Position numbers and translations under genes: made by a program. From an uncultured Ignatzschineria sp. (GTDB taxonomy: Bacteria; Pseudomonadota; Gammaproteobacteria; Cardiobacteriales; Wohlfahrtiimonadaceae): a DNA stretch of 46,854 bases. This document shows, in pieces, positions 1 through 46,854 of this stretch (the stretch's first letter is position 1; each line of letters begins with the position of its first letter). The notes beneath the pieces were generated by a model. It was not told where the DNA came from. It ran no database searches and saw only the letters and a program-made list of their open reading frames with translations. The stretch lies in contig CANRON010000003.1 in the NCBI GenBank assembly GCA_947632245.1, positions 1-46,854 on the forward strand. Reading direction: 5' to 3'.

Positions 1-50
1 CCTCCGATAATCGGAAGCCAAATGACTAAACTTAACCAAGAGATCTGCAT
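1..50 (-). CDS. nuoM: NADH-quinone oxidoreductase subunit M, N-terminal fragment (runs off window)
   Basis: Reverse complement from position 50 reads MQISWLSLVIWLPIIGG, a NuoM-like N-terminus directly downstream of nuoL. Confidence 0.75.
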   Translation of the reverse strand, partial: MQISWLSLVIWLPIIG

Positions 51-68
51 TGTTTCCATTGTTTATTC

Positions 69-2075
69 CTAGTTAAAAAATACGACCCATGTCATAAGCG
101 CTAAAAGACCAACTACCATTAAGAATGCTGCATGGTAGATGTACCCTGTTTGAATCCTACGAATGAAGCCACCTGCACAAGATGCCACTTTCGCTGAACC
201 AAATACGATACCTTGATCAATAATCTTGTCATCGATCTTCGTCCAGAAGAAACGACCCAAGGCAACTGAGCCATTGGCAATAACCTTTTGGTTAAAGTCA
301 TCAAAGTAGTATTTGTTATCAAACACCTTATAGATACCGATTTTTTCAAGGAATTCACGTCCCTTAACAGCCACTTTCGGATGAATCAAGAAGCTGTACC
401 AAGCTGTTGCGATACCTGCTAATGTCAAGTAGAACGCCGGCGCTGTTAATGCTTCTTTCGTCATCGCCCATGAACCTTCAAATCCTTTTTTCATGATTTC
501 AGTTGCAGGGTTAACGAGGTTATTAATATACACAGAATCCGCTAAGAACGTATTTTCGAACATCATCGGCGCCATATACCAACCGAGGATCACTGATGGA
601 ATCGCAAGAAGAATCAGGGGAACTGTCACAACCCACGGAGATTCTTTCGGTTCTGCCGGAAGAATACTCTCATCATCACCATGATGGTCATGACCAAGTG
701 TTTCATCAACGGTGTAACGCGGCTTACCATGGAACACAAGGAAGTACATTCTAAACGTGTAAAGCGCAGTCATAAACACACCGATTTCAAGCGCAATGAG
801 TGCAAACTTAGAACCGAAGGTTGTACTGTGCTCAAGCGCCCAGATAATTCCCTCTTTCGAGTAGTAACCTGAGAAGAATGGCATACCGACAAGTGCAAGC
901 GAACCAATAAGGGTTGTAATCCACGTAATTGGCATTTTCTTACGAAGACCACCCATGAAACGCATATCTTGAACGTGGCTCATACCAATAATAACTGAAC
1001 CTGCGCCTAAGAAGAGAAGCGCTTTAAAGAACGCATGCGTTGTTAAGTGGAATGCCGCAAGTGAATATGTTGATGCACCGAGTGCAACCGTCATATAACC
1101 GAGCTGCGAGATCGTTGAATAAGCAATGACACGTTTAATATCACTTTGGAAGAGACCCAAGATACCCATAAAGAGCGCCGTGATCGCACCTAAGATTAGC
1201 ACCATCGAGAGCGCCGTTGTGGAGAGCTCATAGATAGGCGACATACGCGCAACCATGAAGATACCAGCTGTCACCATCGTTGCCGCATGGATCAATGCCG
1301 AGATCGGCGTTGGGCCTTCCATCGAATCTGGTAACCAGACATGTAATGGCACCTGCGCTGATTTACCCATCGCCCCAATGAAGAGGAACACTGCTGCAAA
1401 CGTCATGATATTCCAATCCGTTCCTAAGAAATGGAACGTCCCGGCTGCTTCTGGCAATCTCTCAAATGCTTCTGTGTACGTTAATGAACTTGTCATGTAC
1501 GCGACACACGCAATACCAATTAAGAATCCAAAGTCACCCACACGGTTCACTAAGAATGCTTTCATGTTGGCATAGGTTGCCGTTGGTTTTTTGAACCAGA
1601 AACCGATCAAGAGATATGATACTAACCCCACAGCTTCCCAACCGAAGAAGAGTTGCATGAAGTTGTTAGACATCACAAGCATCAACATTGAGAAGGTAAA
1701 GAGTGAGATATAACTGAAGAAACGGTTATATCCAGGATCACCTTTCATGTATCCCACTGAGTAGAGGTGAACCATCGTTGAAACCGATGTAATCACAACC
1801 ATCATCATCGCTGTTAGGTTATCTACTAAGAAACCCACACCGACGCTCAGTGAACCTGTACTCATCCACGTATAGAGATTTTCGTTGAAAATCGGTGCCG
1901 CACCTGACATATGCTCAACCAGAACATAGACCGAAAGCACAGCCGCAATTGCAACGAAACCAATTGTCACGGTATGCGCTACTTTTTCATTGATCACACG
2001 GCAAAACAGCCCCGAGATCGCCGAGCCGAGTAACGGCAATAAGACAATTAACAAATAAATGTATTTAAATTCCAT
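69..2075 (-). CDS. nuoL: NADH-quinone oxidoreductase subunit L
   Basis: 668 aa; antiporter-like motifs (FGWEAVGLVSYLLIGFW, GAMGKSAQVPLHVWLPDSMEGPTPISALIHAATMVTAG). Confidence 0.97.
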   Translation of the reverse strand: MEFKYIYLLIVLLPLLGSAISGLFCRVINEKVAHTVTIGFVAIAAVLSVYVLVEHMSGAAPIFNENLYTWMSTGSLSVGVGFLVDNLTAMMMVVITSVSTMVHLYSVGYMKGDPGYNRFFSYISLFTFSMLMLVMSNNFMQLFFGWEAVGLVSYLLIGFWFKKPTATYANMKAFLVNRVGDFGFLIGIACVAYMTSSLTYTEAFERLPEAAGTFHFLGTDWNIMTFAAVFLFIGAMGKSAQVPLHVWLPDSMEGPTPISALIHAATMVTAGIFMVARMSPIYELSTTALSMVLILGAITALFMGILGLFQSDIKRVIAYSTISQLGYMTVALGASTYSLAAFHLTTHAFFKALLFLGAGSVIIGMSHVQDMRFMGGLRKKMPITWITTLIGSLALVGMPFFSGYYSKEGIIWALEHSTTFGSKFALIALEIGVFMTALYTFRMYFLVFHGKPRYTVDETLGHDHHGDDESILPAEPKESPWVVTVPLILLAIPSVILGWYMAPMMFENTFLADSVYINNLVNPATEIMKKGFEGSWAMTKEALTAPAFYLTLAGIATAWYSFLIHPKVAVKGREFLEKIGIYKVFDNKYYFDDFNQKVIANGSVALGRFFWTKIDDKIIDQGIVFGSAKVASCAGGFIRRIQTGYIYHAAFLMVVGLLALMTWVVFFN

Positions 2076-2079
2076 TGCA

Positions 2080-2388
2080 CTAGCCTCTTAATTCCGTAAT
2101 TTCATCGACATTAATGCTACCGCGGTTTCTGAACACTAATACTAAGATTGCAAGACCAATTGCCGCTTCTGCTGCCGCTACTGCTAGCGTGAAGAAGACA
2201 AAGATCTGCCCGTTTAAATCGCCAGAGAATTGTGAGAATGCGACAAAGAGCGTGCTACTTGCAAGCAACATCAACTCAATACACATTAAAAGCACAATTA
2301 AGTTCTTGCGATTAATAAAGATTCCCGCTGCACTAATTCCGAAAAGAATCGTCGAGAGAATAATATAATCTTCAATGACTAAGCTCAT
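2080..2388 (-). CDS. nuoK: NADH-quinone oxidoreductase subunit K
   Basis: 102 aa; [22 protein letters not shown]; operon position. Confidence 0.97.
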
Positions 2389-3066
2389 TTACTTCTCCTC
2401 CACTTCTGTTACAGCATCATCACTTACGTCTTTAATAGGCGCTGGTGCTAAAGTTGCATAATCCATCTTCACCATACGTACACGCTCTGTTGGATTCGCT
2501 TTAATTGCTAAGCTTAAATCTACATTTTTACGTGTCAATGGCCCGATGCGTCGTGTTAAGGCGATCGCAGCAATCATCGCAACAAGCAGAATCATCGCCG
2601 TTGCTTCGAATGCGTAGATGTAGTTAGTATAAAGAACAACCCCTAACTCTTGCGCATTTGTGAGCTCAGCACCTTGTCTGATCATTTCAACGCCACCTTC
2701 AAGTGCAAAATTATTCACGATAAAGCTATCTCCCCCTAAGATCACAATTAAGATCTCAGCGATAAAGATAATCGCAACTAATACTGCAATCGGCAGGAAC
2801 TTCACAAAACCCTCTTTGAGCATATCATGCGGAATATCGAGCATCATCACCGCAAAGAGGAAGAAGACCATCACGGCACCACAATAAATAATGATGAGCG
2901 CAAGCGCGAGGAATTCAGCTTGGAGAAGCAGCCAACAGCAACTTACCATTACGAAGATCAGAACTAGGTGTAGTACTGATGTCATCGTATTTTTTGCACT
3001 GACAACACGGACCGCAGAATAGATCGTGATGAGTGCGAAGATATAAAATAGTATCTTAAATAACAT
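2389..3066 (-). CDS. nuoJ: NADH-quinone oxidoreductase subunit J
   Basis: 225 aa; ALALIIIYCGAVMVFFLFAVMML; operon position. Confidence 0.95.
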   Translation of the reverse strand: MLFKILFYIFALITIYSAVRVVSAKNTMTSVLHLVLIFVMVSCCWLLLQAEFLALALIIIYCGAVMVFFLFAVMMLDIPHDMLKEGFVKFLPIAVLVAIIFIAEILIVILGGDSFIVNNFALEGGVEMIRQGAELTNAQELGVVLYTNYIYAFEATAMILLVAMIAAIALTRRIGPLTRKNVDLSLAIKANPTERVRMVKMDYATLAPAPIKDVSDDAVTEVEEK

Positions 3067-3075
3067 CCTCTCCCC

Positions 3076-3567
3076 CTAGTATAAATGAGAATCAAGCGCA
3101 CGATCTTTAGCGATTTGTACTTCGTACTTATCGCCTAGCGCGAGCAAGGATTCTTTAGTGATGATGTTTTCGCCCTTCTCTTCCATGTGGTATTCAAAAA
3201 CGCGCGTTAACACGATTGAGTCTACCGGACATGCTTGTTCACATAGTCCACAGAAGATACATTTGAAGAGATCAATATCATAACGAGTGGTTCGACGCGT
3301 GCCATCACCACGTTCTTCTGTATCAATGGTAATTGCAAGCGCAGGACAAACTGCCTCACATAATTTACAACCAATACAACGCTCTTCCCCATTAGGATAA
3401 CGGCGAAGGGCATGAAGACCGCGGAAACGACCTGATTGCGGTGTTTTTTCAAACGGGTACTCAATCGTGAATTTTGGTCTAAAGAGATAACGAAAGGTAA
3501 TACCTAAACCTTTACGTAATTCTCTTAACGTAAATGTCTCGTAGAGTGATTTTAAATATCTAAACAT
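3076..3567 (-). CDS. nuoI: NADH-quinone oxidoreductase subunit I (two 4Fe-4S)
   Basis: 163 aa; [12 protein letters not shown] and [12 protein letters not shown] motifs. Confidence 0.97.
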
Positions 3568-3587
3568 TGATAGTCCTACCTATTCCT

Positions 3588-4640
3588 TTAAAACCATGGT
3601 TTTAAACCGATGCCATACATTACGAGAACTACCGCAATCCATAAAAGTGCAATCGGGATAAAGAATTTCCAACCTAAACGCATGATCTGATCATAACGAT
3701 ATCCGGGGAATGTCGCACGTACCCAAATCATTGCAAAGAGGAAAAATGCCATCTTGATAATCATCCAGAAGAAACTGTCTGTCGCGAGTAGCGATAACAC
3801 CGGAATATTCTGAACCGCCTCAACGCCTGAGAGCGGCGCATGCCATCCTCCGAAGAAAAGAAGGCTCATTAATGCCGATACCAAGATCATGTTTGTATAT
3901 TCAGCAAGGTAGAATGTTACGAAACCCGTTCCTGAATACTCTGTAAAGTATCCTGCAACGATCTCTGACTCCCCTTCTGTCACTTCAAACGGTGCACGGT
4001 TTAACTCAGCTAATCCCGCAATGAAATAGATCACTGCCATCGGTAATAACGGAATAAAGTACCAGTTAATTAATCCAAGGCTGCCTGCTTGCTTGTCCAC
4101 AATTACTGAAAAGTTTAAGCTTCCAGACATCATCACAACCGTAATCAATGCAAAACCCAGCGCGAGCTCATATGAAACTACTTGCGCTGCACTTCGGATT
4201 GCGCCGAAAATTGCAAACTTAGAGTTAGAACTCCAACCCGCCATGAGCGATGCGTAAACACCTAGCGACGTCATTGCGAGAATATATAAAATCGCAGAGT
4301 CCATCGATGAGCTTACCCAGCCATCATTGAAAGGAATAACCGCCCACACACCAAATGCGGTTGTAACCGCAATGAAAGGTGCGATTAAGAACATTGTTTT
4401 GTTCGCAGCAGATGGAATAATAAACTCTTTAAAGAGCATTTTTAGTAAATCCGCAAACGGCTGAAGAAGACCTTTAGGTCCTACGCGGTTTGGACCTAAA
4501 CGGATATGCATATACCCAAGGACCTTACGCTCAGCAAATGTGAGGTACGCTACTGATAAAACGATTGGTAAGAAAATCACCAAGGTTTTAAGTAGAGCCC
4601 AAACAAGCGGATAGTGAATAATCGCCATAAACGTATCCAT
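3588..4640 (-). CDS. nuoH: NADH-quinone oxidoreductase subunit H
   Basis: 350 aa; ERKVLGYMHIRLGPNRVGPKGLLQPFAD; ELNRAPFEVTEGESE. Confidence 0.98.
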   Translation of the reverse strand: MDTFMAIIHYPLVWALLKTLVIFLPIVLSVAYLTFAERKVLGYMHIRLGPNRVGPKGLLQPFADLLKMLFKEFIIPSAANKTMFLIAPFIAVTTAFGVWAVIPFNDGWVSSSMDSAILYILAMTSLGVYASLMAGWSSNSKFAIFGAIRSAAQVVSYELALGFALITVVMMSGSLNFSVIVDKQAGSLGLINWYFIPLLPMAVIYFIAGLAELNRAPFEVTEGESEIVAGYFTEYSGTGFVTFYLAEYTNMILVSALMSLLFFGGWHAPLSGVEAVQNIPVLSLLATDSFFWMIIKMAFFLFAMIWVRATFPGYRYDQIMRLGWKFFIPIALLWIAVVLVMYGIGLKPWF

Positions 4641-6974
4641 CTAATTTGCCCCCTTAATTGATTGATAGAAGTGCGTATCTCCGGCATATTCTGTTGGGAT
4701 ACGGACACAGCCTGCAGCTACTTTCTCAGAAATACGGGAGATAAAGGTGTTTTTACTATTCAGTAATGGCATGACTGCCCCTTCATCACTCGCATTATTA
4801 AATGCAATACGCGCACGTTTCGCAAGCGGCGTTTTTTGAAGCGCTTGTCCACGTCTTACATAAGCATCTGTTGAGTAAAGTGACGTAGTTGGCACAGCAA
4901 GAAGTCCTGATTTTTCAAGCGGTTTAAAATCAAATGCAATCGCCTTGCCTTCATTTGAGACTTCAGCTAATTTTGCATCATTCGCTTTTAACCATTTCGC
5001 AAGGATCTCTTCAGAACCAATATAATCAAAGCCTGCAAGTTCAAACTGATTGCCGAGCACACGAAGAATCTTCCAAATTGGACGCGCTTCACCATGTGGC
5101 ATACTTGCTGCTTGAAGCGTTTGTACTTTACCTTCAAGATTTACAAAACTACCTGAACTCTCAGCCCAAGCTGCACCAGGGAGAATAACGTTCGATACTG
5201 ACTTTAATGTTTCGCTCGCAAATGGTGTGATTGCAATCACCGCTTCCGCTGATTTTAATGCACTCATTGCATTACTACCATCGACAAAATCAAACTCCGG
5301 ATCAATCGCGCCCACTAAAACGTATGCTTTAAGCGGTGCTTCAATCATTGAGGCTGTATTTGCTGCTGTGGAAGTCAGTCCTGTAATTGCTGCCGCTGAA
5401 CTGTTTGAGCCTTGCGTAAAGTAACCCAGTTTTGCACCACTAATACGCGCAAGCTCAGAAGCTAAAGCACGAATCGTTGCAAACTGCGGATGACTGATTG
5501 CATCATGACCTAACACAATCCATTCACGCTCACCTTTCAATAACTGCTCTGCAATTGTTAAAACAGCTTCACCATTTACGGTATTGCTATTCACAACTTT
5601 TGCAAGATCCGTATTAATCGCTTCACCCTTCATCTCCGCCACTTTTACAAGGATCGATGAGAGCTCATTCACCCAATCAAAGGGATGTGCAATAATTTCT
5701 GCATTCATCGCATGTAATTGATCAGCACTGTAAGATGCAAGCATCGATACTTTCGCACCTTTCTTCACCGCATCACGGATACGAATTGCTAATACTGGCA
5801 CTTCCATACGCGGATCTGCACCAATGAGGAAGATCGAATCTAAATGATTCACTTCTGGTATTGTGAGACCTAAGCTACGGAAAGTCGGCTCTGATTGCTC
5901 ACCACTGAAGTCACGTTGGTTCAATCTATAATCAACATTTGTGAGCTTTAAACCATTTTGTAACTCTTTTACGAGCTGCATCTCTTCCACAGATGCCATT
6001 GGTGATACAAACATACCCACCTGATCAGCACCATATTTATCGATTGCGCCTTCGAGAATCAATTTCGTTGCTTTAAGCGCATCTGGCCACGATGCTTTTT
6101 CAAGCTCGCCATTGCCATTATCGATGAGCGGATGTGCCGCCCTATCATCACTTGAAAGCGCTTCATAGCTAAAACGGTCTCTATCTGAAATCCAAGGTTC
6201 ATTAATCTCATCATTACGGCGAGATACCACGCGCGCAACTTTGCCGCGAAGCGTATGGATCTCTGTATTTGAACCGACACCATCATGCATACTGATCGAG
6301 TCATGGTTCATATACTCCCATGGACGCGCACCGTACTTAGAAGGTTTTGCGGTTAAAGCACCCACGGGGCAGATATCAATGATATTCCCAGATACTTCTG
6401 ACACAAGCGAGTGCTTGATATAGGTAGAAATCTCTAAACGATCTCCACGATCTACACCGCCTAGTTCGCGCATCCCGGCAATTTCATCCCCAAAACGTAC
6501 ACAGCGTGTACATTGGATGCAGCGATTCATAAATGTTTCAACAAGTGGACCGATGTTGATTTTTTCAACATGGCGTTTCTCTTCAATATAGAGAGAATTA
6601 TTCTGACCATACTCTGATGAGAAGTCTTGTAGTTCACACTCCCCACCTTGGTCACAGATCGGACAATCAAGCGGATGGTTGATCAACAAAAATTCCATAA
6701 TCGCTTTTTGCGCTTCACGTGCCTTTTCGTTACGTGTGCGTACAATCATGCCATCCATTACCGGCGTTGCACATGCTGGCGCTGGTTTTGGCATACGCTC
6801 CACATCTACTAAGCACATACGGCAACTTGCCGCGATCGATAATTTATCGTGATAGCAGAATCGTGGAATCGTAATTCCTTCTTTATCTGCCACTTCGATC
6901 AACATCGTACCTGCGGGTGCTTGAAATTCTTTACCGTCAATATTTACGGTAAACATTTTAATGTCATTACTCAT
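4641..6974 (-). CDS. nuoG: NADH-quinone oxidoreductase subunit G
   Basis: 777 aa; 2Fe-2S N-terminus (CRMCLVDVE), CPICDQGGECELQD, CIQCTRCVRF. Confidence 0.97.
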   Translation of the reverse strand: MSNDIKMFTVNIDGKEFQAPAGTMLIEVADKEGITIPRFCYHDKLSIAASCRMCLVDVERMPKPAPACATPVMDGMIVRTRNEKAREAQKAIMEFLLINHPLDCPICDQGGECELQDFSSEYGQNNSLYIEEKRHVEKINIGPLVETFMNRCIQCTRCVRFGDEIAGMRELGGVDRGDRLEISTYIKHSLVSEVSGNIIDICPVGALTAKPSKYGARPWEYMNHDSISMHDGVGSNTEIHTLRGKVARVVSRRNDEINEPWISDRDRFSYEALSSDDRAAHPLIDNGNGELEKASWPDALKATKLILEGAIDKYGADQVGMFVSPMASVEEMQLVKELQNGLKLTNVDYRLNQRDFSGEQSEPTFRSLGLTIPEVNHLDSIFLIGADPRMEVPVLAIRIRDAVKKGAKVSMLASYSADQLHAMNAEIIAHPFDWVNELSSILVKVAEMKGEAINTDLAKVVNSNTVNGEAVLTIAEQLLKGEREWIVLGHDAISHPQFATIRALASELARISGAKLGYFTQGSNSSAAAITGLTSTAANTASMIEAPLKAYVLVGAIDPEFDFVDGSNAMSALKSAEAVIAITPFASETLKSVSNVILPGAAWAESSGSFVNLEGKVQTLQAASMPHGEARPIWKILRVLGNQFELAGFDYIGSEEILAKWLKANDAKLAEVSNEGKAIAFDFKPLEKSGLLAVPTTSLYSTDAYVRRGQALQKTPLAKRARIAFNNASDEGAVMPLLNSKNTFISRISEKVAAGCVRIPTEYAGDTHFYQSIKGAN

Positions 6975-8260
6975 TATTTCGCCCCCTCAACCATGCTCTT
7001 ACCATGTTCGATATAGTATTTAAACTCTTCTGGGAAGTGTTTCACAAAACTAAGAACAGGCATTGCAGCTGCATCACCGAGCGCACAAATTGTGCGTCCG
7101 CCAATGTTATTTGCAACATGGACTAATCGCTCTAAATCTTCCGGCTGCCCTTCCCCTTTCAAAATACGATCCATGATTCTAAACAACCAACCTGTACCTT
7201 CTCGGCACGGCGTACATTGTCCACATGACTCGCTGAAATAGAAACTTGAAAGTGTACGAAGCGCCTTCACCATATCTGTTGTTTCGTCCATCACGATCAC
7301 CGCACCTGAACCCATCATCGATCCCGCATGTTTTGCGATAGAGTCATAGTCCATATTCGTCTCCATCATGATGTGCCCCGGAACAACGGGTACAGAAGAT
7401 CCCCCTGGAATCACAGCTTTAATCTTACGACCTTGCCAAATCCCCCCCGCAAGCTCTAAGAGATCTTTAAACGGTGTTCCCATAGGAATTTCGTAGTTAC
7501 CTGGCTTTGCAACATGCCCAGAGATGGAGAATATCTTCTGACCACCGGCTCCTGGAATTCCATGCTCTTTAAACCATTCAGAACCATTACGAATAATACG
7601 TCCAACAGATGCAAGCGACTCACAGTTATTGATCGTTGTTGGCTTACCATACAGACCAACAGCGGCAGGAAATGGCGGCTTAAATCGTGGTTGACCTTTC
7701 TTGCCTTCTAATGATTCTAAAAGCGCAGTCTCTTCCCCACAAATATAAGCACCCGCACCGAGCGAACCATAAAGATCAATCGATATGCCGGTACCTTGGA
7801 TATTTTCACCCAAAAGCCCTGCATCACGAGCTTCTTGTACAGCGGCTTCAAAACGCTTAAACGGCTCTTCACTGAATTCGCCACGCATATAGTTATAACC
7901 CACTTTAGCGCCGATAGCATAAGCAGCAATTGCCATACCCTCGACCAATGCATGCGGATTAAATCTCAGAATATCTCTATCCTTACACGTTCCTGGCTCT
8001 GATTCATCCGAGTTACAGACAAGGTAGCTACTACCATCATCATTTTTCGGCATGAAGCTCCATTTAACACCCGTTGGGAATCCCGCACCACCACGGCCAC
8101 GAAGCTCGGAGGCTTTTACCATGTCGATGATTTCTGCTTTCGAGAGTTCCCCTCTTAATATTTTCTTCCACCCATCGTAGCCGCCTAAGCTCATATAGGT
8201 CTCTAAAGACCATGGCTTATCGTGCCCGAGAGTGAAATAACAAACTTCATTTTGTACCAT
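6974..8260 (-). CDS. nuoF: NADH-quinone oxidoreductase subunit F
   Basis: 428 aa; RGRGGAGFPTGVKW, GAGAYICGEETALLESLEG, ESCGQCTPCREG. Confidence 0.98.
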   Translation of the reverse strand: MVQNEVCYFTLGHDKPWSLETYMSLGGYDGWKKILRGELSKAEIIDMVKASELRGRGGAGFPTGVKWSFMPKNDDGSSYLVCNSDESEPGTCKDRDILRFNPHALVEGMAIAAYAIGAKVGYNYMRGEFSEEPFKRFEAAVQEARDAGLLGENIQGTGISIDLYGSLGAGAYICGEETALLESLEGKKGQPRFKPPFPAAVGLYGKPTTINNCESLASVGRIIRNGSEWFKEHGIPGAGGQKIFSISGHVAKPGNYEIPMGTPFKDLLELAGGIWQGRKIKAVIPGGSSVPVVPGHIMMETNMDYDSIAKHAGSMMGSGAVIVMDETTDMVKALRTLSSFYFSESCGQCTPCREGTGWLFRIMDRILKGEGQPEDLERLVHVANNIGGRTICALGDAAAMPVLSFVKHFPEEFKYYIEHGKSMVEGAK

Positions 8261-8781
8261 TAGTTTGCCTCTTTATTATCTGCTCTTGATTCGATACGGT
8301 CGAGAATCTCATCAATCTTCTCAATCGTTAAATTCTCATGATATTCATGATTGATTAAAGCCGCAGGTGCTGCTGTACAAGCCGCTAAGCACTCATCTTC
8401 TTTCTTAAGTGAAAAAAGACCGTCAGGAGTGGACTCCCCGGCCTTAATACCTAAGCGCGCTTCAACATGTGCTAATAACTCTTCACCGCCGCGAAGCATA
8501 CAAGAGATATTCGTACAGATCATCACTGCGTTTTTACCGCAGGGCTTTGTCTCAAAGTTTGAATAAAACGATGCCACTTCATATACCGCGATCGGTGGCA
8601 AGTCGAGATAGTCTGCAATCGCATCCATTAACTCAACTGTCAAGTAACCTTCATTTTCATGCTGAACTTCACGAAGTGCAGCCAAAAGTGCTGATTGCTT
8701 CCGATCATCTGGGAAGCGTGCAAGCCAGCGATCAATTTCTGCTCTCGCGTGGCTACTTAAAATGCTTTCTCTATTTTTCAT
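8260..8781 (-). CDS. nuoE: NADH-quinone oxidoreductase subunit E
   Basis: 173 aa; thioredoxin-like 2Fe-2S; VYEVASFYSNFETKPCGKNAVMICTNISCML. Confidence 0.96.
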   Translation of the reverse strand: MKNRESILSSHARAEIDRWLARFPDDRKQSALLAALREVQHENEGYLTVELMDAIADYLDLPPIAVYEVASFYSNFETKPCGKNAVMICTNISCMLRGGEELLAHVEARLGIKAGESTPDGLFSLKKEDECLAACTAAPAALINHEYHENLTIEKIDEILDRIESRADNKEAN

Positions 8782-8813
8782 TTTAGCTACTCTATACTCT
8801 GTAAATCGTAAAA

Positions 8814-10079
8814 TTAGCGGTCAATATCCCCGAATACCAAGTCTTGTGTCCCAATGATCGCAACTAAATCTGACAACATGTGACGGCGACCCATCTCTTC
8901 TGTTGCGGCAATATGTGCAAATCCAGGGGCTCTTAACTTCACTCGATACGGTTTATTTGCGCCATCTGAAACAAGATAGACACCAAATTCACCCTTAGGA
9001 TGCTCTACGGCTGCATATGACTCCCCTTCAGGAACACAGAAACCCTCAGTAAAGACCTTAAACTGTTGAATCAATGCTTCCATCTCCTCTTTCGCATCAC
9101 GTCTTTGCGGAATGGTCACACGACTATCTGTCGTCATCACAGGACCTGGATTTTCACGGAGCCATTTGATGCATTGCTGCACCAAGCTTGCTGACTGCTC
9201 CATCTCTTCTAATCTTACTAAGAAACGGTCATAACAGTCGCCATTTACGCCAACTGGCACATCAAACTCGAGCTGATCATAGACTGAATACGGCTGCGTT
9301 TTACGTAGATCCCACGCAATACCAGAACCACGAAGCATCGGACCTGAAAAACCCAGTTCCATTGCACGCTCAGGTGTCACAACACCGATACCCACAACAC
9401 GACCTTTCCAGATACGGTTCCCTACGAGAAGATTTTTATATTCAACCATATTTTCATTGACGAAACGGTTGCAGAAATCTTCTAAGAAATCGAGAACATC
9501 CCCTTGACGGGCTTTATTAATTCGCGCTAATTTTTTCTTTGATCTAAATTTGCTTGGCTCATACTTTGGCATCTCATTCGGCAAGTCTTTCGCAACACCG
9601 CCCACTCGGTAGTAAAACGGGTGAATACGTGCGCCAGTCACCGCTTCTTGCATATCATAGAGCTCTTCACGGTCACGGAAGCAGTATAAAAGCATCGCCA
9701 TTGCGCCCAAGTCATGTCCGTGTGATCCGAGCCACATTAAGTGGTTCATGATACGCGTTGCTTCATCCATCATCACTCGAATATATTGTGCACGAATCGG
9801 CACTTCAATGCCTAAAAGCTTCTCAACAGCAAGGACGAAAGCATGTTCGTTATTCAAGCATGAACAGTAATCAAGACGATCTAAATAACCGATTGATTGC
9901 GTGTATGGCTTTGCTTCCATCAACTTTTCTGTACCGCGATGCAGTAAACCGATATGAACGTCCGCTCTTTCAACTGTCTCGCCTTTCAGCTCAAGCACCA
10001 TACGCATTACGCCATGAGCTGCCGGATGCTGCGGTCCGAAGTTGATTGTATAGTTTTCTATATTTGTTGTAATTGTCAT
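8814..10079 (-). CDS. nuoD: NADH-quinone oxidoreductase subunit D
   Basis: 421 aa; [22 protein letters not shown]; separate from nuoC. Confidence 0.98.
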
Positions 10080-10086
10080 CGTCTTC

Positions 10087-10785
10087 CTACCCCTTACGAA
10101 TCATACGTGGAATATTCACACGTGACTCAATCGTCACAGGCTGATACACCACCCGGCGTAACTCTTCGTCATAGATCACTTCAACATTCCCTGTTAATGG
10201 GAAGTCTTTTCGCATTGGGTGCCCTACAAAACCATAGTCTGTTAAGATTCGACGTAAGTCTGGATGGTTTTTAAACGCAATCCCAAACATATCAAATACT
10301 TCACGCTCATACCAATTCGCGCCATTCCAGATATCAGTCACTGAATCAAGCATCGGAATAACATTATTAAGCTCACCATCTAAGTACGTTTTCACACGTA
10401 ATCTAGCGTTATGAGAGAGTGAAAGCAGATGATAAACCACCGCAAATCGCTCAGTCATTGAGGCATTGTAAGCGCTCGCTTCTAAATGCTCGCCGGCTCT
10501 CCCGACTGCCTGAGGGGTTGTTCCACGACTGAAGCCATGGTTAGATGCTTCCACATCCCACTCAGTTAATCCGTATGCGGCATAATCTACGGCAGTAATA
10601 TCGATCACCTGTTCAAATTTAAGATCATCGTTATGACGTAACATTTCCATAATTTCATGGATTTGTGCAGGCGCAACCGTAATCGTCAATTCGCCCACAT
10701 CGATCACCGATTTTAAAATTTTGTCACCCAAAGTTGCTTCAAGTGTCGCAAGTAGCTCTTCTGGATTTCTAATAAACTTAGCCAT
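10087..10785 (-). CDS. nuoC: NADH-quinone oxidoreductase subunit C
   Basis: 232 aa; [42 protein letters not shown]. Confidence 0.97.
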
Positions 10786-10792
10786 CTTTCAC

Positions 10793-11278
10793 CTACCCTA
10801 ATCTTGCAATCGTACTGGTTCTTTTAATCTTGTCATGAAGACGCAAGATTCCGAACATTAATGCTTCCGCTGTCGGCGGGCACCCTGGCACATAGACATC
10901 AACAGGTACAACTCGATCTGACCCACGAACAACAGAATATGAATAGTGATAATAACCACCACCATTGGCACATGAACCCATGGAGATAACCCATTTTGGC
11001 TCTGGCATTTGATCGTAAACTTTACGAAGTGGTATTGCCATTTTGTTCGTCAATGTTCCTGCAATGATCATGAGATCAGATTGCCTTGGAGATGCCCTAA
11101 ATACTGCGCCCCCAAATCTATCTAAGTCATATCTTGCAGCCCCAACGTGCATCATTTCAAGTGCACAACATGCAAGTCCAAAGGTCACAGGCCATAAAGA
11201 ACCTGTTCTTGCCCAATTGATTGCCGAATCGAGAGTTGTGGTGACAAATCCCTCTTCCAACCTTGCTTCTAATCCCAT
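10793..11278 (-). CDS. nuoB: NADH-quinone oxidoreductase subunit B
   Basis: 161 aa; [42 protein letters not shown]. Confidence 0.98.
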
Positions 11279-11622
11279 TCAAGCGCTCCCTTCTTCCACT
11301 CATACGCAAAACCGACAGTCAATAAAACGAGAAAAACCACCACAGCCATAATGCCGGGTAGTCCAATCAATTTTAGCGCTGTCGCCCATGGTATAAGGAA
11401 GATTAACTCTAAGTCGAAAATAATAAAAAGAATTGCGATAAGAAAGAAGCGGACGTCGAATTTCATACGGGCATCTTCAAATGCCTCAAATCCGCTCTCA
11501 TATGGAGATAGCTTTTCAGCGTTAGGCTTGCTTGGCCCTAAATAATATCCTAGGGCAACTAACACACCTGCGAAGGCGATACTGAAGCCGACAAAGACCG
11601 CTACAGGAAGATATTCCATCAT
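11269..11622 (-). CDS. nuoA: NADH-quinone oxidoreductase subunit A
   Basis: [36 protein letters not shown] is open to 11712, but MMEYLPVAV at 11622 is preceded by GGAGG on the minus strand and is the more likely start. Confidence 0.93.
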
Positions 11623-11828
11623 AGCCAATTTTCCTCCAATACTCTGATTTAACTCATAAATTGATATAAACGAATATAAAGCGTACCCGAGTCCTCCCCG
11701 AATAAGCTTCAAAACTCTTGCATAAAATTGTATCCTAACCCATATATACTAATGGATTAGGCCGTAAAGTTAAAGTTTATCCTTAATTAAACTTTCCTTA
11801 ATAGATACTCAAAATGGAAGATGTCGTT

Positions 11829-13037
11829 ATGCTCTCAAATATTATTAAAAACGCTAATTCGAGCCTTATCAATTTTCTCCAAATAAATGACGAAAAATTC
11901 AGAACGATACGTCAATCGATTCATCAAAACCCTGAGCTTTCTCGTCAAGAATTTGAAACGGCCAATCTTATTGAGTCTCTATTAAATAGTTGGGGCATTG
12001 CTACAGAGCGGCTCGACAATACGGGCGTGATTGGAATTTTACAGAAAGGTAATTTTGAAAATACTCCGCGTATTGGTCTACGCGCGGATACAGATGCACT
12101 GCCTATTGATGAAAAGAGCGATCTTCCCTACGCATCTCAAAAACCCGGCATTATGCATGCTTGCGGTCATGATGGACATACCACCATGCTCCTCGCGGCT
12201 GCAGAGTATCTCGCAACAGAAGCAGAATTTGATGGCACAATCTACTTTATCTTTCAACCCGATGAGGAGGATCAAGCCGGTGCTCGCCGTATGGTAGAAG
12301 CGGGCTTGTTTGAAAAATTCCCGATGGATGCCGTATACGCAGTTCACAATTTCCCCGGCGCACGCCAAGGTCAAGTCCTTATTAAAAAGGGCCCACAGAT
12401 GGCGGGGACATGCGAAATTTTAATTGATGTGTTTTCAAAAGGGGGTCACGCAGCACATCCGTATCAAACCGTAGATAGCGTGCTCGTGGCATCAGAAATT
12501 GTTGTCGGTCTTCAGTCTATCGTTTCACGCAATATCTCGGGGATTGATTCTGCGGTCATTACCATTGGCGCTATTCATGGTGGTCATGCCAATAACGTTA
12601 TTCCGAACAAAGTATCCCTTCATGGCACGCTTCGTTATTTTGATCTTAAAATCAGAGATCTTATTAAAACTCGCATCGAGCAGCTCACGCAAGGAATCTG
12701 TAGTGCTTATGGCGCAACCTGCGAGGTAAGATTAATTGATGGCTATATTCCTACGATTAATCATGATGCGGAAACAGAGATTGCCACAGGTGCCATTAAG
12801 ACACTTATTCAGCCTGACTATATATCGCACGAAAAAATCGCCTCAATGGGTGCCGAAGACTTTGGCTTTATGCTGCATGCTTGCCCTGGTGCTTACTTCT
12901 ATCTCGGCAATGATGCTGATGAGTCCTTCACAGGTTTACATACCGATCAATATGACTTTAATGATGACAATATTCTTATTGGCGGTGCAATTTGGGCGAC
13001 GCTTGCGCTTCACTTTATGAAAAACTATTCTAAATAG
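11829..13037 (+). CDS. M20 family metallopeptidase/amidohydrolase (hippurate hydrolase/N-acyl amino acid amidohydrolase-like)
   Basis: GLRADTDALPIDE, MHACGHDGHTTMLLAAA, GAEDFGFML; start could also be 11814. Confidence 0.9.
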   Translation: MLSNIIKNANSSLINFLQINDEKFRTIRQSIHQNPELSRQEFETANLIESLLNSWGIATERLDNTGVIGILQKGNFENTPRIGLRADTDALPIDEKSDLPYASQKPGIMHACGHDGHTTMLLAAAEYLATEAEFDGTIYFIFQPDEEDQAGARRMVEAGLFEKFPMDAVYAVHNFPGARQGQVLIKKGPQMAGTCEILIDVFSKGGHAAHPYQTVDSVLVASEIVVGLQSIVSRNISGIDSAVITIGAIHGGHANNVIPNKVSLHGTLRYFDLKIRDLIKTRIEQLTQGICSAYGATCEVRLIDGYIPTINHDAETEIATGAIKTLIQPDYISHEKIASMGAEDFGFMLHACPGAYFYLGNDADESFTGLHTDQYDFNDDNILIGGAIWATLALHFMKNYSK

Positions 13038-13326
13038 CGCGAAAAGCATCAAAAGCGTTACAAAAAGTGGCAGTACTATTTTGACTGACTCCTTATTCCT
13101 TGTGATTATCAATAAATATTTACAACTATAAATTTCATATCTCAGAGGCTAGATCAGAATATTCATTTTACGACGCCAATCATGCTACGCTTTTGTATAC
13201 TCCTAAAATAACGACCGTTAATCTCATGTAAACATATTTACAATAAAATTATCTTTATAAAAAGATATTAACATTTAATGACTGCATATCACCTGCCAAA
13301 GGCGATTTCCCATGCAGTATCTATGG

Positions 13327-13332
13327 TATAAT
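13327..13332 (+). promoter_or_regulatory. Candidate extended -10 (TGGTATAAT) upstream of hemB
   Basis: TG-N-TATAAT 26 nt before the hemB ATG; no good -35. Confidence 0.45.
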
Positions 13333-13357
13333 TCACGCTTTGCCAGGAGGAGAACCT

Positions 13358-14359
13358 ATGAGCGTCACTAAACCCCTTTATCGTCCACGTCGTATGCGCA
13401 GAAACCCTGCGATTCGCCAATTAGTTCAGGAAAACTTCTTTGATCTTAATGATCTTATCTGCCCTGTTTTCGTAGAGGAAAATATTCAAGATAAGGTTGA
13501 GATCAAAACATTGCCGGGAATTTACAGATATCCGGAAAAAGATCTTGAAAAAGAGGTTCTAGAACTTCAAGCCCTCGGCATTCGTTACATCATGCCCTTC
13601 GGTATCTCTCACTGCAAAGATGAGACGGGTAGCGATACTTGGAGCGATGAAGGCTTCCTTGCACGCATGATCCGCACAATCCGCAAAACAGCGCCTGAAA
13701 TGGTCATTATTCCAGATATCTGTTTCTGTGAATATACATCTCATGGCCATTGTGGCGTGATTTGTAATGGCGAAGTCGATAATGATGCCACAATTGAAAA
13801 TCTTGCCAAGCAAGCCGTAACAGCAGCAAGAGCCGGCGCCGACATTTTAGCGCCCTCAGCGATGATGGATGGCCAAGTATTAGCAATTCGTGAGGCTCTT
13901 GATGAAGCAGGCTTTGAGCACGTGGGCATTTTAGCGCATGCGATTAAATTCTCCTCAGCATTTTATGGTCCTTTCCGAGAAGCCGTAAACTCTGAGCTCT
14001 CTGGCAACCGTAATGGTTACCAAGCGGACTTCGCTAATGGTCGTCAAGCGATGATTGAAGCGAGCCTTGATGAGCAAGAAGGCGCAGACATCTTAATGGT
14101 TAAGCCCGGAACACCGTATCTTGATCTTTTAGCACGCCTTCGCGACCGCACTGATTTACCGCTCGCGGCATATCAAGTGGGTGGTGAGTACGCAGCCATT
14201 AAATTCGCCTCGCTTGCTGGTGCACTGGATGAAAAATCCATTGTCGCAGAAACGCTTATCGGCTTTAAACGTGCCGGCGCGGATATGATTGTGAGCTACT
14301 ACACCAAAGAAGTTGCAACATGGTTGAGAGACAAGCAGATCGATAGCTTAAGCAAATAG
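13358..14359 (+). CDS. hemB: Delta-aminolevulinic acid dehydratase (porphobilinogen synthase)
   Basis: RPRRMRRNPAIRQLVQE, DICFCEYTSHGHCG, GADILAPSAMMDG, MVKPGTPYLD; strong SD AGGAGG before the ATG at 13358. Confidence 0.97.
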   Translation: MSVTKPLYRPRRMRRNPAIRQLVQENFFDLNDLICPVFVEENIQDKVEIKTLPGIYRYPEKDLEKEVLELQALGIRYIMPFGISHCKDETGSDTWSDEGFLARMIRTIRKTAPEMVIIPDICFCEYTSHGHCGVICNGEVDNDATIENLAKQAVTAARAGADILAPSAMMDGQVLAIREALDEAGFEHVGILAHAIKFSSAFYGPFREAVNSELSGNRNGYQADFANGRQAMIEASLDEQEGADILMVKPGTPYLDLLARLRDRTDLPLAAYQVGGEYAAIKFASLAGALDEKSIVAETLIGFKRAGADMIVSYYTKEVATWLRDKQIDSLSK

Positions 14360-14520
14360 TGAAATAAACAGGCATCTAAACAGGCCTATATTGTGAATAT
14401 ATAGGTCGCTATGTCCAGTCCGTTCAAGCAGATGCTTCGAACCCACTGCGCCAATCTACATATCAATATCATTTTGGACCCGAAAGATTCCATACATTTT
14501 TGAAAGCGATTTTAACGAAT

Positions 14521-16224
14521 ATGAAAACTAGTCAATTCCTAATCAGTACCCTACGTGATACTCCTAATGATGCCGAGATCAAATCTCATCAATTAATGTT
14601 GAGAGCGGGTCTTATCCGCCGTGTAAGCTCAGGTATCTATAGCTGGAGCCCGCTTGGTTTACGCGTGTTGAAAAAAACAGAAGCAATCGTACGAGAAGAG
14701 ATGAACAGAGCCGGCGCACTTGAAATGTTGATGCCCTCAAGCCAACCAGCTGAGCTTTGGGTTGAATCGGGTCGTTGGGAGCAATTTGGTCCGGAATTAC
14801 TCCGCTTTAAAGATCGCCATATGCGAGATTACTGTTTAGGCCCAACGCATGAAGAAGTGATTACTGACTTCGCGCGCCAAGAACTGAAAAGCTATCGCCA
14901 GCTCCCGATTAACCTCTATCAAATTCAGTGGAAGTTCCGGGATGAGATTCGTCCTCGTTTTGGCGTCATGCGTTCACGCGAATTCCTCATGAAAGATGCT
15001 TACTCTTTCCATATTGATGCGGAATCTCTCGATGAAACATACAATAAAATGTATCAAGCATACTCCAATATTCTTGATCGTTTAGAATTAGAATACCGTG
15101 CAGTATTCGCGGACTCTGGCGCCATTGGCGGTAGCAAATCTCAAGAGTTCCACGTTGTAACGCAAGCGGGTGAAGATGCAATTGTTTACTCAACAGAGTC
15201 TGATTATGCAGCAAACGTGGAAGCCGCAGAAGCGATCGCAGTCGGCACGCGTTTAGCAGCAACGCAAGCACTGACTAAAATTGAAACACCCAACGTCCAC
15301 TCTATTGAAGAGCTCGCGGCATTTTTAGACTTACCCGCAGAACTTCACCTCAAAACACTTATTCTCCATGGCGTCAAAGATGAGCTTATCGCAGTCTGTT
15401 TACGTGGTGATCATGAATTGAATGAAGTCAAAGCTGAAAATAGTGGTCTTTTCAAAACGCCACTTGAATTTGCAACAGATGAAGAAATCGCAACGCAACT
15501 CAAGACAACACCGGGCTCAATTGGCCCTGTAAATCTTCCTATTCGTATTATCTTCGATCGCCAAGCTGCGCTTATGAGTGATTTTAGCTGCGGTGCAAAT
15601 GAGACAGGTTTCCATTTCACGGGCGTGAATATCGGCCGTGATCTGCCTGAAGCTGAAGTATTAGATCTGCGTGAAATTAAAGTTGGCGACCCTTCCCCTT
15701 GTGGCAAAGGTACAATCGCAATGGCACGCGGCATTGAAGTGGGGCATATTTTCCAACTCGGTGATCGTTACTCAAAAGCCATGAATGCAACAGTACTAGA
15801 CCAAAATGGAAAAGCGACTGTTATGCAGATGGGTTGCTATGGAATCGGCGTTACGCGCATCGTGGCAGCCGCGATTGAACAACGCAATGATGATGCCGGC
15901 ATTATCTGGCCATCAGCGATTGCACCTTTTGCAGTATCATTGATTCCTATGAACTATAGTAAATCAGCGCTCGTAAAAGAGACCACTGACAAGCTCTATG
16001 ATGAATTAATGGCGCTCGGTGTTGATGTTCTTCTGGAAGATCGTAACGTTCGCCCGGGTGAAGCATTTAGTGATCATGAGCTGATTGGTATTCCGCTTCG
16101 CGTTGTCATCGGCGATCGTACTCTTAAAAACAATGAAGTTGAATTCAAGGGTAGAACTGACGAAGAAGCAACGATGGTACCTGTTGCCGATATCGTGAGT
16201 TTCTTAAAAGAGAAATTAGCATAA
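14521..16224 (+). CDS. proS: Prolyl-tRNA synthetase
   Basis: [59 protein letters not shown]; class II motifs. ORF track start (14500, TTG) is probably too far upstream. Confidence 0.97.
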
Positions 16225-16295
16225 TAATATCGCTAATATCGCTCAAGCACGCACCTTTATACACAACGAGAGTGCTCATGAAAATCATAACTCTC

Positions 16296-16325
16296 AAAAG
16301 ACCGCTATTATAGCGGTCTTTTTTA
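16296..16325 (+). terminator. Rho-independent terminator of proS
   Basis: AAAGACCGCTATTATAGCGGTCTTTTTT hairpin plus U-tract. Confidence 0.85.
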
Positions 16326-16495
16326 TTGTAACAGTTTTACACACCGCAGAAATAAACCTCGCGTACTGAACGGGTAACAGCCCTTAAATGCAGATAGAAC
16401 ATGCGCATCTCTCTTATCAAAAAATAATTACCCCAACGATATCCAACGGGTTATTCACAAAGTTATCCACAGAAAATATACATATATGGGCAAAG

Positions 16496-16529
16496 AAAAA
16501 CGCACATCAGAATGACTTCTAATATGCGC
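16496..16529 (-). terminator. Probable terminator downstream of tsaB
   Basis: Minus strand GCGCATATTAGAAGTCATTCTGATGTGCGTTTTT: imperfect hairpin (bulge, GU pairs) followed by T5. Confidence 0.5.
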
Positions 16530-16565
16530 TTTATACAGATCGTATTTTAATATGAATTTTACAAG

Positions 16566-17336
16566 TTAAATCGATGCGTCCGCTTGCGCTTTTGCTTTCT
16601 CTGCGCGAAGTGCTTTCTGCTCTTCGATTGTGAGTGCAATATTATGGCGCAGATAGACCGGCGAAACTTGGTCTGCATATAGACCTAAGCCTTTTTCAAG
16701 ATCTTTCATCGCTAATAACGTTAAATCTCCTGCTCTAGGATAATTATGATCTTCAACTAAAGTGACGCCCATCGTCTCGAGTGCTGATTCATCAAGTAAC
16801 CAGCCATCACCGACACCGAGAAATTTAAACTCGCCATATTTCCCGGTCTTGGACTCTATCCCTTCTCTAATATCATCGAGCTTCGCATAGATCTCTTCTA
16901 ATGAGTTGACCTGATCTTTCTCAATGATCTTCAGATCCCCATCATCATCTAGCGCATATACGCCCCAATACACTTCCTGCATTTTGGCATCCATTACGGG
17001 CATGACAATCGCATCGGGATTCTCTTCTAATACCGGATAAGCAAGCGCCGCAAGTGTTGAGATAGGAACGATAGGAATATTTAACCCCGCACCTAAACCT
17101 TGTATAAATCCACATGCAATTCTGAGCCCCGCAAAGCTTCCTGGGCCAACCGTGAAGGTTAACCCATGAAGTTCTTTAAACTCAATCTCTGCAGCTTCCA
17201 TGACCTCTTCTGTCATCGGCTTTAATAACTCTATGTGCTTACGAGGCGCAAGCGTTAACCGCTCAACGATCTCGCCATTGACATAGACTGCCGCTGAACA
17301 TGCTTCTGTAGAAGCATCTACCGCTAATATTTTCAT
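16566..17336 (-). CDS. tsaB: tRNA threonylcarbamoyladenosine biosynthesis protein TsaB
   Basis: MKILAVDASTEACSAAVYVNGE; GPGSFAGLRIACGFIQGLG. Confidence 0.93.
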   Translation of the reverse strand: MKILAVDASTEACSAAVYVNGEIVERLTLAPRKHIELLKPMTEEVMEAAEIEFKELHGLTFTVGPGSFAGLRIACGFIQGLGAGLNIPIVPISTLAALAYPVLEENPDAIVMPVMDAKMQEVYWGVYALDDDGDLKIIEKDQVNSLEEIYAKLDDIREGIESKTGKYGEFKFLGVGDGWLLDESALETMGVTLVEDHNYPRAGDLTLLAMKDLEKGLGLYADQVSPVYLRHNIALTIEEQKALRAEKAKAQADASI

Positions 17337-17339
17337 GGA

Positions 17340-17507
17340 TTATTCAACGATATATTCAGTACTGCAATACGGGCAGTGGACCTTTCCATCTTGATTTGGC
17401 GCGAGATAGACTCTTGGGTGATATCCCCACGCATCCACATCAATCGGTGGACAGCAAATCGGTAGTTCTTGTTCTGTCAGTTCTACTTTTTTTTGATCTA
17501 ATGCCAT
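17340..17507 (-). CDS. Zinc-finger (zf-CHCC, NDUFS6-like) small protein, 55 aa
   Basis: Own translation: MALDQKKVELTEQELPICCPPIDVDAWGYHPRVYLAPNQDGKVHCPYCSTEYIVE*; C/H-P-R-V-Y-L/CPYC pattern; below the ORF-track length cut-off. Confidence 0.85.
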   Translation of the reverse strand: MALDQKKVELTEQELPICCPPIDVDAWGYHPRVYLAPNQDGKVHCPYCSTEYIVE

Positions 17508-17518
17508 GATTTTACTCC

Positions 17519-19189
17519 TTAGCGTGAAATCGGTTTGTACTTAATTCGTGTAGGATTATCTGCATCATCGCCTAATCTACGACGACGGTCAGCTTCATAC
17601 TCTTCATAGTTTCCTTCAAACCATTCTACATGAGAATCACCTTCAAAGGCTAGAATATGCGTCGCAATTCTATCTAGGAACCATCTATCATGCGAAATCA
17701 CCACAACACAGCCCGCAAATGCAAGAATAGCATCTTCAAGCGCACGTAATGTTTCGATATCGAGGTCGTTCGTCGGCTCATCGAGAAGAATTAAGTTTCC
17801 GCCTGATCTTAAGACTTTTGCAAGGTGAACACGGTTACGCTCTCCCCCTGAAAGATCGCGGATCAATTTCTGCTGATCTGAGCCTTTAAAGTTAAAGCGC
17901 CCACAATAAGCGCGCGATGGCGTTTCGTAGTTACCGACTTTAATAATGTCAGATCCACCTGAAATCTCTTCCCACACAGTCTTTGAACCATCAAGCGCAT
18001 CACGGCTCTGATCCACATAAGCCAACTGCACACTATCACCGACACGGAATACACCGTTATCCGCTTCAAGTTGCTTTGTCATGAGATTAAAGAGCGTTGA
18101 TTTACCGGCACCGTTAGGTCCAATCACCCCAACAATACCACCCTTTGGTAGATTAAAGCTTAAGTTTTCATAGAGAAGCTTATCCCCGAATGCTTTAGCA
18201 ATATCCGTCGCTTCAATCACGAGATCACCTAAACGTGGACCTGGTGGAATATAGATTTCCATCGTTTCATTACGTTCTTGGAACTCTTGGCTCTCTAACT
18301 CTTCAAAACGCGCTAAACGTGCTTTTGATTTTGTTTGACGACCCTTAACACCTTGACGAACCCACTCAAGCTCTTTCTTAATCGCTTTAGCACGTGATTC
18401 TTCTTGCTTTGATTCTTGCTCTAAACGACGTGTTTTTTGATCTAACCAGTCTGAATAGTTGCCTTCATAAGGAATACCATGACCACGGTCTAGCTCTAAA
18501 ATCCATCCCGCAACATTATCAAGGAAGTAACGGTCATGCGTTACCGCAACAACTGTTCCTGGATAATCATGCAAGAAACGCTCAAGCCATGCGACAGATT
18601 CTGCGTCTAAGTGGTTCGTTGGTTCATCAAGAAGCAACATATCCGGCTTCGAGAGCAGTAACTTACAGAGTGCTACACGACGTTTTTCACCCCCTGAAAG
18701 CGTTGCAATATCTCGATCCATTGGCGGAAGGCGAAGTGCATCTGCCGCGATTTCAAGTTGGCGATCAAGGCTATGACCATCACTACTTGCTAAAATCGCT
18801 TCTAATTCTGCTTGCTTTGCCGCTAATGCATCAAAGTCCGCATCTGGCTCTGCATAAGCTGCATAGACCGCATCTAACTCTACTTGTGCATTTTTAATGT
18901 CGCCGAGCGCTTCTTCTAAGTTGCCGCGTACATCTAATGCTTCGTTTAGCTTTGGTTCTTGCTCGAGGAAACCAATTTTAGTTCCTGGCTGAACACGTGC
19001 TTCACCCTGAATATTTTTATCCACGCCCGCCATAATGCGTAAAAGCGTTGATTTCCCTGATCCGTTTAATCCTAAAACACCAATTTTGGCCCCAGGGAAG
19101 AAAGAGATCGAAATATCTTTCAAGATCTCCTTGTTCGGTGGTACGACTTTACTCACACGATTCATCGTGTAGATAAATTGTCCTGACAT
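17519..19189 (-). CDS. ettA: ABC-F translational factor EttA
   Basis: 556 aa; two Walker A/B ABC domains, no TM; YTMNRVSKVVPPNKEILKDISISFFPGAKIGVLGLNGSGKSTL; 5'-LSGGEKRRVALCKLLLSKPDMLLLDEPTNHLD. Confidence 0.95.
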   Translation of the reverse strand: MSGQFIYTMNRVSKVVPPNKEILKDISISFFPGAKIGVLGLNGSGKSTLLRIMAGVDKNIQGEARVQPGTKIGFLEQEPKLNEALDVRGNLEEALGDIKNAQVELDAVYAAYAEPDADFDALAAKQAELEAILASSDGHSLDRQLEIAADALRLPPMDRDIATLSGGEKRRVALCKLLLSKPDMLLLDEPTNHLDAESVAWLERFLHDYPGTVVAVTHDRYFLDNVAGWILELDRGHGIPYEGNYSDWLDQKTRRLEQESKQEESRAKAIKKELEWVRQGVKGRQTKSKARLARFEELESQEFQERNETMEIYIPPGPRLGDLVIEATDIAKAFGDKLLYENLSFNLPKGGIVGVIGPNGAGKSTLFNLMTKQLEADNGVFRVGDSVQLAYVDQSRDALDGSKTVWEEISGGSDIIKVGNYETPSRAYCGRFNFKGSDQQKLIRDLSGGERNRVHLAKVLRSGGNLILLDEPTNDLDIETLRALEDAILAFAGCVVVISHDRWFLDRIATHILAFEGDSHVEWFEGNYEEYEADRRRRLGDDADNPTRIKYKPISR

Positions 19190-19629
19190 ATATTAAAATC
19201 CTTATCTAAAGATAACTTGATCAATCTCGCAAGTCTGACCAATGGCTTGTACAAATTATTTTCCGATATTCTACCCTATATTGCGTTAAATTGATGCCAA
19301 AGGCTGAGTTTTTTTCAATTACTCACACCCCTTTTATCAATCCTTATTGCATTCACTCGCTATCCGCACACTATTTATGGGCATCTCTAAGCTGTATTAC
19401 TGACTATCTCCATGATAATGTGATAGTTGTATCTGATGATGACAAATAGTGATGATCTTATAGAGAAATAATGACCGTAATAAATGTCGGTGAAAGGTCT
19501 GTGAGGAAGCCATCTTTCATGTTTCTGTGAAATACTATTGATCCCTCTGTGCCCCTTCTCTCTCTAAGAATGATTCAATCACATAATAAGCACAATTAAA
19601 AAACTAACAACCTCAAGGAGAAGATTATA

Positions 19630-20598
19630 ATGCCTTATCAAATCACACTCAAAGCGCAAGGTGACATCAGCAATCTCGTCAAAGAAGATATCTCGCTAGC
19701 ACCCCCTTCAAAAGGGGAAGTCACAATCCAGCAAACCGCTATCGGCCTGAATTTTATCGATACTTATCATCGCGATGGCCTCTATAAGCTTGAAACGCCG
19801 ACCGTTATTGGCCAGGAAGCCGCCGGCGTGATCACCGCTGTTGGCGAAGATGTAACAGGCTTTAATATTGGCGATAGAATCTGCTATGCCAGCGTTTTAG
19901 GTGCTTATACTTCCGAGCGAAATATATCCACAGAAAGACTTATTAAAATCCCCAGCAGTATCTCTTATGCGGAGGCGGCATCTTCGCTCATTCGCGGCGG
20001 CACAGCCAGTTACCTTCTTTTTGATCTATTTAAGCTACAGTCAGAGCATACGGCGCTGATTCATGCCGGCGCCGGCGGCGTTGGTCAAATTCTTATTCAA
20101 TGGGCGAAAGCAATTGGTGCAACGGTTATTACGACAGTTGGCAGCGCAGAGAAAGCAGAAGTTGCTAAAGCTTTGGGGGCAGATCTTGTGATTAATTACC
20201 GCACTGAAGATTTTGCAAAACGTGTCCGTGAATTTATGCCGGATGGCGTAGATGTTGTCTATGATGGTGTCGGTAAAGATACTTTCTTGCCATCGCTCGA
20301 TTGCTTAAAGCTCCTCGGCATGATGGTCTCATTTGGGAATGCATCGGGTGCGCCGCCGGCGATCTCCCCGCTATTACTCCTTGAAAAAGGCAGCCTCTTC
20401 TTAACCCGCCCGAACCTCAATGCTTATACATCGACAAAAGAGCGTTACCAAACCGTAATGGATCGTTGGTTCTTAGCGCTCAGCTCAGGTCAAATTAAAC
20501 TCTCGCTACAACAAACATTCCCGCTCTCAGATGTCGGCCGAGCCCATCAAGCACTTGAAAACAGAGAGATCGTCGGCTCTGCTGTATTAATCCCTTAA
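19630..20598 (+). CDS. Zinc-less quinone oxidoreductase (MDR family, QorA-like)
   Basis: GLNFIDTYHRDGLY, IGQEAAGVITAVGEDV, HAGAGGVGQILIQWAKAIGA. Confidence 0.9.
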   Translation: MPYQITLKAQGDISNLVKEDISLAPPSKGEVTIQQTAIGLNFIDTYHRDGLYKLETPTVIGQEAAGVITAVGEDVTGFNIGDRICYASVLGAYTSERNISTERLIKIPSSISYAEAASSLIRGGTASYLLFDLFKLQSEHTALIHAGAGGVGQILIQWAKAIGATVITTVGSAEKAEVAKALGADLVINYRTEDFAKRVREFMPDGVDVVYDGVGKDTFLPSLDCLKLLGMMVSFGNASGAPPAISPLLLLEKGSLFLTRPNLNAYTSTKERYQTVMDRWFLALSSGQIKLSLQQTFPLSDVGRAHQALENREIVGSAVLIP

Positions 20599-20635
20599 TC
20601 CGTAATAGTCATAATAGTCAGACTATAAACCAAAG

Positions 20636-20665
20636 CGCCATGTCTTCATTGTCATGGCGTTTTCT
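20636..20665 (+). terminator. Terminator downstream of quinone oxidoreductase
   Basis: CGCCATGtcttcattgtCATGGCGTTTTC hairpin with short T-tract. Confidence 0.65.
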
Positions 20666-20808
20666 ATGTCGAATCGTTCACCACTCTTTATTTACTTAAA
20701 ACTACCCTAAATACGCATTAAGACCTATTTTATTCCTCAAGCTTACTATTTACTATAAAATGGTAAGCTTAATCGCAAACTGACATTAATTTAAAGAGGA
20801 AATGATTC

Positions 20809-21678
20809 ATGGCTGAGTTTTTAGCACTCCTTACCGGTGCTTTTTTTATTGGTTTTGCAGCCCAAACACACTGCGTTGGAATGTGCGGGCCTGTCATTGG
20901 AATACTCGGCATGAATAACTCTTACAAACGTATTCCTGCCGCCATTCTTTATAATTTTGGCCGCATCACAACCTACACGCTACTCGGCGTTATTGGTGGT
21001 TTAATTGCAGCCTCAGTATCAGATATATCATCCATACAATATGTGATTCGCTATGTTGCCGGCGGCATTATGATTCTCATCGCATTACAATTATTTGGTA
21101 TGCCCCAAGCTTTAGGCTTTATCGAAAGACCCTTTCAATATATTTGGAAACCTATTCAAAAATTCTCTCAGCGCTTTTTCCCTATCCGCACTGCTCGCGG
21201 TACTTATACAGTAGGCATGATATGGGGATTACTCCCCTGCGGCGCTGTTTATGGCCCACTCGCCATTGCAATGGGTGCGGGATCTGTTGCTAAATCCGCT
21301 GGTATTATGTTTGCTTTTGGCCTTGGCACACTCCCCCTGATGCTAGGTCTTGCTATTTTTGGTAACTTTGTCGGTCACTTTTTTGCAAAGAAAAAAGTTC
21401 GTATGATTGCCGGCATCATGGTGTTAATGATGGCGATCTATTACCTGGGCTGGATCGCGCCACAAGAAAAAGTATCGAAGCGAGCGGCCACACTCAGCAC
21501 GCAAACTGAACAGATCAGAAGTGGCGAAAAAAGCGCGACTGATATGCTAGAAAATTTGAAAAACTCAGGCCATGGACATGGCGAGTCTCATAACGGCCAC
21601 GGGACTCAAGCTCAGGATATGCACTCTTCGCATGATGAATCTCCGGAAAATGATGCGCATCATGCTACTCATCATTAA
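20809..21678 (+). CDS. TauE/SafE-like membrane protein (COG2836-type) with His-rich C-terminus
   Basis: AAQTHCVGMCGPVIGIL motif, multiple TM segments, MIWGLLPCGAVYGPLAIA; tail HGHGESHNGHGTQAQDMHSSHDESPENDAHHATHH. Confidence 0.82.
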   Translation: MAEFLALLTGAFFIGFAAQTHCVGMCGPVIGILGMNNSYKRIPAAILYNFGRITTYTLLGVIGGLIAASVSDISSIQYVIRYVAGGIMILIALQLFGMPQALGFIERPFQYIWKPIQKFSQRFFPIRTARGTYTVGMIWGLLPCGAVYGPLAIAMGAGSVAKSAGIMFAFGLGTLPLMLGLAIFGNFVGHFFAKKKVRMIAGIMVLMMAIYYLGWIAPQEKVSKRAATLSTQTEQIRSGEKSATDMLENLKNSGHGHGESHNGHGTQAQDMHSSHDESPENDAHHATHH

Positions 21679-21932
21679 ATATCTGTAAATTACCTGTAAA
21701 TTTTCTAGATCTGTTTTAAGATGATTTTAAATCGAAATCAAGCTTTGATGACAGTATTGAAAGGATTCAGGGAATCATGAGTGCATTTGTCGTAGAGAAA
21801 GGTAATAATAGATTATAAGGTGATATATTTGCGCATTAATGTAAAAAATTAGCATTCTGCCATATCACTTCTCGGAATAAAAAATAATAACAGACATATC
21901 GATATACATCAGAGTAAAAGGGGCTATCACAC

Positions 21933-22616
21933 ATGAGTAAACGCTATAAAATCCATTCTAAAGTCTATGAAAGATATGAGAACTTTATGCATATCATTGA
22001 AGATACAGAAACCGGTGAGGCGATCATTATTGATCCTGCTTGGGATGAGGAGTATTTTACAGATGAAATCGAGCGATTAGGGGTTAAACCTGTCGCTATT
22101 TGGCTGACTCATGGCCATCATGATCATGTCAGCGCTGTACAGATGCTGAGGGATTTCTATCCGATGCCAGTGTATGCATCTAATATCGAAATTGATTTTA
22201 TTAATTCATACCCTAAAGGCGATTTACCGCCTGCATTTAGAGAGCTACCGGATGATGTCATCCCGCTTTACGATAATGATACGCTTGATTTTGCCGGCGA
22301 AAAAGTCCGTGTCATCAATACACCAGGACATAGCTCAGGATCTATCTGTTTTCTCTTTTCAGATGATATCATTACCGGTGATACGCTCTTTGTCGATGGT
22401 TGTGGGCGTGCTGATATTACCGGCTCCGATCCAGAGCAGCTCTTTGATTCGCTGAATCGCATCATCAAAGAAGTCCCCCACCATGTGACAATTCATACGG
22501 GGCACTCCTATGGACCCTCACCAACGGCAACGCTTGCGTCACAAATAAAGACGAATCCCTATCTACAAAAACTTGATGATAAAGAACACTTTATTCAATA
22601 TCGTATGGGGCAATAA
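21933..22616 (+). CDS. MBL-fold metallo-hydrolase (glyoxalase II-like)
   Basis: THGHHDHVSAV (HxHxDH), TPGHSSGSICF, TGDTLFVDGCGRAD. Confidence 0.9.
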   Translation: MSKRYKIHSKVYERYENFMHIIEDTETGEAIIIDPAWDEEYFTDEIERLGVKPVAIWLTHGHHDHVSAVQMLRDFYPMPVYASNIEIDFINSYPKGDLPPAFRELPDDVIPLYDNDTLDFAGEKVRVINTPGHSSGSICFLFSDDIITGDTLFVDGCGRADITGSDPEQLFDSLNRIIKEVPHHVTIHTGHSYGPSPTATLASQIKTNPYLQKLDDKEHFIQYRMGQ

Positions 22617-22658
22617 CATATATTCTTTCTGGGTAAAAGAATGCTGAGGATAAACGAA

Positions 22659-23591
22659 ATGATGTCTCGATACTATTTGACACCACTACTATCACTCCTG
22701 TTAGGGATTTCTATCTCCTTTGGTGATGCATGTGAAAATCGCGGCGACCTCTCTTTAAAGTTTTGTGATCGCAACTTCAATCTTGTTGCGGATACGCCCA
22801 GTGACCCAAATGAGTGGATTAATCCAGATCCACTCATTATTAGCCTTATACCCAATGAAAACCCTCTGTCTTTTGCCACTGAAATGGCTGATTTTTATCA
22901 ATACCTTAAATCCTGTCTGGATAGAAATGTCATCTTCTATCCCCTACAAAGTAGTGATGCTGAAATTGACGCCATGAAAAACGGCCGAATTCATGTTGCC
23001 AGCTTTTCATCCGGAACAACAATTATTGCCGTCAATGTTGCAGGTGCCGTGCCATTTGCGGTGAAAGGGGATATTTCAGGCCCCGTTGACACTAATATGC
23101 TCGTTATTGTCAGAGCTGATAGCCCTTACCAATCTCTTTCTGATCTCAAAGGAAAGCGAGTAGCCCATGTCAATGCAACCTCTTTTACCGGTCATCTTGC
23201 TGCGCTCTCTTTTCTGCCGAGTGAGGGCATTGAACCCCATACAGATTACCAGATCTATTTTTCAGGAAAACATAACCGATCAATTAACGGTGTAAAATCA
23301 GGTGATTATGATGCAGCAACAATTGCGTCTGAAGTCTTAGATCGAATGGTGGCCGGCCAAGATGTCAGCTATGATGATTTCCGTATCCTCTATAAAAGTG
23401 ATGCGCTACCTTCCGCGGCCTTTAGTTACGCGCACAATCTTGCGCCCGATCTACAAAATCAACTTAGAAGCTGCTTTTATAATTATAAATTCACACCTGA
23501 AATGACTGCATCATTTCTAGGAAGTGATCGCTATTTACCTATTAACTACAAAGATAGCTGGAAAACAGCGCGAGAAATTATTCAACAATAG
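22659..23591 (+). CDS. PhnD-like phosphate/phosphonate substrate-binding protein
   Basis: Signal peptide MMSRYYLTPLLSLLLGISISF; DLKGKRVAHVNATSFTGHLAALSFL and SGKHNRSINGVKSGDYDAATIAS are typical of PhnD-type periplasmic proteins. SD GAGG supports start at 22659. Confidence 0.8.
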   Translation: MMSRYYLTPLLSLLLGISISFGDACENRGDLSLKFCDRNFNLVADTPSDPNEWINPDPLIISLIPNENPLSFATEMADFYQYLKSCLDRNVIFYPLQSSDAEIDAMKNGRIHVASFSSGTTIIAVNVAGAVPFAVKGDISGPVDTNMLVIVRADSPYQSLSDLKGKRVAHVNATSFTGHLAALSFLPSEGIEPHTDYQIYFSGKHNRSINGVKSGDYDAATIASEVLDRMVAGQDVSYDDFRILYKSDALPSAAFSYAHNLAPDLQNQLRSCFYNYKFTPEMTASFLGSDRYLPINYKDSWKTAREIIQQ

Positions 23592-23643
23592 CCTAAAAAA
23601 CGCGCATTCATGCCACATCGTAAGGAACCTGTACTTTTCAGAT

Positions 23644-25032
23644 TTATAGCGCCTTATTAAAGCGCAGCTCATGATATAAAAAACGATTGGGATGGATGGC
23701 TGCACGCAAGATACCGGGATATTTCTCAATACCCCCTGTTAAATACAATGCAATCATTTCCCCTGCAATCGGCGCCGTAATCATACCGCGAGAGCCATGT
23801 GCAGTAGAGAGATAAAGTCCCCTCAGCCACGGTACATTGGCATCCGGAATCACCTTTGCATCTAAACGAATCGCATTAAACCGCGCTAAAAAAAGTGACC
23901 GATCTGCAATAGGCCCCACAATCGGGAGCGAGCCCATTGCACTCGCGCGCGTTGCAGCTCGCCCCTCAAGCGCCGCCAACGCTTTTACAATCAGCGCGTT
24001 TTCTAGATACGCCCCCTGCCCTTTCTCCTGATTGTCTAATGTTGCAAACTGTGTCAATCCTAGCGCATCGATGATCTCTAAGGAATTTAAAGCTAACATC
24101 TCAACGTTCTCAAGATGCTCACTAGCCGTCGGATTTCCACCTGGCTGATCACGGTGAAAAGTTGCACCAAATGTCGTACAAGCGGTACCATTCATCATCT
24201 TTGCTGGGGCAACATACCCCTCACCACTCACAACAACTTGTAGATTAGATACGCCTTTTACCGTCGTCGTCTGTCCCCTCACAACGGTAAATGGAATACT
24301 TTTACAAGGGGCAAGCTTAGAGACTTGATCCGCCATTGCTAAGACAACAGCCTTTCCAATCCGCGGCAGATTACCTTTAATATCTACCTGCCATAGCGGT
24401 GCCTGATCATGCTCACCACTTCTTAGCATTTTCACAGCGGATACATCACTCTCCGTCACAAGTGTAATATTCGGGTGATTTAATAACGCTCTCACCAATG
24501 CAGGCGGTGATACCCAGCCTGAACGAGGATAAAAAAGCCCGCCTGAAGTTAAAGAGATGCCAGCGAGTCGACTCGCTTCAGCTTGATTGACCGCATACAA
24601 TAAACTATCGTCATATATTTCCGCCAAGCGAGCCTGATTCTCTTGTTGCTTGGGTGTTTGAGCAAGCTGCAATAATCCAGAATCATCCCAATCATCCCCT
24701 TTTTTAAGCAAACCTCTTTCCGTTAATAGCCTTAAAATAGCTAATGTCTTCTCAAAACCTGCTGTAATTAGATCATTTTGATAGGTGAGATTTGGCGATA
24801 ATTTCAGATATAGCATGCCCTGAACATTTCCTGATCCCAACGTTGCCGGTTCCGCCTCTTTTTCTAAAACTTGCACACGAAAACCTTGCTCCGCCATCTC
24901 AAAAGCGACACTTGCACCGGCAATACCCGCACCAATAACAATAATATCCGCATCAAAATGATGCTGCGCATATTGCTCACTATTCAAAGAGAGCGGGGAA
25001 TATTGATTCCATGGCGCAACTAAATCAGTCAT
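23644..25032 (-). CDS. mnmC: FAD-dependent cmnm5(s2)U34 oxidoreductase, MnmC C-terminal domain only
   Basis: DADIIVIGAGIAGASVAFEMAEQGFRVQVLEKE; GSGNVQGMLYLKLS; SGWVSPPALVRALL; no methyltransferase domain. Confidence 0.75.
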   Translation of the reverse strand: MTDLVAPWNQYSPLSLNSEQYAQHHFDADIIVIGAGIAGASVAFEMAEQGFRVQVLEKEAEPATLGSGNVQGMLYLKLSPNLTYQNDLITAGFEKTLAILRLLTERGLLKKGDDWDDSGLLQLAQTPKQQENQARLAEIYDDSLLYAVNQAEASRLAGISLTSGGLFYPRSGWVSPPALVRALLNHPNITLVTESDVSAVKMLRSGEHDQAPLWQVDIKGNLPRIGKAVVLAMADQVSKLAPCKSIPFTVVRGQTTTVKGVSNLQVVVSGEGYVAPAKMMNGTACTTFGATFHRDQPGGNPTASEHLENVEMLALNSLEIIDALGLTQFATLDNQEKGQGAYLENALIVKALAALEGRAATRASAMGSLPIVGPIADRSLFLARFNAIRLDAKVIPDANVPWLRGLYLSTAHGSRGMITAPIAGEMIALYLTGGIEKYPGILRAAIHPNRFLYHELRFNKAL

Positions 25033-25278
25033 TCACTTATTTGCCTTCACTCAAAAAAAGATAAAAATCAGATCACTAAAACCTGCACATATCCGAGGGT
25101 TATAGTGCTGCACGCTTTCGATCATACTGTATATAAAGCATATTCCTATGTTAAATAGAAATAACGTAGCGTTATCATACAATGTTCTATAAAATAGGTC
25201 CGATAGAATATTTAATTCAGAGTTATTCTTCATTTACTATGGATATTTAACTCCTTCTTGCAACAATTAAGGCAAAAA

Positions 25279-25812
25279 ATTATGAAAAAAATGATTAAAG
25301 TTGGTCTTGGTCTCTTATTTGTGACCGTACTTGCAGCATGTAATGATAAAGCTGAAACAGCGGTTGAAGCCGAAGCTTCTGCAAATGAAGCAGCTGTTGT
25401 CAATACCGTTACTGAAACAGCTGTCTACGAACTTGAACAACCAGGCGTGACCATTAAAATGACAATTTTTGGCGAAAATGACAAAGTTACAAAACAGATC
25501 ACAAATAGCACAATCGAATACTCAGCAATTGGTGCTTCTGATGCCGAACAAGCTAAAACAATTTTAGATGAAGTGACAAACAATACTGATTACGGTGCCA
25601 TCCAAGGTATTACTTATAAAATGGAGTATGGCCCAACTTCAGCACAAGAGAGCATTGAAGTCGACCTCACAAAAGCAGATCTTAAACAGCTTTCAGAGCT
25701 TCCAGGTTCCGCATTTGAAGGAAATCCAGAGCAAGGCATCAGCTTCTCGGCAACGGGTACGCTTCTTGAGAGCTCAGGTTTTACAAAACTTTCTGAAGAG
25801 ACTAAAGACTAA
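25279..25812 (+). CDS. YehR-family (DUF1307) lipoprotein
   Basis: MKKMIKVGLGLLFVTVLAAC lipobox; GENDKVTKQITNSTIEYSAIGASDAEQAKTIL resembles YehR. Confidence 0.82.
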   Translation: MMKKMIKVGLGLLFVTVLAACNDKAETAVEAEASANEAAVVNTVTETAVYELEQPGVTIKMTIFGENDKVTKQITNSTIEYSAIGASDAEQAKTILDEVTNNTDYGAIQGITYKMEYGPTSAQESIEVDLTKADLKQLSELPGSAFEGNPEQGISFSATGTLLESSGFTKLSEETKD

Positions 25813-25894
25813 GTAGATCCATCCGTTTCGATTCATCGTTATCATCAACATTGAATCAATATGAGAAAGTCGTAAAAGTATTTAAAACATAGAT

Positions 25895-25928
25895 AAAACC
25901 CGAAAGTAGATATCTACTTTCGGGTTTT
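25895..25928. terminator. Bidirectional terminator between yehR-like gene and ABC-2 operon
   Basis: AAAACCCGAAAGTAGATATCTACTTTCGGGTTTT perfect inverted repeat flanked by A/T tracts; genes converge. Confidence 0.85.
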
Positions 25929-26094
25929 TTAGTGTCTCTGAAAAAGTTTAGAAAAACTTTACTGAAGACTGATTTAGGGAGAGGAAAAGATAACATAAGT
26001 TCCTTTACCCCTCCCTAAATCATGCTCAACTCACACCTTCAAAAAAATGCTGTCAGTCGTCTATCAAAATGATAATGACACTTAATCATTCGGT

Positions 26095-27369
26095 CTATTT
26101 TAGCAATTTAAAATCAACATCCCCTTCAGCTTGAATCAATTTTGCCGCCGCTTCCGCATCCTGATTGGGGTCTGGCACTTGTGTATCTCGCACAACTGTC
26201 GCTTGTAATTTACGGAAATATCGCGTCAGGCCATAGATTGCAAGCAAGAAATAAACACCCATCTGGATAATAATTAGGAGTAACTCTGGAATAACATTTT
26301 GAAAGCCACCATCCATCTGATTCAATGTAATCATACTTGTAATCGCTGGAAAGACCGGGAAGATATAGTCAAAAATACGCAGACCCCAAGGAATCATCTC
26401 TACCGGCCAACTCATGCCTGAAATAAAGAATACAAGCATACTCGATGGTAAAATAATCAAGAAAATATCATCAAATTTCTTGAAAAGTAACCCGATACAG
26501 ATCGACATAAATATCGTTGCGGATAAAAAGACAAAACCAAATAGCGCAAGGTGCCCTAAACTCCCATGAAAGGGGAGTTGATAGAATATCGGTGTTAAAC
26601 CCATAAAACAGAAGAAGATGACAATGCTGACCAGATAAAAGGCCATCCATTTCCCCACCAATGCACAAAACCCCACCGCTAAAGGCGATGCCTTAGCATC
26701 TTGCACCAATGATTTATCAAAGTCTGAACGTCTGCCTAACACCATAGAGATCACAAGCCCTAAGAAAAGGCATTGATACACAATCAAGACATATACGGGC
26801 GGAATAACGTAAGTTGCGTAACCATTTTGAGGATTATAAAGCGGAACGACAACTGGTACTATCGGCGCACTTTTACTTAAAGCCACCGCAGGATCAACCC
26901 CCATTTGAATCTGTTTTGCTGCGCCTATCTCCTGGCTCATACTCTGTATGACGGACTGCACGGCAGATGTCATACGGCTATAGATAATCACATAACTCGC
27001 ATCCCCATAGTAGGAAAATCCGCCAGGGCGACCACTTAAAACATTTTGCTCAAATCCTGGGGGGATATAAAAAATGCCATATACGTCGCGATTACGCATC
27101 ATATGCTCAGCTTCACTCATACTACCCACATAAGCCGTAATCTCAATTCGATCAGTTGCATCTAAATTTCGTAAAATTTGACGACTCATCGTCGTATTAT
27201 CCAAATCGACAACCACAGCGGGTGCATCTCTCACAACTTCATTATCATAAGGAATAGGATAATAGAAGAAATACATTAATGATCCCATTACAAATACGCT
27301 AACGATCGCATCGAGGCTAAACAACGTATAGAGTTCATGAAAAAATATGCGGATGATACCTTTAAACAT
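26095..27369 (-). CDS. ABC-2 type membrane permease (YhhJ/YbhR-like), second copy
   Basis: N-terminal TM, periplasmic domain (VVVDLDNTTMSRQILRNLDATDRIEI...DVYGIFYIPPGFEQNVLSG), C-terminal TM bundle. Confidence 0.87.
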   Translation of the reverse strand: MFKGIIRIFFHELYTLFSLDAIVSVFVMGSLMYFFYYPIPYDNEVVRDAPAVVVDLDNTTMSRQILRNLDATDRIEITAYVGSMSEAEHMMRNRDVYGIFYIPPGFEQNVLSGRPGGFSYYGDASYVIIYSRMTSAVQSVIQSMSQEIGAAKQIQMGVDPAVALSKSAPIVPVVVPLYNPQNGYATYVIPPVYVLIVYQCLFLGLVISMVLGRRSDFDKSLVQDAKASPLAVGFCALVGKWMAFYLVSIVIFFCFMGLTPIFYQLPFHGSLGHLALFGFVFLSATIFMSICIGLLFKKFDDIFLIILPSSMLVFFISGMSWPVEMIPWGLRIFDYIFPVFPAITSMITLNQMDGGFQNVIPELLLIIIQMGVYFLLAIYGLTRYFRKLQATVVRDTQVPDPNQDAEAAAKLIQAEGDVDFKLLK

Positions 27370-28561
27370 TCTTCTTCCCTTTCTTCTTTTTCAGCATATA
27401 CATTCTGCCCACAACAAAGGGATAAGAAACAAGGCCTATTAATACTAGCCAAATTAATGGCACTAAATTATAAGGCAGTTCATGCCCTCGGATCGTCTGG
27501 TCTAATCTAATTTCGACATACCAAGTAATCGGCAATACCGCGCCCCAAGCCAATGCGTACCAGCTCATAGCAATCCGCGGAAAGTACAATCCGATAAATC
27601 CAAATGCCGGTGATGAAAAACTACTTGCGGCGCCATAATTCAGTACCTTTTCTGGCAACCAAAAAGTTAATATGGCAGCCCATAGCTGTGCCGTTGCGAC
27701 AAAAAGGGCAGTTCCGATATATAGTATCGTGAGTGATCCTCGCACCGGCATATCATAAAATAGTATCAAGATGGCATCTAGCACCATATGGGCCACTACA
27801 AACCACAAAAGATAAGGGATCATCTTATTAATGAGATAACGGAAGTAACTTCCGTTTGCCATTGCAAGGGGAACCGCGATTCCGCCGCTTTTATACTTAT
27901 CACGCGCAAAGGTAAAGACCATAACCATCATGATAATAATCTGTAATAACGTCGAAACAACACCATTATTGAGCGTATAGTTATAGTTTAACGTCGGATT
28001 AAAGACCGTATGAACTTCAAGCTGTATCGGTGAAAGTTGCTGCGCAGCAATCGGCCTTGCAATTCCTTCCTTTAATACCGTATTGGTTTGATATTTACTA
28101 AGCACTGAAGTTAATGCGACCGTAAAGCCATTTTGTAAAACGCTACCGATAGACATATATTGGTTATTATAAAAAGCGGCCACTTGTGGTGATTCATTCA
28201 CAAGCATTAACTTTTCAAAATCATTGGGAATATAGACAATGCCGTATACATCTTGGTCCAATAAGCGCTGCTTCGCATCGTATAATGATGTATCTCTTGC
28301 AGAGATTAAAATCTCAGGCTTCGCCGCTAAATCTTGAATCAATGCCCTTGATGCCACTGAGCGATCCATATCCACAACTGACACAGGCATCTGTAAAATC
28401 GTGCCTTGCGACAATAGCGCCGTATAGAAGATAACGACTAAGAGCGGATAACAAAAAAGAGCGAAAAAGAGCGCCTTTTCGCGAAATATCAACGTCATCT
28501 CGCGATATAAAATCGAGAAATAATGTTGTCTTACTGTGGCCTCTGTAACTCTATTTTTCAT
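27362..28561 (-). CDS. ABC-2 type membrane permease, first copy
   Basis: SVVDMDRSVASRALIQDLAAKPEI...DVYGIVYIPNDFEKLML; paralogous to neighbour, 8-nt overlap. Confidence 0.87.
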   Translation of the reverse strand: MKNRVTEATVRQHYFSILYREMTLIFREKALFFALFCYPLLVVIFYTALLSQGTILQMPVSVVDMDRSVASRALIQDLAAKPEILISARDTSLYDAKQRLLDQDVYGIVYIPNDFEKLMLVNESPQVAAFYNNQYMSIGSVLQNGFTVALTSVLSKYQTNTVLKEGIARPIAAQQLSPIQLEVHTVFNPTLNYNYTLNNGVVSTLLQIIIMMVMVFTFARDKYKSGGIAVPLAMANGSYFRYLINKMIPYLLWFVVAHMVLDAILILFYDMPVRGSLTILYIGTALFVATAQLWAAILTFWLPEKVLNYGAASSFSSPAFGFIGLYFPRIAMSWYALAWGAVLPITWYVEIRLDQTIRGHELPYNLVPLIWLVLIGLVSYPFVVGRMYMLKKKKGKKNV

Positions 28562-28569
28562 TAGACCCT

Positions 28570-29562
28570 TTACTCTCCAGCTTTACGTCGTGATTTCCAA
28601 TCTGCAACAACGCTCATTCCTGGCAGTAATCGATCCTCTTTCTGAATAGGCTTTGCCCGAACTTCAAATGTTCTTAAATCAAAGTCGCCTGTTGCCTTGG
28701 TCGCATTCCAATTCGCAAATTGCCCAAGTGGATTAATCGCCTGGATATACACTTCAATATCTTTTTTCAATGCCGGAACATAAATCGTGAAATGATCCCC
28801 TACCGCGGCATAATTAAGATGGTCTTCTCGGATATTAAAGGTTAACCAGAGATCATCCATATTAATAATGGAGTAAAGTGGCGTTCCCGGATTATATAAC
28901 TGCCCCACTTCCGCAACGCGCACTGTTACTTGCCCATCTGAAGGCGATTCTACTGTGAGTGCCGCATAATCTGACTTCACTTGATTGAGCGCAGCTAATG
29001 CTTGCTCGACCTGAGCATCTGCTAATTGCTTTTGCTGAATACTACTACCATTGACAGCAAGCTCATAGTTGGCTTTCGCTGCCGCTACTGCATCCATCGC
29101 GGATGTGAAGCTATTACGTGCGACATCTAGGTTCTGTTGTGAAACCCCACCACGCGGTGCGGCACCTTCCATTCGGTCTAAATTACTCTTTGCAAGAAGA
29201 AGATCGGCCTCAGATTTCTCATACTGTGCACGCATTGCTTCAATCGTCTCAGGTCTTGTACTATATGCCACATCTCGATTAGCCACCGCTACTTTATACT
29301 GCGCATCTGAAGTCGCCAATTGGGTCTCTAACGCCGGGCTCTCTAATTGTAAAAGCAGATCGCCTTTTTTTACATTATCCCCAATATCAGCTGTTAATGC
29401 CGTTGCACGCCCTTGTACACGCACAGAGATATCCACTCTATTTGCAGCGACCTCCCCTTGTATTACTAATTCAGGTTTATGACGCGAAATATAAAAAAGT
29501 GTACCAATCAGAAGAAGGATGATGCCGCCGATTATTGCGATCGTAGTTGTAATTTTTTGCAT
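28570..29562 (-). CDS. HlyD/EmrA-family periplasmic adaptor (membrane fusion) protein
   Basis: Single N-terminal TM, VDISVRVQGRATALTADIGDNVKKGDLLLQLESP, coiled-coil hairpin, AALTVESPSDGQVTVRVAEVGQLYNPG. Confidence 0.92.
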   Translation of the reverse strand: MQKITTTIAIIGGIILLLIGTLFYISRHKPELVIQGEVAANRVDISVRVQGRATALTADIGDNVKKGDLLLQLESPALETQLATSDAQYKVAVANRDVAYSTRPETIEAMRAQYEKSEADLLLAKSNLDRMEGAAPRGGVSQQNLDVARNSFTSAMDAVAAAKANYELAVNGSSIQQKQLADAQVEQALAALNQVKSDYAALTVESPSDGQVTVRVAEVGQLYNPGTPLYSIINMDDLWLTFNIREDHLNYAAVGDHFTIYVPALKKDIEVYIQAINPLGQFANWNATKATGDFDLRTFEVRAKPIQKEDRLLPGMSVVADWKSRRKAGE

Positions 29563-29633
29563 TCGTTGTAATCCACACTTAGGCCAATCAAATAGAGGGA
29601 AGGTTTGAGGTCTATCATAACATGATCATTTTC

Positions 29634-29652
29634 ATTGATCATCATTCTCATT
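29634..29652 (-). promoter_or_regulatory. Candidate Fur box upstream of HlyD/ABC-2 operon
   Basis: Minus strand AATGAGAATGATGATCAAT, close to the AATGATAATNATTATCATT-type consensus; 72-90 bp upstream of the HlyD ATG. Confidence 0.5.
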
Positions 29653-29668
29653 CAAAAATTAAGACCTT

Positions 29669-29690
29669 ATATATTGACATATCAATATAT
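29669..29690. repeat. Perfect 22-bp inverted repeat ATATATTGA-cata-TCAATATAT
   Basis: Direct reading; 9-bp arms, 4-bp spacer; candidate operator. Confidence 0.7.
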
Positions 29691-29706
29691 AAATAGGATG
29701 TGAAAA

Positions 29707-29733
29707 AGCATCCTTGATTTTCATCAAGAATGC
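29707..29733 (-). terminator. Terminator of ridA-like gene
   Basis: Minus strand AGCATTCTTGATGAAAATCAAGGATGCTTTTT hairpin with T-tract. Confidence 0.75.
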
Positions 29734-29803
29734 TGTAAAAAAGAGATAGGAAAAAATCATGCCATCCTACTAAATCATAGTTAAATACTATTTAAACACT
29801 TAC

Positions 29804-30157
29804 TTAAAAGGTCTGAGCAGCTGTTACCATAACTTCTACCAATACATCTTCTCTCGCCATATTCGCTTCAACAGCAGCACGCGCAGGCGGCTCATTATCC
29901 CCAATCCAAGCTTCCCAAACGGCATTAAATGTTGCAAAATCCCGTGCCATATCCTTAATCCACACTTGAGCGGATAACATATTCTCTTTACAGCTTCCTG
30001 ATTGCGCTAGTAAGGCATCAATCTTAGCGAGCACTTCTTCTGTTTGCTTGGTAATATCTAACTCTGTCGTTGTGGGTACTTGCCCTGAAAGATATGCAAT
30101 ACCATTAAACGTAACATAATTCGATAAGCGTTTTGTTGTAAAATCTCTTTTAATCAT
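29804..30157 (-). CDS. RidA/YjgF/Rid-family deaminase
   Basis: 117 aa; YLSGQVPTT...LLAQSGSCKENMLSAQVWIKDMARDFATFNAVWEAW...PARAAVEA. Confidence 0.92.
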   Translation of the reverse strand: MIKRDFTTKRLSNYVTFNGIAYLSGQVPTTTELDITKQTEEVLAKIDALLAQSGSCKENMLSAQVWIKDMARDFATFNAVWEAWIGDNEPPARAAVEANMAREDVLVEVMVTAAQTF

Positions 30158-30282
30158 TGCTCTCTCCCGGTATTAAGTTCAATCTTGTTTTCTTCTATAA
30201 AGATTCTATTTGTAACATTAGACCTCTTTGGGACGCAAACTAATCTTTAAATTCTTGTCAGGAGCGATGGTAACCCCTTCAC

Positions 30283-31527
30283 CTAATAGCGTGTCAATCC
30301 TTCTAGATTAATCATTGACCGCTGATCTGTGATCAACCCTGCCAATACTTCAGCGCTACCCGCGGCAAGCGTGAACCCTAAGCTGCCATGCCCCACATTT
30401 AGCCATAAATTTTTATAAGGCGTTCTGCCTAAAATAGGTGGACCCTCTGGTGTAGAGGGTCTCAATCCACTCCACACATCCGCCGTATCGATTCCCGCTA
30501 ATAATGGGAAAGTTTGGGCAACATTTCTTTTTAAAGCAGCAATTCGCTTCGGCCTTATCCCATTACTGGCATAACCGATATCCACCATAGCTGCAACCCG
30601 TAAATTCATCCCCAGTTTGGCATAGACTGTTTTGTGTCTATAATCTGTAACGCTCATCTTCGGAACGATATCATTTTGCTTAGGATAGGGAATAGTTAAA
30701 CTATACCCTTTTAATGGATAGATAGGCAGATCAATCTTCAAGGGTTTCAATAATCTTCGGCTTCCATTTCCGGCTGCTATCACAACGTGATCCACGGGCA
30801 TCTCACCTAAATTAGTCTCTACTTTTCTAACCTTGCCCGCCTCTGCCACAATCCGTTCAACATGGCAATTTGCTTTTAAAGTAAACCGATCGCTTTGCAT
30901 TAAATACTCTAATAGAGACTGACAATAACGGTATGCGTCTGCCGTTTCATCATCCGGTGAATAGATCCCGCCCACAAGCTCATTTTGAATATGTGATAAT
31001 GAAGGTTCAAGATTGACTAAAGCATCTCTCGTAAGGCACTTTTGAAAATGGGGATCTATCTTTTGCGAGGCTTGTTTGAAATCTACTCTATTTCGATGAA
31101 TCACCAGCTTCCCTGAACGCGACCAACCAAAATCAGACAGCAAAAGAGACTTTCGCCAGAAGGCTAAAGTCTTTTGACTTAAGAGTGATAATCTTAAGAT
31201 ATTTTGCATATTCTCTTGATTGACTCGCGCATTGCACGCAAGGAGAAAACGTAAGAGCCAGCGCCACTGAAGCAGTGAAGGCTCTATCCGTAGATTAAGT
31301 GGGGAAGTAGACTTCCCCATCCATTTTAACCCTTGCCAGATAACGCCCTTATCCGCGAGGGGTGAAACATACCGATAACTTAGTTGACCACCGTTAGCAA
31401 AGCTTGCGCCTTGCCCAACGCCATCTTCAGCATCAATGAGCGTTACATATGCACCTTTTAATATGAGTGCGAGTGCTGTCGATAGGCCAATTACTCCTCC
31501 ACCTACTACAGTGATATATTTTGCCAT
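30283..31527 (-). CDS. dadA: D-amino acid dehydrogenase-like FAD oxidoreductase
   Basis: ITVVGGGVIGLSTALALILKGAYVTLIDAEDGVGQGASFANGGQLS; WSGLRPSTPEGPPILGRTPYKNLWLNVGHGSLGFTLAAGSAEVLAGLI. Confidence 0.85.
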   Translation of the reverse strand: MAKYITVVGGGVIGLSTALALILKGAYVTLIDAEDGVGQGASFANGGQLSYRYVSPLADKGVIWQGLKWMGKSTSPLNLRIEPSLLQWRWLLRFLLACNARVNQENMQNILRLSLLSQKTLAFWRKSLLLSDFGWSRSGKLVIHRNRVDFKQASQKIDPHFQKCLTRDALVNLEPSLSHIQNELVGGIYSPDDETADAYRYCQSLLEYLMQSDRFTLKANCHVERIVAEAGKVRKVETNLGEMPVDHVVIAAGNGSRRLLKPLKIDLPIYPLKGYSLTIPYPKQNDIVPKMSVTDYRHKTVYAKLGMNLRVAAMVDIGYASNGIRPKRIAALKRNVAQTFPLLAGIDTADVWSGLRPSTPEGPPILGRTPYKNLWLNVGHGSLGFTLAAGSAEVLAGLITDQRSMINLEGLTRY

Positions 31528-31616
31528 TCTTTTAGTTAGCCATTCTTTTTTATTATTTAATTTCTAAGTCCGGTGGAAGCCATTAGACAAGCTTTACCAA
31601 AAACTCTCAAATGACT

Positions 31617-32510
31617 TTAATGAGTAGCGTATAACTTTTGGTTATACTCTTTTAGTCGTCTGACTAAAAATTTTTGTATGAGCTTTTGATAGTCCTGAGA
31701 TATTTTACGAAGCGGTCTATCTGCTTGGTAAAGCAAACATAAATCAAGCTCCATTGGCTCTTTTAGAGGATAGATGAGAGAAAAAGGAAGCACTTCTGCC
31801 GCGGAAAACAGGTCACTAATGGTACAACCCACTCCCCTTTTTACAAATTCAGCAGCCATATAATAGGTGTGAACATTTAATTGAGAGGCTTTAAATGTTC
31901 GGTATTGGTGGATCATTAATGATAAAGAATCCGCCCCTGGATTAATCCATCGATCTTCATCTATACTCTCCATACTAATCGCCCCTCTCGGTTGGGGCGC
32001 CGCATCTAAATAGACGAGTGGAATTTTGGCCAAAGGGATTGAACTAATGCCCTGCTCTTTAATCGGCTTGAAACTAATCGCAAAATCAAGCTGATAACGA
32101 TTCAGCAGATTAATTAACTCATCTGTATGATATGTACTGACATCAATCCGTGATTGTGGATAACGCTCTAAAAAGAGTTTTGTAACCTCAGGAATAAGAC
32201 TCAATCCTAAACTCGGAAGACAACCTATTGCGATATTCCCTTGCGGTTTTTCAGCCAAGTTTTCTGCCATTGATTGAAAGTCACTGAGCTCCTGATAAAT
32301 AGTTTGCGCCTTATTATACAAAATCTTCGCCTCTTTTGTCGGTATGAGCTTCCCTCTTGTTCGCTCAAACAGGAGATACCCCAAACGCATCTCAGCATGC
32401 TTTAAAATCTTACTTACTGCTGGTTGGGAAATATGCAGCATATCAGCCGCTCGAGAGATTGAGCCACACACCATAATCGCGTAAAAAGCTTCTAAATGAC
32501 GGGTATTCAT
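31617..32510 (-). CDS. LysR-family transcriptional regulator
   Basis: N-terminal HTH MNTRHLEAFYAIMVCGSISRAADMLHISQPAVSKILKHAEMRLGYLLFERTRG. Confidence 0.95.
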   Translation of the reverse strand: MNTRHLEAFYAIMVCGSISRAADMLHISQPAVSKILKHAEMRLGYLLFERTRGKLIPTKEAKILYNKAQTIYQELSDFQSMAENLAEKPQGNIAIGCLPSLGLSLIPEVTKLFLERYPQSRIDVSTYHTDELINLLNRYQLDFAISFKPIKEQGISSIPLAKIPLVYLDAAPQPRGAISMESIDEDRWINPGADSLSLMIHQYRTFKASQLNVHTYYMAAEFVKRGVGCTISDLFSAAEVLPFSLIYPLKEPMELDLCLLYQADRPLRKISQDYQKLIQKFLVRRLKEYNQKLYATH

Positions 32511-32748
32511 AAATCTTCACATGATATATATAATCGAAATCTCATTATACCTGAATAATGATTATTCATGCAGAACCATACAGCGAACTTCGGCTCAAAA
32601 TGAATGCTACCCCCTCTTTTAGCAGCCTTTATAATTTATTCCACAGATAATACCCACATTACCCCCAGAGTTATCCACAAGATATTCATCATCGCTATCG
32701 TTTTCCTTACCCTCAGTTCCATTTTAAGACCGAGTGAAAAACAACGCA

Positions 32749-32780
32749 TAAAAAAGCCCAAACTCATCTGAATTTGGGCT
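32749..32780 (-). terminator. Terminator-like hairpin downstream of pnp
   Basis: Minus strand AGCCCAAATTCAGATGAGTTTGGGCTTTTTTATG. This reads toward the LysR side; position is between pnp stop (32897) and LysR start, in pnp direction. Confidence 0.8.
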
Positions 32781-32896
32781 CTCTGTCATTTTATATTCGC
32801 TTAAACAGTACAAGACGGAAGTCTTTTTCTACTCAATAGAATATTTAATGAGCATTTTGCTATAAATCATTATAAATAACGAATGATAACTCGATA

Positions 32897-34993
32897 TTAC
32901 TCGATATCTTTCATCGTTAAACGAATACGGCCTTGACGGTCAATTTCAAGTACTTTTACTTTAACGATTTGACCTACGGATAAATGATCGCCTACGTTAG
33001 AAATACGCTCTTCTGATGGGATTTGTGAAACGTGAACCATTCCATCTTGACCTGGGCGAAGATTCACAAAAGCACCGAAGTCCATGATACGTACAACTGC
33101 TGATTCATAGACTGAACCAATTTCGATATCTGAAGTAATTTCTTCGATACGTCTTTTCGCAGCTTCCGCTTGATCATTGCTCACAGCAGAAATACGTACT
33201 TCACCACTATCTTCGATTTCAATAATTGCGCCTGTTTCCTCAGTAATAGCACGAATCGTCACGCCACCCTTACCGATAACATCACGAATTTTATCTGGAT
33301 TGATGCGAATCGTAGTGATGCGAGGTGCGAACTCTGAAATTGAATCACGTGATTGGCTAAGAATGCTATTCATTTCATCAAGGATATGAAGTCTTGCTAC
33401 TTTCGCTTGTGAAAGTGCAGTTTCCATAATCTCTTTTGTAATACCGTCAATTTTAATGTCCATTTGAAGCGCTGTGATACCTTCTTTCGTACCCGCTACT
33501 TTAAAGTCCATATCGCCTAAGTGATCTTCATCCCCTAAGATATCTGTAAGAACTGCGTATTTGTCGCCTTCCTTAATAAGACCCATTGCAATACCTGCAA
33601 CCGGCGCTTTCAATGGAACACCCGCATCCATGAGCGCAAGTGAGCTACCGCATACAGAAGCCATTGAGCTTGAACCGTTTGATTCTGTAATTTCTGAAAC
33701 AACGCGAATTGTATATGGGTATTCAGCCATATCAGGAAGCACTGCTGCAACACCACGCTTTGCAAGGTTACCATGACCGATTTCACGGCGCTTTGGTGAA
33801 CCTACACGACCCGTTTCCCCTACTGAGTAAGGCGGGAAGTTGTAGTGAAGCATAAAGTTTTCTTTATACTCGCCTGCAAGTGCATCAATAATTTGTGCAT
33901 CACGTTCTGTACCCAAGGTTGCAACTACAAGTGCTTGTGTTTCCCCACGCGTGAAAAGCGCAGAACCATGTGTACGCTTTAATACGCCCACACGTGAAAC
34001 AATTGGGCGAACAGTTGTCGTATCACGTCCATCGATACGCGGCTGACCATTGATAATCTGGCTACGAACGATATGTGAGCTGATATTTCCAACTTCTGCT
34101 GACACTTCAGCTGCGGTAAAGCTACCAGCATCTTCCGTAACTAATGCTTCGATTGCTTTTTTACGCGCTGCATTGATCGCATCACCACGCTCTTGCTTCA
34201 CTGTTAATTTAAATGCCGCTTCTAAATCAGCGCGCACTAAATCATTCACTGCCGTTTGAAGTGCAACATTCGCTTCAGGTGCTTCAAATGGGAATGCAGC
34301 ATTCCCTACTTTTGCAGCGAGCTCTTTGATGTTGTTAATCACAACTTGCATTTCGCTATGACCAAACATTACTGCGCCAAGCATGACCTCTTCTGCAAGA
34401 AGATTTGCTTCTGACTCAACCATTAATACAGCACTTTCTGTTCCTGCCACTACTAAATCAAGATCAGATGTTTCAAGCTCAGTGCGTGTTGGGTTAAGAA
34501 TATACTGACCCGCCTTATAACCCACGCGCGCAGCACCTAATGGACCATTAAATGGGAGATTCGCAATTGAAAGCGCTGCAGATGCACCAATTAACGCCAC
34601 GATATCAGCACTGATTTCAGGGTTAATAGAAACAACGGTCGCTACGATTTGCACTTCATTCGTGAATGCTTCATGGAATAATGGGCGTACAGGACGGTCG
34701 ATGAGACGTGATGTTAAAATCTCTAATTCTGAAGGACGACCTTCACGGCGGAAAAAGCCACCTGGGATTTTACCTGCTGCATATGTTTTTTCTTGGTAAT
34801 CAACCGTCAATGGGAAAAAGTCACGGCTTGGGTCTGCATTTTTAGATGCAACAACTGATACAAATACGCTCGTACCTTCAATATCAACCATTACTGCTGC
34901 TGTTGCCTGACGTGCAATCTCTGCAGTTTCGATCGTAACAGTACGACCACCATAAACAAATTCTTGAACAATTGGTTCTAACTTTAAAGTCAT
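32897..34993 (-). CDS. pnp: Polyribonucleotide nucleotidyltransferase (PNPase)
   Basis: 698 aa; [35 protein letters not shown] ([18 protein letters not shown]) and S1 domains. Confidence 0.98.
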
Positions 34994-35050
34994 ATTACTT
35001 TCCTTTACTAAAATTCAGGGGGTCTCTAAATAAAGAACTATAGAATCTAA

Positions 35051-35108
35051 GGGAACTGTTTTACGGCTTACCAAAACAACTCAAATATGAAGGCGTAAAA
35101 CAGTGCCC
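35051..35108 (-). promoter_or_regulatory. Long imperfect stem-loop in the pnp 5' leader (candidate RNase III site)
   Basis: GGGAACTGTTTTACG (35051-35065) versus CGTAAAACAGTGCCC (35094-35108): 14 of 15 complementary; 58-115 nt upstream of pnp start. Confidence 0.7.
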
Positions 35109-35137
35109 CTACAGATAACTCTATTTAAAGAAGGTAT

Positions 35138-35163
35138 AAAAAACCCTCGCATAAATGCGAGGG
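35138..35163 (-). terminator. Terminator downstream of rpsO
   Basis: Minus strand CCCTCGCATTTATGCGAGGGTTTTTTATACC. Confidence 0.85.
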
Positions 35164-35242
35164 CTCAATTCTACAGATAAATTACGCCCTGCACAGGTGA
35201 ATTGTGCTGAGCATTATCTACGAAAAATTGCATCTTTATCAA

Positions 35243-35509
35243 TTAACGACGTAATGATAAACGATCAATAAGATCTTGGTAACGACCTAAATCTCTTGAT
35301 TTCAAATACGTAAGCAATTTACGACGCTTGTTTACCATTTGTAAAAGACCACGACGTGAATGGTGATCTTTTTTATTTTCAGCAAAATGTGCTTGAAGCG
35401 CATTGATGTTGAAAGTTAAAAGTGCAACTTGCACCTCTGGTGAACCTGTGTCGTTTACGCCACGACCGAAATCTTTAACGATCTCTGCTGTTTTTTCTAC
35501 TGTTAACAT
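35243..35509 (-). CDS. rpsO: 30S ribosomal protein S15
   Basis: 88 aa; [13 protein letters not shown]...[30 protein letters not shown]. Confidence 0.98.
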
Positions 35510-35666
35510 GTTTAAAACTCCAAAATATTATAAAAGTGCCAATGGCGATGACAGCATTTAAGGCAGCATTATAGTATGCATCCCCTAAAACACCAAGTAA
35601 ATTAATGGAAGAATTTTAGGGAGGTGCTACCTAAGCTAGCGACACCTTTTAAGCGAACTCTCGCAA

Positions 35667-36200
35667 CTACCATTCCCATCGAATATTATCGCCAACTTTC
35701 AAACCTCGGCGCTGCGCTTCACCCCCATTAAGCTCTAAAACATATTGGGCCGGCGAGGCAGAAGGGTAGGACGGGCAATTTTTAACTTTGCACGGTTTGG
35801 CCGTCACGATATGTACAACCTCACCATTATTATCGATATAGATAATATCAAGCGGAATCAGTGTGTTTTTCATCCAAAATGCCAATGGCCTCATTTCAGG
35901 AAACATAAAAAGCATACCGCGATCCTCAGGCATCTCTTCTCGAAACATCAGTCCTTGTGCTTGCGAGGTACTATCAAGCGCTAATTCAACAAGCACAGTC
36001 TCTCCCAAAATTTTCATCTCACCTTCTTTAAGACCAGATACGGGTGACAATCCAAAACTCGGTTTTATAATTCCCTGCTTTTCTTGCTGAAATTGTACTA
36101 AATCTGTATTCGAAACGGTTTGAGACTGCCCTATCGCTGAGCCGATCATGCCAAACAACCCCATTATCATTACAACAATACTTAACTTTATCCGACTCAT
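35667..36200 (-). CDS. DUF192 family exported protein
   Basis: N-terminal signal peptide; LDSTSQAQGLMFREEMPEDRGMLFMFPEMRPLAFWMKNTLIPLDIIYID. Confidence 0.88.
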   Translation of the reverse strand: MSRIKLSIVVMIMGLFGMIGSAIGQSQTVSNTDLVQFQQEKQGIIKPSFGLSPVSGLKEGEMKILGETVLVELALDSTSQAQGLMFREEMPEDRGMLFMFPEMRPLAFWMKNTLIPLDIIYIDNNGEVVHIVTAKPCKVKNCPSYPSASPAQYVLELNGGEAQRRGLKVGDNIRWEW

Positions 36201-36335
36201 GTGTCTTATTCCTTATCTTAACGATTCACGGATGAGATTAGTTTGTAAGATCAATATTCATCGAGCCTCTCATGATCAATGAATATTGATATCTACTCCC
36301 CATAAACTGATCGCGCCTTATTTCAAAACGATAGG

Positions 36336-37520
36336 TTACTCATCATCTTCTTCCATCATGATTATCCCATCATTGAGAATACCCACTAAAAACTGTAATG
36401 CTATCGCATTATCTAAGTAATCTTCTAAATCCTCATATTCCAAGAATTCAGAATTTATAACAACTTTAATCAAGTCACTATCATCATTCGGCAATGCATA
36501 GGACTTTCCCCCCGCAAAAAGATAATGCTGATCACCCATCGGTCGATGCATTAAAGATAAGCCGGGATGCACTTCAAGCGCCCCACCATCTTCTAAAAAT
36601 TCGATCAACTCATCGACTGAAACTTTCTCTTCAAGCAATTCAGGCGACTGGAACATCTTTGGTTCTGTCATAAATTCCGCAAACCACTTGGCAATCTCAT
36701 CACGATTTGTCGTAAGACCCGTCTCAATAATAGAGACAACTCGATCAATGGCATCATCGGTCAATTCACCTTTATTGCAGGCGTAGCACATATCGGGATC
36801 ACTATAACGCGCATCCTCCGCCATTTGATCAAACTTCATTTCAATAAAATCCCGAAATAACTCTTGATGTTTTGGTGCTCTAAAGCCCACAGACCACGTG
36901 ACGCTTCTACCAATATTCACGCCATAGTGACCAATTCTCGGGGGCAAGTAGAGCATATCTCCCGGCGCTACAACCCACTCTTCGTCGACGCTGAAATTTT
37001 CTATCAGGCGAATATCGACGCCCTTCATAAAGTCATCTTCTGAGACCGGTGCATAACTAATCTGCCACTTTTTTTGACCCATACCCTGAATCAAAAACAC
37101 ATCATAGTCATCCCAGTGAGCCCCGACACTTCCCCCATCCTCCCCTAGGCTTACCTGCAAGTCATCTAATCGCCAACTCGTGATAAAATCAAATGGAGCA
37201 AGCATTCCTTTAAGCTCGGGCAAATTTTTCTCCACATCATTGACAACAAGCATCCATTGCTTGTCTTTTAGCGAGGCGAAATCCTCCTCTGTCGCAGGAT
37301 TCATCTTTAATTGCCAAGGACGATCACCCCCTGACTCATAAATAAATCGTGAGGGGATAAATGATTCAAATGCGAGCCCTGCAATTTCATCTGCTGAAAT
37401 CGGATCTTCAAAATCAGGAAAGGCATTTTTTACAAATAGAGGCTTCTTCTGCCAATACTCAGATAAAAATTCTTCTGCAGTTAAACCGCCTAAAAAGGAA
37501 AGGGGAAGATCTTTAGCCAT
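36336..37520 (-). CDS. roxA: Cupin/JmjC-type 2OG oxygenase, RoxA (YcfD)-like ribosomal oxygenase
   Basis: FLSEYWQKKPLFVKNAFP; HWDDYDVFLIQGMGQKKW (HxD); GDMLYLPPRIGHYGV. Confidence 0.82.
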   Translation of the reverse strand: MAKDLPLSFLGGLTAEEFLSEYWQKKPLFVKNAFPDFEDPISADEIAGLAFESFIPSRFIYESGGDRPWQLKMNPATEEDFASLKDKQWMLVVNDVEKNLPELKGMLAPFDFITSWRLDDLQVSLGEDGGSVGAHWDDYDVFLIQGMGQKKWQISYAPVSEDDFMKGVDIRLIENFSVDEEWVVAPGDMLYLPPRIGHYGVNIGRSVTWSVGFRAPKHQELFRDFIEMKFDQMAEDARYSDPDMCYACNKGELTDDAIDRVVSIIETGLTTNRDEIAKWFAEFMTEPKMFQSPELLEEKVSVDELIEFLEDGGALEVHPGLSLMHRPMGDQHYLFAGGKSYALPNDDSDLIKVVINSEFLEYEDLEDYLDNAIALQFLVGILNDGIIMMEEDDE

Positions 37521-37719
37521 GACTTATCTCTCTATAAAATGATAACAGCGTGATTACGAGTGCTTCTTCGAAGCTGAGGAATCGCTTATTCTTGTAAATG
37601 AAGGGGTTTCACAGTTTAACATTATAGCGTCTTTCCCCCCTAGAAGCATGATACTCATCTCCTTACCATCAAGTTTTTCAAAAGTCAGCGGCTAAACTTA
37701 AAGCAAATGCCTAACACAT

Positions 37720-37747
37720 AAAAAAGCCCCAGTTAAACGGGGCTTTT
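37720..37747 (-). terminator. Terminator of spoT
   Basis: Minus strand AAAAGCCCCGTTTAACTGGGGCTTTTTTATG. Confidence 0.85.
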
Positions 37748-37767
37748 CATATGTCTTATAGGCTTTG

Positions 37768-39972
37768 TTAACGCCTTGAAACTCGCTCAACCATCGGTAA
37801 CAATCTCAATTCTCGCATAATATCTGCAAGGTGCTTACGATCTTGCACATCTACCACAAAACGAATCCTCACAATCCCCTCACTAATAGGCTCTGAAGTA
37901 AACTCTCCGATATCGAGATTCATCTCCGTTATCTTCGCGCTGACAGAGGCAATCGCGCCTCGACGATCTTTTGCAAGAAGCGTTAATTGGACAGGAAAAT
38001 CGCCCTGCGCCTTCTTACTCCATGCTAAAGGAATCCATCGGTCTTCATTCTTTTTATATGCCTCAACGTTAGCGCAATCCACCTGATGAATCACCATACC
38101 GTGACGCTGGCTTAAGTAACCTATAATCGATTCGCCCGGCAATGGATAGCAACAGCGCCCTAAAGTGGTCTTCATCTTCTCGGCACCGATAATAATATCG
38201 CTTGAAATCTCAAGCCCATCCTCATCTTCATCAAGAGACTCATGCATTTCAACCTCAAGCCCCTGTTTGACTAGAAAACGATTGATGATGTAATGCATCG
38301 GATATTTACCGCGCCCAATGCCAGTTAAAAGCTCCTCTTTTGTCCCAAGGTCAATCTCCGCAAGGAGCATCTCATAATCACGCTCACTAAACTCATACAG
38401 ATCGACACCTTTATCTTCAAGCTCTGCCTCTAAAAGCGCTCGACCAATATTATAAGCAACTTCCCCAGACAACTTAGAAAGATGGCTTAAAATACTTGTT
38501 CTTGCCCGTGCACTCACCACATAGTCAAGCCATTTTGGCGAAGGTCTTAACCCTTGCTCTGTGATAATCTCCACCGTTTGACCATTATGAAGCGATTGAG
38601 AGAAATCCACTTCCTGCCCATCCACTATAATTGCCTTACAACGATTACCCACTTCTGTATGCACGGCATATGCAAAATCAATGCCGGTAGAGCCTTTGGG
38701 GAGTTCAATAATTCTACCCTTTGGCGTAAAGAGGTAGATCTCTTTCGGGAATAGATTCGCCTTCATCGCTTCCATAAATTCCTCAGAAGAGATCCCGCTA
38801 TCTTGTAGTTCCGTGACAGAGTCGAGCCACTTATTCGTACGCGCTAAGTTATGCTCTTGCCCTTCATAAGCATCCTTATAACGCCAATGTGCGGCTGCGC
38901 CAGCTTCGGCGATTACATGCATATCACGGGTGCGAATTTGTACTTCAACGGGCAAACCATTACGCCCAAAGACAATTGTATGCAAACTCTGATAACCATT
39001 GCCTTTTGGAATGGCGATGTAATCCTTAAAGCCCCCAATAATTGGCTTATAAAGCTGATGCACCATCCCCAATACGCGATAACATTCATCCACAGTCGAT
39101 ACAATCACTCGAATCGCAAAGACATCATAAACAAGCTCGATTTTCCGCTTTACCTTCAGTTTATTATAGATACTCCAAAGATGCTTTTTACGGGTGGAAA
39201 TTCGGGAAAGTATATTGCTACGAATCAAACGATCATGAATACTATCTTTGATGCGTGTCAGATTCTCACTCTCATTTTCATACTTACTTTCAATCGCCTT
39301 TGCAAGTACGGCATACCGCATAGGATAAATATTTTCAAAACAGAGGTTTTCAAGATAGACCTGCAGCACATACATCCCAAGTCTTGCAGCAATGGGGGCA
39401 TAGACTTCCAAGGTTTCATAGGCAATTCGGCGTTTCTTATACGCAGCAAGTGATCCTAATGTGCGCATATTATGCAGTCTATCTGCTAATTTCACCATGA
39501 TGATCCGAAGATCTTTGGTCATCGCCAAGATCATTTTTCGGAAGTTTTCAGCTTTCGCTTCTTCTTTCGATCTAAACTTCATTTTCGTAAGCTTAGTGAC
39601 ACCATCGACAATTTGCGCGACATCATCGCCAAATTCGTGAGCAATCTCATCATACCCAATCTCGGTATCTTCGATGACATCGTGTAATATCGCCCCTACG
39701 AGCGAGGCTTTATCGATCTGAACTTCACTTAGAATAAGTGCAACCGCAAGCGGATGAAAAATATAAGGTTCACCAGACGAGCGAAATTGTTCTTGATGCG
39801 CGAAAGCACCAAAAATACAGGCACGTTTTACCTCATTAACTTCTTCTTCCGTAAGATAGCGACCAACGATACGCAATAAACGATCGACTTTAATCTCAAA
39901 CTCTTTGCGCCAGGGAAGAAGATTTGGAGGAAGTTTATGACTCTCCATCTCTACACCTTTCGAAATTTTCAA
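37768..39972 (-). CDS. spoT: Bifunctional-type (p)ppGpp synthetase/hydrolase SpoT
   Basis: HD domain (LHDVIEDTEIGYDEI), RelA/SpoT domain (FKDYIAIPKGNGYQSLHT), TGS and ACT domains. Confidence 0.95.
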   Translation of the reverse strand: MKISKGVEMESHKLPPNLLPWRKEFEIKVDRLLRIVGRYLTEEEVNEVKRACIFGAFAHQEQFRSSGEPYIFHPLAVALILSEVQIDKASLVGAILHDVIEDTEIGYDEIAHEFGDDVAQIVDGVTKLTKMKFRSKEEAKAENFRKMILAMTKDLRIIMVKLADRLHNMRTLGSLAAYKKRRIAYETLEVYAPIAARLGMYVLQVYLENLCFENIYPMRYAVLAKAIESKYENESENLTRIKDSIHDRLIRSNILSRISTRKKHLWSIYNKLKVKRKIELVYDVFAIRVIVSTVDECYRVLGMVHQLYKPIIGGFKDYIAIPKGNGYQSLHTIVFGRNGLPVEVQIRTRDMHVIAEAGAAAHWRYKDAYEGQEHNLARTNKWLDSVTELQDSGISSEEFMEAMKANLFPKEIYLFTPKGRIIELPKGSTGIDFAYAVHTEVGNRCKAIIVDGQEVDFSQSLHNGQTVEIITEQGLRPSPKWLDYVVSARARTSILSHLSKLSGEVAYNIGRALLEAELEDKGVDLYEFSERDYEMLLAEIDLGTKEELLTGIGRGKYPMHYIINRFLVKQGLEVEMHESLDEDEDGLEISSDIIIGAEKMKTTLGRCCYPLPGESIIGYLSQRHGMVIHQVDCANVEAYKKNEDRWIPLAWSKKAQGDFPVQLTLLAKDRRGAIASVSAKITEMNLDIGEFTSEPISEGIVRIRFVVDVQDRKHLADIMRELRLLPMVERVSRR

Positions 39973-40223
39973 CGCTAACAGTCCAACTGCTACTATCCGT
40001 TGCTATAAATGAATCAATACTACCTTCACTGATAATTGTCTCTATTACACTTTCAGCAGGACAACTCTCAAACACAAACGCCTATTCCTTACACTCATCG
40101 CAGTGAAACGATCGTATATTAAGAATAAGCGTTTTAAAGATAGCTAACTTTAAAGATACAACTATATCTATATCAGAAATAACATATATCCTACTAGTAC
40201 TATAATGATTTAAAGCTTGGGAA

Positions 40224-40454
40224 TTAGAACTCTGAAGTGAATTCTAACTCTTTTGCATTAATTTCCTCTGGTGAAATCACACCTTTTGCAATCTCACGAA
40301 GTGCAATCACCGGCGATTTAGATGCGCGACTTGTACGCGCAACTGTTGGCTCCGCGCCACGCTCGAGCTGTCTTGCTCTTTTTGCTGCAACTGCAACTAA
40401 CTGAAAACGGTTATCTACTTTCTCTAAACAATCTTGAACAGTTACACGCGCCAT
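40224..40454 (-). CDS. rpoZ: RNA polymerase omega subunit
   Basis: [33 protein letters not shown]. Confidence 0.97.
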
Positions 40455-40650
40455 AATAATTTACCCCTAAAAACTATGAATATTCATAAATAGATGAATA
40501 TTTTACAATATGAAATGTATGGAAATATGTGAAATATGTCATAAATACGCGATATCGCTATTTCAACACCCTAAGAACAACGCCCTAGATAATCAATCTT
40601 CACAATCTACGATCTATATTCTTAATAAAGTGAACTAGTATACCGCTAAA

Positions 40651-41310
40651 TCACTTTGAAACTTCAAATTTTTCATCTAAAAGTTCTGCCAACAACACGC
40701 TGTTTTTGGCCTGTTGATAGCGAGTTCGTAATCGATTTGCTCTAAAAATTTCACTTAAATCCTGTAATGCTTGCTCAAATTTATCATTGATCACGACATA
40801 GTCAAACTTATCGTAGTGACGAATCTGATTTTGTGCATCCTCCATGCGTTTTTGCACAACAGAAGCATCATCTTGCTGACGTGCAGATAACCGCTCATTT
40901 AATGATTCAATCGAGGGCGGGATAATAAAAACAAGCTCTGCTTCCGGCATTATTTTCTTAACAGCATCCGCACCTTGCCAATCGATCACAAGGACAACGT
41001 CCTTCCCTGTTTGTGTATGCTTTTTAACCTCAGAAAGCGATGTTCCGTAGATATTCCCAAAAACTTCCGCATGCTCTAAGAATTCACCGCGTCCGATTTT
41101 CTCTTTAAACTGCGCATGGTTTGTGAAGTAATAATCCACACCATCAACCTCACCTTCCCTCGGCGCACGTGTTGTATGCGTGACTGCTCGCGTGACGCAA
41201 GGATCCTGCGCCATGAGCGCTTCAACTAATGTTGTTTTTCCGCCACCAGAAGGAGCAGAGATGACATAAACACGCCCATCACCTAGTGATTTTTTACCCG
41301 TATACTGCAT
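40651..41310 (-). CDS. gmk: Guanylate kinase
   Basis: VYVISAPSGGGKTTLVEAL; THTTRAPREGEVDGVDYYF. Confidence 0.97.
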   Translation of the reverse strand: MQYTGKKSLGDGRVYVISAPSGGGKTTLVEALMAQDPCVTRAVTHTTRAPREGEVDGVDYYFTNHAQFKEKIGRGEFLEHAEVFGNIYGTSLSEVKKHTQTGKDVVLVIDWQGADAVKKIMPEAELVFIIPPSIESLNERLSARQQDDASVVQKRMEDAQNQIRHYDKFDYVVINDKFEQALQDLSEIFRANRLRTRYQQAKNSVLLAELLDEKFEVSK

Positions 41311-41361
41311 ATAACTAACTCTTATCCCTATATACTTGTCATTCTACATCAAGGCTTTTTC

Positions 41362-41389
41362 TTGAAGGATTATCCAACTAGTATATAAT
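41362..41389 (+). promoter_or_regulatory. Candidate sigma70 promoter for ialB-like gene
   Basis: TTGAAG - 16 bp - TATAAT. Confidence 0.5.
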
Positions 41390-41478
41390 AAACCACTTGT
41401 AATGTTATTCTATTTATCAAAAAGCATTCGAAAAATAGAATGCTTACGTTCCTAATTCATTCGGAGTAAAGCCCAATC

Positions 41479-42063
41479 ATGTTGAAAAAATTACTATTAA
41501 GCGCAAGTGTTGCTCTCCTTTTAGGCGGCGTAGCAGCAGCTCAAAATCAAACTGAAGTTGTATACCTGAAACAGCACGGCGACTGGAAAGTTGAATGTTT
41601 ACAAGACGAGTCCCCTGAGGGCACTTTTGAAAACTGCTTAATGTCTACAACGGGCGATATTGAACTCACTAACCCAGAAGACAAAACACAAAAGCAAAAA
41701 ATTAAAGCTCTAAGAGCATCGGTTGTTTATATCGATGATAATCCTACGCTTATTTTCAGTGCACTTCCAGGCGCGCTTTTAATTCCGGGTCTTGAATTAA
41801 AGATTGATGGGAAACAACTTGAAATTGATGGCACTAAAGTCACAGGCTTAAGCTTTGAACGTTGCTTACCTGATGGTTGTATCACAGGCCTTCCTATCAA
41901 TGACCCAAAAGTACTGGCGACATTAAAAGGCTCATCAAAATTAAACGTGAGCTACACACATGACTTCTTAGGTCCTGAAGCGAATAACGTTAAAATTGAT
42001 CTCTCAATGAAAGGCTTCACAAACTCATTAGAAGATTTATCAAAACATTCAGAAGCACAATAA
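41479..42063 (+). CDS. Invasion-associated locus B (IalB)-family exported protein
   Basis: Signal peptide; GDWKVECLQDESPEGTFENCLM; LLIPGLELKIDGKQLEIDGTKVTGLSFERCLPDGCITG with paired cysteines. Confidence 0.75.
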   Translation: MLKKLLLSASVALLLGGVAAAQNQTEVVYLKQHGDWKVECLQDESPEGTFENCLMSTTGDIELTNPEDKTQKQKIKALRASVVYIDDNPTLIFSALPGALLIPGLELKIDGKQLEIDGTKVTGLSFERCLPDGCITGLPINDPKVLATLKGSSKLNVSYTHDFLGPEANNVKIDLSMKGFTNSLEDLSKHSEAQ

Positions 42064-42095
42064 GTATTTTCGAAAGAAACTCCAGAAAATATACT

Positions 42096-42130
42096 AAAAA
42101 AGGGATCAACATTGGTTAGATCCCTTTTTT
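42096..42130 (+). terminator. Terminator of ialB-like gene
   Basis: AAAAAAGGGATCaacattggttaGATCCCTTTTTT perfect inverted repeat. Confidence 0.88.
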
Positions 42131-42140
42131 AGATTATAAT
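42112..42140 (+). promoter_or_regulatory. Candidate mnmG promoter overlapping the terminator
   Basis: TTGGTT - 17 bp - TATAAT. Confidence 0.4.
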
Positions 42141-42277
42141 TATACTCAAAACATGCGTATTTGCATGAGATTAATATAGGTCTGATCGACTGCTTTCTAC
42201 ACGATATCCTAATTAATATTCTTCAATGCATTCACGCTTCTCTACTCATCACCTTTGGATTTAAGCTGCTCTATCTT

Positions 42278-44182
42278 ATGGACTATCCTCAACATTTTGG
42301 CGTCATTGTTATTGGTGGCGGACATGCCGGCACAGAAGCCGCACTTGCATCAGCACGTTTAGGCGTACCGACTCTCCTTTTAACTCACAACATTGAAACT
42401 CTTGGTCAGCTAAGCTGTAATCCAGCAATTGGCGGGATCGGCAAAGGCCAAATTGTGAAAGAGATCGATGCTATGGGTGGCGCAATGGCACACGTCACTG
42501 ACCTCTCAGGAATTCAGTTTAGAGTTTTAAACGCCTCTAAGGGGCCTGCAGTGCGTTCAACGCGCGCGCAAGCCGACAGAACGCTGTATAAAACTGCGAT
42601 GCGAAAAATTCTTGAAAACCAAAAAAATCTTTACCTCTTCCAGCAAGCAGCAGATGACTTGATTTTAGAGGGTGATAAGGTCTGCGGCGTTATTACGCAA
42701 ACGGGGATTCGCTTTCATGGTGAAACAGTTATTTTAACGGCAGGCACATTCTTATCAGGTCTGATCCACATTGGGATGCAGAACTATAGTGGTGGACGCA
42801 TGGGCGATACGGCCTCGATTCCACTTTCACACAAGCTCGCAGAACTTAATCTCGGAAAGGGTCGCCTAAAAACAGGAACTCCGCCTAGAATTGATGGTAA
42901 GAGCATCGATTTTAGCAATATGAGCGAACAGCCCGGAGATACACCGACACCTGTGTTCTCCTATTTAGGATCGCGGAAGGATCATCCAACCCAAGTATCT
43001 TGTTGGACAACTTACACGAATGAACATACGCATGACATTATCCGCAGTGGCCTTGATCGCTCTCCGATGTATGCAGACAACAAGACAATTGAAGGCTTAG
43101 GTCCTCGTTACTGCCCATCGGTTGAAGATAAAATCATGAAGTTTGCGGATAAAGATCAGCATCATGTGTTCTTAGAACCAGAAGGCCTTGATACGCATGA
43201 ATACTATCCAAATGGAATCTCCACAAGCTTACCCTTTGATATTCAGATCAAGCTTGTCAGATCGATTCCCGGCATGGAAAATGCACATATTACGCGCCCA
43301 GGCTATGCGATTGAATATGACTTTTTTGATCCGCGCAATCTCAAGTTCACCCTTGAAACAAAAGCGATCAACAACCTCTACTTTGCAGGGCAAATTAACG
43401 GCACGACAGGATATGAAGAAGCCGCAGCACAAGGATTACTAGCCGGCTTAAATGCGGCTCGTCGTTATCTTGAGAAAGATGCGTGGTACCCTAAGCGTCA
43501 TGAAGCTTATACCGGCGTAATGGTAGATGATTTGATCAATCTTGGCGTACGTGAACCCTACCGTATGTTTACTTCCCGTGCTGAACATCGCCTTATTTTA
43601 CGCGAAGATAATGCCGATGAGAGACTGACGCCGATCGCACGCGAATTGGGTCTTGTTGATGATTATCGCTGGGAAAAATTCCTCGAGAAACAAGAAGCGA
43701 TCGTTCAAGCAGAACAACGTTTTAAAGATTGGATGATCCGCATCGACTCTCCGGCCGGCATCAAAGTGCAAGAAGCGCATAAAGTGGAATTAAAGCAGAA
43801 TATTCGTGCCATTCATCTCCTGAAGCGCCCAGAAATAAATCTTGAAAAACTCATGAATCTTCATGATGAGAATGGCCCTGATTTAACAGAGTTCTGTGAT
43901 GAAGTGCTGCAAAAAATTGAGATTCATACAAAATATGAAGGCTATATCAATCGCAGTATTGAAGATATCAAACGCAATCAAAAATTTGAAAATGCAGCAC
44001 TCCCACAAAATATTGATTACAACAAAATTGAAGGGCTCTCTATTGAGATTCAAGAAAGGCTCAATCAAGCACAGCCTGAAACACTCGGTCAAGCATCTCG
44101 TATCCAGGGCGTAACCCCTGCTGCGACATCACTGATCTTAGTGTACCTAAGAAAAGGGAAACTCCCCGTTAAAAAAGCTTAA
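42278..44182 (+). CDS. mnmG: tRNA uridine-5-carboxymethylaminomethyl(34) synthesis enzyme MnmG (GidA)
   Basis: [46 protein letters not shown]; the ORF extension to 42161 is unlikely to be translated. Confidence 0.97.
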
Positions 44183-44197
44183 AAGGATTCAGACAGC

Positions 44198-46759
44198 ATG
44201 CGTAAAGCAATACTTACAGTCGCATTATCATCCATTCTCTCATTCTCTTTGAGCGCTGCGAACCCCAGCGCATCATCTCCTGAGAGCTTGCATCCCCCTA
44301 CAACTGCGACTGCGAGTAAAGCTGCGTTTCAAAGTTATTTTAATATGACAAGCAATGAGATACAGTCTCTTGTGAAGAATGCAAAGCCAGGCTTAATTTT
44401 CACACTACAAACATGGTTGAGGATTGCCGGCTACTATGATCCGCAGTTAAAAATCGATGGTCTGACTGGCCCTACGACACGCCGAGAAATTGGCGCTTAT
44501 CAGAAAACCTTAGGGCTCAAACCGGATGGTATTCCTCATCAAAATTGGGAAACACCCCTGGAAACACTCGTGCGTAAAGACGTCCAACAACAGTTGACGT
44601 TACTAGGTTTTTTTAATGGCACAATTGATGGCAAAAATAATCGCGCAACAGAAGATGCGATTAAAGCATATGAAAAGAGTATCAATATTCCGGAAGTAGG
44701 AACGCTTGCACCTTTTACGCTATTGCATCTCTTCAACCCGCATTTTTTACCCAAAGAAGCACCACAATCCACAGGTGTAGACACTGCACGATTAAGTGAA
44801 GATACCCCTGCCCCGCGCAATCCCATCCGTTCCTCTCATGCAGAAGATCCTAAAGCTATCGATCCCCTTTCCAATAGTGATCATGATAGTGAGGAAGATG
44901 AGGATGAAGTTATCGATATGACGCCACTTGATTTTAAAGATGCTTTTATCTTTATGCCGCCGGCACAAATAGTGGTTGCTGAAATTATTCAGAAACAGGA
45001 AATCGCCGAAGAACAGCGAATAAAAACTCAACAAGAAAATGCAGATAAGCAAGCGCGACTAGAACAAGTTAAAACGCTCGCGAACCTCGAAACTCCCATT
45101 AAACTATTCTCTTTAACCCGAGCAGAAGTTGACCAACTCGTCATTAAAGCCCGTAATCCTAATATTTTCTTTACACAAACAGCACTCACACTACTAGATC
45201 TTTATAATGGCCCGCTAGATGGCATGAATGGTCCTGCAACCAGAGATGCAATTCGTGCCTTTGAACGAGCAATTGGCCATCCGGAAACAGGCAAACTCTT
45301 ACCAAGATGGGAAAACCCGCTGCGCCAGATCATGTATCGATTAGTACAAGCTCGCCTGAAAGAGGATGGATTTTATTCAGGCGATATCGATGGTCTTTCA
45401 GGGCCTGGCACCCGTGATGCTATTAAAGCTTATGAAAAAAGCAGCAACACAGAAACCACAGGACAATTAACGCCAGCACTGCTTTTAACGCTCTTTAATA
45501 CAGATATCGCTAATACGGCTATGAATGCAGATAAGCTAGACAATATGGATCTGCCAAGCGACGCCATTGAAGATGTAGCTGAGGACAGTTCTAAACCTGT
45601 CTCTCAAGCAGAAAATGATGAACTGAAAGCAGATAGCAACAAACAAGAAGAAAAATACCGCACAGCAGTAAGCGGCTTTGATCTATCCCATGCCAAAAGC
45701 AGTGAAGAGAATGCATTTATACAGTTACAACTTGCTTACTTAGGATTTTATAAAGGAAAAGTTGATGGTTTGACAGGTCCTGGCACAAAACGGGCGATCG
45801 AAGCATTTCAGAAAGCATTTGATCTTTCACAGACCGGCAAATTTGATACCAAAACGACAGAGAAACTTGAAGTAGAAACAATCAATAAATTCCAGCGCTA
45901 TCTTCAACGTACCGGCTACATGAAGGATAACCCTACAGGTACTTGGGGTCCTAAAACACGTAGAGCCGTAGGAATTTTAAAAAATCGTTATGGCTATCAA
46001 GTCAGCGATAAGCTCGATATCCCCGCTTACCTAATCTTAATCGATGAAGAACAAGATACCCAATTTGCCAAAGAGTATTATGAAAAGGTGATTAAAGCAC
46101 GAGAGGCTGAAAATGCCGTTAAAGACACGCAAGCATACCTGATTGGCTTCGGTGTTTTAAATGGTAAAGCGGATGGAAAAATGGGTCCTGCAACGGAAGG
46201 TGCAATTAGTACTTACCGCTCACAACAAGGGCTTCGAAAAGGGAATCAAATTGATACGCAACTTTTGGAATCCTTTAAAAAAGCAGCGCCCAAACAAGCT
46301 CAAGCCTACCTACAACAACTCGGCTACCCTATCAAGCCCGATGGTATTTTTGGTACTAATTCAAAAAAACAGCTCAATGCCTTTTTAACAAAGCACCGTA
46401 AGGCAAAATCGGATGTTATTACCCCTGAAATCTTGATGGATCTAAAAAATGCGGTAATCGCACATCTTGCGACAAATCGTACACAAGCATCACAACAAAG
46501 TAATGCCAATACAACGCAAAAAACAGGAGCCGCGCCAAGATTACAAAAGGGACTACAACAAAATGCCGTGGCGAGCAGAGCACCGAGCAATACCGTGAAT
46601 GGTCCGCTCCAAATTGTTCGCAATAGCGCAGGGAGTGTTGTGGGATGCAAGGTGAATAATATTCAGATGGGGACAGATTGGTGCTCCGGCAAGCGTAATG
46701 GTCAAAGCTGCCGAGTCCTTTATAAAAATGGACGCGTTCTTTCAATGAACTGCCGTTAA
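44198..46759 (+). CDS. Exported multi-repeat PG_binding_1-like protein with C-terminal four-Cys module
   Basis: N-terminal signal sequence; about eight repeats of the type LxxLGFYxGxIDGxxGPxTRxAIKAYxK. Confidence 0.85.
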   Translation: MRKAILTVALSSILSFSLSAANPSASSPESLHPPTTATASKAAFQSYFNMTSNEIQSLVKNAKPGLIFTLQTWLRIAGYYDPQLKIDGLTGPTTRREIGAYQKTLGLKPDGIPHQNWETPLETLVRKDVQQQLTLLGFFNGTIDGKNNRATEDAIKAYEKSINIPEVGTLAPFTLLHLFNPHFLPKEAPQSTGVDTARLSEDTPAPRNPIRSSHAEDPKAIDPLSNSDHDSEEDEDEVIDMTPLDFKDAFIFMPPAQIVVAEIIQKQEIAEEQRIKTQQENADKQARLEQVKTLANLETPIKLFSLTRAEVDQLVIKARNPNIFFTQTALTLLDLYNGPLDGMNGPATRDAIRAFERAIGHPETGKLLPRWENPLRQIMYRLVQARLKEDGFYSGDIDGLSGPGTRDAIKAYEKSSNTETTGQLTPALLLTLFNTDIANTAMNADKLDNMDLPSDAIEDVAEDSSKPVSQAENDELKADSNKQEEKYRTAVSGFDLSHAKSSEENAFIQLQLAYLGFYKGKVDGLTGPGTKRAIEAFQKAFDLSQTGKFDTKTTEKLEVETINKFQRYLQRTGYMKDNPTGTWGPKTRRAVGILKNRYGYQVSDKLDIPAYLILIDEEQDTQFAKEYYEKVIKAREAENAVKDTQAYLIGFGVLNGKADGKMGPATEGAISTYRSQQGLRKGNQIDTQLLESFKKAAPKQAQAYLQQLGYPIKPDGIFGTNSKKQLNAFLTKHRKAKSDVITPEILMDLKNAVIAHLATNRTQASQQSNANTTQKTGAAPRLQKGLQQNAVASRAPSNTVNGPLQIVRNSAGSVVGCKVNNIQMGTDWCSGKRNGQSCRVLYKNGRVLSMNCR

Positions 46760-46801
46760 TCAGGTCCCATTTTCTCAAAAAGTCTATCTTAATGACTCAA
46801 A

Positions 46802-46837
46802 AATCGCCGATCGCTAAAAGGGATCGGCGATTTTTTA
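46802..46837 (+). terminator. Terminator downstream of PG-binding protein
   Basis: ATCGCCGATCgctaaaaggGATCGGCGATTTTTT perfect stem plus T-tract. Confidence 0.88.
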
Positions 46838-46854
46838 TTATCGATAGCGGAAAA

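Follow-up and report, generated by a model that had tools for sequence, protein, structure and literature searches.

The PG_binding_1 domain (PF01471) is already known, and SleB, SltB2/SltB3, the zinc D-Ala-D-Ala carboxypeptidase 1LBU and CtpB all carry it. Peptidoglycan binding has been shown for the SltB2/SltB3 type, DGxxGxxTxxxPho serves as the peptidoglycan-binding, or ligand-recognition, motif of PF01471 domains, and members of the family can also pack against other protein domains (PMC12547810). In the type 2 secretion proteins GspA/ExeA and EpsAB, PF01471 engages the wall non-hydrolytically during complex assembly (PMC9239104). Enzyme-less arrays of several PG_binding_1 domains also occur elsewhere, for example in cyanobacteria.

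The gene examined here belongs to Ignatzschineria, a genus of the order Cardiobacteriales (NCBI taxonomy), and starts with an ATG codon. The window, that is, the whole stretch of DNA analysed (46,854 nucleotides), is one complete contig of a draft assembly of 175 contigs, and its relevant features are listed in Table 1. The 15-bp gap between the stop codon of mnmG and the ATG, together with the strong terminator-like hairpin after the gene (fold -23.3 kcal/mol, z = -6.0), suggests that the gene is probably co-transcribed with mnmG. The hairpin was missed by a simple terminator scan but detected by a folding computation. The same upstream neighbor was found in all members of the Wohlfahrtiimonadaceae with available flanks, at a distance of ~20 bp or less or with a slight overlap.

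Table 1. Coordinates of the repeat-protein gene, its parts and its flanking features in the window (residue numbers refer to the 853-aa product).
Feature	Residues	Position	Strand	Basis or remark
mnmG (gidA)		42161..44182	+	directly upstream; ORF and protein sequence
Putative ribosome-binding site AAGGA		44183..44187	+	10 nt 5' of ATG; read from sequence
853-aa repeat-protein gene, predicted exported		44198..46759	+	ORF, Pfam PF01471
Signal-peptide-like N-terminus	1-21	44198..44260	+	inspection; conserved with congeners
Twin module 1 (R1+R2)	~67-180	44396..44737	+	
Acidic linker 1		44738..45157	+	predicted helix at residues 258-295; poorly conserved, 21-34%
Twin module 2 (R3+R4)	~321-434	45158..45499	+	
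Acidic linker 2		45500..45706	+	mostly low-confidence in model
Twin module 3 (R5+R6)	~504-614	45707..46039	+	
Helical spacer, modules 3 to 4		46040..46117	+	within predicted helix 623-650
Twin module 4 (R7+R8)	~641-750	46118..46447	+	
Basic, Q/N/T-rich linker		46448..46582	+	
Four-cysteine C-terminal beta domain (C817, C829, C838, C852)	~796-853	46583..46756	+	invariant cysteines, model, distribution
Intrinsic-terminator-like hairpin, then T-run		46800..46834	+	3' of stop codon

The initial annotation had described an exported protein built from about eight PG_binding_1-like repeats with no catalytic domain, and these elements held up. PF01471 matched the protein in eight separate stretches (Pfam; E = 1e-71, 237.4 bits against a gathering cut-off of 23), each of which exceeded the cut-off individually in a six-frame search of the genome, and all eight core peptides quoted in that annotation are present in the product. 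No enzymatic domain was recognized in Pfam or NCBIfam; the enzyme-family matches that were obtained cover the binding domain and fall below the NCBIfam cut-offs. AlphaFold predicted the three-helix fold, with helices in every repeat and a pLDDT of mostly 74-94 in the repeat blocks. The N-terminal domain of SleB matched in sequence (E = 4e-6), and Foldseek returned a local match to its structure 6tci (42% identity over 62 columns, rmsd 1.5, probability 1.00; E 0.32 with the whole chain as query). The ligand motif known from the SltB2/SltB3 type (PMC12547810) is shared by the repeats, being exact in R1, R3, R4, R5 and R7 and changed at one position in R2, R6 and R8; shuffled sequences gave a mean of 0.005 exact motifs, with a maximum of 1. 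PF01471 matches by themselves do not prove peptidoglycan binding, which we infer for the repeats from their sequence. Export is likewise expected from inspection of the N-terminus (MRKAILTVALSSILSFSLSAA/N), which resembles a classical Sec signal peptide without a lipobox. Only two other PF01471 matches were found in this genome by the six-frame search: a YkuD L,D-transpeptidase of 680 aa that also carries a scaffold domain and is LdtD-like in architecture (L061:8201-10243), and a protein of 342 aa whose sole Pfam match is a single PG_binding_1 domain at the C-terminus (L062:2124-3152).

The eight repeats are arranged as four twin modules, with the paired domains head to tail. A repeat HMM placed their starts at residues 68, 127, 324, 381, 506, 563, 642 and 699, giving steps of 59, 57, 57 and 57 within pairs and of 197, 125 and 79 between them. 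In the AlphaFold model, a continuous helix of ~21-22 residues (115-136, 369-390, 551-572 and 687-707) bridges the two domains of every pair, closing the first domain and opening the second. Steps of 55-59 residues made up 73 of 139 across the protein's family, 65 of them exactly 57, versus 0 of 96 in unrelated multi-repeat proteins, a comparison that is indicative because the repeats used to build the HMM are those of the window, and the outside proteins, mostly cyanobacterial and alphaproteobacterial, come from a handful of lineages. When duplication of the pair as a unit was considered, the repeat tree and the identities weakly favored grouping A with A and B with B (0.32/0.30 vs 0.27). The predicted twin modules can be trusted; their relative placement in the full-length model cannot, because the linkers mostly have a pLDDT below 50 and the pTM is 0.33. 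Linkers 1 and 2 carry net charges of -12 and -10, and modules 3 and 4 and the C-terminal domain carry +7, +8 and +7. Among congeners, identity is 55-85% in the modules and 71-78% in the C-terminal domain, above that of linkers 1 and 2 (21-52%) or of these linkers taken together with the N-linker (18-52%), indicating that selection acts on the modules and the C-terminal domain.

The protein ends in the four-cysteine C-terminal domain. Its four cysteines are invariant in 17 of 17 aligned sequences and presumably form disulfides, and its model is a small beta fold (pLDDT 86.9, pTM 0.63). Searches of Pfam, PDB sequences and PDB folds gave no significant match; cystatin-like and elongation-factor-P-like identities were rejected, the best sequence E (0.13) and the best fold E (0.75) not being significant. 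The domain could be a new small fold. A profile search found it, one copy each, in 30 of 32 Cardiobacteriales genomes, including all 24 with a completeness of 90% or more and low contamination. Completeness is only 72% and 78% in the two genomes that lack it, and in one of them (G029) the protein is present with its end not seen. In a sample of the class (369 genomes) the domain occurred in four only, all Cardiobacteriales, and in a sample of the phylum (399 genomes, overlapping with the first) it occurred in two Cardiobacteriales, with one marginal match besides. Outside the order it was thus found in 0 of 365 class genomes and 0 of 396 phylum genomes, one spurious match apart. The latter (G422, E 7e-4) is a partial match whose frame lies opposite a hydrolase-like gene, and it was judged to be chance. 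Since the four-cysteine tail is near-universal in the Cardiobacteriales and absent elsewhere in the genomes sampled, an undescribed wall-bound scaffold of this order is suggested.

Scanning the genome contigs with the single protein gave no match; the relatives were obtained with an alignment-based scan. Eight sampled congeners encode proteins of 1037-1103 aa, compared with 853 aa in the window, and these orthologues retain an ankyrin-like N-terminus and a degenerate first domain, whereas in the window protein the signal peptide leads straight into module 1. The missing segment was not found elsewhere in the window's genome, although the same query detected it in each of five relatives. Provided that the draft assembly is correct, the absence is a lineage-specific loss, and the eight-repeat protein is therefore a derived, shortened state. 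One further orthologue (G010, L057:4631-6547) appears split into three frames of 187, 129 and 242 aa, owing either to an error in the draft assembly or to a genuine break. The seven single-module relatives that were read, which we take from the order to be Cardiobacteriaceae, are 366-649 aa long; in them a single twin module follows an ankyrin-like N-terminus, and a long linker leads on to the four-cysteine tail. The N-terminal regions of these relatives and of the Ignatzschineria orthologues can be aligned (hhalign probability 98.9), and the number of twin modules is one in these genomes and four or more in Ignatzschineria. The earlier description had captured the repeats, but neither their pairing nor the four-cysteine domain, nor the existence of an order-wide family, nor the loss at the N-terminus.

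The domains, their pairing, the ligand motif, the lack of a recognized enzyme and the conservation are direct observations, and we consider that they are best explained (probability about 0.6) by a soluble periplasmic, non-catalytic, multivalent peptidoglycan-binding scaffold that presents the C-terminal domain. After export and signal cleavage into the periplasm, the four rigid twin modules, each with two PG_binding_1 domains in direct register, would attach to peptidoglycan at multiple points, either along glycan strands or across them, and so bind with avidity, the flexible acidic linkers acting as spacers. The disulfide-capable C-terminal domain would thereby be held at the wall, where it may engage a partner or serve as the functional head. 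The M23/LysM gene found beside the single-module version in Cardiobacteriaceae-like genomes (next paragraph) also speaks, weakly, for this reading.

The main rival is that the protein acts as a cofactor or regulator of peptidoglycan hydrolases. On this view the twin modules bring it to the wall, possibly to the septum, so that its C-terminal domain can activate or restrain an amidase or lytic enzyme in the manner of LytM-domain factors. Gene neighborhoods give some reason to consider it. In all eight Cardiobacteriaceae-like genomes examined, an M23/LysM gene with an NlpD-like set of domains is found close upstream of the relative; where the interval was inspected, a NUDIX gene stands between the two (L063, L064, L066, L067 and L068, the three genes in a row), and surE precedes this row in L063, L064 and L066. 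NlpD is the activator of a septal amidase in E. coli, so that an NlpD-like neighbor is a weak hint of a function in wall remodeling or septation. This linkage is, however, not kept in the Wohlfahrtiimonadaceae, where the neighbor is mnmG, a tRNA-modification gene, and the context in that family therefore gives no envelope signal. As the C-terminal domain also lacks significant similarity to any known activator, we regard a cofactor role as unlikely.

The second rival is a tether between peptidoglycan and the inner or outer membrane, with the C-terminal domain or, in relatives, an uncleaved N-terminal membrane segment providing the link. The initial annotation had offered a multivalent tether and a scaffold together; the scaffold is the best reading, by inference, and the tether is less supported, because no membrane or lipid anchor was seen in the Ignatzschineria species of the window. 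Neither Pfam nor inspection revealed such an anchor or a membrane-binding domain in the 853-aa protein, and the signal of this protein and of its congeners looks cleavable and has no lipobox. The orthologues of the genus Wohlfahrtiimonas (L051, L052, L053, L054, L055 and L056) have a hydrophobic start with no obvious cleavage site on inspection, which suggests that they may be membrane-anchored and is the point that favors a tether. For the window protein we find this role improbable, more so than that of a hydrolase cofactor. That the repeats do not serve to bind the cell's own wall, being instead helical protein-protein modules or part of a secreted wall-targeting factor directed against other cells, draws on the ambiguity of bare PG_binding_1 matches, the deviating motifs of R2, R6 and R8 and the scores against phage endolysin families, but it is very unlikely, given that those scores come from the PG-binding domain common to both, that no lytic domain or phage context was found, and that conservation is vertical and single-copy across the Cardiobacteriales.

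The near-universal, single-copy and apparently order-confined distribution of the protein makes it a candidate for an envelope function peculiar to this order, the Cardiobacteriales. One might tentatively go further, and with distinctly less confidence, to a lineage-defining envelope component with a required role in wall organization, in which an undescribed four-cysteine fold is carried on a variable number of twin modules, expanded in some lineages and sometimes lost. The twin module is also a testable design, in which a shared helix would keep two predicted ligand sites a fixed distance apart and which is repeated with flexible linkers; it would allow one to ask directly how wall binding depends on avidity and spacing.

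Two other identities were rejected. The HxsA model TIGR03979 scored above its cut-off (NCBIfam; 191.3 vs 121.65 bits) because repeated PG_binding_1 domains inflate the score; the protein has a single His-Xaa-Ser and thus no repeats of it, and TIGR03978, presumably the paired radical-SAM maturase that partners HxsA, reached at best 29 bits against a cut-off of 370 in the window's draft genome. Automatic annotation may therefore call this family HxsA wrongly. A phage or plasmid origin is at odds with the vertical, syntenic presence of the gene, and the tblastn matches behind it were weak and partial.

Our literature search, which lay mostly outside subscription journals, found no report on the 853-aa protein and none in which twin modules with a 57-residue step are combined with a four-cysteine domain restricted to one order. 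Among the described systems, SleB, SltB2/SltB3, 1LBU and CtpB each have one PF01471 domain beside an enzyme, whereas the window protein has eight of them, arranged as four pairs, but no enzyme. It also differs from GspA, a multimodular ATPase, in having neither an ATPase nor a membrane domain. The lack of a recognized enzyme, which the initial annotation had presented as unusual, holds here but is not peculiar to this protein, as our HMM survey found cyanobacterial proteins (e.g., in Pseudanabaena, loci L082-L089) that likewise have 3-7 PG_binding_1-like stretches in short frames with little room for an enzyme. The steps in these arrays are mostly 67-130 residues and never 55-59, and the C-termini shown have no four-cysteine tail. 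What distinguishes the Cardiobacteriales protein from all of these is thus the 57-residue twin module, the four-cysteine tail and the restriction to a single order.
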